This document shows positions 1 to 64,000 of a stretch of 64,000 nucleotides of DNA, piece after piece. Location: contig NZ_CP019236.1 of the NCBI RefSeq assembly GCF_001955695.1, positions 2,294,001 through 2,358,000 of the forward strand. The letters run 5' to 3'. Source of the DNA: Rhodoferax koreense. GTDB lineage: Bacteria > Pseudomonadota > Gammaproteobacteria > Burkholderiales > Burkholderiaceae_C. Under the pieces are notes generated by a model, which saw only the letters and a list, made by a program, of their open reading frames with translations, was not told the origin of the DNA and made no database searches. Made by a program: the position numbers and the translations under genes. The stretch's first letter is position 1. Each line of letters starts with the position of its first letter.

Positions 1-307
1 GGTTGTCGGCGTCGGCATAGAGGTTGTAGGTGACGCCGTTGTCGCGGATCTGGCGCTGCAGCTGTGCGGTGCGGCGATTCAGGTCGTTGAAGCCTTCGCG
101 GCCGAGATGCTCGAAGAATTCTGACCATTCCGGCGTGGGCGGCGCCTGGGATGCGGCGCTGCGCAGCGGGCCATCGTCCGCCGGGCGTGCCTGGCCCCTC
201 AATTCGTCGAAGTGCCCGGGCAGGGCCGCGCGCGCCAGGACCGAGGCCAGGCCGGATGCGCTTTCCTGCGCTTGTGCTTCGAAGAGGGAGTTGTTCTGTT
301 TTTCCAC
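1..307 (-). CDS. Circularly permuted ATP-grasp protein, N-terminal part (cut by window edge)
   Basis: The minus strand reads from a GTG at 307 without a stop to the window edge. The visible ~102 residues include FFEHLGREGFNDLNRR and a following stretch ending NLYADADN, typical of the N-terminus of the long type 2 circularly permuted ATP-grasp proteins (COG2308), often fused to an alpha-E domain. An in-frame TGA lies two codons upstream of the GTG, which fixes the start. It lies downstream of and co-directional with the transglutaminase/DUF2126 gene, a common pairing in predicted peptide-ligase loci. The terminator between them suggests it has its own promoter. No clear Shine-Dalgarno is visible. 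The catalytic part lies outside the window. Confidence 0.75.
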   Translation of the reverse strand, partial: MEKQNNSLFEAQAQESASGLASVLARAALPGHFDELRGQARPADDGPLRSAASQAPPTPEWSEFFEHLGREGFNDLNRRTAQLQRQIRDNGVTYNLYADADN

Positions 308-411
308 GGGTCACCGCATTGTCACATCGGCGCGCCGCGACGCGCGCCCTTGTGGGCGATTTGCGACGAGGCGGCAACCAGAAAGACGGGCGGCAAAGGC
401 ATGGCGGCATG

Positions 412-457
412 AAAAATCGGCATGGGCAAGGGCCGGGGCGCCTTTGCGCATGCCGAT
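412..457 (-). terminator. Intrinsic terminator of the DUF2126 gene
   Basis: On the minus strand, ATCGGCATG pairs with CATGCCGAT. The inner segments GCAA/TTGC and GG/CC extend the stem, and a run of five T follows. It lies 18 bases past the stop of the transglutaminase/DUF2126 gene. Confidence 0.7.
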
Positions 458-475
458 GGCCGACTCGTGCGGTGT

Positions 476-3400
476 CTAGCGGCGCAGATCCAACGTGAAC
501 GGGAATTCCTTGCTGCCCGGCACGTTGATGGTGGCCGGCGGCACGTTGATCACGCCCGGCGTGTGGCCCATGCGCGTGAAGCGCGACAGGCGCCGGCTCT
601 CCGCGGTGTAGGCGTTGACGGGGAAGGTCTCGTAGCTCAGCCCGCCCGGATGGGTCACGAAGTACTGGCAGCCGCCGACGGAATGTTTCATCCAGGTGTC
701 GACGATGTCGAAGGTCAGCGGCGCGTGGATGCCGATGGTCGGGTGCAGGGCCGACGGCGGGTTCCAGGCGCGGTAACGTACGCCGGCCACGAATTCGCCC
801 ATCACGCCGGTGGACTGCATCGGCAGCGCCTGGCCGTTGCAGGTGACCACATAGCGGCTCTGGTTCATGCCGTTGACCTTGACCTCGATGCGCTCCAGCG
901 ACGAATCCACATACCGCGCGGTGCCGGTGGAGGAGCTTTCCTCGCCGAGCACATGCCAGGGCTCGAGCGCGTTGCGCAAGGTGAGCTCCATGCCCGAAGT
1001 CTGCACCGAGCCGACCAGCGGGAAGCGGAACTCCAGGTGCGGCGCGAACCAGCTCTTGTCGAACGCGTAGCCGGCCATGTTCATCTCGTCGATGATGTCG
1101 TTGAAGTCCATCTGGATGAAGGCGGGCAGCATGAAGCGGTCATGCAGCTCGGTGCCCCAGCGCGTGGCCGGCGCGCGGTAAGGGGTTTTCCAGAAGCGGG
1201 CCACGAAGGCGCGCAGCAGCAGCTGCTGCGCGATGCTCATCCGCGCATGCGGCGGCATCTCGAAGGCGCGCAACTCCAGCAGGCCCAGGCGGCCGGTGCT
1301 GCTGTCGGGCGAATACATCTTGTCGATCGAGAATTCGCTGCGGTGGGTGTTGCCCGTCGCGTCGATCAGGATGTTGCGCAGCGTGCGGTCGACGATCCAC
1401 GGCGGCATGTCCTGGCCGTATTTCTCGCGGTTCTTCGCGACCTGCTCGATGGCGATCTCGAGCTCGTACAACTGGTCGTTGCGGGCTTCGTCCACGCGCG
1501 GCGACTGGCTCGTCGGGCCGACGAACATGCCGCTGAACAGGTAGCTCAGCGACGGGTGGTTGTGCCAGTACAGCAGCATGCTGGTCAGCAACTCGGGTCG
1601 GCGCAGGAATGGGCTGTCGGTCGGCGTGGAGCCGCCCATCACGAAGTGGTTGCCGCCGCCGGTGCCGGTGTGGCGGCCGTCGGTCATGAACTTCTCGGCC
1701 GACAGGCGAGATTCGAACGCCGCGTTGTAGAGGAACTCGGTGTTGTCCACCAGTTCGCCCCAACTGGTGACGGGGTGCACGTTGACTTCGATGACGCCGG
1801 GGTCGGGTGTGACGGCCAGGAGCTTCAGGCGCGGGTCGCGCGGGGGCGGGTAGCCTTCGATGACCAGCTTGACGGCCAGTTGTTCGGCCGTGGTCTCGAT
1901 CGCGGCCAGCAGCTCCAGGTAGTCTTCCAGCAGTTCCAGCGGCGGCATGAACACGTACAGCACGCCGGACTTGGTGCCCACGGCTTCGGCCTTGGGGCCG
2001 CTGGCGCGGCGCGGGTCGCGCACCTCGACGCACAGCGCGGTGCGGGTGATCCAGTGCGCGGATTCCTGGCGCGACGGCACGCGGTTGAAGTCGGCCGGCT
2101 CGGTCTGCGAGGCGGTGCGGGCATTGGCGCTGGAGACCGCCGCGTTGGCTGCGCCGGGCGTGCCGTCCTGGCGCAGGCGGGCGGCCTCGGGCGTGGGCGG
2201 AACGCCCGCGGTGTAGGGCATGCGCGCGCGGTCGCCGAGACGGCCCTTGGCGAAGGCCTCGGCCCAGCTTGGATCGACGCCTGCGCCCGCACCGGTGCCG
2301 GTGGTCGCACCGGAGCCGCGGGCCCCGGCGTAACGCGCGAACATGGCGTTGGCATCCGGCAGCGCGCCGCGTGGGATCGACGGGTCCTGTTCGACCAGGT
2401 AGGGGTAGTCGCCTTCGCTGACCCAGGGCAGGGAGTCGAGCGGCAGGCGCAGGCCCATCGGTGAATCGCCGGGCATGAGGTACATCCGCTCGTCGCGGAA
2501 GAACCAGGGGCCGGTGGTCCACACCGGGCCGGCCAGGCGCGGGCCGTCCTGCGGCTTGAGCGGCAGCACGTAGCCGACCACGGCATCCAGGCCCTGCTCG
2601 AACACGCGGCGCAGCCGTGCGCGTTCCATCTCGTCGCCGAGGCGGGACTTGAACGGATCCACGTTGACCGGCAGCCGGCGTTCGCGCCACAGGTAGTACC
2701 ACACGTCCTCATGGCCGGCGACGATGTAGTCGCTGGTCAGGCCGAGGTTGTGCGCCAGGCGTTCGGTGAAACGCTGCGCGTCTTCGCTGGAGTAGTGCGA
2801 AGGCAGGCGTTCGTCGGCGAACAGATCGGGGTTGCGCCACACCGGCTGTTTGTCGGCCCGCCAGAAGATGTTGAGCGCCCAGCGCGGCAACTGCTCGCCC
2901 GGATACCACTTGCCTTGGCCGAAATGCAGGAAGCCGCCTTTGCCGTATTGGTCGCGCAGCTTGTGCGTGAGCTCGGTGGCAAAGCCACGCTTCGTCGGTC
3001 CGAGCGCGTCGGTGTTCCATTCGGCCGCATCGCGGTCGTTCACGGCGACGAAGGTGGGCTCGCCGCCCATGGTCAGGCGCACGTCGCTGTCGATCAGGTC
3101 CTGGTCGACCTTTTCGCCAAGCGCCAGTACGTCGACCCACTGTTCGTCGGTGTAGGGCTTGGTGACGCGTGGGGACTCGTACAGCCGCGTGACCTTCATG
3201 TGGTGCGCGAATTCGACTTCGGCCTTGTCCACGCCGCCTTCGATCGGCGCGGCGCTGGAGGGCTGCGGTGTGCAGGCCAGCGGGATGTGGCCTTCGCCGG
3301 CGAACAGGCCCGAGGTCGCGTCCAGGCCGATCCAGCCCGCGCCCGGCAGGAACACCTCGCACCAGGCGTGCAGGTCGGTGAAGTCGACCGTGGTGCCGCT

Positions 3401-4054
3401 CGGGCCGTCCAGCGCCTTCACATCGGGCGTGAGCTGGATCAGGTAGCCCGAGACGAAACGCGCGGCCATGCCGCAGTGGCGCAGCAGTTGCACCAGCAAC
3501 CAGCCCGAGTCGCGGCAGGAGCCGCTGGCTTTTTCCAGGGTTTCCTCGGGCGTCTGCACGCCGGGCTCCATGCGGATCAGGTAGCGGATGTCCTTCTGCA
3601 CCTGCTGGTTGATGTAGACCAGGAAGTCGTTGGTCGGTTGTTTTTTTAGATCGAGCTTGTCGAGATAGGCCTGCACCAGCGGCGTGACCGGCTCGGTGGC
3701 GAGGTAGGGCGAGAGTTCTTCCTTGAGCGTGTCGTTGTACTTGATGGGGAAGTTCTGCGCCTCGGGCTCGAGGAAGTAGTCGAACGGGTTGTAGACCGCC
3801 ATCTCCACCACCAGGTCCACCGTGACCTTGAACTCGGTGGTCTTTTCGGGAAACACCAGGCGAGCCTGGTAGTTGGCGAACGGGTCCTGTTGCCAGTTCA
3901 CGAAATGGTTGGCGGGCTCGATCTTGAGCGAATACGAGATGACGTTGCTGCGGCAGTGCGGTGCCGGGCGCAGCCGAATCACTTGGGGCCCGAGGTTGAC
4001 CGGGCGGTCGTACTTGTAGTGCGTGACGTGGTTCAGTGCTGCGTGGATGGACAT
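476..4054 (-). CDS. Transglutaminase-like / DUF2126 family protein
   Basis: A 1192-residue protein starting MSIHAALNHVTHYKYDR, the usual start of this family. The open frame continues upstream far past this point, but only this start matches the family. Residues ~5-90 form the bacterial transglutaminase N-terminal domain. The transglutaminase core follows, with Cys in ASGSCRDSGW, His in DLHAWCEVF and Asp in GLDATSG. From about residue 290 onward is the large DUF2126 region. Family genes travel with circularly permuted ATP-grasp and alpha-E genes in systems predicted (Iyer and Aravind) to make or process amide-linked peptides. The substrate is unknown. A short low-complexity GATTGTGAG-type linker sits near residue 610. 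The gene is divergent from comEC. Confidence 0.88.
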   Translation of the reverse strand: MSIHAALNHVTHYKYDRPVNLGPQVIRLRPAPHCRSNVISYSLKIEPANHFVNWQQDPFANYQARLVFPEKTTEFKVTVDLVVEMAVYNPFDYFLEPEAQNFPIKYNDTLKEELSPYLATEPVTPLVQAYLDKLDLKKQPTNDFLVYINQQVQKDIRYLIRMEPGVQTPEETLEKASGSCRDSGWLLVQLLRHCGMAARFVSGYLIQLTPDVKALDGPSGTTVDFTDLHAWCEVFLPGAGWIGLDATSGLFAGEGHIPLACTPQPSSAAPIEGGVDKAEVEFAHHMKVTRLYESPRVTKPYTDEQWVDVLALGEKVDQDLIDSDVRLTMGGEPTFVAVNDRDAAEWNTDALGPTKRGFATELTHKLRDQYGKGGFLHFGQGKWYPGEQLPRWALNIFWRADKQPVWRNPDLFADERLPSHYSSEDAQRFTERLAHNLGLTSDYIVAGHEDVWYYLWRERRLPVNVDPFKSRLGDEMERARLRRVFEQGLDAVVGYVLPLKPQDGPRLAGPVWTTGPWFFRDERMYLMPGDSPMGLRLPLDSLPWVSEGDYPYLVEQDPSIPRGALPDANAMFARYAGARGSGATTGTGAGAGVDPSWAEAFAKGRLGDRARMPYTAGVPPTPEAARLRQDGTPGAANAAVSSANARTASQTEPADFNRVPSRQESAHWITRTALCVEVRDPRRASGPKAEAVGTKSGVLYVFMPPLELLEDYLELLAAIETTAEQLAVKLVIEGYPPPRDPRLKLLAVTPDPGVIEVNVHPVTSWGELVDNTEFLYNAAFESRLSAEKFMTDGRHTGTGGGNHFVMGGSTPTDSPFLRRPELLTSMLLYWHNHPSLSYLFSGMFVGPTSQSPRVDEARNDQLYELEIAIEQVAKNREKYGQDMPPWIVDRTLRNILIDATGNTHRSEFSIDKMYSPDSSTGRLGLLELRAFEMPPHARMSIAQQLLLRAFVARFWKTPYRAPATRWGTELHDRFMLPAFIQMDFNDIIDEMNMAGYAFDKSWFAPHLEFRFPLVGSVQTSGMELTLRNALEPWHVLGEESSSTGTARYVDSSLERIEVKVNGMNQSRYVVTCNGQALPMQSTGVMGEFVAGVRYRAWNPPSALHPTIGIHAPLTFDIVDTWMKHSVGGCQYFVTHPGGLSYETFPVNAYTAESRRLSRFTRMGHTPGVINVPPATINVPGSKEFPFTLDLRR

Positions 4055-4150
4055 GTAGTTGTCTCTGGAGGCTTCGATGAGAAATTCACTTGGCGTCGCC
4101 AAGCTACCCGCGATACTAGCAAGACCTGAGCCAATCGGCGTGACCGCCGT

Positions 4151-6448
4151 ATGGCCATTGGACATGAGCCCATGCATCGAACCGGATGGCCCGCACCCCT
4201 TCGCTCCGCCTGGATTGGCCCGGCGCTGACCGGCTGGTGCCTGGGCACGGGCCTGCAATTGCAGCAACCGGTGTTGTGGACGGCAGGGCTTTATGCATGC
4301 TGCATGGCGCTGGGGCTTCTGGGATCGGCGCTTGCTGCTATGAATACGGGAGCGTCGCGGCGTGTGCGATGGCCCTCGGCGGTGCACGGGCTGGCCGTCA
4401 TGGCCTGCACCGCGGTCTGCGCTTTCAGCCTGTGCGGCCTGCGCAGCGCCGCCTTCGTGCAGAACGGCCTGTTGCCGGAGCTCGAAGGCGTGGACCTCCG
4501 CATCACCGGCCTCGTGGCCGCGATGCCGCAACGCAACGAAGGCGGGCTGCGCTTTCGCATGGCGGTCGCCTCTGCGGCGCGTGCCTCGGACGGCATCGCC
4601 GTGCGCTTGCCGCCGCAACTCGAATTGCATTGGTACCGCGGCCGCATCGGCTTCGAGACGGCGGGCGGGGAGCCGGCCGACGAACTGCAGTCCACACCGC
4701 CCGACCTGCGCGCCGGTCAGCGCTGGCAGATGACGGTGCGCCTCAAGGCGCCGCATGGCGGGCGCAATCCGCGCGGCTTCGATTACGAGCTGTGGCTGTG
4801 GGAGCAGGCCGTGCAGGCCACCGGCTATGTGCGCGCGGGCCCGAGCGACACGCCGCCCGGATGGCTCGGCGATACCTGGCGGCGGCCCGTGGAGCGCGCG
4901 CGCCAGGCCGTGCGCGACGCGATCTACCGGCGCATGGCGCCGCCGGGGCTGGAAGGTGACGAGGCGCGCACGCAGCAACGGCGCGCGGGCGTGGTGGCGG
5001 CGCTGGTGGTCGGCGACCAGAACGCCATCGACCGCGCCGACTGGGATGTGTTCCGCGCGACCGGCGTCGCGCACCTCGTATCGATCTCGGGCCTGCACAT
5101 CACCATGTTCGCCTGGCTGGCGTCGGCCCTGGTCGGTTGGCTCTGGCGGCGCAGCGATGTGCTGGGCTGGCAGGCCGGCCTGCGCTGGCCCGCGCCGCGC
5201 GTGGCGCTGGTCGGCGGCGTTGGCCTGGCGGCGGCCTATGCCGTGTTCAGCGGCTGGGGTGTGCCTTCGCAGCGCACGGTGTGGATGCTGGTCACCGTCG
5301 GTGTGCTGCGCTGGCGCGGGTTGCGCTGGCCCTGGCCGCTGGTGTGGCTGCTGGCCTGTGCCGTGGTGCTGGCCATCGACCCGTGGGCGCTGCTGCAGGC
5401 GGGCTTCTGGCTCAGCTTCGTGGCCGTTGGCGTGCTGTTTGCCACGGATGGCGGCGCGCAGGCCGCGGGCATCGGCCTGGCCGGCCTGAGACACCGCGCC
5501 CGCGCCATGCTGCGCGAACAGTGGACGGTGACATTGGCGCTGACCCCGCTGACGCTGCTGCTGTTCCAGCAGGTTTCGCTGGTCGGCCTGCTGGCCAACC
5601 TGGTGGCGATTCCCTGGGTCACGCTGGTGGTCACGCCCCTGGCCTTGCTCGGTCTGCTGGCTGCACCAATTTGGGACATGGCTGGTGCCGCGGTGGGCGG
5701 GCTCGCCTGGTGCCTGCAGGGGCTGGCGGCGCTGCCGGGGGCGACGGTCTCGGTCGCCGCGGCCTCGCTCGGGGCCAGCATCGCGGGCCTGGCCGGCGCC
5801 GTGCTGCTGGTGCTGCGCCTGCCCTGGGGGTTGCGCGCGCTCGGTGTGCCATTGCTGTTGCCGGTGCTGTTGTGGCAATCGCCGCGGCCGGCGCCGGGAC
5901 AGTTCGAGTTGCTCGTGGCCGACATCGGCCAGGGCAATGCGGTGCTGGTGCGCACCGCCGACCACAGCCTTGTCTTTGACACCGGCCCGCGCTTCGGCCC
6001 GGACAGCGATGCCGGCCATCTGGTGCTGGTGCCGCTGCTGCGGGCGCTCGGCGAACGCGTCGATACCGTGGTCGTGAGCCACCGCGACAGCGACCACAGC
6101 GGCGGCGCCCAGGCGGTGCTCGAGATGCAGCCGCAGGCGCGGTTGCTGACGTCGATCGAGGCTGCCCATCCCCTGGGCCGGGTGCGGCCCATCGAGCCCT
6201 GCCTGGCCGGACAGCGCTGGGCCTGGGACGGCGTCGACTTCGAAATCCTGCATCCCCGAGCGGCCGACTACGCCGCCAATGCCAAGCCCAATGCCATCAG
6301 CTGTGTGCTGCGCATCTCGAACGGTGCCCATGCCGCGCTGCTCGCGGGCGACATCGAGAAGGCCCAGGAAGCCCGCCTCGCGGCCGATGAGCCCCGGCGC
6401 CTTCACGCCGACGTGCTGCTGGTGCCGCACCACGGCAGCAGGGCCTAG
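4151..6448 (+). pseudogene. comEC: comEC, 5' part, interrupted by prophage
   Basis: ComEC is the inner-membrane channel for single-stranded DNA uptake during transformation. The ~760 visible residues contain the N-terminal membrane/DUF4131 region and the competence domain with its HLVSISGLHITM signature. The metallo-beta-lactamase-like domain has LVADIGQGNAVLV, SHRDSDHSGG and LLAGD. The frame reaches LLVPHHGS and then enters phage DNA, giving only RA before TAG at 6446-6448. The missing C-terminus resumes at 48756. ATG 4151 is used; ATG 4172 (MHRTGW) is an alternative start. The gene lacks the last ~95 residues after HHGS, so the lysogen is probably non-transformable unless the phage excises. 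Confidence 0.93.
6425..6440 (+). other. attL core
   Basis: The 16-bp sequence CCGCACCACGGCAGCA is shared exactly with 48756-48771. It covers the codons for P-H-H-G-S of comEC. Flanking bases differ on both sides (G/T before, G/A after), which defines the core. Confidence 0.93.
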
Positions 6449-6451
6449 TGT

Positions 6452-6670
6452 TTATGCGGCTTGTAGCCGGATTTGCGGGATTTGTGCGAGTTTCGCTGGC
6501 TTTCTCTGCACATATGCCCGCACCTCGTTCCGCAGCCATAGCCGATTCCGGGGCGTCGAAAGCGGGGCTTCGGCCGGGAATCCTGGCAGCTTGACGATCA
6601 CATCGCGGGCATGCCGCTGGCTGCAACGCGCGAAGTCGGCAATCTCTTGCAAAGTCATCAAGTCGTTCAT
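6452..6670 (-). CDS. Excisionase-like / AlpA-type small HTH protein
   Basis: A 72-residue protein, MNDLMTLQEIADFARCSQRH onward, with a winged-helix/HTH_17 pattern: LQEIADFARCSQRHARDVI followed by the basic wing PRNRLWLRNEV. Its size, fold and position 12 bases from attL fit a recombination directionality factor (Xis). Its ATG overlaps the stop of the upstream gene (ATGA), making it the last gene of the leftward pL operon. An alternative role is a small transcription regulator. The function is inferred from location and HTH pattern. Confidence 0.65.
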   Translation of the reverse strand: MNDLMTLQEIADFARCSQRHARDVIVKLPGFPAEAPLSTPRNRLWLRNEVRAYVQRKPAKLAQIPQIRLQAA

Positions 6671-6927
6671 GGTGCACCTCCTCCCTGACCCTTGGCTGGC
6701 CTCATATGGCTTGCCGCCTTGGTAACGGCGGTCACAGTGGCTCGATAGATGTTCCCGTCATTTCTGATGACCTCGTGTTTGCCGAGGTCATAATGCTCCG
6801 TGAACGGATCGAGAAAAGAAGGATGATCGACGTGAACCATCTTGTAACGTGGCTCCGGCCTGATCTCAAGACACAGATCAAGCGCCAGACGTAGCGCGGC
6901 CCCTAGTTCTTCGTTATTGACGCTCAT
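6667..6927 (-). CDS. Hypothetical phage protein, 86 aa
   Basis: Starts MSVNNEELGAALRLALDLCL with an AGGGAAG ribosome site eight or so bases upstream. It has an acidic/helical N-terminus and a central HYDLGKHEVIRNDGNIYRATV segment. I recognise no family. It is translationally coupled to the excisionase-like gene through an ATGA overlap. Confidence 0.7.
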   Translation of the reverse strand: MSVNNEELGAALRLALDLCLEIRPEPRYKMVHVDHPSFLDPFTEHYDLGKHEVIRNDGNIYRATVTAVTKAASHMRPAKGQGGGAP

Positions 6928-6987
6928 TTTTCTTCCCTCTCAGCTCAAAACCGACAAGTTGTAGGTTTTGGATATCTTTCGGCTTCA

Positions 6988-7338
6988 TTAAAGCTCCCCT
7001 TCTTGGGGGAGCTTTCCCTTGGGGAGACCTGGCTTCCGCCCCGCAGCCATGGCGATTGCGAGGACCGCTTGCGTGTAGGCCTTTGGATCTTCCTCAAGCA
7101 AAGCCACGCGCTCGTAACCCTCGTCCATCTTCCGCTGCTGGGCAAGCATTTCGTCCAGGGTCCATCCCAGCGCGCCAGCAATCCGGGCGGCCTTCTCTGT
7201 GGAGATTTTGCTGTCTCTGTGGATGAGCGCATGCACGCTCTGTACCGACATCTCTACTGCCTTGGCCATTTCAGCCATGCTTATCTCAAGGCGGCTCATT
7301 TTCCACTTCATAGCGTGAGAAATCCGGACTGAATTCAT
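6988..7338 (-). CDS. HTH (Xre-like) phage regulator
   Basis: The likely start is ATG 7338 (MNSVRISHAMKWKMSRLEIS), because AAGGAA lies at proper spacing and the upstream gene stops within it (ATGA). About 116 residues. Residues ~17-70 form an HTH_3-type helix-turn-helix with MAEMAKAVEMSVQSVHAL and a terminal IAGALGWTLDEML, like Cro/CI-family DNA-binding domains. The C-terminus is Lys/Pro-rich. The target operator is unknown. Its position late in the pL operon suggests an early-expressed accessory regulator. Confidence 0.75.
   Translation of the reverse strand: MNSVRISHAMKWKMSRLEISMAEMAKAVEMSVQSVHALIHRDSKISTEKAARIAGALGWTLDEMLAQQRKMDEGYERVALLEEDPKAYTQAVLAIAMAAGRKPGLPKGKLPQEGEL
6990..7015. other. 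Perfect 10-bp hairpin across a stop codon
   Basis: AAAGCTCCCC, a 6-base loop, then GGGGAGCTTT. It begins inside the last codons of the HTH gene and ends two bases past its start-side flank. There is no long U tract on either strand, so it could be a weak terminator or an mRNA 3'-end stabiliser within the pL operon. Confidence 0.5.
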
Positions 7339-7862
7339 GGTGCGTTTCCTTCTTTTCCCGGCCTGATCCAATCTTCCAAGCCGTCGAAGCAACTCAGCAG
7401 ATCATGCGTTGTCAAGGTCCATTTGTCATTGTCGGATGCCTCTGTGTTCCACGTCATCACTGAATCCGACAGGGGCTGATTGCCAGCAAGAGCACTCTCG
7501 AAGTTTGAGCCGATGAACTCTCTCATCTCCGCGGCATCCAGAGGCCGGCGCTGCTCAAGACGTTGTATTTCGGCCCGCAACGCCCTGGCGTCGATCCTGA
7601 ACGCCTGCGCTTCACACGACCCTGCGCATGGTGCTGGATGGTCGCCTGTGGCTTGCAGGGCTAGGCGGGCGTCTTTGGCCTGTAGCGCCTCGATCTCGCG
7701 GGCCAATGGAGTGCAGGCATCGCGCCATGCGTCCCAGGCGAAATCCACGCGGTCGTTGGCGTACTGGGTGCCATTCCAATTCAACTCGCCGCGCTCGCAC
7801 CCGCCCCAGCGTTTGCAGATCCATTGCTCGAAGGCGGCGCGGATTTTGTCTTTGTCGATCAT
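7335..7862 (-). CDS. Hypothetical phage protein, 175 aa
   Basis: Starts at ATG 7862 (MIDKDKIRAAFEQWICKRWG) with a strong AAAGGAGG site. This is preferred over longer in-frame starts that overlap the upstream gene. The N-terminus resembles the short DxAFExW modules common in early proteins of Burkholderiales phages. A coiled-coil-like middle follows (ARALRAEIQRLEQRRPLD). The C-terminus is acidic and Trp-containing. The stop overlaps the next start (ATGA). Function unknown. Confidence 0.72.
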   Translation of the reverse strand: MIDKDKIRAAFEQWICKRWGGCERGELNWNGTQYANDRVDFAWDAWRDACTPLAREIEALQAKDARLALQATGDHPAPCAGSCEAQAFRIDARALRAEIQRLEQRRPLDAAEMREFIGSNFESALAGNQPLSDSVMTWNTEASDNDKWTLTTHDLLSCFDGLEDWIRPGKEGNAP

Positions 7863-8110
7863 GTCGCCTCCTTTGGAGCAGGGGCGGCGGAGGATGGCTC
7901 GCGAACAAGCCTGATGTAACGCCAGGGATACTCGGGGGAGTAATCCTCTCCGGGGCGGCCGAACGGGTTTGATTTGTTCGTGGTGTAGATGATGCATGGT
8001 CGATTTCCAGGGATGCGATCCGTGCTATCAAGGTAGTGCATGTAGACCGCCTTAGGAAGCAGCGATTCGACTGGTGTACGGCGCGGTTTGTATGGCTTGC
8101 CTATGATCAT
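7859..8110 (-). CDS. Hypothetical phage protein, 83 aa
   Basis: Starts MIIGKPYKPRRTPVESLLPK and ends with a Pro/Ala tail. It overlaps both neighbours by four bases (ATGA), typical of this early operon. It contains IYTTNKSNPFGRPG and EYPWRYIRL, which resemble no family I can name. Function unknown. Confidence 0.68.
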   Translation of the reverse strand: MIIGKPYKPRRTPVESLLPKAVYMHYLDSTDRIPGNRPCIIYTTNKSNPFGRPGEDYSPEYPWRYIRLVREPSSAAPAPKEAT

Positions 8111-8778
8111 GGCGCGTCCTTTCCAACTATTGAGGCGATACCGTGTTCGGCGAACACGTCCCGCACATGCTGGTCGAGCGTCTTCGGCGCCGTGTCAACT
8201 TCAACGTGCCTGCCCCAATCGGCAATATCGTCAAGCAGGTTTTCATACTGACCGCGGGTCGGTTGCCATCCTGTCGGCTGACTGGATACAGGGGCAGGCA
8301 GCGGCCCCGTCGGGCGCACATCCTGCGCAAATTTCACGAGCTGCTCGCCGGCTTTGTAGAGGCATTCCTTCAGGTCAACCTCTCCAGGCTTCACCGCGAA
8401 CCCGTTGCGCAGGAAGATCGCTTTGATCTGCGCGCGCGTCACAGGCTCGCTCGCCTCTGCTGGCGGTACTGGTGGCGCGGCACGACTCGCGCGGTCAGCA
8501 TCGACATAGGTATGCATCTGCTCTTCCGTGAAGCCTCGAAAGATTGATCCAAAGCGCGACGTGCCGATGAATTCCATGTCTGGCAACGGGGGATAGTCGC
8601 TCGGCTCTGCCGCTACCGGAGTGGATGCGGCAGAGAGAGCGGCGCGGCAGTCGATCAGAAGGTCGCGCACTGCGTCGTGGTTGGCGAGCTCGGGATTGAA
8701 GAGGCCGCCACCCGAGAGATAGGCGGTGATGCGCTCGGTCAGTGCTGGTGCTGCATCCGATGCAGTAGGGGGGTTCAT
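8107..8778 (-). CDS. Hypothetical phage protein, 223 aa
   Basis: Starts MNPPTASDAAPALTERITAY with AAGGAAAC upstream. It looks modular: an N-terminal helical segment, a Pro/Ala linker, a second segment RAQIKAIFLRNGFAVKPGEV, and a C-terminal LLDDIADWGRHVEVD segment. Such mosaic early proteins are common in Burkholderiales phages and have no assigned role. It is co-directional with the pL operon. Confidence 0.7.
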   Translation of the reverse strand: MNPPTASDAAPALTERITAYLSGGGLFNPELANHDAVRDLLIDCRAALSAASTPVAAEPSDYPPLPDMEFIGTSRFGSIFRGFTEEQMHTYVDADRASRAAPPVPPAEASEPVTRAQIKAIFLRNGFAVKPGEVDLKECLYKAGEQLVKFAQDVRPTGPLPAPVSSQPTGWQPTRGQYENLLDDIADWGRHVEVDTAPKTLDQHVRDVFAEHGIASIVGKDAP

Positions 8779-8801
8779 GTTGTTTCCTTATCGGGCAGGG
8801 G

Positions 8802-9074
8802 CTAGATGGCAATCTCATTGCCCTGCTGATCCACAAATGCAGCGCGTGGAAATGGGATGGTGCATAGCAATTTGACATGCGCACGGCCTCGTTCGGTTGT
8901 TCCCCAAACGTCATGGGCGACTGACTTCTTGATAATGCCGTGATGCTCAAGGAAGCTGAACGCCTCCTTGACAGCCTCTGCGTCCATGCGCGGATGCGGC
9001 TCAGGGCAGTAATGACAGTGCAGTAGCACCTCAATCGTGCATGGGGTTCGGCAAGAGTTTTCGGGCAGGCTCAT
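8802..9074 (-). CDS. Hypothetical phage protein, 90 aa
   Basis: The ATG at 9074 (MSLPENSCRTPCTIEVLLHC) overlaps the stop of the 34-residue gene upstream. The middle AEAVKEAFSFLEHHGIIKKS and WGTTERGRAHVKLL suggest a small winged-helix fold. Four Cys/His residues near the N-terminus might bind metal. Function unknown. Confidence 0.65.
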   Translation of the reverse strand: MSLPENSCRTPCTIEVLLHCHYCPEPHPRMDAEAVKEAFSFLEHHGIIKKSVAHDVWGTTERGRAHVKLLCTIPFPRAAFVDQQGNEIAI

Positions 9075-9175
9075 GGTGTACCCAGCAAGGTGATTAGATT
9101 GATCTTGTTGATCGGCCAGAGCTTGCAAGGCCCTGAATGGACGTGACCGCACTTTTGGCAGCGATAGGTGGCCAT
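9071..9175 (-). CDS. Mini zinc-ribbon protein, 34 aa
   Basis: The short frame encodes MATYRCQKCGHVHSGPC and ends LITLLGTP. CQKC plus a nearby CGH..H....C pattern suggests a single zinc ribbon. It fits exactly between its neighbours: three bases after the Gp157 stop, with its own TGA overlapping the next ATG. The coupling supports it although the ribosome site is weak. Confidence 0.5.
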   Translation of the reverse strand: MATYRCQKCGHVHSGPCKLWPINKINLITLLGTP

Positions 9176-9177
9176 GG

Positions 9178-9678
9178 CTATTTCAAGGTCAAGCGGTCAG
9201 TCTTCACCATGCGCGCACCAGGCACCGTGAACCCGTCCTTGATGGCCTTGGCGATCAGCTTCTTGTCAGGCTTGAACGTGGCCGGCACCTCGGTCATGTA
9301 GTCCTGCGGCAACTGCGCTTCATCGAACACATCGACCGATGCATCACGCTCGCGCTCCAGCTTGGCCGAAAAAGTGCCGTCATCGCTCTTGATGCTCAGG
9401 ATGCCCGTTGCGGCCATGTTCTCTTGCAGGTAGGCCCTGAGCCACGTAACGCGCTTCTCGGCACGCTTGGCGGCGTCCAGCAAGTCCTTCGCGCGGGCCT
9501 TCACCATTTCAATCTGCGCTTCCTCATTGAGGATGTACGCTGTGACGGAAACAGCCTTGCCGACCACCAGGGCGCGGGCATCGCCCAGGCCTTCGGGCAA
9601 TTCGCCGGTCGATTCATCTACTTGGTCGAGTAGATCGCGCAGATCTTCGGTGGCGCGAAACAGAGAGATCGAGGTCAT
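9178..9678 (-). CDS. Siphovirus Gp157-family protein
   Basis: 166 residues with AAGGAG before ATG 9678. The pattern matches the Gp157 family (PF05565). It has an N-terminal helical part, a central coiled coil AKDLLDAAKRAEKRVTWLR containing the typical Lys/Arg-Leu spacing, then ATGILSIKSDDGTFSAKLER and a final SVDVFDEAQLPQDYM, TFKPDKKLIAKAIKDG. The family is found beside phage recombination genes; a link to phage resistance has been proposed from streptococcal phages, but the biochemistry is unclear. It sits directly before SSB and ERF in a recombination module. Confidence 0.82.
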   Translation of the reverse strand: MTSISLFRATEDLRDLLDQVDESTGELPEGLGDARALVVGKAVSVTAYILNEEAQIEMVKARAKDLLDAAKRAEKRVTWLRAYLQENMAATGILSIKSDDGTFSAKLERERDASVDVFDEAQLPQDYMTEVPATFKPDKKLIAKAIKDGFTVPGARMVKTDRLTLK

Positions 9679-9687
9679 GGTGGCTCC

Positions 9688-10125
9688 TTAGATGACAAGG
9701 CAGTAGGCGCGGTTGTGGAGGGGGTCGGCAAAAGGTATATCGCCTCCGTCGCCGAAGTCATCAAAGCCACTGCCGCCCGCTGGTGCTGGCGCCGCTGACG
9801 GTCGTGCGGCTGGTTCCTGCGCCGACTTCGAGCCCTGCAGCGCCACGTCGTTGACGCGAATCTCCAGGCTCTTGCGCGGATTGCCGTCCTTGTCCTTCCA
9901 TTCGCGCTCCGACACGGAGCCCGACACGGCGACCTGTTGGCCTTTTGCAAGGTACTGCTGCAGCGCCGCGGCACGTTTGCCCCACAACTGACAGTTCCAC
10001 CAAATCGTGGGCTTGTCGCGGCCGGCGCTGTCCGCCACGCTGAACGAGAGAACCTGGTCGCCGCTGTTGATGGTGCGCAGCTCGGAATCTTTACCCAATG
10101 GGCCGGCAATGGTGATGTTGTTCAT
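9688..10125 (-). CDS. ssb: Single-stranded DNA-binding protein
   Basis: 145 residues. The OB-fold core MNNITIAGPLGKDSELRT, then WWNCQLWGKRAAALQQYLAKGQQVAV and KSLEIRVNDV, is diagnostic of SSB. A Pro/Ala/Gly-rich tail leads to DIPF. The protein does not end there as bacterial SSBs do; it continues with ADPLHNRAYCLVI, so the protein-docking tip is internal. It lies next to ERF, with which it should act during single-strand annealing recombination. Confidence 0.93.
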   Translation of the reverse strand: MNNITIAGPLGKDSELRTINSGDQVLSFSVADSAGRDKPTIWWNCQLWGKRAAALQQYLAKGQQVAVSGSVSEREWKDKDGNPRKSLEIRVNDVALQGSKSAQEPAARPSAAPAPAGGSGFDDFGDGGDIPFADPLHNRAYCLVI

Positions 10126-10673
10126 GCGGTTTCCTTCTGTGCGGTGAGTTCTTTGTAGCGGGTGTTTTTGGCCTTGGTCACGGCCGGATGGTGGTTTGAT
10201 TCGAGCATTTGGATTGCTGCCTCGAAATTGCTTTTCAGTACGTCAACGGTGGTAGATCCACTGATGCCGCGCAGGATCGCTGCGACATCAGGCTGTGGCC
10301 GGCGTGTGGCTGCGTTGCCGTCGTCATCCTCGGGTGCAATGCCGCACGCCGTCATGAGGCTGTAGCGCCTGCTGTAGGTGAGCGCCGAGCCGTAACCCTG
10401 CGGGTCTTGCTTGGCCGCTGGAACATGCAGCTTTCCGCAGCGCAGAGATTCGCCGGTTTCGTGCAGGAAGATCGTTTCCACCGTCACGCCCGTAGCGTCC
10501 TCGGATGTCTCCTGATACATCGCAATGCCGTTGTTCAGGAGCGCGTCTTCAACAGCATCGATGCACGCGCCCAGGTCAGCGTACCGGGACCGGAAGGCGG
10601 GGTTGGTTTTGTCCTTCAGTGCTGGGCCGAACTCCCTTTTCGCCTTCACGAACGCCATTGCGATTTGCTTCAT
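10122..10673 (-). CDS. erf: ERF-family single-strand annealing recombinase
   Basis: 183 residues. The ERF signature GYGSALTYSRRYSLMTACGI followed by PEDDDGN is clear (PF04404). The N-terminal AMAFVKAKREFGPALKD and TNPAFRSRYADLG are also typical. ERF proteins anneal complementary strands, as in P22 circularisation. AAGGAG is better spaced for ATG 10673 than for ATG 10676. The stop overlaps the SSB start (ATGA). The C-terminal third is helical and less conserved. Confidence 0.92.
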   Translation of the reverse strand: MKQIAMAFVKAKREFGPALKDKTNPAFRSRYADLGACIDAVEDALLNNGIAMYQETSEDATGVTVETIFLHETGESLRCGKLHVPAAKQDPQGYGSALTYSRRYSLMTACGIAPEDDDGNAATRRPQPDVAAILRGISGSTTVDVLKSNFEAAIQMLESNHHPAVTKAKNTRYKELTAQKETA

Positions 10674-10767
10674 CATTCACTCCTTGTTTGAAATATTCCG
10701 GGTCAAAACCACCGAAGGCGAGTAGCTCGCGTTCCTGCTGGTCAAAGATTGCGTTCTTGAGCTTCAT
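10576..10767 (-). CDS. Small overlapping early protein, 63 aa
   Basis: ATG 10767 has AAGGAAG upstream and overlaps the previous stop (ATGA). The product starts MKLKNAIFDQQERELLAFGG and ends in a basic, low-complexity tail. Its last ~33 codons overlap the first 98 bases of erf in another frame. This could be genuine overlapping coding, or a gene whose true stop was lost. Confidence 0.45.
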   Translation of the reverse strand: MKLKNAIFDQQERELLAFGGFDPEYFKQGVNDEANRNGVREGEKGVRPSTEGQNQPRLPVPVR

Positions 10768-10829
10768 GGCGCTTCCTTCTCATAAAGCCATTCCATGAAG
10801 GCCACGGCGACGATGTAGAGCGCGCTCAT
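10764..10829 (-). CDS. Mini membrane peptide, 21 aa
   Basis: The frame encodes MSALYIVAVAFMEWLYEKEA plus Pro. ATGA overlaps join it on both sides to the genes at 10826-11011 and 10576-10767, an unlikely chance arrangement. The hydrophobic N-terminal half could be membrane-associated. Confidence 0.4.
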   Translation of the reverse strand: MSALYIVAVAFMEWLYEKEAP

Positions 10830-11011
10830 GGCAGTTGCCCCATATCAGCCATCACAGCCAGAACTACAGCAGCCACTACAGCCACCAGATACAGCACCCG
10901 CTCATGCCATGGCGTCTTAACCCTCTCATCCTCAATGCTCAGTCGAGCACCCGGGCCAAAGGCTTGCTCTAGCGTGCGAGGGAAGCGGCCGGTCCAGTTG
11001 GATGAATTCAT
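10826..11011 (-). CDS. Small single-pass membrane protein, 61 aa
   Basis: A soluble N-terminal half (MNSSNWTGRFPRTLEQAFGP onward) is followed by one membrane segment, VLYLVAVVAAVVLAVMADMG. Its start overlaps the stop of the upstream gene. Small membrane proteins in lambda-type pL operons include exclusion and host-takeover factors, but no specific role can be assigned. Confidence 0.62.
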   Translation of the reverse strand: MNSSNWTGRFPRTLEQAFGPGARLSIEDERVKTPWHERVLYLVAVVAAVVLAVMADMGQLP

Positions 11012-11325
11012 TCTTCCTCCGGTGTCTCGTTGAACTTGGCAAAGACTGCCGCCATGCGGTCAATCAACTCTTCAAACTCTTTGTCACCCTGACGTGCACG
11101 CTCTGCAATCAAGCCCATCACCTCGGCCATGCTTGGACCTTCGCCGTAGCTCAAGGCTTCTTCCATGATTTCGTGCGTGAGCTGATAGCGCTTGGCTGAC
11201 ACCGGCAGCATTGGCCCGCGACCGATGGGCATCTGCGTCAGTGGCGCCCAATCAACCGGCCAGTACATGCCGGATTGCGTTGCCTCGATGAAGGCGGTGT
11301 GCATGTCGGTGGTGACGGCGTTCAT
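11008..11325 (-). CDS. Hypothetical phage protein, 105 aa
   Basis: Starts MNAVTTDMHTAFIEATQSGM. The middle includes LTHEIMEEALSYGEG and the C-terminus is a highly charged helix ending ETPEEE. Its ends overlap both neighbours by four bases. No family recognised. Confidence 0.68.
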   Translation of the reverse strand: MNAVTTDMHTAFIEATQSGMYWPVDWAPLTQMPIGRGPMLPVSAKRYQLTHEIMEEALSYGEGPSMAEVMGLIAERARQGDKEFEELIDRMAAVFAKFNETPEEE

Positions 11326-11504
11326 GCGTTGGCCTCGCGCATGGCATAGAGCAACGCTCCAGCAAGCGTGTTACGCGAGAATGGCCAGAAAAACCCAACC
11401 AAGGGCTCACCGCAATCACAGCAATACACACCTTTTTCGCGGGTGCTGGTCATCAAGTGGTGATGGCAAACCTTTGGTTGCGCGGGCGCTTGCTCTGTGC
11501 TCAT
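11322..11504 (-). CDS. Small Cys/His-rich protein, 60 aa
   Basis: ATG 11504 has AGGAG at good spacing; a TTG six bases upstream is less likely. The product has CHHHLM and YCCDCGEPL, a possible zinc ribbon of CxH...CxxC type, then a hydrophobic FFWPFSRNTLAGALLY segment. Function unknown. Confidence 0.62.
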   Translation of the reverse strand: MSTEQAPAQPKVCHHHLMTSTREKGVYCCDCGEPLVGFFWPFSRNTLAGALLYAMREANA

Positions 11505-11548
11505 GCTCAATCTCCTATTAGGTTGATGGCTGGCTTATTGGGAGGGGG

Positions 11549-12877
11549 TTAGGCGGTTGCCATGGCGAGCGACAGCAGGCCCTGGAGTTCATCCAGCCAC
11601 TCCACAGCCAGCTTTGACGCCTGATTCGTTTCGGGCGTGTCGCCTTTCTTGATGCCCATGAACCACTGCTCGGCAGGCCGGCCGCTATCGGGTTTCAAGC
11701 CATTGCCCAGGTTGGCATATGAGGTGTGGCGAACGTTGCCAATGGTTCCGACCAAGCAGGCGCATTCGCCTTCGTAAGTCGAGCCATCCACGCGGCCCTC
11801 GACCAGCGCAGCCCGCACGCCAGCAATCTCCGCAGGGGCGCGAAGCAGAACATCCCAAAAGTCTTGGCGGAAGCCGCTCAGGTTGGCACCGCTCAGGTAG
11901 GCATCGCTCAGGTTGGCATCGCTCAGGTTGGCACCGCTCAGGTTGGCACCGCTCAGGTTGGCACCGCGCAGGTTGGCACCGCTCAGGTTGGCACCGCTCA
12001 GGTTGGCACCGCTCAGGTTGGCATCGCTCAGGTTGGCACCGCTCAGGTAGGCATCGCTCAGGTTGGCATCGCTCAGGTTGGCACCGCTCAGGTTGGCACC
12101 GCTCAGGTTGGCACCGCGCAGGTTGGCACCGCTCAGGTAGGCATCGCTCAGGTTGGCATCGCTCAGGTTGGCACCGCTCAGGTTGGCACCGCTCAGGTAG
12201 GCACCGCGCAGGTTGGCACCGCTCAGGTTGGCACCGCTCAGGTTGGCACCGCTCAGGTAGGCATCGCTCAGGTTGGCATCGCTCAGGTTGGCACCGCTCA
12301 GGTTGGCACCGCTCAGGTTGGCACCGCGCAGGTTGGCACCGCTCAGGTAGGCATCGCTCAGGTTGGCATCGCTCAGGTTGGCACCGCTCAGGTTGGCACC
12401 GCTCAGGTAGGCACCGCGCAGGTTGGCACCGCTCAGGTTGGCACCGCTCAGGTTGGCACCGCTCAGGTAGGCATCGCTCAGGTTGGCATCGCTCAGGTTG
12501 GCATCGCTCAGGTTGGCACCGCTCAGGTTGGCACCGCTCAGGTTGGCACCGCGCAGGTTGGCACCGCTCAGGTAGGCATCGCTCAGGTTGGCATCGCTCA
12601 GGTTGGCACCGCTCAGGTTGGCACCGCTCAGGTAGGCACCGCTCAGGTTGGCACCGCTCAGGTAGGCATCGCTCAGGTTGGCATCGCTCAGGTTGGCACC
12701 GCTCAGGTTGGCACCGCTCAGGTAGGCACCGCTCAGGTCACGGCGTGCCGCCGTCGCCTGCTCCAATGCGTGGCGAAGATGCAGGCCGGATTCCAGGCCT
12801 TCGGGCGCATCGCACTCGAAGAGGACGGTTTCGCTGTTGTAGCGGTTGACGATCTTGATCTTGGTTGCAGTGCTCAT
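11549..12877 (-). CDS. Pentapeptide-repeat protein with 58 tandem repeats
   Basis: 442 residues: a 46-residue N-terminal domain ([20 protein letters not shown]), then 58 uninterrupted pentads of the form (N/Y)L(S/R)(G/D)A from residue 47 to 336, then a 106-residue C-terminal domain starting [15 protein letters not shown]. Pentapeptide repeats fold as a right-handed quadrilateral beta-helix that can mimic DNA, as in MfpA and Qnr. The repeat purity and length (~15 helical coils) are unusual. It lies third in the pL operon, a place used for host-takeover proteins. An anti-restriction or gyrase-shielding role is inference only. Confidence 0.88.
11870..12739 (-). repeat. 15-bp tandem repeat array, 58 units, with ~210-bp higher-order repeats
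   Basis: Units are near-identical at DNA level, differing mainly between GCTCAGGTTGGCACC, GCTCAGGTAGGCATC and GCGCAGG variants on the plus strand. A block of 14 pentads (units 27-40) recurs almost exactly in units 12-26 and begins again at unit 41, giving a ~210-bp higher-order period. All frames stay open through the array, so opposite-strand reading frames here are not evidence of genes. Confidence 0.95.
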
Positions 12878-12901
12878 GTTCAGTCCTTTGATAGGGAGGG
12901 G

Positions 12902-13126
12902 TTAGGCGGTTGCGTTGGCGAGAGAAACAAAGCGCCCCGATGCGTGGTAGTGGCTTGAACTGCCCTCGACGCGCACGTAGCCGGTCGGCGTGACTTCGGA
13001 AATCACATACCGCCGACCGCGAACAAGAAAGCCCGTGCCCAACCCGTTCGTGCAAAGAACCTCATCCCCCTTCTTCGCTTCTGACGCGACAAGGCGGGGC
13101 ATATCTCGCGTGATGCTGTACTTCAT
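12902..13126 (-). CDS. Hypothetical small protein, SH3-like pattern
   Basis: The second of two ATGs (13126) is chosen because AAAGG lies six bases before it. The product MKYSITRDMPRLVASEAKKG continues GDEVLCTNG, RYVISEVTPTGYVRV, a small beta-barrel (KOW/SH3-like) pattern. It ends SLANATA, nearly identical to the SLAMATA end of the pentapeptide protein, reflecting duplicated gene-boundary DNA. Function unknown. Confidence 0.68.
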   Translation of the reverse strand: MKYSITRDMPRLVASEAKKGDEVLCTNGLGTGFLVRGRRYVISEVTPTGYVRVEGSSSHYHASGRFVSLANATA

Positions 13127-13157
13127 GTTCATCCTTTGGTTGGGAGGGGGTTAGGCG
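13121..13157 (-). repeat. Repeated gene-boundary cassette in pL operon
   Basis: The 24 bases at 13121-13144 recur exactly at 13451-13474, covering the ribosome site and first codons of two genes. A related boundary, GGGAGGGGTTAGGCGGTTGC, spans the end of one gene at ~12895-12914 and recurs with one extra G and C at ~11540-11561. The units cover stop codon, spacer and ribosome site, so whole genes may be exchanged between them. Confidence 0.75.
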
Positions 13158-13456
13158 CACACGGCCAATAGGGCGCGCATTGCGGTTTCCGCTGCCTTGT
13201 TGCGCTCCGCTTTCGCCAGGAAATCGAAGGTTGGGTGAAAGTAGGCTTCTGGCTTGCTGCCGGCCTTCTTCATGTGACCAAGTTGACCGGCCTTCACGGC
13301 GGCGTTCAGCGTGCTACGGATGTCGGCAGGCAGACGACTGGTGACCAAGCGAACCCGCTGCGCCCGCACCATTTCGACATTTGCCTGGGCTGCTGTCAGC
13401 TCGCCACGTTGCATGCGGTCTTTAATGCTTTCGAGATCGTTCTGGTTCAGCTTCAT
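13151..13456 (-). CDS. First gene of the pL operon, hypothetical, 101 aa
   Basis: ATG 13456 (MKLNQNDLESIKDRMQRGEL) is preferred over ATG 13462 because AAAGG is well spaced for it. It lies ~45 bases downstream of the pL -10 box. Mostly helical, with RVRLVTSRLPADIRSTLNAA and KKAGSKPEAYFHPTFDFLAK. In lambdoid phages the first pL gene is often the N antiterminator. This product is longer and not strongly Arg-rich at its N-terminus, so that identity is not supported. Confidence 0.7.
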   Translation of the reverse strand: MKLNQNDLESIKDRMQRGELTAAQANVEMVRAQRVRLVTSRLPADIRSTLNAAVKAGQLGHMKKAGSKPEAYFHPTFDFLAKAERNKAAETAMRALLAVCA

Positions 13457-13501
13457 GTTCATCCTTTGGTTGGGGTGAGGCTTTGTTTGGGTGTGTGATG
13501 G

Positions 13502-13530
13502 ATTATCGGGGATACGTTATCGCTCGTCAA
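13502..13530 (-). promoter_or_regulatory. Leftward early promoter pL
   Basis: On the minus strand: -35 TTGACG (13525-13530), 17-base spacer, -10 GATAAT (13502-13507). Both boxes are overlapped by operator copies, and the first early gene starts ~45 bases downstream. Confidence 0.85.
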
Positions 13531-13545
13531 CGGGTTTCCGTTATC
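13503..13545. promoter_or_regulatory. Left operators oL1 and oL2
   Basis: oL1 (13503-13522) shares GATACGTTATCG exactly with oR1 and matches it at 17 of 20 positions overall. oL2 (13528-13545), CAACGGGTTTCCGTTATC, matches the reverse complement of oR2 (15097-15114) at 15 of 18 positions. They cover the -10 and -35 of pL. Confidence 0.8.
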
Positions 13546-13584
13546 TGCTCAATTTATTTTTGATGTTGTGAAAAAGCACAGGCG

Positions 13585-13607
13585 AAAAAAAACCACCCGA
13601 AGGTGGC
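13585..13607 (-). terminator. Terminator of the repressor (lysogenic) operon
   Basis: On the minus strand: CCACC, TTCG loop, GGTGG, then eight T. It lies between the last gene of the repressor operon and pL, so lysogenic transcription stops before the early operon. Confidence 0.9.
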
Positions 13608-13630
13608 TTTGATTGAATTGACAGGCTTCG

Positions 13631-13933
13631 CTACTTGGCGGGTGTCCTGGCCATCTGTCGCAGCTTGCGGCACTCGCGCACGTCGGTAAAAGTCTTGAAC
13701 TTGTGATCCTCGACCGACAACCAGAACATGTTTTCGCGCTTGTCAGGTCCGCCCGCACATAGAGGAATGGTGTGATCCACCTGGTAGCCTGGACAGGCAC
13801 CGCGGGTGCGGCCAGTAGCTGGGCATGGGTGTTCCTTGATAAATGCGCGGACTTCCGCTCGGTCGCGTGGCAGGGCCGCCATTCCCACGGCGTGACAGGA
13901 TAGAAGGGCGATCATGAACTGCAGCCTTCTCAT
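13631..13933 (-). CDS. Exported HNH-type nuclease (lysogenic operon)
   Basis: 100 residues with a signal peptide (MRRLQFMIALLSCHAVGMAA). The mature part has CPGYQVDHTIPLCAGGPD and ENMFWLSVEDHKFKT, an HNH (His-Me finger) motif with the catalytic DH, Asn and a third His. Four cysteines could form disulfides in the periplasm. It is the last gene of the repressor operon and is followed at once by a strong terminator. A secreted nuclease expressed in the lysogen could attack DNA entering the periplasm. That role is inference; the motif and signal peptide are visible. Confidence 0.8.
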   Translation of the reverse strand: MRRLQFMIALLSCHAVGMAALPRDRAEVRAFIKEHPCPATGRTRGACPGYQVDHTIPLCAGGPDKRENMFWLSVEDHKFKTFTDVRECRKLRQMARTPAK

Positions 13934-13934
13934 C

Positions 13935-14288
13935 CTATTTTTTCCAAGGAACCGGCTTCCCGCCCAGGTCTACCGCCAGTCCCATTGCGACGCCCGAAAA
14001 AAGGTTTAACGGGAAGGCGCTGCAGTACTTGTTTCCATAGGCGATCATGGTGGCTTCAACTAAGTCTGTGGATATTTGGCGCTCCTGGTTGTAGGCGTTG
14101 TAACCAGTCAAAAAGCCATAGATGTAGGTGGCATAGATAGCCTTGTTTGCTGCGTTGCCCTTGCCTATGTCCTCCAAGAATTGGCCGCAAGTTCTTGCAC
14201 CCACTCCATATGCATTCACGCCTTCCGCTGCGTGAGCCAGTGGACTTGCCAGCAAGAGAGGCGCAAAAGCCCAAAGGAGCTTTTTCAT
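13935..14288 (-). CDS. Exported lysogenic-operon protein, 117 aa
   Basis: Signal peptide MKKLLWAFAPLLLASPLAHA, then a mature domain with ARTCGQFLEDIGKGN, IYATYIYGFLTGYNAYNQ and a later Cys, resembling small periplasmic Rap1a/Tai- or HdeA-like proteins. It starts within the stop of the gene before it and ends one base before the exported nuclease. It could be a partner, immunity factor or anchor for the nuclease; its role is not shown by sequence. Confidence 0.72.
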   Translation of the reverse strand: MKKLLWAFAPLLLASPLAHAAEGVNAYGVGARTCGQFLEDIGKGNAANKAIYATYIYGFLTGYNAYNQERQISTDLVEATMIAYGNKYCSAFPLNLFSGVAMGLAVDLGGKPVPWKK

Positions 14289-14590
14289 CGGGTTTCCCCT
14301 TCGTTTCTATGGTGAATGATGGTCGCCAGCTCATCGGTTAGCGCGCCGACCATGCCACGGGCAAAAGTCGGATTCTTGTAACACAGGCCTGCGATGTTGG
14401 TGAAATAGCGCATCTTCTTGAGGCTGCAGGCATAAGCGATGCCTGTAACTTCTCCGCGCCTGGCGCCGTCAAGCAAGGTTTCGAGCGCCTCGACTACATC
14501 TCGGCTTACGGTGTCTTGGATAAGGCGGTAGGGCATATCACGTCCCTGTATTGCGACTACGTTTGTCTGTTTTCCCTGGGATCTCGGCAT
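14285..14590 (-). CDS. Hypothetical protein of the repressor operon, 101 aa
   Basis: The start is taken at ATG 14590 (MPRSQGKQTNVVAIQGRDMP); a GTG at 14647 is possible. It overlaps the repressor 3' end by 53 bases. The middle, VVEALETLLDGARRGEVTGI, occurs in small conserved proteins of Burkholderiales phages with no known role. It should be made in the lysogen together with the repressor. Confidence 0.65.
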   Translation of the reverse strand: MPRSQGKQTNVVAIQGRDMPYRLIQDTVSRDVVEALETLLDGARRGEVTGIAYACSLKKMRYFTNIAGLCYKNPTFARGMVGALTDELATIIHHRNEGETR

Positions 14591-15074
14591 GTGGCGTCTG
14601 TTTTCTTGGCGGAGCCCATTGGCTGGGCTGTGGCTGAGATACGTCACTGGAGGAAGTCAACATTCCCTCCAACTTCGCGGCGTTGCTTTCCGCCAGGCCA
14701 GGAGTCTTGATGGCCTCTGAGATCAACTCCGCCGCCGCGCCCCTTGTGCCTGATGTTAGCGTTCCCAGTATGTCAACCATTCGTATCAACAGGTATCCGG
14801 GTGTTTCCCTTGGATTGGGATTATTTGACATTTCGCAAGCTTCGCTGGCGTTTTGCGCGGCGCCGCCAAGCATGTCTCCGAGCCCCGTAGCAAGCCAGTG
14901 CGCATCAACCCCGCATGCCTTCGCGTAGACAGGAGTCTCAGCCGACCCGTGCCCGATTCTCTCGGCGGTCGAGATGGTGCTCTGCGGGATGCCGGTGGCC
15001 TCCTGCAGTTGAATTTGGGTGAGCTTCGCGTGCTTTCGGGCCGCGCGCAGCCGTGATCCGTAGTCAGTTGCCAT
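14538..15074 (-). CDS. cI: CI-like repressor
   Basis: 178 residues from ATG 15074. The N-terminal HTH is MATDYGSRLRAARKHAKLTQ followed by IQLQEATGIPQSTISTAERI. There is a VDAHWLATGLGDM C-terminal cap typical of phage repressors. No S24/LexA-type Ser-Lys protease domain is visible, so it is probably not inactivated by RecA-stimulated autocleavage; the C-terminal half is low-complexity and charged. It is divergent from the Cro-like gene, with operators between. A plausible -10 (TACAGT, 15082-15087) lies only seven bases from the start, suggesting a leaderless mRNA as for lambda cI from pRM. Confidence 0.85.
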   Translation of the reverse strand: MATDYGSRLRAARKHAKLTQIQLQEATGIPQSTISTAERIGHGSAETPVYAKACGVDAHWLATGLGDMLGGAAQNASEACEMSNNPNPRETPGYLLIRMVDILGTLTSGTRGAAAELISEAIKTPGLAESNAAKLEGMLTSSSDVSQPQPSQWAPPRKQTPHAEIPGKTDKRSRNTGT

Positions 15075-15096
15075 TTTTTGCACTGTAGGGAATTCC

Positions 15097-15139
15097 GGTA
15101 ACTGAAAACCGTTGCATAAATAACGGAGATACGTTATCG
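15097..15139. promoter_or_regulatory. Right operators oR1/oR2 with pR
   Basis: oR1 core (15120-15137) is a perfect inverted repeat, ATAACG-N6-CGTTAT. oR2 (15097-15114) is the reverse-strand version of oL2. A rightward promoter could use TTGCAT (15112-15117), 17 bases, TATCGT (15135-15140), both weak and both inside operators. Transcription would then begin at or next to the cro ATG. Confidence 0.75.
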
Positions 15140-15146
15140 TCGGGGC

Positions 15147-15368
15147 ATGGAATGGAAAAACGTCATCGCCCAAATTCAAACCGTTCGCGGTTTGACCCAG
15201 CCGCAGATCGCCGCCAAGGCCGGATGCGCCCAAGCAACCATCAGTGATTTGGCTCGGGGGAAGACTACCGAGCCACGCCACAGCCTCGGGGTCCGCTTGC
15301 TGGCCTTGATGGAGACGGACTCGAAGCGCCGTCGGCGTGTGGCCCGCGAAACGACGGAGGCCATCTAA
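15147..15368 (+). CDS. cro: Cro-like repressor
   Basis: 73 residues, MEWKNVIAQIQTVRGLTQPQ then IAAKAGCAQATISDLARGKT: a compact HTH_3 domain, the usual Cro design. It is divergent from the repressor across oR. No Shine-Dalgarno of normal spacing is visible, in line with a possibly leaderless message. It would shut off the repressor and later early transcription during lytic growth. Confidence 0.85.
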   Translation: MEWKNVIAQIQTVRGLTQPQIAAKAGCAQATISDLARGKTTEPRHSLGVRLLALMETDSKRRRRVARETTEAI

Positions 15369-15692
15369 ATGACTACTCGTCTTTGCCGTCTCTGCAGTGC
15401 GGACATCTCGCAACGCGACCGCCGCGCTCTGATCTGTTTTGAGTGCGCTCGTCATTGGGGCAAGAAGACTGGAGCCGCTGCCGCTTCCTACGCAGTGCAT
15501 TGCGCAATTCGCCGGGGCGAACTGCCAAGCGCTAAGTCTCAAGTTTGCGTCGATTGCGCCAAACCGGCCCGCGACTACGACCACCGCGACTACAACAAGC
15601 CGCTGATGGTTGTCCCGGTCTGCCGCAGCTGCAACAAGCTCCGTGGCCCAGCGATCCCGCTTGCCACTCCCACAGCCACCACAGCGGAGTAG
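15369..15692 (+). CDS. Zinc-finger / HNH-like early protein, 107 aa
   Basis: Begins immediately after the cro stop. Two Cys clusters are visible: CRLC...CFEC near the N-terminus, and CVDCAKPARDYDHRDY with VPVCRSCNKLRGPA near the C-terminus. The second resembles a short HNH/zinc module (DHRDY, CRSCN). No catalytic assignment can be made. The first gene after cro in lambdoid phages varies widely. Confidence 0.7.
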   Translation: MTTRLCRLCSADISQRDRRALICFECARHWGKKTGAAAASYAVHCAIRRGELPSAKSQVCVDCAKPARDYDHRDYNKPLMVVPVCRSCNKLRGPAIPLATPTATTAE

Positions 15693-15695
15693 TCG

Positions 15696-15779
15696 ATGAC
15701 TGACCTTGAACTCGGCTTCGTGCTCGGCTGCTTGTTCTGCTCCGCGCTTGCTCTTGTTGCCGTCTGGCTCGGCGACTAA
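15696..15779 (+). CDS. Mini membrane peptide, 27 aa
   Basis: MTDLELGFVLGCLFCSALAL followed by VAVWLGD: a single membrane segment. GGAG lies six bases before the ATG, and it starts three bases after the previous stop. Candidate real small gene. Confidence 0.5.
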   Translation: MTDLELGFVLGCLFCSALALVAVWLGD

Positions 15780-15951
15780 CCCGAGATGCGCCAAGCCCTC
15801 CATAGCCGCACTTGCGGCGCTAACCCAGCCGCTGGCCTTCCTGCTACTGCGGGCAGCGGTGCGCTGGATCAATTCGATTGCGTCAGTTTTGAACATGCCG
15901 CAATCGTCCTTTTTTTTGCCTGAATCAACGAGACATGACGAGTCAAGAAAT

Positions 15952-16377
15952 ATGAAGCGCGCTGATCCGACGAATCAACACGACCTGCCACTGCGGCCAA
16001 AGATGCAAGACATCGACGCGGATGTGATTGCCAAACAGCCATCCATGACTTCGGCCCTGAAGCTTTGCCAGACCACCAGCGGGCTGGATGACAAGGCCTT
16101 TACAGGGGTAGGCGGCATCGTCAAAGACGGTGCGCAATGGTCTCGAATCATGAATTCGGGCCAGCACAACTTTCCCCAGGACGCGCTGAACAAGTTCATG
16201 GACAAGGCCGGGAACGAGGCGCCGCTGATGTGGTTGCTTCATTCCCGTGGCTACGACCTGGGCAGTTTGCGTAAGCGGGAAACCGAGACGGAGCGCGATC
16301 TTCGCATTGCCAATGAGCAGTTGGCATCTGTCACCGAACGGCTGCGTTACGCCGAATCCCTTTTGAAAGGCCGGTAA
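15952..16377 (+). CDS. CII-family phage regulatory protein
   Basis: 141 residues from ATG 15952 (MKRADPTNQHDLPLRPKMQD). The central region MTSALKLCQTTSGLDDKAFT, then IVKDGAQWSRIMNSGQHNFP and NEAPLMWLLHSRGYDLGSL, matches the phage regulatory CII family (PF06892 type), which has an HTH followed by a C-terminal coiled coil (ETERDLRIANEQLASVTERL). It is probably a transcription regulator of the lysis-lysogeny choice. The preceding ~170 bases (15780-15951) contain no supported gene. Confidence 0.75.
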   Translation: MKRADPTNQHDLPLRPKMQDIDADVIAKQPSMTSALKLCQTTSGLDDKAFTGVGGIVKDGAQWSRIMNSGQHNFPQDALNKFMDKAGNEAPLMWLLHSRGYDLGSLRKRETETERDLRIANEQLASVTERLRYAESLLKGR

Positions 16378-16649
16378 TGAACGAACCCATCAAGAGTGGT
16401 GACCGCTGCCTCGTCATCGCCGGCAGCTTGGGCGACAAGGGTCCAAACATCGGCAAGACCGTACTTGTGACATCGCTGATGGGCGAGCACAGCCAACACG
16501 GCCGGATCTGGCGCTGTGTCGCCCCCAACCTTGTGACCGACTGCGGCGTGATCGGCGTAGCTGCCGACTTTGCCGCAAGCTGGTTGCAGAAGCTTCCCCC
16601 AGCGCCACAAGACATGGCGCTGGCCATTGATCGGAGACAAGCAGCATGA
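16377..16649 (+). CDS. Hypothetical early protein, 90 aa
   Basis: ATG shares its A with the previous TAA. MNEPIKSGDRCLVIAGSLGD and IGKTVLVTSLMGEH suggest a small SH3/KOW-like barrel. No function recognised. Confidence 0.68.
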   Translation: MNEPIKSGDRCLVIAGSLGDKGPNIGKTVLVTSLMGEHSQHGRIWRCVAPNLVTDCGVIGVAADFAASWLQKLPPAPQDMALAIDRRQAA

Positions 16650-16891
16650 CCACCAAGAAGCTATTGAACAGCGCTGGCCGCCAACAGGTAGGCCTGCAGC
16701 CCGCACCCTACGGCCCCAAGCCATTGAAGGAATTGCTACCTAACGCCGCTGGTGGTGTTGGCCGCAAGTTCGCCAAAGACCCGGCCTACCAATTCGAGCA
16801 CCCGAAGAAGTTCTGCAATTCGATGCACGGCGTGGCACCGCAGAACTATCCATGGCTGCATCTGCGCCCCAACACGAGGACTGGCACATGA
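16646..16891 (+). CDS. Hypothetical early protein, 81 aa
   Basis: Overlaps both neighbours (ATGA). Starts MTTKKLLNSAGRQQVGLQPA, rich in Pro, Lys and Gly with little predicted structure. Function unknown. Confidence 0.6.
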   Translation: MTTKKLLNSAGRQQVGLQPAPYGPKPLKELLPNAAGGVGRKFAKDPAYQFEHPKKFCNSMHGVAPQNYPWLHLRPNTRTGT

Positions 16892-17811
16892 GCGCCGTCA
16901 TGAACGATCTGCCGTCCCTGATCGCGTGGGCGATGCAATACGAGGCGGCTAACGGATGTCGCCCCAAGTTGCGTGTAAGCGTATCGGGTGGACGTACTTC
17001 GATGTTCATGGCGAAGTGGTGCAAGGAAAACCTTGGTCCGTACTTCGACACCCTGTTTATGTTTGCCAACACAAGCCGCGAACACGCAGATACGTATCGG
17101 TTTCTGGAGGCTGGCGATAAGGCTTTTGGCCTTGGACTAACTCTGATTGAAGCAGTCGTGAATCGCACTGCAGTGGCCGCCAAGGCTTGCAGCGGAAAAG
17201 TTGTCGGTTATAGCGAACTTCGCAAAGACGGTTCCATTTTCCGCGAGGTCTGTGCAGCGTATGGCCTGCCGAACCAGACTTTCAAGTTGTGCACCCGCGA
17301 ACTCAAGACCAACCCAATGGACAAGTTCGCGGAGTCTGTAGGTTTTGGCGATGCACTCGTCGCCATCGGTATACGTGCTGATGAAACACGTCGCGTCTCG
17401 AAGTCCGCAACCAAGAACAGACTGATTTACCCGTTGGTTGATTTCGTTCCAACCACGAAGCTCGACGTGTTGGAGTTCTTCGAGCAATTCGATTGGGACC
17501 TGCGCATCCCCGAGCAGGATGGCAACTGTGTTGACTGCCATAAAAAGTCTGACCGCAAGTTGCAGGCTGTTTACATGGCAACACCGGAGGTTTTTGACTG
17601 GAGTCAGCAGCTTGATGACGACTTCAAAACAGTAGGCCCGAACAGCATAGCCGGTGTTCGCGTCGATGAGCCACGCAAGCGTTGGCGAGGTTACCGCGAT
17701 ACCCGCGAACTTCTGGACGCGTTGCGTAGCGCCTCCTATCACCCACTTGCTATTACTGATGGCGGGTGCTCCGAGTCGTGCGAAGTCTATGAAACGGAAG
17801 AGGTTGCCTGA
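16888..17811 (+). CDS. PAPS reductase-like (PP-loop ATPase) protein
   Basis: 307 residues from ATG 16888. The PP-loop signature is VSVSGGRTSMFMAKWC, followed by LFMFANTSREHADTYRFLE and a Cys-rich end with CVDCHKKSDRKL and GGCSESCEV. These features match the phosphoadenosine-phosphosulfate reductase family of ATP pyrophosphatases. In phages such proteins may take part in DNA or nucleotide modification (DndC is a relative) or sulfur metabolism. No other dnd-type gene lies nearby. It is coupled to the replication genes downstream. Confidence 0.85.
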   Translation: MSAVMNDLPSLIAWAMQYEAANGCRPKLRVSVSGGRTSMFMAKWCKENLGPYFDTLFMFANTSREHADTYRFLEAGDKAFGLGLTLIEAVVNRTAVAAKACSGKVVGYSELRKDGSIFREVCAAYGLPNQTFKLCTRELKTNPMDKFAESVGFGDALVAIGIRADETRRVSKSATKNRLIYPLVDFVPTTKLDVLEFFEQFDWDLRIPEQDGNCVDCHKKSDRKLQAVYMATPEVFDWSQQLDDDFKTVGPNSIAGVRVDEPRKRWRGYRDTRELLDALRSASYHPLAITDGGCSESCEVYETEEVA

Positions 17812-18602
17812 TGGCACGAGCGCGCAACATCAAGCCAGGCTTCTTCAAGAACGAGATTCTTGGGGTTGCCGATCCGCTGTACAGCCTTCTTTTTGAGGGC
17901 TTGTGGATTCTGGCCGACCGTGCGGGCAAGTTGGAAGACCGTCCTTTGCGCATCAAGGCCGAGGTGTTCCCTTACCGCGACGGCCTGGACATCGAAGCCA
18001 TGCTGACCTGGTTGCAGGACCAGGGCTTCATTCGCCGCTATGTGGTCGCAGGAAAGCGCTACATCCTCGTGCTGGAGTTCGTGAAACATCAGAACCCGCA
18101 CAAGAACGAAACCGAGTCAGAAATACCTGATCCCGAGGAAATCGGAACAAAGCCCGAACTTATCGGAAGCACTCGCGCTGATCCCGGATTCCTGATTCCT
18201 GATTCTCTGATTCCTGATTCCCTCAACTCTGATTCCTTGTTGCCCGCCGCTGCCGCGCCGGCACAACGGGCGACACGGTTGCCAGCCGATTGGGTTCTCC
18301 CGATGGCATGGGGGGAATGGACGGTTGCCGAGTTCCCAGGCTGGAAAGCGGACTTCATCCGCAACGAGGCCGCGAAGTTTGCCGACTTCTGGCGAGCGAA
18401 GTCGGGCAAGGACGCGACGAAGCTGGACTGGCAAGCCACATGGCGCAACTGGTGCCGGAATGCCAAGCCGCCTGGACGCTCCTTTGGCGGTGCGGTCAGT
18501 GACTCAGACCGTGCCGCCGCAAATGCCCAGTCCACAGCCGATGCCGCCCGAATCCTTGGATTCGACAACCTCACACCGGAGACGATAGATGCAGAAGAAT
18601 GA
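17811..18602 (+). CDS. Phage replication initiator (O-like)
   Basis: 263 residues. The N-terminal winged-helix pattern (RARNIKPGFFKNEILGVADP, then LYSLLFEGLWILADRAGKLE and PYRDGLDIEAMLTWLQDQGF) is typical of phage replication organiser/O-like proteins. A low-complexity LIPDSLIPDSLNSDSL linker follows. The C-terminal domain carries WGEWTVAEFPGWK and DWQATWRNWCRNA, like DnaT/primosomal C-terminal regions. Iteron-like DNA repeats encode the linker. It is followed by a helicase-loader-like gene, as O is by P in lambda. Confidence 0.82.
   Translation: MARARNIKPGFFKNEILGVADPLYSLLFEGLWILADRAGKLEDRPLRIKAEVFPYRDGLDIEAMLTWLQDQGFIRRYVVAGKRYILVLEFVKHQNPHKNETESEIPDPEEIGTKPELIGSTRADPGFLIPDSLIPDSLNSDSLLPAAAAPAQRATRLPADWVLPMAWGEWTVAEFPGWKADFIRNEAAKFADFWRAKSGKDATKLDWQATWRNWCRNAKPPGRSFGGAVSDSDRAAANAQSTADAARILGFDNLTPETIDAEE
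18192..18235 (+). other. Candidate phage replication origin (iterons inside O-like gene)
   Basis: Five exact CTGATTC heptamers at 18192, 18199, 18207, 18214 and 18229, in a locally AT-richer part of the O-like gene. Lambda ori likewise lies as iterons within gene O. The repeats encode the inter-domain linker, so protein sequence constraint is low. Confidence 0.5.
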
Positions 18603-19356
18603 TTTCACCGAGTTCTCGGAAATGCTGGATGCGATCTGGAGCCTGAAGGGCCCGGTCCCGACTGCCAGCCAGAAAGCCATGTTCTTCCGCGTGCTCGCCG
18701 AGTACCCGCTGAACGAGGTCCGTGCCGGATTGGATGCCCATGTCAAAGACCCGATCCGCGGCAAGTTCCTGCCAATGCCGGCCGATGTGATCGCGCAGAT
18801 CAAGGGCATTGTTTCCGAGGATGGCCGGCCCGGCGCCGAGGAAGCCTGGGCAATGGCCGTTCGTGCCCGAGATGAGGCTGTGACCATCGTGTGGACTGCA
18901 GAGATGTCGGAAGCCATGGGCGTGTGTCAACCGCTGGTGCAGGCCGGCGATGACGTGGGCGCCCGCATGGCATTCAAGGAGGCTTACACCCGGCTGGTCG
19001 CCCAGGCCCGCGAATCGCGGATTCCGCCTGAGTGGGTGGTGAGTCTAGGCCATGACGCTGCAGGCCGAGATTCTGTGCTGCTGCCGCATGTGCAGGCTGG
19101 ACGCTTGAGTGCTGATGTGCTGTCGGTCCCACAGATTGGTCTTGGCCAGGTGCTCGCATTGCCTGCCCCGGCCGATGCCACGCCGAAAAACCTCGCACTC
19201 CGCGCCCAGGCACTCCAGCGGCTGGCCGAGCTACGGGACGAGATCGCTGCCCAGCATGACATCGGATTCTCGAACGATGCCGAGCGCGAACGCCTGCAAG
19301 CCCTCAAGGCCGAGGCGCAGCGCCGAGTTGACGAATACGCCAAGGAGGCCGCATGA
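18589..19356 (+). CDS. Helicase-loader-like replication protein (P-like)
   Basis: 255 residues, starting MQKNDFTEFSEMLDAIWSLK. The N-terminal part, FRVLAEYPLNEVRAGLDAHV with KFLPMPADVIAQI, fits the G39P/loader-type domain seen in phage helicase loaders. The C-terminal half is Ala-rich and coiled-coil. It follows the initiator gene with a short overlap. The loader assignment rests on this motif and on gene order. Confidence 0.62.
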   Translation: MQKNDFTEFSEMLDAIWSLKGPVPTASQKAMFFRVLAEYPLNEVRAGLDAHVKDPIRGKFLPMPADVIAQIKGIVSEDGRPGAEEAWAMAVRARDEAVTIVWTAEMSEAMGVCQPLVQAGDDVGARMAFKEAYTRLVAQARESRIPPEWVVSLGHDAAGRDSVLLPHVQAGRLSADVLSVPQIGLGQVLALPAPADATPKNLALRAQALQRLAELRDEIAAQHDIGFSNDAERERLQALKAEAQRRVDEYAKEAA

Positions 19357-19517
19357 CCCTCCGTCAAGCCATCAACCTGCTGGAAGCGCGCCTGGCTGGC
19401 GAAGACTTCCCCGAGGAACTGATCAACGACGCCCTACGACTGACAGGCGATCTTGAGCCCATCGAATGGCCGATGAACAAGGCCGTGCCACTGCCAACTT
19501 ACAAGGAGGTCGCATGA
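19353..19517 (+). CDS. Small early protein, 54 aa
   Basis: ATG overlaps the previous stop (ATGA) and follows AAGGAGG. The product MTLRQAINLLEARLAGEDFP ends YKEVA and overlaps the next ATG. It is helical and acidic in the middle. Real on the basis of ribosome site and coupling; role unknown. Confidence 0.65.
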   Translation: MTLRQAINLLEARLAGEDFPEELINDALRLTGDLEPIEWPMNKAVPLPTYKEVA

Positions 19518-19672
19518 CCGAAGAGGAAATTGAAGAAATGCTGCTCCTGATGGAGCAGACCGCGAACATGCTGCGCGGCATGGCTATGGACCCGAGCATC
19601 CCAACGCACGCCAAACAAGCATTGCGCGCACGAATCGCAGAACTTGACGCGATGGTCGAGAAATTTGCTTAA
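19514..19672 (+). CDS. Small helical protein, 52 aa
   Basis: ATG 19514 has AAGGAGG eight bases upstream; longer in-frame starts lie inside the previous gene. MTEEEIEEMLLLMEQTANML and IAELDAMVEKFA predict a two-helix coiled coil. Function unknown. Confidence 0.65.
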   Translation: MTEEEIEEMLLLMEQTANMLRGMAMDPSIPTHAKQALRARIAELDAMVEKFA

Positions 19673-19681
19673 GGAACCAGC

Positions 19682-19981
19682 ATGACCACACCAATCAAGC
19701 GATACGACCTATACGGCGCGAATCCCTATACGGGCATGCCAGACGCCAACCTGGAGCCTTTAGGCGAATGGGTGCGCCACACCGACCACCTTGCAGCCGT
19801 AGAGGCCGCAGTGAAGGCGGAGAGGGAGGCGATTCTGAAGGAATTGGTTCGGCGCGAGCGAAAACACGGTGATGCGAAATATACGCAAGTAACCGAAGGA
19901 AGGATGTGGGGCGTAAAGGAAGCCATTGAGTTGATCTCTGCCCGCTCCCAGCCAATGAGCCAACCAAAGGAGGGGGTATGA
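19682..19981 (+). CDS. Hypothetical early protein, 99 aa
   Basis: Starts MTTPIKRYDLYGANPYTGMP, follows AAGGAACC, and contains EWVRHTDHLAAVEAAVKAER, a motif repeatedly seen in short Burkholderiales phage proteins that end in a coiled coil. No function known. Confidence 0.68.
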   Translation: MTTPIKRYDLYGANPYTGMPDANLEPLGEWVRHTDHLAAVEAAVKAEREAILKELVRRERKHGDAKYTQVTEGRMWGVKEAIELISARSQPMSQPKEGV

Positions 19982-20256
19982 ACTGCAAGCCTGGTGATTT
20001 GGCGCTTTGCATCAAGGGCGAACAAGAGGGCAAGACATGCGAAATCATTTCGCTGGGGGATGCCTACAAAGAAAAGGCTACCGGGCAGTTCTTGCAGGGC
20101 TGGCTAATCTCATTCCCGCGCTCTGTGAAGTGGGGTCAGCCGAACGGATGGGACTCGGCGACCGAGGGCTGGTATCCAGACGCATGGCTGAAGCCATTGC
20201 GCGATCCAGGTCCAGGCGCGGTAGACGAAACCCTTCGCGAGCGGGAGGTCGCATGA
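19978..20256 (+). CDS. Hypothetical early protein, 92 aa
   Basis: MNCKPGDLALCIKGEQEGKT and GWYPDAWLKPLRDPG suggest a small beta-barrel ending in a proline-rich tail. ATGA overlaps join it to both neighbours. Function unknown. Confidence 0.68.
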   Translation: MNCKPGDLALCIKGEQEGKTCEIISLGDAYKEKATGQFLQGWLISFPRSVKWGQPNGWDSATEGWYPDAWLKPLRDPGPGAVDETLREREVA

Positions 20257-20436
20257 ATGACCTACCAAACCGAGTTCACCCACATCCTTCGCATGGCTCT
20301 ACTCCCAGGATTCAGGGATCACGCCAGATACAGGGCGCAGCAACTGGAGTCAACCTACCCCGGCCTGTACGAGGCTGTGAAGTCCGAACTCGCGCGGAAG
20401 TCATCCGAGGACGGAGCGAAGAAGTGTTTGGGGTAA
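20257..20436 (+). CDS. Small early protein, 59 aa
   Basis: The frame from ATG 20257 reads MTYQTEFTHILRMALLPGFR, then LESTYPGLYEAVKSELARKS, a protein-like composition. The alternative frame from ATG 20253 gives a Pro/Arg-rich product that looks like a shadow. GGGAGG is present upstream. Function unknown. Confidence 0.65.
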   Translation: MTYQTEFTHILRMALLPGFRDHARYRAQQLESTYPGLYEAVKSELARKSSEDGAKKCLG

Positions 20437-20440
20437 CACC

Positions 20441-20746
20441 ATGAGCCAAATGATCGTTTGCTCATTTTCTGGCGGCATCGATGAAATGAAACGCGCTGAC
20501 CAACGCGACCCGGTGAAGGTGCTGCGCGTTCTGGTACGGGATGGGCGTTACAGCTGCTTTGATGCATCGGCCAATCTGACGATTGCTCGCACCATTACCA
20601 ACATGCACCACAAGGCATTGATCTACGGCGGAAAGAAGTACGGCCGCGTGCTGAAGCTGGATAACACGCTTGAATACCCCTGGTCCAAGGTGGTGCTGGC
20701 AGAGGGTGGAGAGAGGTTGCTGGCTGATCATCCGGAGGGCACATGA
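20441..20746 (+). CDS. Hypothetical early protein, 101 aa
   Basis: Starts MSQMIVCSFSGGIDEMKRAD and contains RVLVRDGRYSCFDASANLTI, possibly a small DNA-binding or regulatory fold. It ends in the start of ninG (ATGA). No family recognised. Confidence 0.65.
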   Translation: MSQMIVCSFSGGIDEMKRADQRDPVKVLRVLVRDGRYSCFDASANLTIARTITNMHHKALIYGGKKYGRVLKLDNTLEYPWSKVVLAEGGERLLADHPEGT

Positions 20747-21336
20747 TCGCCCAAAAGCCACTCAAGCCCAAGCCCTGCAAGTTTTGCAAGGCTCAATTCC
20801 AGCCGCGCAGCTCCTGGGCTCGCGCCTGCTCGCAGTATTGCGCAAGCCGCCTAGTTGACCAGGCCAACGAAAAGAAGGCAAAGGCCGCTGCTGTGGCTGA
20901 CAAGCGGGAGACGCGCCAGAAGCTGGAGAAGCTCAAGACGCGCAGCCAGTGGATAAAGGAGTGCCAGGTCGTGGTCAACAAGGTCGCCCGCCTGCGCGAC
21001 ATCCTATACCGGCCGTGCTGCATTTCCTGCGGTCTGCCTTACCGCGGCGCATTCGGTGGTGCATTTGACGCCGGCCACATGCGCAGCGTTGGCAGCGCCC
21101 CGCACATGCGCTTCTGGCTCCCGCAAATCAACCTGCAGTGCCATGGGTGCAACCGCTACCTGGGCGGCAACGTGGTCGAGTACCGCAAGGGGATGGTCAA
21201 GCTGCACGGCCTGGAAAAGGTAGAGGCCATCGAATGCATGCAGCACTCGCCAAAGTGGGACATCCCATATCTCACCCGACTGAAAACCGTGATGAACAAG
21301 AAGGCCCGACGCCTGGAAAAGAGGATTGCAGCATGA
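20743..21336 (+). CDS. ninG: NinG-family recombination nuclease
   Basis: 197 residues. An N-terminal zinc site (CKFCKAQF...C) precedes a Lys-rich coiled coil. The NinG core follows with CCISCGLPYRGAFGGAFDAG, the HMRSVGS motif and NLQCHGCNRYLGGN. NinG (Rap) is a structure-specific nuclease that targets recombination intermediates in lambda-type recombination. Position between replication genes and the late switch is standard. Confidence 0.9.
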   Translation: MIAQKPLKPKPCKFCKAQFQPRSSWARACSQYCASRLVDQANEKKAKAAAVADKRETRQKLEKLKTRSQWIKECQVVVNKVARLRDILYRPCCISCGLPYRGAFGGAFDAGHMRSVGSAPHMRFWLPQINLQCHGCNRYLGGNVVEYRKGMVKLHGLEKVEAIECMQHSPKWDIPYLTRLKTVMNKKARRLEKRIAA

Positions 21337-21656
21337 AACATTTGAATGAGCGCGAGCAGATCAGGAACGCGGCCACAAAGTGGCGGTGGCAATACGCCGG
21401 ATATCCCAAGAACTCCGAGTTTTCCAAGATCTCGCAAAAACTGGAAAAGCTTGATGTCAACTCTGCCACTGCCGAGGATGTAAAAAATATCATCGGCAAT
21501 GACTCATGGTGCTCGCCTATGGGGTGCAATGAGTGCGGTAAGAGTTCGTGGGAATGCGTCGAACTTGGTGAGCCTGCTGACTATGAAAGCCGTACTGCGC
21601 ATATTTGTCGAGACTGCTTGGTTGCTGCGTTAGCGCTGATTGGGGTGAACACATGA
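21333..21656 (+). CDS. Hypothetical early protein with CxxC pairs, 107 aa
   Basis: ATG 21333 overlaps the ninG stop. Residues MKHLNEREQIRNAATKWRWQ start a helical region. CSPMGCNECGKS and HICRDCLVAALALIG are a probable zinc-binding pair. It lies between ninG and ninB. Function unknown. Confidence 0.66.
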   Translation: MKHLNEREQIRNAATKWRWQYAGYPKNSEFSKISQKLEKLDVNSATAEDVKNIIGNDSWCSPMGCNECGKSSWECVELGEPADYESRTAHICRDCLVAALALIGVNT

Positions 21657-21784
21657 AACCACGCATTCGATTGATTGACCGCATGTGGGCATGCCGCAGG
21701 CCGTCCATGGATATTCGTGAATGGATCGGCTTCGGCTACACGCCGAAAGAGGCCTATGAAGACTGGCTGGAGGTAAACAAATGA
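21653..21784 (+). CDS. Small early protein, 43 aa
   Basis: Coupled by ATGA on both sides. MKPRIRLIDRMWACRRPSMD, then GFGYTPKEAYEDWLEVNK. The pattern of a short basic N-terminus and a C-terminal W-containing helix is protein-like. Role unknown. Confidence 0.6.
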   Translation: MKPRIRLIDRMWACRRPSMDIREWIGFGYTPKEAYEDWLEVNK

Positions 21785-22191
21785 GCGACAAACTTACCCT
21801 GGAGCTCCACAACCGCAGCCAAGCGTGGGAACTGATCAAGACCGTGCTTTACCCATTCCTGCGTGACAGTCTGCAGGGAGGTCGCTCATGGATTCTCACG
21901 GTAACCCGCCGTAAGCGATCCAAGCCGCAGAACCGGCGCTATTGGGGCCGCGGCGTGCTTGCGCAAATCTCCGAGCAGGTAACCGTGAACGGCCGGCTTT
22001 TCTCGGCCGAGGTGTGGCACGAGCAGTTCAAGCGCCAGTTCATTGGCGTGATCGAGCTCCCCAATGGCCAGGTGGTAGGCATGAGCTCCACCGAGCTCGA
22101 CACCGCCGAATTCAGCATTTTCTGCCAGAAGGTCGAAGCCCATGCCGTGACTGAACTCGGCGTCACCTTTTACGAATTGGAATCAGCATGA
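21781..22191 (+). CDS. ninB: NinB-family recombination protein
   Basis: 136 residues, matching NinB/Orf (PF05772): LTLELHNRSQAWELIKTVLY, then RRKRSKPQNRRYWGRGVLAQ and GMSSTELDTAEFSIFCQKVE. Lambda Orf/NinB binds single-stranded DNA and helps load recombinases. The lambda order is ninB before ninG; here ninG comes first. Confidence 0.9.
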   Translation: MSDKLTLELHNRSQAWELIKTVLYPFLRDSLQGGRSWILTVTRRKRSKPQNRRYWGRGVLAQISEQVTVNGRLFSAEVWHEQFKRQFIGVIELPNGQVVGMSSTELDTAEFSIFCQKVEAHAVTELGVTFYELESA

Positions 22192-22484
22192 CCTGTGAAC
22201 GCTGCAACCAAGAAGGCCACGACATCCACCAATGCCGTGCACCACTGATGGGCCTCGGAACGCTGGTCAAGCCACCAGCACCACAACCAGCGCAAAAGCG
22301 CCACCGCGGCCCCAACAAGAACCCGCGGCCGGCACCCAAACGGGCAAAGCGCCTGGCGCTCAAGTTACCCGAGACGACTCAGGAAAAGCTCGTCGCCATG
22401 GCAGCAGGCCGAAAGCGCACGCAGTTCATCGTGAACCTGATCGAACAGGAGCACGCGCGCAGATTTTCCCCGCAACCCGCCTAA
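22188..22484 (+). CDS. Zinc-knuckle plus ribbon-helix-helix-like protein, 98 aa
   Basis: MTCERCNQEGHDIHQC is a CX2CX4HX4C zinc knuckle, the retroviral nucleocapsid type. A Pro/Lys-rich basic linker follows. The C-terminus LALKLPETTQEKLVAMAAGR then FIVNLIEQEHARR looks like a ribbon-helix-helix DNA-binding domain. The combination suggests nucleic-acid binding, possibly regulatory. It is close to the late switch. Confidence 0.65.
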   Translation: MTCERCNQEGHDIHQCRAPLMGLGTLVKPPAPQPAQKRHRGPNKNPRPAPKRAKRLALKLPETTQEKLVAMAAGRKRTQFIVNLIEQEHARRFSPQPA

Positions 22485-22501
22485 CCGGCACAACCTGAAA
22501 G

Positions 22502-22690
22502 ATGAATATGACTGCTGACATGGATGAAAACGGCGCCCTATGGATTCGGCCGGAAACCCCAGCAGAGGCTTATTTGCTGCGTTGCTGGTCCGACAAGAGG
22601 GGCGAGACGCTAAAGACGGCTGGACTGGCGACATATACAGGCATGGAAACGATGGTCATCGTCTCCTCATGGCCGCAAACCAACCACTGA
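22502..22690 (+). CDS. Small hypothetical protein, 62 aa
   Basis: MNMTADMDENGALWIRPETP, then AEAYLLRCWSDKRG. It resembles short phage proteins of unknown function with a Trp-x-x-Pro motif. The ribosome site is moderate (GAAAG). Confidence 0.6.
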   Translation: MNMTADMDENGALWIRPETPAEAYLLRCWSDKRGETLKTAGLATYTGMETMVIVSSWPQTNH

Positions 22691-22702
22691 AAGGCTGGTG
22701 AG

Positions 22703-23086
22703 ATGAACCGAGACATCACCCAACGTGAAATTCTGGACGACATCCTCTCGCGCTGGCACGGATGGGCTAAGAACTATGCCCCGGTTCCAGTGTGCGGCGC
22801 TGACCCGATGTTCCGCAACGCGAAGTCATCCAAGCAGTGGGACACTACCGAAGACATCGTAGACGCCGAGATCAACAGCAAGATTATGAAGGCCGTTGAT
22901 TTCCAGGTGAGCGAGATGCAAGACCCTTACAAGGCAGGCATCTACGTCCTGGCCAGGAATTGCTACACCGGCCGCAGTGTGTGGATGAGCCCGCGGCTAC
23001 CGCAAGACCCGGCAGAGCGTGGTGTGGTGCTGGCTGAAGCTCGGACGCAGTTGATCAAGCGGCTAGTTTCGGCGGGCGTGATGTAA
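22703..23086 (+). CDS. Candidate late regulator in Q position, 127 aa
   Basis: The last gene before the late promoter. MNRDITQREILDDILSRWHG, WAKNYAPVPVCGADPMFRNA and PRLPQDPAERGVVLAEARTQ. Position just before a promoter-terminator pair is where lambda carries the Q antiterminator. No sequence resemblance to lambda Q is visible by eye. The regulatory role is inferred only from location. Confidence 0.6.
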   Translation: MNRDITQREILDDILSRWHGWAKNYAPVPVCGADPMFRNAKSSKQWDTTEDIVDAEINSKIMKAVDFQVSEMQDPYKAGIYVLARNCYTGRSVWMSPRLPQDPAERGVVLAEARTQLIKRLVSAGVM

Positions 23087-23094
23087 AAAATGTG

Positions 23095-23124
23095 TTGACA
23101 CGCGCTCGGCAGTTCATCTAATAT
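23095..23124 (+). promoter_or_regulatory. Late promoter (pR'-like)
   Basis: A perfect -35 TTGACA (23095-23100), 18 bases, then TAATAT (23119-23124). Transcription would start near 23131, about 30 bases before a strong terminator. Confidence 0.75.
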
Positions 23125-23158
23125 CCGCATCGGAAGGCCTCAGTGCCTCCAAAATTCA

Positions 23159-23190
23159 CCCGCTCAGGTCTAGGCCTCGGCGGGTTTTTT
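23159..23190 (+). terminator. tR'-like terminator
   Basis: CCCGC pairs with GCGGG around an inner AGGTC/GGCCT pairing, followed by TTTTTT. It lies ~30-60 bases downstream of the late promoter start. Confidence 0.85.
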
Positions 23191-23608
23191 CGTTTCCCGG
23201 TCTGAATACGCGAGCTTTGTCCTTGCCGGGATCCTATGGAGTGACAAGCGTGGGCCTGGCGAACCCTTCGTGCATAAATCAGCCTTAAGAACCAGGAACA
23301 ATTCGGCGGTATCCATTCCGCAGCGGCCGTAAGGGCGCCGGAGAGTAGGGCTACAACCCGAAGCGTAACCGGCAATTTTCCGCTGGCCAGTTCGACACCA
23401 AAAGCTTTATGCCCAGGAACTGAGCCAGCACCTACGCACCCGGAAATACCGGCAACTTGAGCCGGCTCGCTGCGGGTAAACAGCGGGAAACCTTCAGCCA
23501 CTGCGGCAGCGGCGATCAAGGGAGCCGAGGACCGGTCAGCGCAGGCAATCGCTAAATCCGATGCGCTCTCATCATCGAACACGCCGTGAGGCACTCGAAA
23601 GCACCAAC
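23191..23608 (+). other. Gene-free late leader
   Basis: About 420 bases without a supportable gene on either strand. A long minus-strand frame exists but has no ribosome site, sits over the terminator and lacks any family resemblance. The stretch holds several short inverted repeats, such as GCGGCCGTAAGGGCGCC. It probably forms the untranslated leader of the late message. Confidence 0.6.
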
Positions 23609-23890
23609 ATGAAATTCCGAAAACTCAGCAACCCAGGGGAAATGCTCCCTGCCTGGTATGGCGTGGCTTGGCATGAGTACTACCGTGATGCGGCCGTTTG
23701 CTACCCGGTGCCATTCAATCGCATCGCCGCATTAGGCCGGTCTATCTGGCTCTGGTTGCAGTATGGCCGCATTGAAGTGCGGATGAATCCCCGGGATGCG
23801 TATCACCAAGGTCTCAAGCAAGGCCGAGCACAGATGCGAATTCCTGGCAACGGTCAAAACGGCCTGCTTGATGGGTGGGACCGTGGTTGA
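23609..23890 (+). CDS. Hypothetical first late protein, 93 aa
   Basis: ATG 23609 (MKFRKLSNPGEMLPAWYGVA) is preferred over an upstream in-frame start. WHEYYRDAAVCYPVPFNRIA and ALGRSIWLWLQYGRI give one amphipathic or membrane-associated stretch. Similar small proteins precede terS in some Burkholderiales phages. Function unknown. Confidence 0.6.
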   Translation: MKFRKLSNPGEMLPAWYGVAWHEYYRDAAVCYPVPFNRIAALGRSIWLWLQYGRIEVRMNPRDAYHQGLKQGRAQMRIPGNGQNGLLDGWDRG

Positions 23891-24209
23891 AGCCAACAAA
23901 CAAGTGTCGCCTGCTGCAAAACGCAAGCCACCAGCCGCTGGGATGGGTCGCGTCAAGGGAACGCCCAACAAGGCCACGGGAATGGCGCGAGAGGCGATTG
24001 CGAAGCTGGTCGAGGGGAACATCGATCAGTTGCAGGATTGGCTTGATCAGATCGCCAGGGACGAGAAGCAGGGCCCTGCGGTGGCGTTCAAGATGCTGAT
24101 GGACGTGATGGAGTACCACATTCCGAAGCTGTCTCGCGCTGAGCACACAGGGGAGGGCGGCGGCCCCATCGACCACAACCTGAACGTGACGTTCGTGGGA
24201 AAGTCATGA
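23871..24209 (+). CDS. terS: Terminase small subunit
   Basis: The protein from ATG 23871 (MGGTVVEANKQVSPAAKRKP) has 112 residues. RVKGTPNKATGMAREAIAKL and DQLQDWLDQIARDEKQGPAV are typical of small terminase DNA-recognition subunits; the KGTPNKAT N-terminal segment is often present. Upstream in-frame starts exist, so the start is uncertain. It precedes terL, separated by one small gene. Confidence 0.8.
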   Translation: MGGTVVEANKQVSPAAKRKPPAAGMGRVKGTPNKATGMAREAIAKLVEGNIDQLQDWLDQIARDEKQGPAVAFKMLMDVMEYHIPKLSRAEHTGEGGGPIDHNLNVTFVGKS

Positions 24210-24394
24210 ACTGGACGCTCCTCAAAGATAAGCAACCGCCAGTTGACGAGGATATTCTTTGCTGGAAGGCTGGGCGCGGCTATGAGCTCATGCATCTGAA
24301 CAAGGATGGGCGTCTTGTCGATGAAGACGGCGGCTGGTATACCGATAAAGAGAATGAGCCGAGCCATTGGTGCGTTATTGACACGCCAAAATGA
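24206..24394 (+). CDS. DUF551-like small protein, 62 aa
   Basis: MNWTLLKDKQPPVDEDILCW, GWYTDKENEPSHWCVIDTPK: a DUF551-type pattern (Pro-x-Asp ... HWxxxPxP). It is inserted between terS and terL with ATGA overlaps on both sides. Role unknown; DUF551 proteins are common phage accessories. Confidence 0.7.
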   Translation: MNWTLLKDKQPPVDEDILCWKAGRGYELMHLNKDGRLVDEDGGWYTDKENEPSHWCVIDTPK

Positions 24395-25638
24395 ACGTTC
24401 AGATCCCGGAGATGCTGGCTCCGTTGTTCCAGCCAAATCGCCGGAAGGTTGCACACGGCGGTCGTGGGTCGGGCAAGTCGTGGGGGTTTGCCCGCGCTTT
24501 GCTTGTCCTTGCCGCGCAAAAGCCGCTTCGTGTGCTGTGTGCGCGGGAAGTGCAGAAGTCGATCAAGGATTCTGTCCACCGGCTGCTGAGTGATCAGATC
24601 CAGGCGATGGGCCTGGGTGCTTTCTTCGACATTCTGGACACAGAGATTCGAGGAAAGAACGGAAGTCTTTTCCTGTTTGCTGGCCTGTCCTCGCACACGG
24701 TGGAGTCGATCAAGTCGTTCGAGGGCTGCGATGTTGTTTGGGTGGAAGAAGCCCAGACGGTCACAAAGCGGTCTTGGGATGTGCTGACGCCGACCATCCG
24801 CAAGGCCGGCTCTGAAATCTGGGTGACATTCAACCCGGACATGGAGACGGACGAGACTTACCAGCGCTTTGTGGAGCATGCAGCGCCGGAAGACTTCGTG
24901 ATTCAGATGAATTGGGACTCGAACCCGTGGTTCGGGCCGGAGCTGGAAAAAGAGCGCCAAGACACGCTTCGCCGCGATCCTGACAGCTACGCAAACATTT
25001 GGGGGGGCGTTCCCAAGCGCGTTTCCGAAGGCGCGATCTACCGCTACGAGGTCGAGAAGCTGTTTGAGGACAACCGGCTGCGTCCTGTGCCTTACGACCC
25101 GCTCTTGAAGGTGCACACGGTCTGGGACTTGGGTTGGAACGACGCCATGACCATCGGGTTCTGGCAGCGTTCAGGCGCTGAGGTTCGGTGCATTGATTAC
25201 ATCGAGGACAGCCACCACACGCTGGACTGGTATGTGGCGCAGATCGAAAAACGCTCGTATCGCTGGGGAACGGACTTCATCCCGCACGACGGCAAGGCGA
25301 AGAACACGCAGACCGGAAAGAGCACCGAAGAGGCTTTGCAGGCCATGGGACGCCGTGTGGTAGTCCTGCCTGCCCTGGCCATTGAAGAAGGCATCAAGGC
25401 CGCCCGGATGATGTTCCCGCGGGTGTACTTCGACAAGGACAAGACGGCCCGCCTGATGGAGTGTTTGAAGCGCTACAAGCGTGACATCAACCAGAAGACG
25501 ATGGAGCCAGGCGCGCCACTACATGACGAGTTCTCGCATGGCGCGGACATGTTCAGGTATGCCGGCATGGCTGTCGAGCAAATGACCAACGACGAATGGG
25601 GCACAAAGCTCAATTACCCCCGACTCAACAACGGATAA
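24391..25638 (+). CDS. terL: Terminase large subunit (PBSX type)
   Basis: 415 residues. Walker A GGRGSGKS at residues 23-30 and Walker B VVWVEE at ~115-120, followed by the coupling motif region WVTFNPDMETDETYQRF. The C-terminal nuclease domain has VHTVWDLGWNDAMTIGFWQR (first Asp) and a later HDEFSHGADMFRY (Asp/His). It cuts and translocates DNA into the procapsid through the portal encoded next. Confidence 0.95.
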   Translation: MNVQIPEMLAPLFQPNRRKVAHGGRGSGKSWGFARALLVLAAQKPLRVLCAREVQKSIKDSVHRLLSDQIQAMGLGAFFDILDTEIRGKNGSLFLFAGLSSHTVESIKSFEGCDVVWVEEAQTVTKRSWDVLTPTIRKAGSEIWVTFNPDMETDETYQRFVEHAAPEDFVIQMNWDSNPWFGPELEKERQDTLRRDPDSYANIWGGVPKRVSEGAIYRYEVEKLFEDNRLRPVPYDPLLKVHTVWDLGWNDAMTIGFWQRSGAEVRCIDYIEDSHHTLDWYVAQIEKRSYRWGTDFIPHDGKAKNTQTGKSTEEALQAMGRRVVVLPALAIEEGIKAARMMFPRVYFDKDKTARLMECLKRYKRDINQKTMEPGAPLHDEFSHGADMFRYAGMAVEQMTNDEWGTKLNYPRLNNG

Positions 25639-25649
25639 CAAACCGGCAT

Positions 25650-25661
25650 CGCTGCGAAGCG
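25650..25661 (+). promoter_or_regulatory. GNRA-capped hairpin before portal
   Basis: CGCT-GCGA-AGCG, 11 bases before the portal ATG. It is one of four similar hairpins placed just before late gene starts. Confidence 0.6.
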
Positions 25662-25672
25662 CCCCGATACAA

Positions 25673-28024
25673 ATGACCAAACCATCCCCTCTCAGCGATG
25701 ATGATCTGAAGGCGCTGACCGACGCAGAAATGCGCGCCGCCGTGCAGCACATCGGTGGAAAGCTGTCCGCCGAACGGCGCAAGGCGATGGTGTATTACCT
25801 CGGCCTGCCCGAGTACGACCTGACGCCGCCAGAGATCGAAGGCCGGTCTAAGGTTGTCTCGACTGACGTGCGCAACACCATCCTGTCCATGATGCCGCAG
25901 CTCATGGCGAAGTTCGTCGGTGGAGATCAGGTGGTGGAGTTCCAGGCATCTCAGCCTGACGACGAGGACAAGGCCAAGTCCTGCACGGACTACCTGAACT
26001 ACCTGTTCTTCAAGAAGAACAACGGTCACGCGATCTGCTCGACATGGTTCTTGGATGCCCTGCTGCAGAAGCGCGGCTTCCTGAAGATCTGGTGGGACAC
26101 GCGCGCCGAGGAAAAGCGGGAAGAGTACAAGGGCCTGACCGAGATCGAACTCGCTCAGATCATGGACGATCCAGAGGTCGAAGCCATCGAGCAGACGACC
26201 TACCCGGACGAGGAAGATGCCAAGCACCGCCAGGATGCTCTGGAGGCGATGGGCCAGCAGTTGCAGCAGGCCATGCAGGCCGCGCAACCCAACCCACAGG
26301 CGCCACAGGGAAATCCCAAGGCCATGCAGGCCGTGCAGCAGCTTCAGGCGCAGATCGCACACATTCAGGCCCAGCCGCCCGCCATGCTGTACGACGTGGC
26401 CTTCAAGCGGTCGCTGAAGGCCGGCAAGATTGCGATCAACAACGTGCCGCCTGAAGAGTTCCTGATCTCGCGTGAGGCCAAGAGCATCGAGACGGCGCGG
26501 TTTGTCGGTCATCGTGTGCCGCGGACGCTGTCCGAACTGCGCTCGATGGGCTACAAAAACGTCGACGACATCGCCTCCGATGGTGATGGTGACCTGAATG
26601 AAGAGCGCCTGACCCGCGACCAACAACACACCTACATCGACGACAACAGCGGCGACAAGTCGCAGCGCATCGTGTGGGTGACGGAGTGCTACATCCGCTG
26701 CGACTACGACGGTGATGGCATCGCAGAGCTTCGCAAGGTCGTTCGCGCTGGGAATCAGATCCTCGACAACGAGGAAGTCGATTGCGCCCCGTTCGTGTCG
26801 ATCTGCCCTGTGCCACTGTCGCACATGTTCTATGGCCTGTCAGTCGCCGACCTGGCCATGGAGAGCCAGCGCACCAAGACCAACATCTTGCGCGCGCAGT
26901 TGGACAACATGTATTTGCAGGTCAACGGCAGGTACTTCGCGGTTGAAGGCCAGGTGAATCTGGATGACCTGATGTACTCCCGCCCTGGTGGCGTGGTGCG
27001 CATCAAGAACCCGAACGCGGTGGGTCGGCTCGACCAGGGCCATGGTGACGGCGGCGCATCCACCGAAATGATGGCCTGGATGGAGGAAAACCTTGAGCAG
27101 TCCACCGGCTGGACACGCTACAGCCAGGGCAACGACTCCAAGGCGCTCAACCAGACCGCCACAGGGGTGCAGATCATCACCGGCAAGGGTGACATGCGTG
27201 TGGACCTGATCGCGCGCAACTTCGCCGAAGGGTTCGTGGACCTGTTCCGCATGATGCTCAAGCTGGTCAGCCAGCATCAGGACAAGAAGACGCAAATCAA
27301 CGTCAACGGCCAGTGGGTGGACATGGACCCGCGGGAGTGGCGTAACCAGTTCGACGTGAACATCAATGTCGGCCTGGGCATCGGGTCGAAAGATGAGCAG
27401 GTGCAGAAGCTGATGGGCCTTGCGCAACAGCAAGCGAATGCCATGGCCATCGGCGTGAGCAACCCCAAGAACGTCTACGAGCTCCACGTGGACATGGCCG
27501 AGCTGATGGGCTTCAAGAACGCCGAGAAGTATTTCAACGACCCCGAGAAGAACCCGCCGCCGCCGCGTCCCGATCCAGAGGCCGCCAAGATGCAAGGCCA
27601 GTTGCAGATCGAGCAGATGAAGCTGCAGGCGCAGAACCAAAGCAAACAAGCCGAATTGCAGGCCAATGCGCAGATTGAGCAGGTCAAAGCGCAATACGCC
27701 GCGCAGGAAGCCGAGGCCAAGCGCAACTACGAAGCTCAGCTTGAGCAGGCTCGGATGCAGATGCAGGCCGAGGTGGATAACAACCGCCAGCGCGCTGAAG
27801 CCGAGCAGCACACGCTGAAGATTCAGCAGGAAGCCCAACTCGCTCAGTTGAAGCTGCAGAACGACGACGCAGCCCATCAGCGTGAGATGGCTTTCAAGTG
27901 GGAAGTCGCCCAGCTCGAAGCCGCAACCAAGATTCAGGTCGCCAACATCGCCAGCAAGGCCAAGTTGGACGACGCCGCAACCCAAGCCGCCACCGCCGAA
28001 GTCAGCGCGGACGTGACTCAGTAA
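25673..28024 (+). CDS. Portal protein (P22 type)
   Basis: 783 residues. The portal core includes NTILSMMPQLMAKFVGGDQV, TECYIRCDYDGDGIAELRKV and SHMFYGLSVADLAMESQRTK, characteristic of P22-like portals. The last ~190 residues form a long Gln/Ala/Glu-rich coiled coil (MKLQAQNQSKQAELQANAQI), like the barrel extension of podovirus portals. The start has no good Shine-Dalgarno; a hairpin lies at that place. It makes the dodecameric DNA channel. Confidence 0.92.
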   Translation: MTKPSPLSDDDLKALTDAEMRAAVQHIGGKLSAERRKAMVYYLGLPEYDLTPPEIEGRSKVVSTDVRNTILSMMPQLMAKFVGGDQVVEFQASQPDDEDKAKSCTDYLNYLFFKKNNGHAICSTWFLDALLQKRGFLKIWWDTRAEEKREEYKGLTEIELAQIMDDPEVEAIEQTTYPDEEDAKHRQDALEAMGQQLQQAMQAAQPNPQAPQGNPKAMQAVQQLQAQIAHIQAQPPAMLYDVAFKRSLKAGKIAINNVPPEEFLISREAKSIETARFVGHRVPRTLSELRSMGYKNVDDIASDGDGDLNEERLTRDQQHTYIDDNSGDKSQRIVWVTECYIRCDYDGDGIAELRKVVRAGNQILDNEEVDCAPFVSICPVPLSHMFYGLSVADLAMESQRTKTNILRAQLDNMYLQVNGRYFAVEGQVNLDDLMYSRPGGVVRIKNPNAVGRLDQGHGDGGASTEMMAWMEENLEQSTGWTRYSQGNDSKALNQTATGVQIITGKGDMRVDLIARNFAEGFVDLFRMMLKLVSQHQDKKTQINVNGQWVDMDPREWRNQFDVNINVGLGIGSKDEQVQKLMGLAQQQANAMAIGVSNPKNVYELHVDMAELMGFKNAEKYFNDPEKNPPPPRPDPEAAKMQGQLQIEQMKLQAQNQSKQAELQANAQIEQVKAQYAAQEAEAKRNYEAQLEQARMQMQAEVDNNRQRAEAEQHTLKIQQEAQLAQLKLQNDDAAHQREMAFKWEVAQLEAATKIQVANIASKAKLDDAATQAATAEVSADVTQ

Positions 28025-28036
28025 CCAAGGAACACC

Positions 28037-29581
28037 ATGCCTTCATTTGCCATTGGCGCCACGATCAATCTGACGGTCGATGCCGACGACACCTACACGT
28101 TCACCGGCATTGCCGACATGACGATCACCTCGACCCAGGGGACGCAGACGGTGCACCTGGACGGTACGCAGACCATCGGACCTTACAAGGTGCAAACGTC
28201 GGTGTCGATCAAGGCAATCACTGCCGGATCGTATGACCGCATCTACGCGGCCAACGGTGCTTTTACGCTGGGTAGCCTGACCGCGGCCGAGATCGCCGTG
28301 GTGAACGCATCCCTTGCGGCTGGCACGGCATCGTTCCCTGTCGGCACGTTGGCCACGGTCGATGGGGCCATGTGGTCGCTGGCTGGGCTTGGCACTTCTG
28401 CTGTATTTTCATCGGTGGGCGGCTCTGGTGGCAGTTCGGCGACTATCGCCGACCTACTGCGCACCCAGCCATTGTTTGTTCCTGTTCGCGGCTTCCTGAA
28501 CAACTGGAAATCCTTGTCGGCCTCAAATGCAGCCGCCACTGATAGCCAACTTCCCGTTGCTTCGCTGAACTCCGGAACCGTCAATCTGGCCGGGCGCTTG
28601 AACAAGTCGGCGGGCACCATTGCGGCCAAGGGTGAGAACATCCTAAACCTTCCGACCGGCTACGAGCCCGCATATTTGCAAGGGCATGCAGGTGGCTTCC
28701 TCGAAGCAACGACCTTCAACGTCATTGCCTGCCAGATCGGCTTCGATGCCCAGGGGACGCTGCCCATCATGACGGCTAACGTCAACACGGCCACGACCCC
28801 GTTCTTGTTGGAGACGAATGCCAGTTTCAAGGCCGCACCCATCCTCAGCGGCGCGGCGTACCAGCGCAATGCGGCCGTTTCCGACGATGTGGCTGTGCTG
28901 TTTCCGGCCGCGCTTCCTGCTTCGGCCAAAGTCTGCATGTACTTCCATGGCGCAGGCGATGACTATTTGAGCCACCTCACCGGCATCACGGCGGCCACTT
29001 CCACGCAGTTGTTGTTCCGTGCCACGCTCAAGGCGTTGCTGGCCGATGGCTGGATCGTCATCACGTCGTCTGGTGGATCGATCACCGACCACTGGGGAAA
29101 CCCGGCGAGTTGGCTTGCAACCCAGGCCGCGCTTGCGTGGCTGAAGACCAAGTTGACGGTTGCAAAGCTCAGCGTGGTTGGTCAGTCGATGGGCGGGCTG
29201 ACATCGTTGCGTGCGCTGGCGCAGTACTCGGGCATCACCAACTGGTATGGCATCTACCCCGTTTGCAACCTGGCGTACATGCAGGCGTCCAGCAGCTTCA
29301 CATCGGCGATCAACACGGCATTTGGTGGTGCGCCAGGGTTTGCAGCCAACGTCGCGGATTGCGATCCGATGCAGTTTTCTACCTCGCAGTACGGAGGCAA
29401 GAACATGCGCATGACCGCATCCGCTTCCGACACCATCGTTTCCAAGGCCAACAATTCCGATCTGCTGGTGACAAAGGTCACGGGCACGGCGGCATCAGTT
29501 GTGCTGACCACGCATACCGGCACGCATGGCGATCCTTCTGCCTTTATTCCTGCCGACGTGGTGGCCCAGTGCAACCTGTAG
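28037..29581 (+). CDS. Virion-region alpha/beta-hydrolase protein
   Basis: 514 residues with AAGGAACACC before the ATG. Residues 1-~130 are Thr/Gly-rich beta structure. Residues ~280-514 form an alpha/beta hydrolase: oxyanion-type MYFHGAGDDY, nucleophile elbow GQSMGG (Ser ~384), probable acid in SASDTIV, His ~497 in GTHGDPSAF. It lies between portal and scaffold among virion genes, so it may be a virion-borne esterase acting on surface polysaccharide or capsule. Non-virion lysogenic conversion is the alternative. Confidence 0.8.
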   Translation: MPSFAIGATINLTVDADDTYTFTGIADMTITSTQGTQTVHLDGTQTIGPYKVQTSVSIKAITAGSYDRIYAANGAFTLGSLTAAEIAVVNASLAAGTASFPVGTLATVDGAMWSLAGLGTSAVFSSVGGSGGSSATIADLLRTQPLFVPVRGFLNNWKSLSASNAAATDSQLPVASLNSGTVNLAGRLNKSAGTIAAKGENILNLPTGYEPAYLQGHAGGFLEATTFNVIACQIGFDAQGTLPIMTANVNTATTPFLLETNASFKAAPILSGAAYQRNAAVSDDVAVLFPAALPASAKVCMYFHGAGDDYLSHLTGITAATSTQLLFRATLKALLADGWIVITSSGGSITDHWGNPASWLATQAALAWLKTKLTVAKLSVVGQSMGGLTSLRALAQYSGITNWYGIYPVCNLAYMQASSSFTSAINTAFGGAPGFAANVADCDPMQFSTSQYGGKNMRMTASASDTIVSKANNSDLLVTKVTGTAASVVLTTHTGTHGDPSAFIPADVVAQCNL

Positions 29582-29587
29582 TCGTGG

Positions 29588-29740
29588 CTACCACTGCTGG
29601 TCGTTGAGGTCTTCCCACTGCCGGCGATGTTCTTCAGGCGAGACATTCCGGTGGTGCCAGGCCTGCCAGGCGACAGCAAGTCCGGCGATGACAAAGACGC
29701 TCACGCCAGTAGCGATGGCGAACCAGTGAATTCCTTGCAT
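29588..29740 (-). CDS. Small membrane protein on opposite strand, 50 aa
   Basis: ATG 29740 (MQGIHWFAIATGVSVFVIAG) with one membrane helix and a charged C-terminus SPEEHRRQWEDLNDQQW. It runs against the late operon, as a separately expressed moron would. The ribosome site is plausible (AAAGG). Function unknown; a small exclusion factor is possible. Confidence 0.55.
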   Translation of the reverse strand: MQGIHWFAIATGVSVFVIAGLAVAWQAWHHRNVSPEEHRRQWEDLNDQQW

Positions 29741-29819
29741 TTCCGGGCCTTTTGGTAATTTGTTGAGCAGATGCAACTGTAACCCGATGCATAAACCGCG
29801 CCAATCCGGGAGCGAAACC

Positions 29820-30113
29820 ATGTCACTAGAAGCCAAGATCCACCAAGCCAGCCGAGCGAAGGAAGTCCTCGATAACGAGGTCTACCAGCAGGCTTTCACC
29901 GACTACAAGACGGAGATCATCAAACAATGGGAAACCTCACCAGCCCGCGACGAGGACGGCCGCCAAAGGCTTTGGCTGATGCTCGCAACGCTGAACAAAG
30001 TGCAGTCGATGCTGCAAACCACGATGGAAACGGGGAAACTGGCAGCGCAGGAGCTGGAGCACAAGAAGTCGATCGCCGACCGGCTGAAGGAATCGCTTGG
30101 CATGACGCTGTGA
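29820..30113 (+). CDS. Hypothetical late protein, 97 aa
   Basis: ATG 29820 (MSLEAKIHQASRAKEVLDNE) with GGGAG upstream. The helical pattern RQRLWLMLATLNKVQSMLQT recurs in head-region proteins of podovirus-like phages. It is possibly a minor head or assembly protein. Coupled to the next gene. Confidence 0.68.
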   Translation: MSLEAKIHQASRAKEVLDNEVYQQAFTDYKTEIIKQWETSPARDEDGRQRLWLMLATLNKVQSMLQTTMETGKLAAQELEHKKSIADRLKESLGMTL

Positions 30114-30274
30114 AGCATGTGAAGAACAAGCACTGCTTCCACTACCAGATCGCCACAGTCTGGCATCCGGACGCCGACTGCGAAGTGCTCGACACGCACC
30201 ACGGCAATGTGCGCGTGCAGGTCGGGGAGCCGGCCTACCAACTGACCACCGGGGAAATCATTGAACTGCGATGA
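30110..30274 (+). CDS. Hypothetical late protein, 54 aa
   Basis: GTG 30110 overlaps the previous TGA. Product VKHVKNKHCFHYQIATVWHP ... GEPAYQLTTGEIIELR, compact and beta-rich. The frame continues upstream inside the previous gene, but that part is a shadow. Function unknown. Confidence 0.6.
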   Translation: MKHVKNKHCFHYQIATVWHPDADCEVLDTHHGNVRVQVGEPAYQLTTGEIIELR

Positions 30275-30561
30275 CAAAAATCATCGCGCTTGACTACGAC
30301 GACACCTACACGGCAGATCCTGAACTGTGGGATCTGTTCATTGCGGCAGCCGTCAAGAATCGACACCTTGTGGTGTGTGTGACGTTTCGCTATCAGGACC
30401 GGCAGCCTATTGACGCGCCACCACCTGGGATTGAGTTGTTCTATACAGGCGGTCAGCCCAAAGGCGCATACATGGCAGCTCAGGGCCTGATGCCGGACAT
30501 CTGGATCGATGATATGCCGGACCTCATCGGTCCCACCAGAAGGCTTTTAGAGCCAATCTAA
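30271..30561 (+). CDS. Small HAD-like phosphatase
   Basis: 96 residues. Motif I DYDDTYTADP with the two Asp of HAD hydrolases, motif II-like VCVTFR, and a terminal IDDMPDL (motif IV-like). It is a minimal, capless HAD. Similar small HADs occur among podovirus late genes; substrate unknown. Confidence 0.75.
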   Translation: MTKIIALDYDDTYTADPELWDLFIAAAVKNRHLVVCVTFRYQDRQPIDAPPPGIELFYTGGQPKGAYMAAQGLMPDIWIDDMPDLIGPTRRLLEPI

Positions 30562-30649
30562 TTCAGCGTTTGCCCAACGCGCATGGATAGCCATTTCGGC
30601 TTATTAGTTGGGCAGGCCAGCGCAGTGATGCGTCGCCAAAGGAGAACGA

Positions 30650-31612
30650 GTGGACACGTCTACGACACCCACAGGCTCGGAAACGAGCGATTCAAGCCTC
30701 ACCACAGCAGAGGCTGGCGCGGCATTCGCGTCGATGCTGGACCCGGTAGAGCCTCCTGAAAAGGAAGAGCCTGCCGCCGTTGAGGCTGAAGCGCAGCCCA
30801 ACGAACAGGAAGAGGGGGCCAACCCCGAACCATCTGAAGCAGAGGGAGATGAGATCGTCACCGTCCTTGTTGACGGCAAGCCGGTCGAACTGACCAAAGC
30901 CCAGATCGCCGAGGCGCACAAGAGTGGCCTACGGCAAGCGGACTACACGGAGAAGACGCAGAAACTCGCCGAGCAGCGCAAAGCCGCTGAAGCAGAGACC
31001 GCGAAGGCCCGTGAAGAACGCCAGAAGTACGCCGATGGCCTGAACAAGGCCGCCGCGGTACTGGAAGCGCAGCTGCAAGAGCAGCAAAACATCGATTGGC
31101 AGCATCTTCTGGACACTGATCCGGTCGAGTATCTGAGGCAGCAACACATCGCCCAAAAGCGACACGCCGACCTGCAACAGACGCTCAACCAAAAGGCCCA
31201 GCTGGAGGAGGTTGTCAAAGCCGAGCAGGCGTCGAGCTATCGCGAACACATCCAGAACCAGCGGGATTTGCTTCTCGCCAAGGTGCCTGAATGGAAGGAC
31301 GAGGCGAAGATGAAGCAAGGCACCCAGGAGATCAAGGACTACCTGCTCAAAGCTGGGTATTCGGAGTCCGAAATCTCGAACGTTCACGACCATCGCGCCG
31401 TGCTGAATGTCCGCAAGGCCATGCTGTACGACCAGATGGTGGCAAAGGCATCCGTCGCGGCCAAGAAGATCAACGCCACCCCGGCTCGGGTTGAGCGTCC
31501 TTCCACTGGTCAGACCCAAAACGTCGACAAACGCTCGGTTGCATTCCAGCGATTGAGCAAGTCTGGGCGCGTCGAAGATGCCGGCGCCGTGTTTGCATCC
31601 CTTTTAACCTAA
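30650..31612 (+). CDS. Scaffolding protein
   Basis: 320 residues from GTG 30650 with AAAGGAG upstream. An acidic N-terminus (EPPEKEEPAAVEAEAQPNEQ) precedes long coiled coils (KTQKLAEQRKAAEAETAKAR) and a basic C-terminus. This composition and the position directly before the coat gene fit a podovirus scaffold. DGKPVELTKAQIAEAHKSGL is a motif shared by many phage scaffolds. Confidence 0.82.
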   Translation: MDTSTTPTGSETSDSSLTTAEAGAAFASMLDPVEPPEKEEPAAVEAEAQPNEQEEGANPEPSEAEGDEIVTVLVDGKPVELTKAQIAEAHKSGLRQADYTEKTQKLAEQRKAAEAETAKAREERQKYADGLNKAAAVLEAQLQEQQNIDWQHLLDTDPVEYLRQQHIAQKRHADLQQTLNQKAQLEEVVKAEQASSYREHIQNQRDLLLAKVPEWKDEAKMKQGTQEIKDYLLKAGYSESEISNVHDHRAVLNVRKAMLYDQMVAKASVAAKKINATPARVERPSTGQTQNVDKRSVAFQRLSKSGRVEDAGAVFASLLT

Positions 31613-31624
31613 CGCCGAGAGGCG
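31613..31624 (+). promoter_or_regulatory. GNRA-capped hairpin before coat gene
   Basis: CGCC-GAGA-GGCG directly after the scaffold stop, followed by AGGAG and the coat ATG. The stem differs from the other copies but still pairs. Confidence 0.65.
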
Positions 31625-31636
31625 CAGGAGCCATTC

Positions 31637-32560
31637 ATGACCGCACCTACCAATACCTTTGTTTCCACCGCCGCGATCGGGAACAGGGAAGATTTGGCCG
31701 ATACCATCTACCGAATTTCCCCAACGCAGACCCCCTTGCTGAGCATGGCCAGCAAGACCAAAGCGACGGCCACGTTGCACGAGTGGCAGACCCAGGATCT
31801 CGCCGCAGCCGCCAGCAATGCGCAGGCTGAAGGCGACGACGCCGCCGCCAAGGTTGTGACGCCCACCGTCCGTCTGGGCAACCGCACCCAAATCAGCACC
31901 AAGACCGTTTTCGTCTCCGGCACGCAGCAAGCAACCCTTTCTGCCGGCCGCAAGGACGAGATGGGCTACCAGATGGCCCTGGCCTCTCTGGAACTGAAGC
32001 GCGACATGGAGTTGGGCCTGACCCAGAACAACACCGCGGCTACCTCGCCACGCACCTCGCGCGGCCTGGTGGGCTGGGCCGGTGACAACGTGGACGCTGG
32101 TGCCGGCTACGTCGCTCCGAACTACGTCACCAACGTGGCGCAAACCGACGGCACGCAAGCCGCCTTCACCGAAACGCGCATGAAAAACGTGCTGCAGAAG
32201 GTCTACACCGCTGGTGGCGACCCCGACACGATCATGTTCGGCCCGCTGGCGAAGCAAACCTTCTCCAGCTTCACCGGCAACTCGACCCGTTTCGACAAGG
32301 GCGAGGACAAGAGCCTGACCGCATCGGTGGACGTGTATGTAGGTGACTTCGGCGAGCTCAAGGCTGTGCCGAACCGCTTCCAGCGCGCCCGCGATGTGTG
32401 GGTGCTGCAGTCCGACAAGCTGGCGGTGGCCTACCTGCGTCCCTTCACGACCATCGACCTGGCTCCTACCGGCGACTCGATGAAGAAGGAAATCGTGGTC
32501 GAGTACTGCCTGGAAAACCGGGCACCCAAGGCCCACGGCGGGATTTTGGACATTCTGTAA
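31637..32560 (+). CDS. Major capsid protein (SU10/DUF5309 type)
   Basis: 307 residues: FVSTAAIGNREDLADTIYRI, SPTQTPLLSMASKTKATATL, and HEWQTQDLAAAA fit the DUF5309/SU10-like major capsid family (HK97 fold). GDPDTIMFGPLAKQTFSSFT and SVDVYVGDFGELKAVPNRFQ are the conserved C-terminal parts. A terminator follows at once, consistent with high expression of this gene. Confidence 0.9.
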   Translation: MTAPTNTFVSTAAIGNREDLADTIYRISPTQTPLLSMASKTKATATLHEWQTQDLAAAASNAQAEGDDAAAKVVTPTVRLGNRTQISTKTVFVSGTQQATLSAGRKDEMGYQMALASLELKRDMELGLTQNNTAATSPRTSRGLVGWAGDNVDAGAGYVAPNYVTNVAQTDGTQAAFTETRMKNVLQKVYTAGGDPDTIMFGPLAKQTFSSFTGNSTRFDKGEDKSLTASVDVYVGDFGELKAVPNRFQRARDVWVLQSDKLAVAYLRPFTTIDLAPTGDSMKKEIVVEYCLENRAPKAHGGILDIL

Positions 32561-32566
32561 GCTCCT

Positions 32567-32591
32567 GGCCCGGCTAACCACCGGGCCTTTT
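32567..32591 (+). terminator. Terminator after coat gene
   Basis: GGCCCGG, 7-base loop, CCGGGCC, then TTTT. It sits just past the coat stop and could limit downstream expression relative to coat. Confidence 0.85.
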
Positions 32592-32602
32592 CTTTCCCTC
32601 AA

Positions 32603-32614
32603 CGCTGAGAAGCG
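32603..32614 (+). promoter_or_regulatory. GNRA-capped hairpin
   Basis: CGCT-GAGA-AGCG followed by CAGGAGCC and ATG 32626. Almost the same layout as before the coat gene. Confidence 0.65.
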
Positions 32615-32625
32615 CAGGAGCCTTC

Positions 32626-32937
32626 ATGGGCAATCGATTTGACGACAGCATCACGGTCACAAAGACCGGTATTGCCATCACGACCTCCGGCACGTCTGCC
32701 GGCGGCGCAATTCCTACCGCATCGAGCGGTGAAATCCCCAGATACATCCGCGTTGCCGCCTCTGCCGCGGCGTGTGTCCGCATCGGTGCTGGCGCGCAGA
32801 CTGCCGTCGCCACCGACTTGCAAGTTCAACCCGGTGACGCCGTGATCCTTCACGTTCCTTCTGGCGTCACCAACATTGCCGCGATTCAGGTTGCCGGCCC
32901 AGGTGTGGTGCAGGTCAGCCCCCTGGAGAACTGCTAA
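32626..32937 (+). CDS. Small head protein (decoration-like), 103 aa
   Basis: MGNRFDDSITVTKTGIAITT continues into a beta-rich, Ala/Gly/Thr-rich chain (YIRVAASAAACVRIGAGAQT, DAVILHVPSGVTNIA). Position after coat and composition suggest a head decoration or stabilising protein. The assignment is inference. Confidence 0.6.
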   Translation: MGNRFDDSITVTKTGIAITTSGTSAGGAIPTASSGEIPRYIRVAASAAACVRIGAGAQTAVATDLQVQPGDAVILHVPSGVTNIAAIQVAGPGVVQVSPLENC

Positions 32938-33224
32938 TGAGCGGCTTGCAGTCCAGCATCCACGTTCAGGACGGCCGCATGGTCGTCTCCAACACCCAGG
33001 ATTGCACGCCCATCGCTGAATACGCCAAGTCGCAGCACAACATCGGTGCGCATGGCACCAGCGAGATGAAGCACGCCGCACGCATCCCCATGGTGATGGT
33101 CGAAAAGTACATCAACGACAACGGGATCAGCTTCTCCGACTGGTGCAAGGACAAGGCCCACATCAAGCGGATGCTGCAAGACCCGGCGCTGGCGCATTTC
33201 CGCATCTGGCCTGGAGCAATCTGA
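32937..33224 (+). CDS. Hypothetical head-region protein, 95 aa
   Basis: ATG shares its A with the previous TAA. MSGLQSSIHVQDGRMVVSNT, then YAKSQHNIGAHGTSEMKHAA and FSDWCKDKAHIKRMLQDPAL. This small protein is commonly found between coat and connector in related phages. Function unknown. Confidence 0.65.
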   Translation: MSGLQSSIHVQDGRMVVSNTQDCTPIAEYAKSQHNIGAHGTSEMKHAARIPMVMVEKYINDNGISFSDWCKDKAHIKRMLQDPALAHFRIWPGAI

Positions 33225-33841
33225 TGTCGCTCGCTACCTATTCCGACCTGCTGGCCTCTGTTGCAGCCTGGGCGAACCGTGCCGACCTGGATGCGATCAT
33301 TCCCGATTTCGTGACCCTGGCCGAAGCGCGGATCAACCGCGACCTTCGCCTGCGCATGCAACTGGTCAGCACGACCTTCAGCACGGTCGGCGGTACGCGC
33401 TCGCAAGCGCTTCCTTCCGACTGGCTGGAATTCCAGAACCTCGACGTGTCTGGCGGTGCCTCCTCTGCGCCATTGAACTATGTGCCGCTCGGCTACATGG
33501 AAGAGAAGTTTCCCGACAACGGCTCGCTCGGCAAGCCCAGCATCTACACCTTGCAAGCAGGCAACTTCCTGCTCGCACCGACCCCGGACATTGTTTACAC
33601 GCTCAAGGCGGTGTATTACGCCAAGTTTCCGGCTCTCAGCGTCACGCCGACCAACTGGCTGTTGACCAATCACCCATCGGTCTACCTGAACGCCTGCATG
33701 AAGGAATTCAGCCTGTACACGATGAACGACGAGCGCGCCGCACGCTGGGAGGCCATGTACAAGAGCGCCATCAAGGACGTTCAGGACGCTGACGACTCGG
33801 CCCTGTCCAGCGGCTCCGCACTGAGGGTGCGCGCAGGATGA
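33224..33841 (+). CDS. Head-tail adaptor (gp4-like)
   Basis: 205 residues from ATG 33224. MSLATYSDLLASVAAWANRA, DLDAIIPDFVTLAEARINRD, QALPSDWLEFQNL and the late PSVYLNACMKEFSLYTMNDE match the connector/adaptor protein class that binds the portal in P22-like phages. It overlaps the next gene by four bases. Confidence 0.78.
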   Translation: MSLATYSDLLASVAAWANRADLDAIIPDFVTLAEARINRDLRLRMQLVSTTFSTVGGTRSQALPSDWLEFQNLDVSGGASSAPLNYVPLGYMEEKFPDNGSLGKPSIYTLQAGNFLLAPTPDIVYTLKAVYYAKFPALSVTPTNWLLTNHPSVYLNACMKEFSLYTMNDERAARWEAMYKSAIKDVQDADDSALSSGSALRVRAG

Positions 33842-35289
33842 ACCCCATCGTTGGTTTTGCGCCGGATTCAGACCCTCTGGTGCCGGGGATCTTCCTCGAC
33901 TGCGCCAATGTGGTGCCTTACGAATCCGGGTTCCAGGGTGCACCGACGCCGGTCGCGGTGGCTGCTGCTGCGCTCGCTGCCGAATGCCGCGGTGCGATTG
34001 TTGCGACGAAGCTGGACGGCACGCGCCGGGTGTTCGCCGGAACGCAGACCAAGCTGTACGAGCTCACCGGATCGACCTGGACCGACCGCAGCGCAGGCAC
34101 TTACACCGGCTCCAGCGAGTCGCGATGGAGCTTCTGTCAGTTCGGTGATACGACGGTGGCCTCCAATCTGACGGACGCCATGCAGTCGTCGGCCTCCGGG
34201 GCTTTTACTGCGATTGCCACGGCCCCCAAAGCCAAGATCGTCGTCAGCGCATCGTCCAATTTCGTGATTGCTTTCAACACGAACGACGTGACCTATGGGG
34301 CTTCACCGGACCGCTGGTGGTGCTGCGCTCAGAGCGATCAGACCAACTGGACACCCAACGTAGCCAACTCGGCCAACACGGGGCGCCTGGTGGCGATTGA
34401 AGGCCCCATTCAGGCCGCCATGACGCTTGGGGATTACGTGGTGGCCTACAAAGCCCGCGGCATCTTCATTGGCTCGTTTGCCGGCGCGCCAGTGGTCTGG
34501 CAGTGGAACCTGGTGCCAGGCGGCGAGGCGGGTGCTGTTGGTCAGGATGCGGTCTGCGACATCGGCGGGGCACATTTCATCGTCAGCAACGACAATTTCT
34601 GGCTGTTCGATGGCACCCGTCCTCAACCCATCGGCACGGGTGTGGTGCGCAAGTGGTTCCTGGACAACTCCAGCCCGAGCTACCGCAACCGGACCAAAGC
34701 CTCCTACGACAAGCAAAACAACCTGGTGCGGGTAAGCTTCCCCTCGCTTGCATCGAGTGGCGCGTGTGACACATGCCTCGTGTACCACGTGGTTGCCAAG
34801 AAGTGGGGCCGCGCCGATACGACGCTTGAGGCGCCGCTGAACTACATCTCGCCCGGCGTGACGATTGACGGCCTGGATGCATATGCCAGCACCATCGATA
34901 CGCTGCCAAACATTCCGGTTGATTCGCAGTACTGGCTGTCTGGCGGGCAGGTTTCGGCGTACTTCAACACGTCGCATCAACTGGTTTCGCTAAACGGCAT
35001 CACGCAGGCGTCCAGCTTCACGACGGGTGACATGGGCGATGACGACGCCGTGACGATCCTGGACCGGTTCCGGGTCCGCTATGTCAATCGGCCAACAACA
35101 GCGATTGCCTCGGGCTCGTTCAAGTTCAACGAGGGTGATGCGCTGGTCGCAGGGCCATCGGGCGCGATCAATGACGGCAAGTTTGACATCCGTCAGACGG
35201 GCCGGTTCCATCGCATCCGCGTGGACATGACCGGGCCGCACAAAGAGACGGCCTTCGACGGTAAGCCCAAGGTAACGGGGGCGCGATGA
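33838..35289 (+). CDS. Tail nozzle / DNA stabilisation protein (P22 gp10-like)
   Basis: 483 residues. VGFAPDSDPLVPGIFLDCAN at the start and repeated beta-propeller-like segments such as DGTRRVFAGTQTKLYELTGS and LGDYVVAYKARGIFIGSFAG are typical of gp10-like hub/nozzle proteins. It would close the portal after packaging and carry tail parts. Confidence 0.82.
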   Translation: MNPIVGFAPDSDPLVPGIFLDCANVVPYESGFQGAPTPVAVAAAALAAECRGAIVATKLDGTRRVFAGTQTKLYELTGSTWTDRSAGTYTGSSESRWSFCQFGDTTVASNLTDAMQSSASGAFTAIATAPKAKIVVSASSNFVIAFNTNDVTYGASPDRWWCCAQSDQTNWTPNVANSANTGRLVAIEGPIQAAMTLGDYVVAYKARGIFIGSFAGAPVVWQWNLVPGGEAGAVGQDAVCDIGGAHFIVSNDNFWLFDGTRPQPIGTGVVRKWFLDNSSPSYRNRTKASYDKQNNLVRVSFPSLASSGACDTCLVYHVVAKKWGRADTTLEAPLNYISPGVTIDGLDAYASTIDTLPNIPVDSQYWLSGGQVSAYFNTSHQLVSLNGITQASSFTTGDMGDDDAVTILDRFRVRYVNRPTTAIASGSFKFNEGDALVAGPSGAINDGKFDIRQTGRFHRIRVDMTGPHKETAFDGKPKVTGAR

Positions 35290-35603
35290 AAGAACTTTCT
35301 CTGCGCCCGTATCACGGACGGCTGTTCGTCGCCAAGTCGCGCAAGGAGTACGAGCGCGAGCATGTCAATCTCTTCAAGACGCCGGACATCCTGACTTGCG
35401 CCCAGGTTGGCCGCTTCACTGGCGGGGAGGGCAAGGATGGGATGTGGACCTATCTGATATGGGCGGCTGCTACCCCGCAACTGGTGCACGAACTGAGTCA
35501 CGCCGTTCTGCACGTTTTCGAGCGCTGCGGTATCGATCCTCGGGAGGCGGGCGGGGAGCCGTTCTGCTACATGCTGAGCCAACTGTTGCAGGAGGCCGCA
35601 TGA
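35286..35603 (+). CDS. HExxH-containing tail-region protein, 105 aa
   Basis: Contains LVHELSHAVLHVFERCGIDP followed by GGEPFCYMLSQLL, a HExxH metal-binding motif with a downstream Glu, as in small gluzincin/minigluzincin peptidases. The N-terminus is MKELSLRPYHGRLFVAKSRK. It lies between the gp10-like gene and another virion gene. Whether the site is catalytic is not known; similar proteins are usually annotated hypothetical. Confidence 0.7.
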   Translation: MKELSLRPYHGRLFVAKSRKEYEREHVNLFKTPDILTCAQVGRFTGGEGKDGMWTYLIWAAATPQLVHELSHAVLHVFERCGIDPREAGGEPFCYMLSQLLQEAA

Positions 35604-35920
35604 GGCTCGAAGAAAACCCGCAGCTTCCAATCGGTGCCACCAGCCCTTACGAGGTGGCGTTGAACCAACTGCTGACCCGCGTCTTCCGTGCGTTTGCTCA
35701 GAAGGCCAATCAGATCGCCGATGGTCGTGTTTCGGCCATCGACAACGCGCTTACATCGGCCCCAACCACGGGGCAGTACCAGCGTGGCGATTTTGTCCGC
35801 AACAGCGCACCGGTAGAGGCCGGAACCGCGGGCAGTAAATACGTCGTGACAGGCTGGATCTGTGTCGCCGCGGGCTCGCCAGGCACCTTTGTGCAGCACC
35901 GCGCCCTGACCGGCAACTGA
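35600..35920 (+). CDS. Hypothetical tail-region protein, 106 aa
   Basis: ATG 35600 (MRLEENPQLPIGATSPYEVA) with AGGAGG upstream. NQLLTRVFRAFAQKANQIAD is helical; the C-terminus VVTGWICVAAGSPGTFVQHR resembles tips of tail-fibre or spike adaptors. Probably a virion component. Confidence 0.65.
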   Translation: MRLEENPQLPIGATSPYEVALNQLLTRVFRAFAQKANQIADGRVSAIDNALTSAPTTGQYQRGDFVRNSAPVEAGTAGSKYVVTGWICVAAGSPGTFVQHRALTGN

Positions 35921-35937
35921 CTTTAAACAACCCCTAA

Positions 35938-35949
35938 CGCTGCGAAGCG
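35938..35949 (+). promoter_or_regulatory. GNRA-capped hairpin before ejection gene
   Basis: CGCT-GCGA-AGCG then CTGGAGAG and ATG 35961. Same layout as before coat and decoration genes. Confidence 0.65.
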
Positions 35950-35960
35950 CTGGAGAGCAC

Positions 35961-36599
35961 ATGGCAAACCCATATCTTGCGACCGAAAACCCCTATCTGA
36001 CCTCCAGCATTGACAAGGCGCAGGGCGATCTGGTCAGGAACTACAACATGACGGCCCAGCCGGCGTACAACAACGCCATGGTGAAGTCGGGCTCGTTCGG
36101 CAATGCCGGCGTGCAGCAACTGAACGAAAACTCTCAGAAGAATCTGCAAAGTTCTCTGGGTGACATCTCGAACACGCTGCGTGGCAACGCCTACAACCAG
36201 AACATCCAGAACTACCAGTGGGATCAGAATTTTGATCGCAGCCTGTACAACGACGCCTTCAGCCAGAACAACCAGAACCTGCAAACCGGCATCGGCCTGC
36301 TGTCGGCCATGAACGGCTACAACCAGCAGGATCTGAACAACGGGACGACGGTCCAAAACACCCCGCTGAACTACTACGGGCAGTTTTCCCAGAACGCCAA
36401 CAGCCTGGGGCAGGGCTTCGGCACCACGACCGGCGTGCAAGGCAGCTCGGGCAGTCCAATCACCTCGGCCCTGGGTGGCGCGCAGCTCGGCAACAGCATC
36501 TACAACCAGTACAAGAACGGCTCTGGCAACACCGATTGGGTGAGCGGCTCGGGCAACTACGCCCAATACACCAACCCGGACTACGGCCAGTTTTTCTGA
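35961..36599 (+). CDS. Asn/Gln-rich virion protein (ejection-type)
   Basis: 212 residues, strikingly rich in Asn, Gln, Tyr and Gly (NQNIQNYQWDQNFDRSLYND, SQNNQNLQTGIGLLSAMNGY). It starts the block of proteins that in podoviruses are ejected into the host ahead of DNA. Low charge and repeats of N-Q fit an internal virion protein. Sequence identity to a specific P22 protein is not evident. Confidence 0.65.
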   Translation: MANPYLATENPYLTSSIDKAQGDLVRNYNMTAQPAYNNAMVKSGSFGNAGVQQLNENSQKNLQSSLGDISNTLRGNAYNQNIQNYQWDQNFDRSLYNDAFSQNNQNLQTGIGLLSAMNGYNQQDLNNGTTVQNTPLNYYGQFSQNANSLGQGFGTTTGVQGSSGSPITSALGGAQLGNSIYNQYKNGSGNTDWVSGSGNYAQYTNPDYGQFF

Positions 36600-36961
36600 T
36601 GCCAGTTGTTCGGCCGGCCTCCATTGACTTTGAGGCCGCGGTTCAAGGATTGACGCCAGCCTTCGATCTGTCGGAGGTCCACAACGCATGCACCTGGGTT
36701 ACCAAGTGCCAGCAGGACATGGCCCAGCTGTGGCGCGACGGTAGCCTTTGGGCCGTCACCGAGGTGGTGGAAACCAAGCGCGGCCGCGCCCTGCATTTCG
36801 TTGCGATGGCCGGCGATTACGTCGATTCACTACGCATCGAGATCGAGGCCTGGGGCAAGTCCGTTGGCTGCAACAAGGCATTTTTTACCGGTCGCAAAGG
36901 GTGGGCGAAGCGCCTCCCGGCTTACCGGATTCGCACAGTGACTCTAGAAAAGGACATTTGA
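36599..36961 (+). CDS. Internal virion protein with GNAT-like pattern, 120 aa
   Basis: ATG 36599 (MPVVRPASIDFEAAVQGLTP) overlaps the previous stop. The end, RIEIEAWGKSVGCNKAFFTG then RKGWAKRLPAYRIRTVTLEK, resembles T7 gp13/acyltransferase-fold phage proteins. In T7-like phages that protein aids internal core assembly. It is probably structural rather than enzymatic. Confidence 0.65.
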   Translation: MPVVRPASIDFEAAVQGLTPAFDLSEVHNACTWVTKCQQDMAQLWRDGSLWAVTEVVETKRGRALHFVAMAGDYVDSLRIEIEAWGKSVGCNKAFFTGRKGWAKRLPAYRIRTVTLEKDI

Positions 36962-36962
36962 C

Positions 36963-37514
36963 ATGCCAGACGCAATCATCGGTCAGGTGGCAGGCGCTGC
37001 CGTTGGCGGCCTGCTTGGCGGTGGTGACAGTGGAGGCGGTGCGGGCACGACCACGGCCACCAAGGAACCTTGGGCAGAAGCCGCGCCCTGGATCAAGAGC
37101 AACCTCGCCACGGGCCAGGCGCTGCAGAGCCAGTACGCCGCCAATCCGTTCAATCAGCAGCAACTTGCCGCGCTGGGGAATATGGGCAATCAGACTTCCT
37201 ACATGAACACGCTGATTCCCGACCTTTTGGGGCAGATCAGCGGGCAGCAAACCGGCTTCAACCGCGACAACCCGAGCGCACGGCCTGCCTCGTACAACTT
37301 CGGCACGACCGGTAACCAGTCGGGCAATTCCGGCCTGTTGGCCATGCTCGCCCAGCGCCAGCAGACCGCGCCCATGACGACCACGGCAGGCCTGGGCTAT
37401 GCCATTCCTCAAGCTACGATGGCGATGGAGCAACCAGTCAAGGCGCCAGCAACAGGTCCACAGTACCAAGTGACGGACCCGTTCGCAGCCTTCAACAGCG
37501 ACGGAGGCCGTTGA
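36963..37514 (+). CDS. Ejection-type virion protein, 183 aa
   Basis: An N-terminal hydrophobic Gly-rich segment IIGQVAGAAVGGLLGGGDSG could insert in membranes, as in P22 gp7-like proteins. The remainder is Gln/Asn/Thr-rich. It lies between the GNAT-like and the larger ejection proteins. Confidence 0.68.
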   Translation: MPDAIIGQVAGAAVGGLLGGGDSGGGAGTTTATKEPWAEAAPWIKSNLATGQALQSQYAANPFNQQQLAALGNMGNQTSYMNTLIPDLLGQISGQQTGFNRDNPSARPASYNFGTTGNQSGNSGLLAMLAQRQQTAPMTTTAGLGYAIPQATMAMEQPVKAPATGPQYQVTDPFAAFNSDGGR

Positions 37515-37515
37515 T

Positions 37516-39108
37516 ATGGCTGGCTTGCTCGACTTCCTCAACAACCCCGACGCCCAGCTTGGCATCAACCTGCTGGCTGCTGGTGGCCCTTCCACCGTGC
37601 CGATGAACATCGGCCAGCGTGTGCAGGGCGCTATGCAAGTGGGCCAGGCGCAGAACATGGAGAAGCTGAAGAATGCTCTCCTGCAATCGCAGATCGCCGA
37701 AAACACCAGCCAAGATGCCATGCGCCGTCAGCAGTTGGCGATGTCCCAACGGCAAATGGACATCCAGAACCAGTTGCTCGGCATCGGTCAACCAGCGACC
37801 ACCACGCAGCAGCCTGGAGCGATGCCTGGGGCCAACATCACCAGTAGTGCCGGCACGGCACCAATGCCCGGCCAAAACGTGGCAGGCAGTGGCGGCACTG
37901 CGCCCATGCCCGCGCCTTATGCTGGCGCGCAGCAGGGCACGCCAGCGGCCGGCACGCTCGATGCCATGTCCAAGCAATACGGCATCCCCGCCGAAGCGCT
38001 GAAATACGACCTCGTTTTCAACGGCGGCAAGGGTATCGCGGCCATGGTGGAGAAGCGCGGCACGCCGGATATGCAGGTGACGAATGGCTATGCCTACGAC
38101 AAGAACAAACTGCAGCAGGGCTTCATCCCTGGCGTGAACACCGCGGCCAACGGCATGACCTCTGTGACTATGCCAGACGGGCAGGGCGGTGTACGTGTTG
38201 GAACCCCCATGGGCGCGCTGGAAACCTACGGTGCTTACCAAGACATCACCAATCGCAGCGGAGCCGCCTACAAAGAAGGCACGCCGACCATTGGACCTGA
38301 TGGTCGCAAGCGCATCGGCTCGGTCCTGTCCAACGTGCAGCCAGCGACCTCTGACTATCGGGCATCGCTGCAGAACCTGCCTCAGGCTCAAGGCGGCATG
38401 ACCAGCAGTTTCCAGGGTGCTCCAGAAACGGTTCTGCCGATGATCGCTGCCATCAAAGATCCACAGGAGCGCGCCAACGCCTATGACGCCTACTCGCGGC
38501 AGATGACTAACGGCGGCCCGACCGTGGGCGCACCTGGTGGCAATGTGGTGGAGCTGTCGCCGCAGGAACAAAGCCGGAACACCGCTGATTCTGCTTATCA
38601 GAGCGGTGTTGCCAAGGATCAGGTCGAGCAGCGCAAGAACATCGTTTCTGCTGGTTTCAGTGCGCCAAGTCGCATTGCGAAGCTGCAGCAGATCGACAAG
38701 CTGTTGGGCGACTTTGAAGGCGGCGCGCTCTCTGACAAGGGTGTTCAGTTCGCCAGCGCAATGAACTCGCTCGGCATGAAAGTGGACAAGAACCTCCCGA
38801 ACAAGGAAGCGGCGCTTGCCATGAGCCGAGAGATTGCCCTTGGCCTGCGCAATCCTGCTGGTGGTGCTGGCATGCCCGGTGCGATGTCGGATGCCGATCG
38901 GAATTTTCTTTCCAGCATGACGCCTGATATCGGCCAGACGGCACAAGGCCGCAAGCAAATCATCCAGGCCGGCATCGCGGTCGAAACACGCAATCAGCAA
39001 GTCGCCGATTTCGCTCGGAAGTACGAGGCGAAGTATGGGAAGCTCGACAACGGCTTCTATTCTCAACTCGCAAATTGGTCCAGCGCTAACCCGCTGTTTG
39101 GCAAATGA
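37516..39108 (+). CDS. Large ejection-type virion protein, 530 aa
   Basis: Starts MAGLLDFLNNPDAQLGINLL, the usual N-terminus of gp20/gp16-like phage internal proteins. A Met/Gln-rich coiled-coil region (RQQLAMSQRQMDIQNQLLGI) and an Ala/Gly/Pro linker follow. The C-terminal half contains PSRIAKLQQIDKLLGDFEGG and a long helical part. Probably injected with DNA. No enzymatic motif seen. Confidence 0.72.
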   Translation: MAGLLDFLNNPDAQLGINLLAAGGPSTVPMNIGQRVQGAMQVGQAQNMEKLKNALLQSQIAENTSQDAMRRQQLAMSQRQMDIQNQLLGIGQPATTTQQPGAMPGANITSSAGTAPMPGQNVAGSGGTAPMPAPYAGAQQGTPAAGTLDAMSKQYGIPAEALKYDLVFNGGKGIAAMVEKRGTPDMQVTNGYAYDKNKLQQGFIPGVNTAANGMTSVTMPDGQGGVRVGTPMGALETYGAYQDITNRSGAAYKEGTPTIGPDGRKRIGSVLSNVQPATSDYRASLQNLPQAQGGMTSSFQGAPETVLPMIAAIKDPQERANAYDAYSRQMTNGGPTVGAPGGNVVELSPQEQSRNTADSAYQSGVAKDQVEQRKNIVSAGFSAPSRIAKLQQIDKLLGDFEGGALSDKGVQFASAMNSLGMKVDKNLPNKEAALAMSREIALGLRNPAGGAGMPGAMSDADRNFLSSMTPDIGQTAQGRKQIIQAGIAVETRNQQVADFARKYEAKYGKLDNGFYSQLANWSSANPLFGK

Positions 39109-41168
39109 GTGGATTCGATCCTGATGTGTTCGGCACACCCAAGGGGGAGGCAACGTCTGCGGGTTTCGATGAGTCCATTTTCTCGACACCGAAAGCTCCA
39201 GCCAGCACCCTGGAGCCGAAGGCGAAGGGAACAGGCTCGGCAGTCATGGATACTGGAAATGCCCTGGGGACGGGGTATTTTCGTGGTCTGACGCGCCTAG
39301 CCGGCCTACCTGTGGACACCGCGGCCAACGTGCTCGACCTCGGCAAAGCACTTATCGGCACGCCGTATACCGCCATCACTGGCAAGACTCCAGATGCACT
39401 GCAGATTCGTCCTCGCGACGAGATTCCAGGCTCCAGCGAATGGCTTCTGAAGCAGGCGCGCAAGTCCGATGCTGGGCGTTTGATGGTCGATCCGGCCAAC
39501 CCTGACTATGAGGGTGGATACACACAGGCCATCGGCGGCGCCTTGACCGGCGTGATGAAGCCTAACACCGTCCAGCAAGCGGTGAATCAGGGCATCAATT
39601 CCGCACTTAGCGCAAGTTCTGGCAAGCTGGTCTATGACTCCACGGGCGACACGGCGTTAGCCATCGCCGCCGGCATGGCCCCAACCGGTATCCAGACATA
39701 CGGCACGGATTTGGTTCAGCGCGGCGTGCGCGGTGGTGAAGCTGGCCGGCAGAACATGGCGCAGCGCATCCAAGATCTGAAGAATGCGGGCGTTGACAAT
39801 CCGACGCTTGGCCTTGCCTCGGGTAACAAGCTAATTGGCGGTGTGGAAAATCTGCTCCAAAGCACGCCTGGCGCCCTAACGGTGATGGGCAAAGCTCGGG
39901 ATGCCGCCATCGCTGGCTTGCAGCAAAAGGCCCAAGAGGCGGCCAACCAAGCATCCAACAACCGCGGCACACTGGAATCTGGCATGTCTATCCAGAGTGG
40001 GCTGAACCGTGACTTCAGGGACCAGGGCAAGGCTACGACAAAGCAGCTATACAACAAGCTGGATGAAGTGATCCCAGCACAAACGCCGGTCAATGTGGCC
40101 AACACCAAGGCAACGATCCGAGCACTGAATCCCGAGATCGAGGGTGCCCCAAACCTGTCGCCGCTGTTCCAGAATTCGCGCATGCTTGGCATCGGCCGAG
40201 CCATTGAGGCCGACACGCAAGGTACGCGTCCGGGCGTCATGCTGGACATTCGTGGTGGTGGTGGTCTGATGAATGCGCCCGTCGCCGTTCCAGTAGCCGC
40301 CATCCCTGGTGGATCGTCCACCGACAAGCTGCCATTCACCGCTGTGAAGCAGTTGCGCACCGCCGTGGGGAATGAGATTTCCGACAACACCATCATGAGT
40401 GACGTTCCACGCAGCAAGTGGAATCCGCTCTATGGTGCATTGAGTGGCGACATGCGCACCGCCGCAGAACAGACCAGTCCAGCCGCTACCCAGGCCTTCA
40501 ATCGCGCCAACAACTACAACCGCGCCAACTTGGCCCGGATGGAACGCGTGGCGCCTTTCGCCGATGCAGGAACACCAGAACAAGCCTTCCGCATGTACGC
40601 CAAGTCTGCAGAAGACAACTTGTCCACCCTGCAGGCGGTGAAGAAGTCTCTTCCAGAGGGTGCGCGCGGTGATGCCGCTGGAACCGTGATCGAGCGGCTT
40701 GGACGGGCTACCAACGGTGTGCAAAACGATGCTGGCACGGCATGGAGCCCTGAAACGTTCCTGACCAACTGGAACCGCATGACACCGGCAACCCGACAAG
40801 AGCTTTTTTCGGGCTTCAAGAACTCGGCAGAAGTCAAGTCAGCGGTAGACAGCGTAGCTCGCGCCACCAGCATGATGCGCGACACCTCCAAGATGTGGGC
40901 CAACCCGTCCGGTACGGGCGCGAACTCTGCAGCACGCGGGATTTTGGCCACTGTGGCCGGCGGCGGTGCGGCCGCGCTTGGTGGCTTGCTGAATCCTGCC
41001 GTGCCACTCAGCGCAGCGGCCGGTATTGGTGGCATCAACATGCTTTCTCGGGCTGTCACGTCGCCTCGCGTGGTCAATGCCATGGCATCGAAGAACTACA
41101 TCGATCCAGAGCTGGTCAACGCCCAAGTTAACGCCCTGGTCGGCGGCGGACTGCTAAATCAGCGCTAA
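39105..41168 (+). CDS. Large ejection-type virion protein, 687 aa
   Basis: Starts MSGFDPDVFGTPKGEATSAG, with a duplicated FDxxxFxTPK motif at residues ~4-30. A hydrophobic segment follows (TGNALGTGYFRGLTRLAGLP), then long helices. The C-terminus is hydrophobic (ILATVAGGGAAALGGLLNPA, PLSAAAGIGGINMLSRA). It is the last and largest of the ejection block. It overlaps the 530-residue gene by four bases. Confidence 0.72.
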   Translation: MSGFDPDVFGTPKGEATSAGFDESIFSTPKAPASTLEPKAKGTGSAVMDTGNALGTGYFRGLTRLAGLPVDTAANVLDLGKALIGTPYTAITGKTPDALQIRPRDEIPGSSEWLLKQARKSDAGRLMVDPANPDYEGGYTQAIGGALTGVMKPNTVQQAVNQGINSALSASSGKLVYDSTGDTALAIAAGMAPTGIQTYGTDLVQRGVRGGEAGRQNMAQRIQDLKNAGVDNPTLGLASGNKLIGGVENLLQSTPGALTVMGKARDAAIAGLQQKAQEAANQASNNRGTLESGMSIQSGLNRDFRDQGKATTKQLYNKLDEVIPAQTPVNVANTKATIRALNPEIEGAPNLSPLFQNSRMLGIGRAIEADTQGTRPGVMLDIRGGGGLMNAPVAVPVAAIPGGSSTDKLPFTAVKQLRTAVGNEISDNTIMSDVPRSKWNPLYGALSGDMRTAAEQTSPAATQAFNRANNYNRANLARMERVAPFADAGTPEQAFRMYAKSAEDNLSTLQAVKKSLPEGARGDAAGTVIERLGRATNGVQNDAGTAWSPETFLTNWNRMTPATRQELFSGFKNSAEVKSAVDSVARATSMMRDTSKMWANPSGTGANSAARGILATVAGGGAAALGGLLNPAVPLSAAAGIGGINMLSRAVTSPRVVNAMASKNYIDPELVNAQVNALVGGGLLNQR

Positions 41169-41261
41169 GAAAAAGACAAAGACCGACACGCCGATGACCA
41201 GGATCGGCACGACCAGCCACAGGGCGGCCACGGAGTTTTCGGTACTTTGATCAGGTTTCAC
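41154..41261 (-). CDS. Mini membrane protein on opposite strand, 35 aa
   Basis: GTG 41261, GGAA upstream. VKPDQSTENSVAALWLVVPI continues LVIGVSVFVFFLALI: one clear membrane helix. It overlaps the end of the 687-residue gene by 15 bases. Its layout resembles the other minus-strand mini membrane gene at 29588-29740. Confidence 0.45.
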   Translation of the reverse strand: MKPDQSTENSVAALWLVVPILVIGVSVFVFFLALI

Positions 41262-41274
41262 TTTTAGTTCCAGA

Positions 41275-41294
41275 CCCGCCACCGAGCGGGTTTT
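41275..41294 (+). terminator. Terminator before fibre gene
   Basis: CCCGC, 6-base loop, GCGGG, TTTT. It lies between the ejection block and the tail-fibre/lysis block. Confidence 0.65.
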
Positions 41295-41311
41295 CGCATT
41301 TTAGGAGCAAC

Positions 41312-41755
41312 ATGGCAGTTCAAACCACCCTCGCCAGCCTTTCGACCAACGCCGCCCTGAACGGCCCGGACGGCGCCTCTGACCCACCCTCGACACTGGA
41401 CGATGCGATCCGTTACCACGGCGCATTCATCGCCACATTGCGTGACCAGGCCGACGCCATCACCAACCAGACTTGGCAGAACCTCACCGCCAGCCGTGCG
41501 ATCAACACGACGTACACCAACAGCACAGGCCGGTCCATCATGGTCGCTGCCTCTGCATCTGGCCTGGTTGCGAACAGCACACTTGCCGTGGCCTGGAACA
41601 TTGCCGGGGTGTCTGGGATCGGGATCAACGTCGCCACTGCGGGATCGACGCCAGCCAACACGACCTTGACCGCTTGCGCACTCATCCCGAACGGTGCCAC
41701 TTATGTCTTTGCGGTCACGCAGGGCTCGCTCACCTCCTGGTTCGAACTTCGTTGA
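41312..41755 (+). CDS. Tail-fibre or spike-like protein, 147 aa
   Basis: TAGGAGC precedes the ATG. MAVQTTLASLSTNAALNGPD and STLDDAIRYHGAFIATLRDQ are typical of the N-terminal part of tail fibres (head-binding segment); the rest is Thr/Ala-rich beta. It is very short for a full fibre, so it may be a truncated or minimal receptor-binding protein, or a fibre adaptor. Confidence 0.65.
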   Translation: MAVQTTLASLSTNAALNGPDGASDPPSTLDDAIRYHGAFIATLRDQADAITNQTWQNLTASRAINTTYTNSTGRSIMVAASASGLVANSTLAVAWNIAGVSGIGINVATAGSTPANTTLTACALIPNGATYVFAVTQGSLTSWFELR

Positions 41756-41762
41756 GGCGCAC

Positions 41763-42146
41763 ATGAAATACTTCAAAAACCCCGCGAATGTCGTCTACGC
41801 ATTCGAAGCCGATGGATCGCAGGACGCCTTCATCGGGCGCGAGTTGAAAGCCATCTCAAAAGCCGAAGCCGATGCGTTGAGCCAGCCGGCCGCAGTTGCC
41901 CCGCAGCCTCGCCAATTCACAAGTCTTGAACTACTCGACCTGTTCACCGCTGGCGAGCAGCTTTCGGTTGCAACAGCGGCCATGACCAATCCGCAGGTCA
42001 AGCTCTGGTACGACCGATTACTGGCTGCGCAGTACGTGACGATTGCAGACCAGCGCACGCGAGATGGTTTGTCTGCCTTGGTGGCCATGGGCCTACTCAC
42101 TGCGGAGCGGAAGGCGTCGATTGTTGCAGCAATGGAGGCCACGTGA
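41763..42146 (+). CDS. Fibre-assembly-like protein, 127 aa
   Basis: ATG 41763 (MKYFKNPANVVYAFEADGSQ). The N-terminal MKYFK..NxVYAF pattern is common in tail-fibre assembly chaperone-like proteins; the C-terminal region LFTAGEQLSVATAAMTNPQV with DGLSALVAMGLLTAERKASI is a four-helix module often appended to such proteins. Confidence 0.68.
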   Translation: MKYFKNPANVVYAFEADGSQDAFIGRELKAISKAEADALSQPAAVAPQPRQFTSLELLDLFTAGEQLSVATAAMTNPQVKLWYDRLLAAQYVTIADQRTRDGLSALVAMGLLTAERKASIVAAMEAT

Positions 42147-42568
42147 GATTCCTCCTAACCCTCATCCTCTGCGCGCACCTCCTGACGCCCATCGCTGTAT
42201 GGGCTCAGTCCACCATGAAAAGCCCGCTCAGCTACAGCCTCTATGAGTACGGCGCCATGCTGGGCATTGCAATGCTCGGCGGCTTGGTGCGGTGGTATCT
42301 GGCCATCCGCAAGGGGGATGCGATGACCTACAGCCTTTCCGCCCTGATTGGTGAGCTGTGCGTGAGCGCATTCGTGGGGCTGATCACGTTCTGGATCTGT
42401 GAAGCCTTGACCATCCAGCCCTTGTACACCGGCGCGATTGTGGGCGTGTCGGGTCATCTTGGCGCGCGGATGCTGGTGATGGTGGAGCGCGCAGGTAAGC
42501 GCCTGGCTGAGAAGCGGCTCGGCATCAGCCTGGAAGAGACAGGTAACGCACCTTTGGGAGAACGCTGA
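42143..42568 (+). CDS. Holin (LydA/phage_holin_3 type)
   Basis: 141 residues with an N-terminal hydrophobic segment (MRFLLTLILCAHLLTPIAVW) and two further membrane helices (YGAMLGIAMLGGLVRWYLAI, ALIGELCVSAFVGLITFWIC), then a charged tail. Order holin-endolysin-Rz-Rz1 confirms its role in inner-membrane permeabilisation at lysis. The holin stop overlaps the start of the split endolysin gene. Confidence 0.85.
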   Translation: MRFLLTLILCAHLLTPIAVWAQSTMKSPLSYSLYEYGAMLGIAMLGGLVRWYLAIRKGDAMTYSLSALIGELCVSAFVGLITFWICEALTIQPLYTGAIVGVSGHLGARMLVMVERAGKRLAEKRLGISLEETGNAPLGER

Positions 42569-42663
42569 TGAATGCAAACCGACAAGCCTTCCTCGACATG
42601 CTCAGCGTGTCCGAGGGCACCAGCACCAGCCCAATGACGCAGAACAAAGGTTACGACGTATGA
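42568..42663 (+). pseudogene. R: Original 5' end of endolysin gene, cut off by HNH cassette
   Basis: The frame gives MNANRQAFLDMLSVSEGTST then SPMTQNKGYDV and stops at TGA 42661. This is the native start of a lambda R-type endolysin, with holin-overlapping ATG. The same segment reappears at 43205 in altered codons and continues into the full enzyme. The cut lies after the GACGTA codons. Confidence 0.9.
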
Positions 42664-42696
42664 AGTATAATTGCCAATTTACTTATGGAGTTGGCA

Positions 42697-43245
42697 ATGG
42701 TATTTCACAAGCATCCTATTTACAGAGCATGGATTGCAATGCGCCAGCGCTGCGAAAACCCAAACAATACCGCGTACAAATTCTATGGCGGCAAGGGAGT
42801 AAAAGTTTGTCCGCAATGGGGAACATTCGCGAAATTCCTAGCCGATGTTGGGGAGCCGCCTGCGCCTGGATTCACGCTGGACAGAATCAATCCATCCGGG
42901 GACTATGAACCAGGAAATGTTCGGTGGGCCTCACGATTTACTCAGGCAACAAACACGAAGATAAGGGAAGACAACTCATCTGGACTGAAGGGCGTCTCGT
43001 GGTTCCATAGGACCAACCGCTGGTTTGTTTTTATAAACCATGAAAAAAAGCGTGTTGCATTGGGATATTACGAAGATTTCTTCGAAGCCTGCTGCGTTAG
43101 GAAAAGCGCGGAGCATTTTATATGGTCTGGTCCAAGTCCTCATCTGTATATCGCATCTCTTAAGGATCGGCTAAAGGCCATTCCGAATAAAGGATTGTTT
43201 AAAAATGGGCACTCAATTAAGCGTAAATCGAAAAGCGTTCCTTGA
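42697..43245 (+). CDS. Homing-type HNH endonuclease with AP2 domain
   Basis: ATG 42697 is chosen because GGAG stands six bases before it. 182 residues. HKHPIYRAWIAMRQRCENPN, YKFYGGKGVKVCPQWGTFAK, FTLDRINPSGDYEPGNVRWA (HNH-like catalytic region, with Asp in place of the usual first His) and an AP2-like DNA-binding module SGLKGVSWFHRTNRWFVFIN. The family is phage freestanding homing endonucleases. The region is visibly richer in A+T than its surroundings. A perfect TATAAT lies at 42666-42671, just inside the cassette. Its last 41 bases overlap the restored endolysin start. Confidence 0.88.
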   Translation: MVFHKHPIYRAWIAMRQRCENPNNTAYKFYGGKGVKVCPQWGTFAKFLADVGEPPAPGFTLDRINPSGDYEPGNVRWASRFTQATNTKIREDNSSGLKGVSWFHRTNRWFVFINHEKKRVALGYYEDFFEACCVRKSAEHFIWSGPSPHLYIASLKDRLKAIPNKGLFKNGHSIKRKSKSVP

Positions 43246-43696
43246 TATGCTATCGATATCAGAGGGAACATCAACTCACCCAATGAGCCGGAATAATGGT
43301 TTTGACGTGATCGTGACCGGGCTTGATGGTCCTGAAATCTTCGATGACTACAGCGACCACCCGTTTGCCAACGGTCGCAAGCCAAAGCAGATCAACAGCA
43401 AGGGCCTGTACTCGACCGCTTCCGGCCGCTATCAGTTCATGCTGAAGGACTGGGCGCACTACAAGAAGCAGTTGAACCTGGCCGATTTCGGGCCGGTGTC
43501 TCAGGATCTGTGGGCCATTCAGTTGATCCGCGAGCGTGGTGCCCTGCCGCTGATCGATGCTGGCTCGTTCGATCAAGCCGTGGCGGCCGTGCGCAACCTG
43601 TGGGCATCTCTGCCAGGGGCCGGGTATGGCCAGCCCGAGAGGTCCATGCAAGCGCTACGTGCGGCGTATCTGATGGCCGGGGGCGAAGTGCTGTGA
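43205..43696 (+). CDS. R: Endolysin (lambda R-type transglycosylase), restored by cassette
   Basis: 163 residues. Residues 8-35 repeat the native start in recoded DNA; then GLDGPEIFDDYSDHPFANGR, STASGRYQFMLKDWAHYKKQ and LWASLPGAGYGQPERSMQAL match lambda R. Catalytic Glu is ~20 (SISEGT). AAGGA lies 10 bases before the ATG inside the HNH gene. The new start region has codon choice like the HNH gene, while the rest is phage-like. Cleaves cell-wall glycan strands. Confidence 0.92.
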   Translation: MGTQLSVNRKAFLDMLSISEGTSTHPMSRNNGFDVIVTGLDGPEIFDDYSDHPFANGRKPKQINSKGLYSTASGRYQFMLKDWAHYKKQLNLADFGPVSQDLWAIQLIRERGALPLIDAGSFDQAVAAVRNLWASLPGAGYGQPERSMQALRAAYLMAGGEVL

Positions 43697-44163
43697 TCGC
43701 CTGGCTGTCGCCCAAGACCTGGATTGCCCTAGGTCTGGCTGCGTTCCTCATCTTCACCCACGCCTTCATCTATCGCGCCGGCAAAGCATCTGTCCGCGCC
43801 GATTGGGACAGATCCACCATCGCCCAGCAGCAAGCCGCGGCTTCGGCCGAATCCGAAAACCGCCGTCTTGAAACCCTTCGTCAATCCCGAGTAATAGAGG
43901 CACAAAATGCAGCTACAAAACGCACGCAAGCCTTTCAGGCTGCTTATCTTGCTGTTGACGCTGAGCGCCGCAGGTTGCTCGACCTTGCCAGCGCCCCCAC
44001 TGCCTCAAACGTGCCCGGCCAACCCGAAGCCGCCGGAGATCGGGCTACAGCTTCCATCCGTTCCGTACTCGGAGCGTGTACGGCTGAAGTTCAAGAGCTG
44101 GGCCGAGCAGCTGACCAGCACGCCAGCGATGTAAAGATGCTGCTTGAGGCTTGGCCAAGATGA
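43693..44163 (+). CDS. Rz: Rz inner-membrane spanin
   Basis: 156 residues from GTG 43693 overlapping the endolysin stop. N-terminal signal anchor WIALGLAAFLIFTHAFIY then a long coiled coil (QQQAAASAESENRRLETLRQ). Works with Rz1 to fuse inner and outer membranes at lysis. Confidence 0.88.
   Translation: MIAWLSPKTWIALGLAAFLIFTHAFIYRAGKASVRADWDRSTIAQQQAAASAESENRRLETLRQSRVIEAQNAATKRTQAFQAAYLAVDAERRRLLDLASAPTASNVPGQPEAAGDRATASIRSVLGACTAEVQELGRAADQHASDVKMLLEAWPR
43907..44134 (+). CDS. Rz1: Rz1 outer-membrane lipoprotein spanin (nested in Rz)
   Basis: 75 residues wholly inside Rz in another frame. Lipobox LSAAGC with Cys24, then a proline-rich mature part (STLPAPPLPQTCPANPKPPE). Complete nesting is the classic lambda Rz/Rz1 layout. 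Confidence 0.9.
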   Translation: MQLQNARKPFRLLILLLTLSAAGCSTLPAPPLPQTCPANPKPPEIGLQLPSVPYSERVRLKFKSWAEQLTSTPAM

Positions 44164-44540
44164 GCGACATCACCTACCGCATCGTGCACCGCCGCGACAC
44201 CGTGCTGGTGTTTGAGCGCGGCCCGGACAAGCGCCCCACGTCATCGCTGCAGGTCGCGCGCATGGGCGACAACGGCATGATCGACAGCCTGATGGGCGCA
44301 GGCTTCTACAAGCTGATGGAGACAGTTGGGCTCAAGCCCTTCCACGAAATGGGCGTGTCCCACGTCTACGCGGCAATGACAGACATCCACCTCGACATGC
44401 TGCGTGAGCGAATGCCGCTCGTTAAGGCAACTTGGTTGCGCCCAACAGTGGTTGACGGCATACCCATGAATTGGGTGGAGATAACGGCCTCGGGCGAGGA
44501 AGGCGCGCATTTCACAGAGTCGAACTTTGCCGTCCTCTAG
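44160..44540 (+). CDS. Hypothetical protein after lysis genes, 126 aa
   Basis: ATG 44160 (MSDITYRIVHRRDTVLVFER) overlaps the Rz stop. GFYKLMETVGLKPFHEMGVS and AAMTDIHLDMLRERMPLVKA show a mixed alpha/beta fold without a family I recognise. The last gene of the late operon; it ends 2 bases before the promoter of the first structured RNA element. Confidence 0.65.
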   Translation: MSDITYRIVHRRDTVLVFERGPDKRPTSSLQVARMGDNGMIDSLMGAGFYKLMETVGLKPFHEMGVSHVYAAMTDIHLDMLRERMPLVKATWLRPTVVDGIPMNWVEITASGEEGAHFTESNFAVL

Positions 44541-44542
44541 GC

Positions 44543-44571
44543 TCGACTTATCGGGGACGAAGATTTAGAAT
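44543..44571 (+). promoter_or_regulatory. Promoter of structured RNA element A
   Basis: TCGACT (44543-44548), 17 bases, TAGAAT (44566-44571, five of six consensus). A transcript would start near 44578 and lead straight into the paired region. Confidence 0.6.
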
Positions 44572-44577
44572 CTAGGC

Positions 44578-44748
44578 CTCGGCCAGCTGGTCTGACACCT
44601 CGGAAAGACGAGGGCTATCAAGTTAGGCTTTAGTTCAGAACTGGAGAACACCGCGAGCCGTAAGGCAGTGCGGAGGGGCCGTTGCATTTGCCGTGCTCGG
44701 AGGCCTAACTTGATGGTGAATGCGCAATTGCTGATGCGCGAGCGATAG
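44578..44748 (+). ncRNA. Structured RNA element A with 11-codon ORF
   Basis: Layout from 5': hairpin P1 CCTCG/CGAGG (44598-44613); long stem P2 ATCAAGTTAGGC (44617-44628) with GCCTAACTTGAT (44703-44714); inside P2 a GUAA-capped hairpin GCC/GGC closed by CCGC/GCGG; then P3 GCGCA/TGCGC (44722-44739). GGAGG (44699-44703) precedes an ATG at 44713 encoding MVNAQLLMRER and a stop. Element B on the other strand has the same order with different stem sequences. Confidence 0.6.
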
Positions 44749-44846
44749 AACCGCTATCTCTATCCGTGTAGCGGGAGTTTGTGATGGGCGCCGGGGCAAT
44801 CCTTAGAGGCGACGCACACAAGCAGGAAATTCAGCACCTGCCACCA

Positions 44847-45053
44847 TCACCCCAATCCAAGGCAGATAGCCCCATCTTCACCGGCAGTGGGTGGGATTGG
44901 CGCCATTGGCGCACGGAGGATGGGTTGATGCTGGCCGGTGCTGATCTCCGGCTTACTACACCCTGCGATCTCTCGCGCTTCGTCTCGCATCCGGGCCTGG
45001 TGCATGAACCCGTCACTTGCTCTAGGCGCATCAGCCTGCGCATTCACCATCAT
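44847..45053 (-). CDS. Possible small protein started within RNA element B, 68 aa
   Basis: ATG ATG at 45053/45050 lies seven bases after GGGG. The product MMVNAQADAPRASDGFMHQA shares its first residues MVNAQ with the 11-codon ORF of element A. The rest has no recognisable domain. An opposing plus-strand frame overlaps it, so coding is uncertain. Confidence 0.35.
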   Translation of the reverse strand: MMVNAQADAPRASDGFMHQARMRDEAREIAGCSKPEISTGQHQPILRAPMAPIPPTAGEDGAICLGLG

Positions 45054-45182
45054 TGAAGCGCCCCGGTCGTGAGCCGGGCGAGGTATCCGTTTCGGGTAGA
45101 GCTCGTTGCACATCCTACGCGGTCCGCTTGTACTTCGCTCGCCGCGCCGACGCTTCAATGATGGCCCTGCCCTCGCAGGGTC
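45026..45182 (-). ncRNA. Structured RNA element B (paralogue of A, inverted)
   Basis: On the minus strand: P1 CCCTGC-GAGG-GCAGGG (45165-45180); P2 CCATCATTGAAGCG (45151-45164) with CGCTTCAATGATGG (45047-45060), perfect over 14 bp; inner hairpins CGCGG/CCGCG and CCCGG/CCGGG; then P3 GCGCA/TGCGC (45026-45041). P2 leads into TGATGGTGAATGCGCA exactly as in element A, while stem bases differ in a compensatory way. Confidence 0.6.
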
Positions 45183-45188
45183 CATGAA

Positions 45189-45217
45189 ATCCTATCCCCC
45201 TGCCTCGATGCGGGCAA
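45189..45217 (-). promoter_or_regulatory. Possible promoter of RNA element B
   Basis: On the minus strand TTGCCC (45212-45217), 17 bases, TAGGAT (45189-45194), inside the 3' end of the small gene before it. Each box has four of six consensus bases. The start would be ~45182, directly at P1. Confidence 0.4.
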
Positions 45218-45419
45218 AGACGGCATCCAGTTCGGCCGGCGTGGTAGCGACGAAATATCGCTGCTCTACCAATTCCGCGAATTTGGTTAACTCCGCCAGC
45301 ATGTTTCCCGTCGCCCTGGACTGCACCACGTCGTAGGCGCCCTCAATGCCGGCATAGTCGATCTTGCCCGTCAGGAAGCCGGCCTTACGTGCAGTCTCAA
45401 TGATCTCGTCTTTCGTCAT
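45192..45419 (-). CDS. Hypothetical protein, 75 aa (right-end operon)
   Basis: MTKDEIIETARKAGFLTGKI, then TKFAELVEQRYFVATTPAEL. It resembles small helical proteins common near lysis regions and early regions of Burkholderiales phages. It is the last gene of the seven-gene minus operon. Function unknown. Confidence 0.66.
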   Translation of the reverse strand: MTKDEIIETARKAGFLTGKIDYAGIEGAYDVVQSRATGNMLAELTKFAELVEQRYFVATTPAELDAVFARIEAGG

Positions 45420-45449
45420 GTCGGCTCTTCCAGGTAGGTGGGTGGGAAG

Positions 45450-45644
45450 TTAGAGCGTCTGGCTCTCAATGTCGAAAGGCGTGCCGTCCACGTCATCGCA
45501 TATCCAGACCTCTTCGTCGTTCAGCGACGGCTCCCAGGATGCCGTGGCCCGGCCCGCCGCGATTTTGATGGCGGCCTCAAGGGTGTCGGCCTCCACGACC
45601 GTGCGGGCGCTGATGGTCACTTTTGCCTCAAGGTGGAATTTCAT
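45450..45644 (-). CDS. Hypothetical protein, 64 aa
   Basis: ATG 45644 (MKFHLEAKVTISARTVVEAD). The pattern of beta strand then TLEAAIKIAAGRATASWEPS is typical of small phage proteins of the DpnD/PcfM-like type. Function unknown. Confidence 0.64.
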   Translation of the reverse strand: MKFHLEAKVTISARTVVEADTLEAAIKIAAGRATASWEPSLNDEEVWICDDVDGTPFDIESQTL

Positions 45645-45661
45645 TTTGTTTCTCGATCTGC

Positions 45662-46201
45662 TCAGACAGTGGGTGGGATTGCGGCCATGCGGCCACGAAT
45701 GGCATCGATGCGGCGCAGCAATTTTCGGACGCCTTGCTGGTTGCGCTTGACGTGATCGGCCTGATGGCCTCGGAGCCAGCTGCATTTGTCCACGTCGCCG
45801 ATAAATGCGCTTTCAAGCGTGGCCACCAGATAAAAGGCTGTGTAGGGGGCGTGCGTTCCGCGCAGGTTGATCCGATGTCGCTCGAAGTGCTCAAGCTCGG
45901 ACGAAACGCCGTGTTCGGTGAGCCCAACGTGAAGCGGCTCACCGCAGCCCGAACATACGCCCGACGTATCCGACTCCGAACCCCAGCCGCCGTCCACGAG
46001 GTATTCACCGTCCGGGTTTTCCGCATTCAAACGGTCCACCTCCTTTTGACAGCACGCGCGGCAGTAATCCTCGCCTTGCTCGGGGTCAGCGTTCCGAGCG
46101 GCAATCCAGTGCGCATGATCTGCCTTCTTTTCGGCGGGCAACGCAATGGGGCGCAGGAACTCCAGGCAGCGCTGCATCTTGGTGTCGATATCAGTTGTCA
46201 T
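45662..46201 (-). CDS. Cys-rich hypothetical protein, 179 aa
   Basis: ATG 46201 (MTTDIDTKMQRCLEFLRPIA). Two Cys clusters, DYCRACCQKEVDRL and SGVCSGCGEPLHVGLTEHG, probably bind zinc. The C-terminus LRGHQADHVKRNQQGVRKLL is basic. No family assigned. Confidence 0.64.
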   Translation of the reverse strand: MTTDIDTKMQRCLEFLRPIALPAEKKADHAHWIAARNADPEQGEDYCRACCQKEVDRLNAENPDGEYLVDGGWGSESDTSGVCSGCGEPLHVGLTEHGVSSELEHFERHRINLRGTHAPYTAFYLVATLESAFIGDVDKCSWLRGHQADHVKRNQQGVRKLLRRIDAIRGRMAAIPPTV

Positions 46202-46226
46202 GGGCTTCTCGGGCAGTGGGTGGGAA

Positions 46227-46451
46227 TCACTCGAAACGGAGCCCGTCTTCGATGGCCTTGGCGAACTGCTCGAAGGCACGCATCCGGCCGTATTCGACCG
46301 CCCGGCGCACGTCCTCATCGGACATCCGGTTCTTTGGCTTGAGCTGTGACGTCCCATTGCCCATGTCGAATTGTTGGTCTGCTGCGATGCGGTCTGCTCG
46401 CGCATACAGGGCTTTCAACGCGGCGGCCTTGGAAAATCTTTGGTTGTTCAT
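46227..46451 (-). CDS. Hypothetical protein, 74 aa
   Basis: MNNQRFSKAAALKALYARAD, then SDEDVRRAVEYGRMRAFEQF: two or three helices. Its start overlaps the stop of the gene before it. Function unknown. Confidence 0.64.
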   Translation of the reverse strand: MNNQRFSKAAALKALYARADRIAADQQFDMGNGTSQLKPKNRMSDEDVRRAVEYGRMRAFEQFAKAIEDGLRFE

Positions 46452-46669
46452 TTTGATGTACCCGGCAAGGGGGTTGCATTCTTCACGCGGTCGGCAAGAC
46501 TGCGCAACCGGTCGATCTCGCGGGACAGCGCCATTTCGACGCTGCCGAAGTGCTTCGGATCATTGCGGTACGCATCGGCGAAGCCCGCAATCTCATTGGA
46601 CCGGCGAGTCAGGATGTTGGCCACCTCAAAGCGGTCGGACTCGCTCAGGCTGTTTTCGTCATTGTTCAT
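46448..46669 (-). CDS. Hypothetical protein, 73 aa
   Basis: ATG 46669 (MNNDENSLSESDRFEVANIL) overlaps the stop of the DUF551 gene. Helical, with ALSREIDRLRSLADRVKNAT. Function unknown. Confidence 0.62.
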   Translation of the reverse strand: MNNDENSLSESDRFEVANILTRRSNEIAGFADAYRNDPKHFGSVEMALSREIDRLRSLADRVKNATPLPGTSK

Positions 46670-46998
46670 GTGGATGTGCGTCGGGCAGGGATGGGGTCGG
46701 CCTGTGTGGTGGTGGGAATTGGCGGCAGTGGCATCCAATGAGTTGGCGCATCGAGACCGTGGGTTCCACCGGTTACCGCACTGGCGAACTTGTCCCAAGC
46801 GCTGGCGTACCACGCCTCAACAATCATCCGGTTGCAGTACACCAGCATCGAGCGGCCATCCTTCGGCGCCGTCTCGATCGGTTGCCAAGCCTGGGAGAGA
46901 CGCTCTTCACGCATCTCGCGCACGCAATCAGGACATCCCCATGCTCCCTGCTTCGCAGGCCCGTGCGTCGGGCATTTCTGCCACCAAGGCGCGCTCAT
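46666..46998 (-). CDS. DUF551-domain protein with zinc-finger N-terminus, 110 aa
   Basis: N-terminal CPTHGPAKQGAWGCPDC suggests a zinc site. The DUF551 domain follows: WQPIETAPKDGRSMLVYCNR and THGLDAPTHWMPLPPIP. DUF551 occurs widely in phage accessory genes, function unknown. The second DUF551-like protein of this prophage is at 24206. Confidence 0.78.
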   Translation of the reverse strand: MSAPWWQKCPTHGPAKQGAWGCPDCVREMREERLSQAWQPIETAPKDGRSMLVYCNRMIVEAWYASAWDKFASAVTGGTHGLDAPTHWMPLPPIPTTTQADPIPARRTST

Positions 46999-47223
46999 TT
47001 AAGCCGCCAGTTCAAACATCGGCACTTCGCGGAAGCCGGGGAACATCGCGTGGTGCTCGGTCATCAGGCCCAGCTTGACAGCGCGGCGGGCGGTGAACTT
47101 TTGCGATTCCGTCATCGCCAGGCCGTTGAGGCGACCGTTGTTGGCGGCAGTTGCGGAGAGGATCACGGCGGCGATCTTGTTGCCGTACTTGGATTCCACT
47201 GCTGCGATGTTGACTGAGATCAT
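46999..47223 (-). CDS. Hypothetical protein, 74 aa (first of right-end operon)
   Basis: MISVNIAAVESKYGNKIAAV, then AMTESQKFTARRAVKLGLMT. First gene downstream of the divergent AT-rich control region. Its composition suggests a compact DNA- or RNA-binding fold, but no family is recognised. Confidence 0.66.
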   Translation of the reverse strand: MISVNIAAVESKYGNKIAAVILSATAANNGRLNGLAMTESQKFTARRAVKLGLMTEHHAMFPGFREVPMFELAA

Positions 47224-47258
47224 TTTGTTCTTCCCGGTGCGTTGTCGATGTATTTATT

Positions 47259-47323
47259 GTGCCACCATAAATAGAGATTGCAAGCTATTTTTGATGCCAC
47301 AACAAATATATTTTCAGTGGCAC
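47259..47323. promoter_or_regulatory. Operator array of the RHH regulator
   Basis: Three 15-bp sites with consensus RTGCCACNNNAAATA: 47259-47273 (plus), 47294-47308 (plus) and 47309-47323 (minus). The last two abut head-to-head, giving a 30-bp inverted repeat 12 bases before the RHH gene. The region is AT-rich and divergent, covering promoters for both directions. Confidence 0.7.
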
Positions 47324-47335
47324 TACAATTGCCGC

Positions 47336-47512
47336 ATGACCGATGAAGAAAAACGCGCCCGTGGGCGCCCCCCGCTCGAAGAACCGTTGGAGCGGCGCGC
47401 CATGTTCCTGCCGAAAAGTGTGTGGGCGAAGATCGATTCGCTCGGCAAGAAAGAAGGGCTGAAGTGGGCACGCGAAGTGCTGGCCAAGGCCAAGCTGCCG
47501 AAGACCCCCTAG
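47336..47512 (+). CDS. Ribbon-helix-helix regulator, 58 aa
   Basis: MTDEEKRARGRPPLEEPLER, then RAMFLPKSVWAKIDSLGKKE and LKWAREVLAKAKL: the beta strand plus two helices of an RHH (Arc/CopG) repressor. ATG 47336 is chosen because longer starts lie inside the opposite operon. It is probably autoregulatory through the adjacent inverted repeat, and also controls the divergent seven-gene operon. The next 179 bases (47513-47691) have no gene but contain the inverted repeat TTCCAGC/GCTGGAA at ~47610-47632. Confidence 0.75.
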   Translation: MTDEEKRARGRPPLEEPLERRAMFLPKSVWAKIDSLGKKEGLKWAREVLAKAKLPKTP

Positions 47513-47691
47513 CCGCAGCTTCCGGCAAAGGGGATGCGATCCAGTTCAAAACTACCGCGTAAGTAGTTGATTTCAAATGACCGGTAACGCGCTCGTTTGG
47601 TTGTATTTCCAGCGGTGGAATTGCTGGAAAACCAATGTCAATCAATGACTTGGGCGTGAATCGAGGTGTCTGCGAATGATCCAGCAGACGG

Positions 47692-48633
47692 CTATAGCCT
47701 GGCGGCGATCTGTTCTGCGGTTTCACGGTAATACGATTCCATCAGTATTTTCAAGTTCTTGTGCCTGCTGATTCTGGCCAGCGTCATCACATCCATTCGA
47801 CGGGACAACATCGTCAGCGCGGTGGCGCGGCTGTCGTGGAACGTCAAGCCATCGATCAGCAACTGGTCGGTCAAGTCTGAGAACAGTGCGCTGGCGATGT
47901 CTGGCCGCACGGTGAACGGCTGGTACTTTGCAAACAAGGCCGCGCCTTTCCGCGCGAGGGGTACTTTGATGGGCGGTGATGCTTTTCCGCTGTTCTTGTC
48001 GCGCTCCAGAATTGCCACCTTCCCGACCACCCGCGCCGCAAGGATCTCGTTCAAACGCATGCCGGTGTGCAGGGCGATATGGAACGCGCGAATGGTTTGC
48101 AGCGTGTTTCCATCGCGCTGGGCGCGAAGAACGCGCTTGATCAGTCTCCACGTCCAGACTTGATGCCGCGGCGGTAGGTGCTCGGGCATTCTCACCCCCT
48201 TGCATGGGTTTGAAGTCAGAACCTTCCATTCCTCCACTGCCACACGAAATAGGCATCGCATTACCGTGAACTGCCGGATGACCGTTGACCCGCTTACGTC
48301 TTTCAGGCGCGTGTCCCGCCACTCACCCAGCATCTGGCTTGTGATAGAGGCGAGGGGCGTCTCTGCACCAAAATAGACCGCCATCTCATCCAGGCGACGG
48401 CGCTCCCAGTCTGCGGCGCTTGCTGCTTTCTCTTGCACCACCGTGGCAAGATATTTGGTTGATGCCTGCTCCCAGGTCATGCCGCCTGAGCCCTTCAACG
48501 AATCCAGAGATGCCTCTGTATCCATGGCCCACTTCTGCGCCTCGCGCTTGGTGTCAAAGACTTTGCTGGATCGACTTCCGTGCTTTTGCACCTCGGCGCG
48601 CCAGCCGGTTGAGAGTTTTCGTATGTAGGCCAT
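47692..48633 (-). CDS. int: Tyrosine integrase
   Basis: 313 residues from ATG 48633 (MAYIRKLSTGWRAEVQKHGS); the open frame continues upstream into comEC but that part is not phage protein. Arm-type N-terminal domain, core-binding domain (~50-150), catalytic domain with R193 (TGMRLNE), H266/R269 (FHDSRAT), H291 (SRHKN) and Tyr ~301 (SYYRE). Site-specific recombination at attB within comEC. It lies 122 bases from attR and points toward the phage interior. Confidence 0.94.
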   Translation of the reverse strand: MAYIRKLSTGWRAEVQKHGSRSSKVFDTKREAQKWAMDTEASLDSLKGSGGMTWEQASTKYLATVVQEKAASAADWERRRLDEMAVYFGAETPLASITSQMLGEWRDTRLKDVSGSTVIRQFTVMRCLFRVAVEEWKVLTSNPCKGVRMPEHLPPRHQVWTWRLIKRVLRAQRDGNTLQTIRAFHIALHTGMRLNEILAARVVGKVAILERDKNSGKASPPIKVPLARKGAALFAKYQPFTVRPDIASALFSDLTDQLLIDGLTFHDSRATALTMLSRRMDVMTLARISRHKNLKILMESYYRETAEQIAARL

Positions 48634-48642
48634 GGGTTGTTG

Positions 48643-48688
48643 TGCGGGATCGCATGCGGGATTGATGCGGGGAACTATCTTATCCCGC
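48643..48688. promoter_or_regulatory. Repeats between int and attR (possible arm sites)
   Basis: TGCGGGAT at 48643 and 48655, TGCGGGGA at 48666, and the inverted ATCCCGC at 48682. Direct sites lie 12 and 11 bases apart, about one helical turn. They are candidates for integrase arm-type binding or int autoregulation. Confidence 0.5.
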
Positions 48689-48755
48689 GATGTGACCATC
48701 CAGCGCCTACAGGCGTGAAACCGACACTGTTTCATCATGGTTCCATACGATGCTT

Positions 48756-48771
48756 CCGCACCACGGCAGCA
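48756..48771 (+). other. attR core
   Basis: Second exact copy of the 16-bp core. Host comEC sequence continues directly to its right. Confidence 0.93.
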
Positions 48772-49052
48772 AGACGTCCAGCAGCCCGGCCTTCGTCGAC
48801 GCGGTGGCGCCGCGGTTCGCGCTGGTCCAGGCGGGTTACCGCAACCGCTTCGGCCATCCGGCGGCGCCGGTGCTGGCGCGCTACGACGAACGCGGCATCG
48901 CGGTTTTCGACTCGGCGCGCTGTGGCGCCATGCGGTGGTCTTCGGCCGACGGGGACGCGCCGGATTGCGAGCGCGACACGCAACAACGGTACTGGCAACA
49001 CCGTCTGGCGCCACGCGCGAACGCGCCCGAGCTCGCAAAAAAAGAGGGATGA
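48756..49052 (+). pseudogene. comEC: comEC, 3' part
   Basis: Continues the ComEC frame from PHHGS: KTSSSPAFVDAVAPRFALVQ, AGYRNRFGHPAAPVLARYDE, then YWQHRLAPRA and a stop at 49050-49052. These are typical of the ComEC C-terminus. A phage-supplied ATG (48750) happens to be in frame but has no ribosome site. The following 193 bases to 49245 contain the upstream region of the next gene with no further coding. Confidence 0.92.
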
Positions 49053-49245
49053 AAACACCCTCCCGGCCAAGTCCTGGGGATCGCCGGTATACGATGAATG
49101 CTTCGTACGCGGGGTCTGCGGGTTTACCAGGGTGCGGACATCGATCGATGAGAAATGGGTGGATATCTCGTGCGTACCGGGCGGCGCTGGACATGGTCGC
49201 TGGCGCGCAACTTGCTATTCTTTGTTTTCAGGAGATGGAACTTTT

Positions 49246-50754
49246 ATGCAGAAATTTGACGAGATGTACACCAAGCTGCCCTACGAGTTCTTCTCGAACG
49301 GCGAGCAGATCCGGGACCATTACAAGATCTACGACGCCTGGCTCGCCAAGCAACCCGGGGACATGATGGCCAAGCGGCGCGAGGAAGCGGAGATGATCTT
49401 CCGCCGCGTCGGCATCACGTTTGCGGTCTACGGCGCCAAGGACGAGGACGGCTCCGGCACCGAGCGCCTGATTCCATTCGACCTGATCCCCCGCATCATC
49501 CCGGCCCACGAATGGGGCAGCATGGAAAAAGGCCTGGTCCAGCGCGTGACCGCCCTGAACCGCTTCATCCACGACGTCTACCACGACCAGGAAATCCTCA
49601 AGGCCGGCATCATCCCGCGCGAGCAGGTCATCAACAACGCGCAGTTCCGCCCCGAGATGATGGGCGTGGATGTGCCCAACAACATCTACTCGCACATCTC
49701 GGGTGTGGACATCGTGCGCGCGCCCAACGCCAAGGGCGAGGGCGAGTACTACGTGCTCGAAGACAACCTGCGCGTGCCCAGCGGCGTGAGCTACATGCTC
49801 GAAGACCGCAAGATGATGATGCGGCTGTTCCCCGACCTGTTCAACCGCCACCGTGTCGCCCCCGTCGCGCATTACCCCGACCTGCTGCTCGAAACCCTGC
49901 GCGCCTCGGCGCCCGCGGCCACGGCCGAGCCCACGGTGGTGGTGCTCACGCCCGGTATGTACAACAGCGCCTATTTCGAGCATGCCTTCCTGGCCCAGCA
50001 GATGGGCGTCGAGCTCGTCGAAGGCCAGGACCTGTTCGTGAAGGACAAGTTCTGCTACATGCGCACCACGCGTGGCCCGAAGCGTGTCGACGTGATCTAC
50101 CGCCGCGTGGACGACGACTTCCTCGATCCGCAGGTGTTCCGCCCCACGTCCACGCTGGGCTGCGATGGCCTGATGGCGGCGTATTCGGCCGGCAACGTGA
50201 CCATCTGCAACGGCGTCGGCACCGGCGTGGCCGACGACAAGTCGATCTATCCCTACGTACCGAAGATGATCGAGTTCTACCTCGGCGAAAAGCCGATCCT
50301 GAACAACGTGCCGACCTACATGTGCCGCAACAAGGACGACCTGGCCTACACGCTGGCCAACCTCAAGGACCTGGTGGTCAAGGAAGTGCACGGCGCCGGC
50401 GGCTACGGCATGCTGGTCGGCCCCGCCGCCACCAAGGCCGAGATCGAGGAATTCCGCGCCGCCGTGCTGGCCAACCCGAGCGGCTACATCGCGCAGCCCA
50501 CGCTGTCGCTCTCCAGCTGCCCGACCTTCGTGGAAAGCGGGATCGCACCGCGCCACATCGACCTGCGTCCCTTCGTGCTGTCGGCCAAGGAGGTGCAGAT
50601 GGTGCCGGGCGGCCTGACGCGCGTGGCGCTGAAGGAAGGCTCGCTGGTGGTCAACTCGTCGCAGGGCGGCGGCACCAAGGACACCTGGATCCTCGAAGAC
50701 GACGCCGTGCCCGCTACCGTGCCCGTCGTTGCGCAATCCCAATCCCAATCCTGA
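49246..50754 (+). CDS. Circularly permuted type 2 ATP-grasp protein
   Basis: 502 residues from ATG 49246 with CAGGAGATGG upstream. FNRHRVAPVAHYPDLLLETL, TTRGPKRVDVIYRRVDDDFL and VVKEVHGAGGYGMLVGPAAT are conserved parts of COG2308 proteins; the last is the permuted ATP-grasp loop. Coupled to alpha-E, the pair belongs to predicted peptide/amide ligase systems. The usual third partner, a transglutaminase, is absent downstream but a DUF2126-type one lies beyond comEC. Confidence 0.9.
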   Translation: MQKFDEMYTKLPYEFFSNGEQIRDHYKIYDAWLAKQPGDMMAKRREEAEMIFRRVGITFAVYGAKDEDGSGTERLIPFDLIPRIIPAHEWGSMEKGLVQRVTALNRFIHDVYHDQEILKAGIIPREQVINNAQFRPEMMGVDVPNNIYSHISGVDIVRAPNAKGEGEYYVLEDNLRVPSGVSYMLEDRKMMMRLFPDLFNRHRVAPVAHYPDLLLETLRASAPAATAEPTVVVLTPGMYNSAYFEHAFLAQQMGVELVEGQDLFVKDKFCYMRTTRGPKRVDVIYRRVDDDFLDPQVFRPTSTLGCDGLMAAYSAGNVTICNGVGTGVADDKSIYPYVPKMIEFYLGEKPILNNVPTYMCRNKDDLAYTLANLKDLVVKEVHGAGGYGMLVGPAATKAEIEEFRAAVLANPSGYIAQPTLSLSSCPTFVESGIAPRHIDLRPFVLSAKEVQMVPGGLTRVALKEGSLVVNSSQGGGTKDTWILEDDAVPATVPVVAQSQSQS

Positions 50755-50775
50755 ACAACGGGCCGAGGAAAAAAC

Positions 50776-51735
50776 ATGCTTTCAAGAACCGCCGACCATC
50801 TTTTCTGGATGTCCCGTTACACCGAGCGTGCAGAGAACACCGCGCGCATGCTCGACATCAACTACCAGACCGCCTTGCTGCCGCAATCCGCCGCCGTCGC
50901 GCAGGTCGGGCTGCAGGGCCTGCTGTCGATCAGCGAGTTGCTCTACCCCTACAAGGAAAAACATGGCGACATCACCTCCAAGTCGGTGATGGAGTTCATG
51001 GTCAAGGACGAGGAGAATCCCTCGTCCATCATCTCCTGCCTGCGTGCCGCGCGCGAGAACGCCCGCGCCGTTCGGGGCACCTTGACCACCGAAGTCTGGG
51101 AGACGCTCAACACCACCTGGCTCGACGTGAACCGCATGCTCAAGGCCGGTGAATTCGAAGCCGACCCGGCCCAGTTCTTCGAATGGGTCAAGTTCCGCTC
51201 CCATCTGTCGCGTGGTGTCACGCTGGGCACGATGCTGCAGGACGAGGCTTTCCACTTCACGCGCCTGGGGACGTTCCTGGAGCGGGCCGACAATACGGCG
51301 CGCCTGGTGGACGTGAAGTTCCACGCGGTGGAGAGCGACTTCTACGGCGCCGCCAGCGAAAAGGACCAGGAGTACGACTTCTACCACTGGAGTGCGATCC
51401 TGCGCAGCGTCTCTGGCTTCGAGGTCTACCGCAAGGTCTACCGCGACGTGATCAAGCCCGAGCGCGTGGCCGAACTGCTGATCCTGCGCCAGGACATGCC
51501 GCGCTCGCTGCTGGGCTGCCTGAACGAAGTGCTGAGCAACCTGGGGCTGGTTTCCAGCAATCCATCGAGCGAAACCCTGCGCCGCGCCGGCAAGCTGCGC
51601 GCGGACCTGCAGTACGCGCGCATCGACGAGATCCTGGCCACCGGCCTGCATGCGTTCCTCACCCAGTTCCTCGACCGGGTCAACGAACTCGGTTCGCACA
51701 TCAGCCGCGAGTTCCTCGTGCCCGCGGCGGCCTGA
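50776..51735 (+). CDS. Alpha-E domain protein
   Basis: 319 residues: MLSRTADHLFWMSRYTERAE is the hallmark start of alpha-E proteins. All-helical throughout, with HFTRLGTFLERADNTARLVD and LRQDMPRSLLGCLNEVLSNL. Lies 21 bases after the ATP-grasp gene. Alpha-E may be a carrier or partner for the ligase; activity is unproven. The gap 51736-51956 shows only short inverted repeats (GATGAG/CTCATC). Confidence 0.9.
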   Translation: MLSRTADHLFWMSRYTERAENTARMLDINYQTALLPQSAAVAQVGLQGLLSISELLYPYKEKHGDITSKSVMEFMVKDEENPSSIISCLRAARENARAVRGTLTTEVWETLNTTWLDVNRMLKAGEFEADPAQFFEWVKFRSHLSRGVTLGTMLQDEAFHFTRLGTFLERADNTARLVDVKFHAVESDFYGAASEKDQEYDFYHWSAILRSVSGFEVYRKVYRDVIKPERVAELLILRQDMPRSLLGCLNEVLSNLGLVSSNPSSETLRRAGKLRADLQYARIDEILATGLHAFLTQFLDRVNELGSHISREFLVPAAA

Positions 51736-51956
51736 GACGATGAGACCCCGCTCATCGCTTGGCGCCATGCGTCGATTTGTGCTGCCCCCGAAGGGGACGC
51801 GTCAGTGCCTTCGGGCGGCCGGGCGTCACTGATGACGGGGGACGACTGGCGACGCTCCTTCGTTGATTCCTTGAATGGTGGCCGCGCCGTTTCGGCGGTG
51901 CGGGATCAGGTCAGTGCCGCGCCTGCCGGTCTGCCTCAACGCAAGAGGCGCTGGCG

Positions 51957-54900
51957 TTGACCAAGCTCTTCACCCGATGGCTGGGTCGGCTGAGCGTCGG
52001 CCGCAAGCTCACCCTGATCTACCTGCTCGACCTGACGGCGGTCATCTACGTCTCGAGCATCCTGATCCACGAGAAATTCCAGGCCATCGACTTCACCCGC
52101 AAGGAGATCGTCGGCACCACCTACAGCGTGGCCGTGCGCGATGTGCTGATGGTGCCCTTCCTCGCGCCGGCCGCCGACCCCAAGGCGGCCGATGTGCTGC
52201 TGGAACGCCTGCATCAGCTGCGCGATGCGCATGACCCTGCGCTGAAGACGGAAGAGGCCAGCCGTACTTTCGTCGAGAGCTGGCGGCGCGTGCCGGCGCC
52301 CGACGCGCCCGGCGCCAACAGCGCAGTGAACCGCCAGAACGCGCTGCGCGGCCTGGTGCGCGAGGCGCGCGAACTGCTCACCACGGTGGGCAACCAGTCC
52401 AACCTGATCCTCGACCCCGACCTCGACAGCTACTACGCGATGTCGCTGGTGGTGCTGCGTTTTCCCGAGTTGCTCGAGGTGCTCAACGACACCGTGCGCA
52501 TCCTGCCGGCCGCCTCGCCCGGGAGCGCCAGCGGCGTGACCGACCGCCGCACGGAACTGCTGATCCTGGCCGGCCGGCTCGACGCGGTGGCGCTGGGCAT
52601 CCGCTCCGACTACACGCAGGCCTTCGCCGCGGGCACGCTGGTGCAGCGCACTGCGCTCGAACCCGGGCGCAAGCTGCTGGAAGACCGGCTCGGCGAATTC
52701 CTGGCCGCGGTGCAGGCCCTGGCCGACGGCAGCGTCAACCCGCGCAGCCTGGAGCAATTGCGCGGCCACTACGCCGGTTCGCTCGAGGCGCTGACGCAGG
52801 CCTGGGCCCTCACCGCCACCGATTTGGACCGGTTGCTGCGCGAACGCGTGGACCTGCTGTTCACGCGCATGTGGCTGCACCTGGGCACGGCGCTGCTGCT
52901 GCTGAGCTGCATCCTGAGCCTGGTGTATGCCGTCGCGCGGCAGATCTCGCGGCCGCTGAAGAACCTGGCCGGCGTGGCCGACACGGTGCGCCAGACGGGC
53001 GACCACACGCGGCGCATGGTCTGGCACAGCCGTGACGAGATCGGCCAGCTCGTCACCGCCTTCAACGAGATGCTGGCCCAGCTCGACCAGCAGCGGCTGG
53101 TGCAGCAGGAGGCCACGGCGCGCGAACGTGCCGCGCAGGCCCAGCAGGCGCTGGTCGAGGCGATCCCGATCGCGCTGGTGATGACCTCGGTGCCCGACCA
53201 CGAGGTGTTGCATGCCAATGCGCCGGCCCAGGAATGGCTGGCCGGCAACAACACGGACCCCTGGCGTACCGGGCTCGAGCCGGGCGTGCGCACCCGTTTC
53301 TTCCAGCATCTGTCGGACCGCGGTGCGGTCGACGAATTCGAGGTGCGCTGGCTCGGCGGCGCCGAGCCGTCGTGGGCCGTGCTGTCGGCGCGGCGGCTGC
53401 AGTTCCAGGGCCGCGACGCGGTGCTCACGGCCTTCACGCCGATCAACGTGCTCAAGGTGATGGAGCGCCGGCTCGAGCTGTGGGCCAAGGTCTTCGAAGC
53501 CTCGAGCGAGGGCATCATCATCATGGATGCGCAGCAAAAGATCCTGAGCGTGAACCGCGCGTTCTGCCGCAGCACCTCCTACGATTTCTACGAGGTCATC
53601 GGCGAGCACCTGAGCTTCCTGCTCGAGGGGCAGCAGGCCATCACTGTCGGACAGCGTCTGGACAACCTGTCGCAGGAGCGCGACGCCTGGCAGGGCGAGG
53701 TCAACTTCGTGAAACGCTCGGGTGAGACCTATCCCGCGTGGCTCATGATCTCGGCGGTGCGCGACGGCGCGCGGCACAGCACGGTGTCGCAATACATCGG
53801 CATCTCGGTGGACATCACCGACCGCAAGCGCACCGAGGCGCGCGTGCAGTTCCTGGCCCAGCACGACGTGCTGACCGAGCTGCCGAACCGTGCGCTGTGC
53901 GTGGTGCGGCTGGAGATCGCCCTCAAGGCCGCGGCCGTCAGCGGCGAGCGCGTGGCCGTGCTGTTCATCGACCTCGACCGCTTCAAGAACATCAACGACA
54001 CGCTGGGCCACCACATCGGCGACGGCGTGCTGCGCTCGGTGGCCCACCGGCTGAGCCATGCCGTGCGCGCCGACGACACCGTGAGCCGGCTCGGTGGCGA
54101 CGAATACGTGGTGATCCTGCGCGGCGTGAGCGACCGGGCGGAGGTGCAGCAGATGGTCGAGCGGCGGCTGATCCCGCTGATCCGCCAGACCCACCATGTG
54201 GAAGGGCATGACCTGCATGTGTCGTGCAGCGTCGGCGTGTCGCTCTATCCCGATGACGGCAGCGATCTCGACCAGCTCATGCGCCGCGCCGACGCCGCGA
54301 TGTACGTGGCCAAGAGCGAGGGGCGCGACATGGCGCGTTTCTACGAGCCCGAGATCGAGCAAATGGCGCAGCAGCGCGTGACGCTGGAAAACCACCTGCG
54401 CCAAGCACTGGCGCTCGGCGAATTCAGCCTGCACTTCCAGCCCAAGGTGAATGCGCTGACGCTCGATGTGATCGGGGTGGAGGCCTTGCTGCGCTGGAAC
54501 AATCCCGAGCTCGGCGCGGTGCCGCCGTCGCAGTTCATCCCGGTGGCGGAGGAGACCGGCCTGATCCGTCCGATCGGCGCCTGGGTGCTGGAGCAGGCCT
54601 GCAGCCAGTTGGCGCGCTGGCATGCACAGGGGTTGGGCTTCCTCGATGTTTCGGTGAATCTTTCGGCCATGCAGCTGGCCGATACCGACCTGGTGGCCCA
54701 GGTGCAGGCCTGCCTGGAGCGGCACGGGGTGATGCCGGCCGCGCTCGAGATCGAGATCACCGAGTCGCTGCTGATGGACAACACCAGCCTGGCCGAGGAG
54801 CAGCTCGTCGCGCTGAAGGCACTCGGTGTGCAGTTGTCGATCGATGACTTCGGCACCGGCTATTCGAGCCTCGCCTACCTGAAGCGGTTCGCCATCGACA

Positions 54901-55175
54901 AGCTCAAGATCGACCAGTCCTTCGTGCGCGACATGCTGAGCGACCCGACGGATCTGGCCATCGTGCGCGCGATCATCGCGCTGGGCCATACGCTAGGGCT
55001 GCGCGTGATCGCCGAGGGGGTGGAGATCGAGGAGCTTGCCGGCCAGCTCAAGCTGCTCGACTGCGACGAGCTGCAGGGGTTCCATTTCGCCCGGCCGATG
55101 CCGGCGGCCGCCTTCGAGGGCTGGCTGCACGAGCGCCACCTGCTGCCGGAACGCCGGCGCGCGCCGCCGGCCTGA
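51957..55175 (+). CDS. HAMP-PAS-GGDEF-EAL c-di-GMP enzyme
   Basis: 1072 residues from TTG 51957 with AGAGG upstream. TM1 ~15-40 and TM2 ~305-330 bracket a periplasmic sensor; HAMP ~330-380; two PAS-like regions ~400-620; GGDEF with active motif LGGDEY (~711) and an inhibitory RADD I-site five residues before it; EAL domain from ~800 with VEALLRW and [15 protein letters not shown]. Both catalytic domains look intact, though GGDEY replaces GGDEF. Likely bifunctional cyclase/phosphodiesterase in the inner membrane. Confidence 0.9.
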
Positions 55176-55206
55176 ACCGGTAGCCCGGGCGGCAGGGGGG
55201 CGATGC

Positions 55207-55812
55207 TCACTCGTGCCGCGAGTTGTAGGTGGCGGTCAGCAGCCGGTCGGTGTAGGCGATGGCCAGCGCACTCAGCAGGAAGACGACGTGGATGATGGTC
55301 TGCCACATTAGCACCTTGACGTCGTAGTTGGCGGCGTTGATGAAGGTCTTGAGCAGGTGGATCGAGGAGATGCCGATGATCGCCATGGCCAGCTTCACCT
55401 TCAGCACCGAGGCGTTCACGTGGCTCAGCCATTCGGGCTGGTCCGGGTGGCTCTCCAGGTTCATGCGGCTCACGAAGGTCTCGTAGCCGCCGACGATCAC
55501 CATGATCAGCAGGTTGGAGATCATCACCACGTCGATCAGCGCCAGCACCACCAGCATGATGATGGTCTCGTTGAGCGCCGGTGGTGTGCCCGCGTTGTTG
55601 TAGCCGATGCTGGTGATCAGCGCCTGCAGGGCGGTCTGGTTGCCGAAGGCGGCTTCCACCAGGTGCAGCAACTCGACCAGGAAGTGCACCACATACACCG
55701 CCTGCGCGGCGATCAGCCCGAGGTAGAGCGGAAGTTGCAGCCAGCGGCTGGCGAAGATGAAGCCGGCAAGAGGGCCCAGGCCGGTGTTGGGGGAAACAGG
55801 AGGTTTGGACAT
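55207..55812 (-). CDS. UPF0114 family membrane protein (YqhA-like)
   Basis: 201 residues with three or four membrane helices. [57 protein letters not shown] and [20 protein letters not shown] match TIGR00645/UPF0114. Function unknown. Convergent with the c-di-GMP gene. Confidence 0.9.
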
Positions 55813-55970
55813 CGGACCGATCGGTAGTGAGGCAAAAAGGCGGAATTGTAGGGGTGACCCGTGACGGATTGCGCCGGGTGTAAGCTAGCCTTCAGTCAGT
55901 CGCTTGTAAGAGCGAGCCGCGACATTACGACGCAGTTCGGATTAACCCTAGACTTCGAGGAGACATCACC

Positions 55971-57971
<2,001 letters not shown>

Positions 57972-58000
57972 TCGACGACAGCCGCAAGGCTGCGACGGCA

Positions 58001-58035
58001 ACAAAAAACCCGCTGGCTGCCAGCGGGTTTTTTGT
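58001..58035. terminator. Bidirectional terminator acs/cytochrome c
   Basis: ACAAAAAACCCGCTGG pairs with CAGCGGGTTTTTTGT around a short loop; T tracts on both strands serve the converging genes. Confidence 0.92.
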
Positions 58036-58049
58036 TGCGTGCGGGGCGC

Positions 58050-58355
58050 TTACTTCAGGCCGAGGATCCAGGTCACGAGTTTCTTGGCATCGGCTTCGTT
58101 GACCTGCGGATTGGCCGGCATCGGGATCGGTCCCCAGACACCCGAGCCACCCTTGATGACCTTGGCCGACAGCTTGTCGACGGCGCTGGCATCGCCCTGG
58201 TATTTGGCGGCGACATCCTTGTAGGCGGGGCCGACGAGCTTCTTGTCGATGGCATGGCAGGCCATGCAGTTCTTGGCCGTGGCCAGGGCCTGGTCGGCGA
58301 GGGCGGGGCCGGCGACGGTGAGGGCCGTGGCCAGCGTCAGCAGGATGCGTTTCAT
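58050..58355 (-). CDS. Class I cytochrome c (c551-like)
   Basis: 101 residues. ATG 58355 has AGAGG eight bases before it; a GTG three codons earlier is less likely. Signal peptide MKRILLTLATALTVAGPALA, heme site CMACH, axial Met in GPIPMPAN. A periplasmic electron carrier. Confidence 0.93.
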   Translation of the reverse strand: MKRILLTLATALTVAGPALADQALATAKNCMACHAIDKKLVGPAYKDVAAKYQGDASAVDKLSAKVIKGGSGVWGPIPMPANPQVNEADAKKLVTWILGLK

Positions 58356-58493
58356 CGTTTTCACCTCTTGGGTCGTGCGCGTGGGGGATGGGTTGGGTTA
58401 CAGTCGTTCAACGCGATTGTAATGAACAGGGTTGACCCCGCGGCGCCTGGGCCAATGCCGGGCAGGCTGCCGTCTTTGAATGAGGAGTGTGCG

Positions 58494-58733
58494 ATGTATT
58501 TTCTCGGCCTGGGTGTCGTGCTGCTGCTTCTCAAGTACCTCGAGATCGGCCCCGTGGCCCTGTGGAGCTGGTGGATCGTGCTGGCGCCGTTCGCGTTGGC
58601 CGTGGCGTGGTGGGCCTGGGCCGACTTCAGCGGCCACACCAAACGCAAGGCGGTAGAGCGGGAGGAACGCCGCAAGCAGGCGCGCATCGACAAGAGCCGC
58701 GGTGCGATGGGCCTGCCGCCACGCAAGCGCTGA
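58494..58733 (+). CDS. Small Trp-rich protein (TIGR04438-like)
   Basis: 79 residues from ATG 58494: MYFLGLGVVLLLLKYLEIGP, VALWSWWIVLAPFALAVAWW, then a basic tail ending LPPRKR. Two membrane segments. The family is known mostly from Comamonadaceae and relatives, which supports the taxonomic call. Confidence 0.85.
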   Translation: MYFLGLGVVLLLLKYLEIGPVALWSWWIVLAPFALAVAWWAWADFSGHTKRKAVEREERRKQARIDKSRGAMGLPPRKR

Positions 58734-58752
58734 AGCCGGTAGCCTTGAAATG

Positions 58753-58786
58753 AAAAACCCCGGAACCGGGTGGTTTCGGGGTTTTT
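58753..58786. terminator. Bidirectional terminator
   Basis: AAAAACCCCGG ... CGGGGTTTTT between the Trp-rich gene and ilvD, with T runs both ways. Confidence 0.85.
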
Positions 58787-58815
58787 GTCTTGGGGACGAG
58801 GCGTCGGGCGGCCGA

Positions 58816-60510
58816 TCAGTAGTCGTCCAGCACCGCGCCCTTGCTGGCCGTGGACGCGTTGAACGCGAACTTGGCCTGCACACCACGGGTGTAGCGTGGC
58901 TTGGGTGCCGTCCAGGCCTGGCGGCGTTTTTCGATCTCGGCCTCGTCCACGTTCAACTCCAGCAACAGCTTGCGTGCATCGATCGTGATCGAGTCGCCCT
59001 CGTGGATGAAGGCGATGGTGCCGCCGACCGCGGCCTCGGGCGCCACGTGGCCGACCACCATGCCCCAGGTGCCGCCGGAGAAGCGGCCGTCGGTGATCAG
59101 GCCCACGCTTTCGCCGAGGCCCGCGCCGATCAGCGCGCCGGTCGGCGCCAGCATCTCGGGCATGCCCGGGCCGCCCTTGGGGCCCAGGTAGCGCAGCACC
59201 ATCACGTCGCCGGCCACGATCTTGCCGTCCAGGATGGCTTTCAGCGCCGACTGTTCGTCGTCGAACACGCGCGCCGGGCCGGTGATCACCGGGTTCTTCA
59301 GGCCGGTGATCTTGGCCACCGCACCTTCGGGCGAGAGGTTGCCCTTCAGGATAGCGAGGTGGCCCTGGGCGTACATCGGGTTGGTGATCGGGCGGATCAC
59401 GTCCTGCGTGGCGGGCGGCACATCAGGAATATCCTTCAACACTTCGGCGATGGTCTGGCCGCTGATTGTGAGGCAGTCGCCGTGCAGCAGGCCGGCGGCC
59501 AGCAGCGTCTTCATCACCTGCGGAATGCCGCCGGCCTGGTGCAGGTCGACCGCCAGGTACTTGCCGCTGGGCTTCAGGTCGCACAGCACCGGCGTCTTCA
59601 CGCGCACACGCTCGAAGTCGTCGATGGTCCATTCGACGCCGGCGGCGTGGGCAATGGCCAGGAAGTGCAGCACGGCGTTGGTCGAGCCGCCGGTGGCCAT
59701 GATCACGGCCACGGCATTCTCGATGGACTTGCGCGTCACGATGTCGCGCGGCTTGATGTCCTTCTTGATGGCCTCGATCAGCACCTTGGCCGATTCCTTG
59801 GCCGAGTTGGCTTTTTCGTCGTGCGGGTTGGCCATGGTGGACGAGTAGGGCAGCGACAGGCCCAGCGCCTCGAAGGCCGAGGACATGGTGTTGGCCGTGT
59901 ACATGCCGCCGCAGGAGCCGGTGCCGGGGATGGCGCGCCGTTCGATCTCGGTCAGGTCTTCATCGGAGAGGTTGCCGGCCGCGTTCTGGCCCACGGCTTC
60001 GAACACGCTCACGATGTTCAGGTCCTGGCCCTTGTAGCGGCCGGGCAGGATCGTGCCGCCGTAGACGTAGATCGCCGGGACGTTGGCGCGCAGCATGCCC
60101 ATCATGCCGCCGGGCATGTTCTTGTCGCAGCCGCCGACGACGAGCACGCCGTCGAGCCATTGGCCGCCGACACAGGTCTCGATGCAGTCCGAGATGACTT
60201 CGCGGCTGACCAGAGAGTACTTCATGCCCTCTGTGCCCATGGCCATGCCGTCGCTGATCGTCGGCGTGCCGAACACCTGGGCGTTGCCGCCGGCTTCCTC
60301 GATGCCCTCGATCGCCGCGTCGGCCAGCTTCTGCAGGCCGGAGTTGCACGGCGTGATGGTGCTGTGGCCGTTGGCCACGCCGACCATCGGCTTCTTGAAA
60401 TCGCCTTCCTCGTAGCCCATGGCGTAGTACATGGAGCGGTTGGGCGCGCGCGACTTGCCTTCGGTGATGTTGGCGCTGCGGCGGTTGATCTGGATCGGCT
60501 TGGTTTCCAT
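58816..60510 (-). CDS. ilvD: Dihydroxy-acid dehydratase
   Basis: 564 residues. Iron-sulfur cysteines in [12 protein letters not shown] and [14 protein letters not shown], and the substrate region [19 protein letters not shown]. Catalyses the third step of branched-chain amino acid synthesis. Divergent from a LysR regulator 106 bases away. Confidence 0.97.
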
Positions 60511-60616
60511 GGGCGTATCTCTTTATCGGTCGTGGGGAAAATTTCAGCGCGAAGTATGCGCCGTCTCGAAAATCGTTTCCAATCTATTTTTTCACCGCCA
60601 TTAATTCATTCAGCAT

Positions 60617-61552
60617 ATGAAAGAAGCGCAGATCGAACTCCGCTTGTGGCGCCAGTTCGCCACGCTGGCTGAAGAGTTGCATTTCGGCCGCGCGGCTGTG
60701 CGCCTGCACATGACGCAGCCGCCGCTGACCCAGGCCATCGCCCAGTTGGAGCGGCTGCTCGACGTGCGCCTGTTCGACCGCACCAAGCGCAGCGTTCAGC
60801 TGACTGCCACGGGCCAGGCGCTGCTGCCCGAGGTGCTCGATCTGCTGGCCCGCGCGCAGGCGCTGCCCGAACATGCGCGTGCCGCCGCGGCCGGCGAACT
60901 CGGTCGCCTGCGGCTGGCGTTCGTCTCCACCGTGGGGTTTGCGCAGCTGCCGCAGTGGCTGCGCGGCTTTCGCGAGTCCTATCCGAACGTGCGCGTCGAG
61001 CTGACCGAGGCCACCGGCGACGTGCAGTTACAGGCCTTCGCGCGCGGCGAGATCGATGCAGGCTTCATGCTGCACGCCACTGGCTTCGCACCGGCTGGCC
61101 TGGCACGCCAGCTCATCGCGCAGGAGCCGCTGGTGATCGCGCTGGCCGAGCAGCATCCGCTGGCAACCGCACCGGTGCTCCGGCTCGATGCCGTGCTGGC
61201 CGAGCCGCTGGTGATCTTCCCGCGGCGCATCGTGCCTTCGCTGTACGACGCGATCTTTGCGCTCTACCACGCGGCCGGCCGCTCGCCGCAGGTGGCACAG
61301 GAGGCGATCCAGATGCAGACCATCGTCAACCTGGTCTCCGCCGGGCTGGGCGTGGCCTGGGTGCCGGAAAGCGTGCGGCAGTTCCAGCGGCCGGGCGTGG
61401 TCTACCGTGCCGTTCACCGCGTGAAGCGCGCCCCGGCGCTGCCAGGCTGCGAGACCAGCCTGGTGTGGCGCGAAGAGGGTCGAAGCCCGTCGCTGGAGCG
61501 TTTCATCGGATTCGTGCGGGAACAGGCCGGAGGGCGGTCCGACACGGTTTGA
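60617..61552 (+). CDS. LysR-family regulator divergent from ilvD
   Basis: 311 residues. N-terminal HTH LRLWRQFATLAEELHFGRAA with MTQPPLTQAIAQLERLLDVR; C-terminal effector-binding domain from ~90. Divergent placement suggests control of ilvD or autoregulation, not shown directly. Confidence 0.9.
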   Translation: MKEAQIELRLWRQFATLAEELHFGRAAVRLHMTQPPLTQAIAQLERLLDVRLFDRTKRSVQLTATGQALLPEVLDLLARAQALPEHARAAAAGELGRLRLAFVSTVGFAQLPQWLRGFRESYPNVRVELTEATGDVQLQAFARGEIDAGFMLHATGFAPAGLARQLIAQEPLVIALAEQHPLATAPVLRLDAVLAEPLVIFPRRIVPSLYDAIFALYHAAGRSPQVAQEAIQMQTIVNLVSAGLGVAWVPESVRQFQRPGVVYRAVHRVKRAPALPGCETSLVWREEGRSPSLERFIGFVREQAGGRSDTV

Positions 61553-61563
61553 TGGCGCCGCGA

Positions 61564-62484
61564 CTACGCAGCGCCGTTGCGCCGCCCCTGCAGCGCAGGC
61601 GCCAGCACCACTTCCAGCCAGCGCGAGAACGCCTGCACCCGGTTCGATACATGGCGCCGGTGCGGGTACATCAGGTGCACCGGCATCGCCGCCGCGCGTG
61701 CTTCGGGCAGCACCTCGACCAACTCCCCCGATTGCAAATGATCCTGCACGTCGTAGGCCGGAATCTGGATCATGCCCAGCCCGGCCAGGGCGCAGGCGAT
61801 GTAGCTCTCGGCGTTGTTCACGGTGACCCGGCTGCGCATGGCCTGCTGGACCGGCGTGCCGGCGTCGAGCCAATCCCAGGTTGCATTGCGCGTGCCACCG
61901 GGCGCGGCGTAGTTCACCGCCCAGTGCCCGGACAGTTCGGCGGGGGAGCCGGGCGTGCCATGCCGTGCCAGGTAGGCCGGGCTGGCGCAGTTGATCAACT
62001 CGAACGTGCCCAGCGGCCGTGCTACCAGGCTGCTGCTGGCCAGCGGCCCGACGCGCAGCGCGCAGTCCACGCCTTCCTGCACCAGGTCCACCGCCCGGTC
62101 GCTGGAGCCGAGGTCGAGTTCGACGGCGGGGAACTGTTTGAAGAAGCCCGGCAGCGCGGGCGCGATCAACAGGCGCGCGATGCGGCTGGGCACATCCACC
62201 TTGAGCCGGCCGGCCACCGCACCGGGCGAGGGCCTGAACTGCTGTTCCATCTCTTCCATGTCGGAGACGAGATCGCGTGCGCGCTCCAGCAGGGCCGCCC
62301 CGTCCGGCGTGAGGCTGACGCGCCGTGTGGTGCGGTACAGCAGACGCACCCCCAGCCGTGCCTCCAGCTGCTGCACCGCAGTGGAAACCGCCGCGCGCGG
62401 CAGCTGGAGCTGGTTGGCCGTCGAGGTGAAGCTGCCAGTTTCAGCGATGCGCACAAATACGGCGAGATTTTCGATTCGATCCAT
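61564..62484 (-). CDS. LysR-family regulator divergent from SDR gene
   Basis: 306 residues: MDRIENLAVFVRIAETGSFT, STANQLQLPRAAVSTAVQQL. The CrgA-type subfamily pattern is clear. Probably regulates the divergent SDR gene 103 bases away. Confidence 0.9.
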   Translation of the reverse strand: MDRIENLAVFVRIAETGSFTSTANQLQLPRAAVSTAVQQLEARLGVRLLYRTTRRVSLTPDGAALLERARDLVSDMEEMEQQFRPSPGAVAGRLKVDVPSRIARLLIAPALPGFFKQFPAVELDLGSSDRAVDLVQEGVDCALRVGPLASSSLVARPLGTFELINCASPAYLARHGTPGSPAELSGHWAVNYAAPGGTRNATWDWLDAGTPVQQAMRSRVTVNNAESYIACALAGLGMIQIPAYDVQDHLQSGELVEVLPEARAAAMPVHLMYPHRRHVSNRVQAFSRWLEVVLAPALQGRRNGAA

Positions 62485-62587
62485 GCAATTGATCTGGTTT
62501 CCTGAATAGTCTAGTCCTTGACTGCGTGTTTATTCCTGATTGATCGCTCAATAGACTGGGTGTCTCAACCCAACGAAAGGAAACGCC

Positions 62588-63361
62588 ATGTCAGCCCCTA
62601 CCCTTCAAGGCAAAGTCGCCGTCATCGCCGGCGGCGGCAAGAATCTCGGCGCACTCATCGCCAGGCAGTTCGCCGGTGGCGGAACCCGTGGCATCGTCGT
62701 GCACTACAACAGCGACGCCTCCAGGGCCGAAGCCGAGGCCACCATCGGCGCCCTGAAGGCCCTCGGTGCCGACGCCATCGGCTTTCAGGGGGACCTGTCC
62801 GTGGTCGACAACAACGTGCGGCTGTTCGACACGGCGCTGGCGCATTTCGGCCAGGTGGACATCGCCGTCAACACCGCCGGCGTGGTCGTCAAGAAGCCGA
62901 TCCTGGACGTCACCGAAGCCGACTACGAACGCAGCTTCGCCGCGAACGCGAAGGCCGCCTTCTTCTTCATCCAACAGGCCGGCCGCACGCTCGCCGAGCG
63001 CGGCAGCATCGTGACCATCGTCAGCTCGCTGCTGGCCGCCTACACCGACTCCTATGCCATCTACCCCGGCAGCAAGGCGCCGGTGGAGCACTACACACGC
63101 GCGGCTTCCAAGGAATTCGGTGCGCGCGGCATCAACGTCAACGCCATCGGCCCCGGCCCCATGGACACGCCCTTCTTCTACGGGCAGGAGAGCAATGCGT
63201 CGGCCGCCTACCACGCCTCGGCGGCGGCGCTGTCGGGCTTTTCGAAGAAGGGCCTGACCGACATCGAGGACATCGCGCCCCTGGTGCGCTTCCTCGTCAC
63301 CGAAGGCTGGTGGATCACCGGCCAGACGATCTTCGCCAACGGCGGCTACACCACACGCTGA
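62588..63361 (+). CDS. SDR-family oxidoreductase
   Basis: 257 residues. Cofactor loop [23 protein letters not shown] motif, catalytic Ser in IVSSLL and Tyr-Lys in [14 protein letters not shown] substrate loop. GAAAGGAAA ribosome site. A classical short-chain dehydrogenase of unknown substrate. Confidence 0.9.
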
Positions 63362-63407
63362 GCCGGCGCACCCGGCGCCAATGGCGGCTGCAGGCACAAT
63401 ACCGGCC

Positions 63408-64000
63408 ATGTTGATCCACCCCGAAATCAATCCCATCGCCCTGCAGGTGGGACCGCTGGCCGTGCACTGGTATGGCCTGACCTATCTGGCCGCGTTCGCG
63501 CTGTTCATGTTCCTTGGCAGGCGCCGGCTGCGCCACGAACCCTATGCCTCAATCCAGGGCCCCGGCGCATGGTCGCGCAAGGATGTGGAGGACATCCTGT
63601 TCCTCGGTGTCATGGGGGTGGTGATCGGTGGGCGGCTGGGCTATTGCCTGTTCTACAAGCCCGGCTACTACCTGTCGAACCTGCTCGAAATCTTCTACGT
63701 GTGGCAAGGCGGCATGAGTTTTCACGGCGGCATGCTGGGCGTGATCGCGTCGATGATCTGGTTCGCACGCTCCCGTCACAAGCCTTGGCTGCAAGTGGCC
63801 GACTTCGTGGCGCCGTGTGTACCCACCGGGCTGGCGGCCGGCCGCGTCGGCAACTTCATCAATGGAGAGCTCTGGGGCCGCCTGGCGCCGCCCGACCTGC
63901 CTTGGGGCATGGTGTTCCGCGGCGCGGGCGAACTGCCGCGCCATCCGTCGCAGGTCTATCAGTTCCTGCTCGAAGGCCTGCTGCTGTTCGTCTGCCTGTG
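63408..64000 (+). CDS. lgt: Prolipoprotein diacylglyceryl transferase, N-terminal part
   Basis: Reads [20 protein letters not shown] and on to the window edge without a stop. [11 protein letters not shown] and the Lgt signature [15 protein letters not shown] identify it. It transfers diacylglycerol to lipoprotein cysteines at the inner membrane. Truncated by the window end. Confidence 0.95.

Follow-up and report, generated by a model that had tools for sequence, protein, structure and literature searches.

A 649-bp insert with an HNH endonuclease gene splits a lambda-R-type endolysin gene after codon 31, at the sequence GACGT, in the 64,000-nucleotide stretch of Rhodoferax koreense DNA analyzed here (the window). 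The insert is very probably a phrog_374 HNH homing endonuclease element that travels together with a replacement 5' end of its own target gene. The first-pass annotation had already described an endolysin split by an HNH cassette with a recoded second 5' end, and this is confirmed from the open reading frames and their alignment. The cassette limits given there had to be corrected to 42660-43308 on the basis of the two GACGT repeats, while the insert as such stands. The features of the locus are collected in Table 1.

Table 1. Features of the interrupted endolysin locus (window coordinates)
Feature	Position	Strand	Basis or remark
Holin gene, 5' of the native endolysin start	42143..42568	+	PF16083, E 4.5e-18; phrog_785 holin, E 2.5e-20
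Remnant of the native endolysin start (31 codons), ended by a TGA immediately after the junction	42568..42663	+	nucleotide match of relatives
Left GACGT copy, junction	42655..42659	+	
Inserted element: leader, HNH ORF and imported endolysin 5' end	42660..43308	+	flanks joinable in frame
Hairpin, 11-bp, in the element leader over the HNH start region	42670..42698	+	-12.3 kcal/mol, z -3.05
HNH endonuclease ORF, 186 aa	42685..43245	+	phrog_374; protein P0121 begins at the in-frame ATG 42697
Imported, diverged endolysin 5' end, SEGT motif included	43205..43308	+	ORF list, alignment
Overlap of HNH 3' end and endolysin start, 41 bp, two frames	43205..43245	+	
Right GACGT copy, junction	43304..43308	+	
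Rest of the endolysin gene, mostly or wholly native	43309..43696	+	nucleotide match to L022/L024/L023, GC3

The upstream endolysin start lies directly 3' of the holin ORF and reads MNANRQAFLDMLSVSEGTSTSPMTQNKGYDV, followed by a stop codon. When the flanks are joined in a script at GACGT, an uninterrupted endolysin of 160 aa is obtained, and the second endolysin start at 43205 opens a frame of 163 aa that ends at 43696. The GC content is 0.46 over 42665-43309, and a promoter scan returned no promoter-like sites in 42560-43320. The hairpin in the element leader was equaled by 1 of 200 shuffles. Its core (ATTGCCAA...TTGGCAAT) is located at the left end of the element and encloses a GGAG that could serve the HNH start at 42697; the hairpin is possibly a control on endonuclease translation. 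The window locus is also present, at 100%, as an IMG/VR record (L021).

The two endolysin 5' ends are diverged copies of one another. Over 28 codons they share 21/28 residues and 56/84 bases, exactly as counted in the first-pass annotation (56/87 bases if the non-matching stop column is included), and 13 of the 21 codons for the same residue are spelled differently. In a constrained flank comparison the duplicate scores 121, with the best of 1500 mismatched pairs at 61. The GC content at third codon positions (GC3) is 0.72 in the upstream 5' end, 0.40 in the downstream one, 0.49 in the HNH gene, 0.76 in the rest of the endolysin and 0.77 in the holin gene. In its low GC3 the downstream 5' end hence resembles the HNH gene and differs from the host endolysin gene.

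A related endolysin was found in 35 viral loci, one of which is the window's own. The three closest of the 34 others (L022, L023 and L024) read through the site and are insert-free. The upstream fragment matches them at 80/93, 62/84 and 78/93 nt, respectively, the 5' end of the functional copy at 60/93, 51/84 and 59/93 nt, and the remainder of the gene at 278/381, 271/375 and 259/375 nt. All three relatives are thus closer to the upstream fragment than to the functional 5' end, which identifies the former as native and the latter as the import. This comparison had been proposed in the first-pass annotation, together with the pattern that would speak for the opposite, namely uninterrupted relatives matching the recoded 5' end, and no such pattern was found. 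A native downstream 5' end, with the upstream fragment as an import or a tandem duplicate, would agree with the fact that the whole gene is joined to the downstream copy only. This reading is nevertheless extremely improbable, as it is the upstream copy that adjoins the holin in the arrangement of a native lysis cassette, has the regional GC3 and matches the uninterrupted relatives, and the remnants in the loci L332 and KIL4 described below likewise match their empty-site sisters.

Along the functional copy, GC3 is 0.50 in codons 37-48, 0.75 in codons 49-60 and 0.92 in codons 61-72. The climb over codons 37-60 places the putative changeover from foreign to native sequence between 43304 and approximately 43350, so that it may lie up to about 40 bp past GACGT. 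A donor of the window's 5' end was not found among 44 endolysin loci, the best of which (L027) matches at 61/93 nt. A DNA search with 42568-43309 gave matches in 3 of 399 genomes of the order, being the window's own and two short ones (37 and 22 bases), and a nucleotide search of the locus in phage records returned 53 records, of which 51 have 60-80% identity and none covers 80% of the locus.

The endonuclease ORF has no internal stop and matches phrog_374 with an E value of 2.1e-44. The HNH part of the earlier label 'HNH/AP2' is thereby borne out, whereas the AP2 part is weak, with a Pfam E value of 0.17 that is below cut-off; a relative (P0123) reaches 1.6e-3 for AP2. Matches to the HNH protein were found in 4 of 100 relatives (E<=1e-3) and in 7 of 399 family genomes (E<=1e-8), in both cases with the own genome included, and besides the own genome all of these are at most 48% identical. 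When genome contigs were scanned with a profile of four aligned HNH sequences, none of 104 stretches was confirmed. P0122, the closest relative of the HNH protein (56% identity over 97%), is known here as a protein alone. In the +1 frame its C-terminal tail could encode NR[KQ]AFLD, at the place where the window HNH gene overlaps NRKAFLD. This motif is permitted in 0 of 104 other homologues (last 40 residues, either shifted frame) and in 0 of 5000 shuffles of the P0122 tail, and it suggests, without proving, that the P0122 gene would also overlap an endolysin start.

The endolysin aligns with the lambda lysozyme structures 1am7 and 3d3d over residues 5-162 (E about 5e-41), and its SEGT, located inside the imported piece, is aligned with the SEGT of lambda lysozyme. 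The whole-length homology and the SEGT alignment identify it as a lambda R-type endolysin (GH104). The glutamate of SEGT is presumably the catalytic residue in lambda lysozyme. As the frame is intact, the lambda lysozyme alignment spans residues 5-162 and SEGT lies in the imported 5' end, the latter would restore lysis. The replacement start probably keeps the endolysin working and, in addition, hides the gene from the endonuclease. The closest named endolysins are those of Variovorax. The database endolysin P0001 (137 aa) begins at an internal MSRNNGFDV and does not include the imported 5' end and SEGT; the annotated start therefore lies inside the gene and misses the motif.

The first-pass annotation considered a 5' replacement in a phage lysis gene unusual. 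This did not hold, as the same architecture is present in 8 of 222 distinct HNH loci, the window included, with empty-site sisters for two. Diverged duplicates across the endonuclease ORF were initially sought by the constrained flank test in 188 instances, including the window, where 9 score at least 50 compared to 2 of 1500 mismatched pairs. In an enlarged set of 202 loci (95%-deduplicated, window left out), 11 reach at least 50 with 0.27 expected, some being 3'-end cases and some GC-rich noise, and 10 reach at least 55 compared to 0 of 3000 mismatched pairs. Three of these ten (L243, L245 and L057) were judged to be low-complexity, GC-rich frame-match noise. A 24-nt repeat was seen at L158 in the same scan.

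A start-anchored test, specific to 5' ends and extending 1 kb upstream, was applied to the 222 distinct HNH loci with a threshold of at least 45. The threshold is reached by 8 of the 222 loci, window included, compared to 0 of 1000 mismatched pairs, and 214 remain below it. With gene names according to Pfam, the interrupted genes encode a terminase (L332 and L151/L152), the endolysin of the window, a macro-domain protein (LucasX) and an ADP-ribosylglycohydrolase (L177); the others are a gene annotated as thymidylate synthase (KIL4), a gene cut by the contig end (L212) and the gene at L228. A ninth case, a D12 methylase gene (L335/336/338) with a 9-residue duplicate (22/27 nt), was kept by reading and not by score: it scores 35, a value reached by 13 of 222 loci with 2.4 expected. 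A score of 40 at L093 belongs to a 3'-end case. All eight non-window HNH proteins, L335 included, match phrog_374 with E values of at most 2.4e-46. Furthermore, inspection by eye shows an overlap between the replacement start and the HNH stop in all nine cases, with a length of 4-41 nt (8 nt at L228). The earlier scan was limited to 220 nt upstream and missed KIL4, which was first noticed by eye, and LucasX scored 32 in it because the annotated HNH start was used; both are recovered with 1 kb upstream. A relative of L151 (L252) has the HNH and terminase genes with no remnant visible by eye, and some cases may therefore be plain upstream insertions, whether or not they were tidied up later.

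The states before and after insertion can be compared in sister phages, the sites being uninterrupted in endonuclease-less alleles not only for the window (L022, L023 and L024) but also for two other members (KIL1 and L379). The terminase remnant of L332 matches the HNH-less L379 and L378 at 75/81 nt and 27/27 aa each, compared to 55/81 nt (L379) and 54/81 nt (L378) and 21/27 aa for the functional 5' end. Identity between the L332 and L379 terminase genes is 64-76% in codons 1-180 and rises to 89-97% in codons 211-450, which points to a foreign tract of about 200 codons followed by native sequence. With a tract of this length, the replacement 5' end is not always a fixed-length cargo.

The second comparison involves KIL1, KIL4 and KIL5, which are Pseudomonas phages from one collection. 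KIL1 represents the empty state, with an uninterrupted gene of 113 codons that is annotated as thymidylate synthase and has no Pfam match. In the occupied KIL4, the first 203 nt of the KIL1 gene are unchanged (203/203) and are followed by the HNH gene gp086, the product of which is 42.7% identical to the window HNH protein over residues 7-143, and then by a full copy of the gene. The replacement 5' end of KIL4 shares 124/216 nt and 40/72 aa with KIL1, and 22 of the 40 codons for the same residue are respelled. After the replacement the two are identical to the end of the gene (126/126 nt). The flanks are 99.6% and 98.3% identical, and 13 nt of KIL1 are absent from KIL4. In KIL5 (L471 2501-2842) the recoded gene start is kept and the HNH gene is absent; the gene consists of 59 native nt followed by sequence equal to the KIL4 replacement copy, with 18 differences, all in the first 54 nt. 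The simplest reading is that the endonuclease gene was lost when the two copies of the 5' end recombined at GAAGC, which would have left the recoded allele behind. The same gene is listed at 100% in two places for KIL2. KIL1, KIL4 and KIL5 have a second small HNH-annotated gene (L474 2053-2487), with the thymidylate synthase gene on one side and the interrupted gene on the other; by eye its product seems closer to LAGLIDADG than to HNH enzymes.

In the proposed mechanism, the element would combine an endonuclease gene with the endolysin 5' end of a foreign allele, the stop of the former overlapping the start of the latter. The enzyme would cut endonuclease-less alleles at a conserved stretch, in the endolysin between GYDV and IVTG, and elsewhere in the P-loop region HGG/RGG (L332 terminase) or at YYGG (methylase). 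Repair would proceed via the homologous remainder on the right, with the homologous end invading the donor allele, and copying would yield the donor 5' end with the endonuclease gene in front of it. The new 5' end would become fused in frame to the remainder of the recipient gene and the other end would be joined at or near the break, so that the recipient's own 5' end stays upstream as a short dead ORF. Expression of the gene would continue from the start codon region shared with the endonuclease stop. As the new 5' end differs at many third positions, the reconstituted gene is predicted to be a poor substrate, and the recoding would block self-cutting. Immunity is not certain, because the right half of the presumed site (GACGTGATCGTGACCGG) is unchanged in the functional copy of the window and the left half alone differs. 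Once present, the occupied allele would be flanked by homology on both sides and could then be propagated through ordinary double-strand-break repair. For the first step, the expected donor is a phage in which an endonuclease gene lies directly upstream of the target and overlaps it, as in L252.

Ordinary mosaic recombination with a phage that has a free-standing HNH gene between holin and endolysin, the left breakpoint having chanced inside the old endolysin, would require no endonuclease activity at all. Free-standing HNH genes that overlap the next gene without a visible remnant do occur (L252 and the terminase of phage PVA3), the foreign tract of L332 reaches far into its gene, and HNH genes are reported at phage recombination boundaries in the available text of PMC10448857. 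However, remnant and remainder meet in the window with 0 bases missing, and in KIL4 with the small gap given above, although random breakpoints need not be complementary. In addition, the recurrence exceeds that in mismatched controls, and the near-identical flanks of KIL1 and KIL4 make a local insertion sufficient. Mosaic recombination is therefore regarded as unlikely. A group I intron or intein-like element, with splicing of the first fragment to the remainder, is suggested by the uninterrupted frame of the joined flanks. This is highly unlikely, since nothing in the 64-kb window scores at or above the gathering threshold of an Rfam family, the pieces are separated by stop codons, which argues against an intein, and the insert brings its own complete 5' end, rendering splicing unnecessary.

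The homing element with a replacement 5' end, as preferred here, has its closest known counterparts in fungal mitochondrial mobile ORFs with gene-end replacement, which, as far as PMC3630166 was available, include Allomyces atp6 and Glomus sp. atp6, atp9, cox2 and nad3. The parallel with Allomyces atp6 drawn in the first-pass annotation is apt, given the functional likeness to fungal elements that bring a foreign C-terminus (PMC3630166, in part). In both systems, according to the accessible text, an endonuclease ORF lies in a protein gene, the foreign, diverged end is functional and the native end is orphaned. The two ends of Glomus atp6 share 63.5% nt and 91% aa identity in the portion of PMC3630166 at hand, compared to 56/84 nt and 21/28 aa in the window. 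In contrast, the fungal elements covered there replace the 3' end and encode LAGLIDADG or GIY-YIG enzymes, while the window element replaces the 5' end, with the gene start overlapping the endonuclease stop, and encodes an HNH enzyme in phages. Because it is the 5' and not the 3' end that is replaced, the window element is a mirror-image variant of the fungal elements and not a member of that family.

Among phage systems, IPA-HNH homing endonuclease genes have been described near polymerase, ribonucleotide reductase and terminase genes (PMC10448857, in part). They encode HNH enzymes with a C-terminal AP2-like part and lie near essential genes; the window element likewise encodes an HNH enzyme and lies in such a gene, and its Pfam AP2 match is below the cut-off. 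Unlike in the window, duplicated gene ends are not mentioned in the text available of that paper, and its main text, as available, contains neither 'remnant' nor 'start codon'. T4-like phages have free-standing homing endonucleases, and mobE/mobA insertions split genes (PMC2988022, in part). Such systems, as presented there, share with the window an intron-less endonuclease gene that can split a gene and, as proposed here, double-strand-break repair with co-conversion. However, the halves of the split genes (nrdA, gene 60 and gene 43) are separate polypeptides, and a replacement 5' end is not described in the sections available (PMC2988022). One-sided homing in T4, for which the same excerpts report junctions at microhomology (PMC2988022), is a further likeness, as it requires homology on one side only, forms the second junction at microhomology and would leave a remnant; it was shown with a group I intron system, whereas the window has a replacement gene end. 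Taken together, the accessible parts of the phage papers PMC10448857, PMC12724721 and PMC2988022 deal with co-conversion, truncated HNH genes and split genes, and no description of a replacement 5' end brought by a phage endonuclease was found in the open PMC literature, as far as its text was available. The terms HNH, homing, thymidylate, endonuclease and duplicat have 0 occurrences in the main text of the KIL phage paper (PMC4791379).

More generally, it is rather probable that phage homing elements which take along a foreign 5' or 3' end of their target form a widespread class. Each gain would rewrite the end of an essential gene, loss as in KIL5 would leave a recoded, presumably resistant allele, and cycles of both would force a stepwise allelic replacement of conserved genes. 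If so, the genes under such replacement would be those for terminase, endolysin, DNA methylase and macro-domain proteins and genes of the nucleotide-metabolism region. A replacement start that is carried along would be a simple answer for an intron-less selfish endonuclease inside an essential phage gene, and would explain short orphan ORFs 5' of phage HNH genes as well as abrupt shifts in codon usage at phage gene starts. As KIL1, KIL4 and KIL5 provide empty, occupied and HNH-less recoded alleles in cultured sisters, gain, loss and immunity are directly testable.

Several further loci were noted by reading. An HNH ORF followed by a diverged remnant of the 3' end of the upstream gene is seen at L214 3813-4343, L109 2397-2970, L220 4945-5694, L094 (/L093) 3039-3735, L129 625-1275 and L464 1419-2106. 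These 3'-end cases look like the phage equivalent of 3'-end replacement in mitochondria, and some of them lie at the ends of terminase-like genes. The LucasX record has a Rho-independent terminator annotated over the end of the remnant ORF, 5' of the HNH gene (L457 1376-1423), and in the Shewanella phage SFCi1 (L465 1-2432) an HNH match is found inside an annotated DNA polymerase CDS. In the window itself, a small ORF with a lipoprotein-like start (43907-44134) lies within the next lysis gene (43510-44163) in a different frame and, by reading only, would form with it an Rz/Rz1-like spanin pair.
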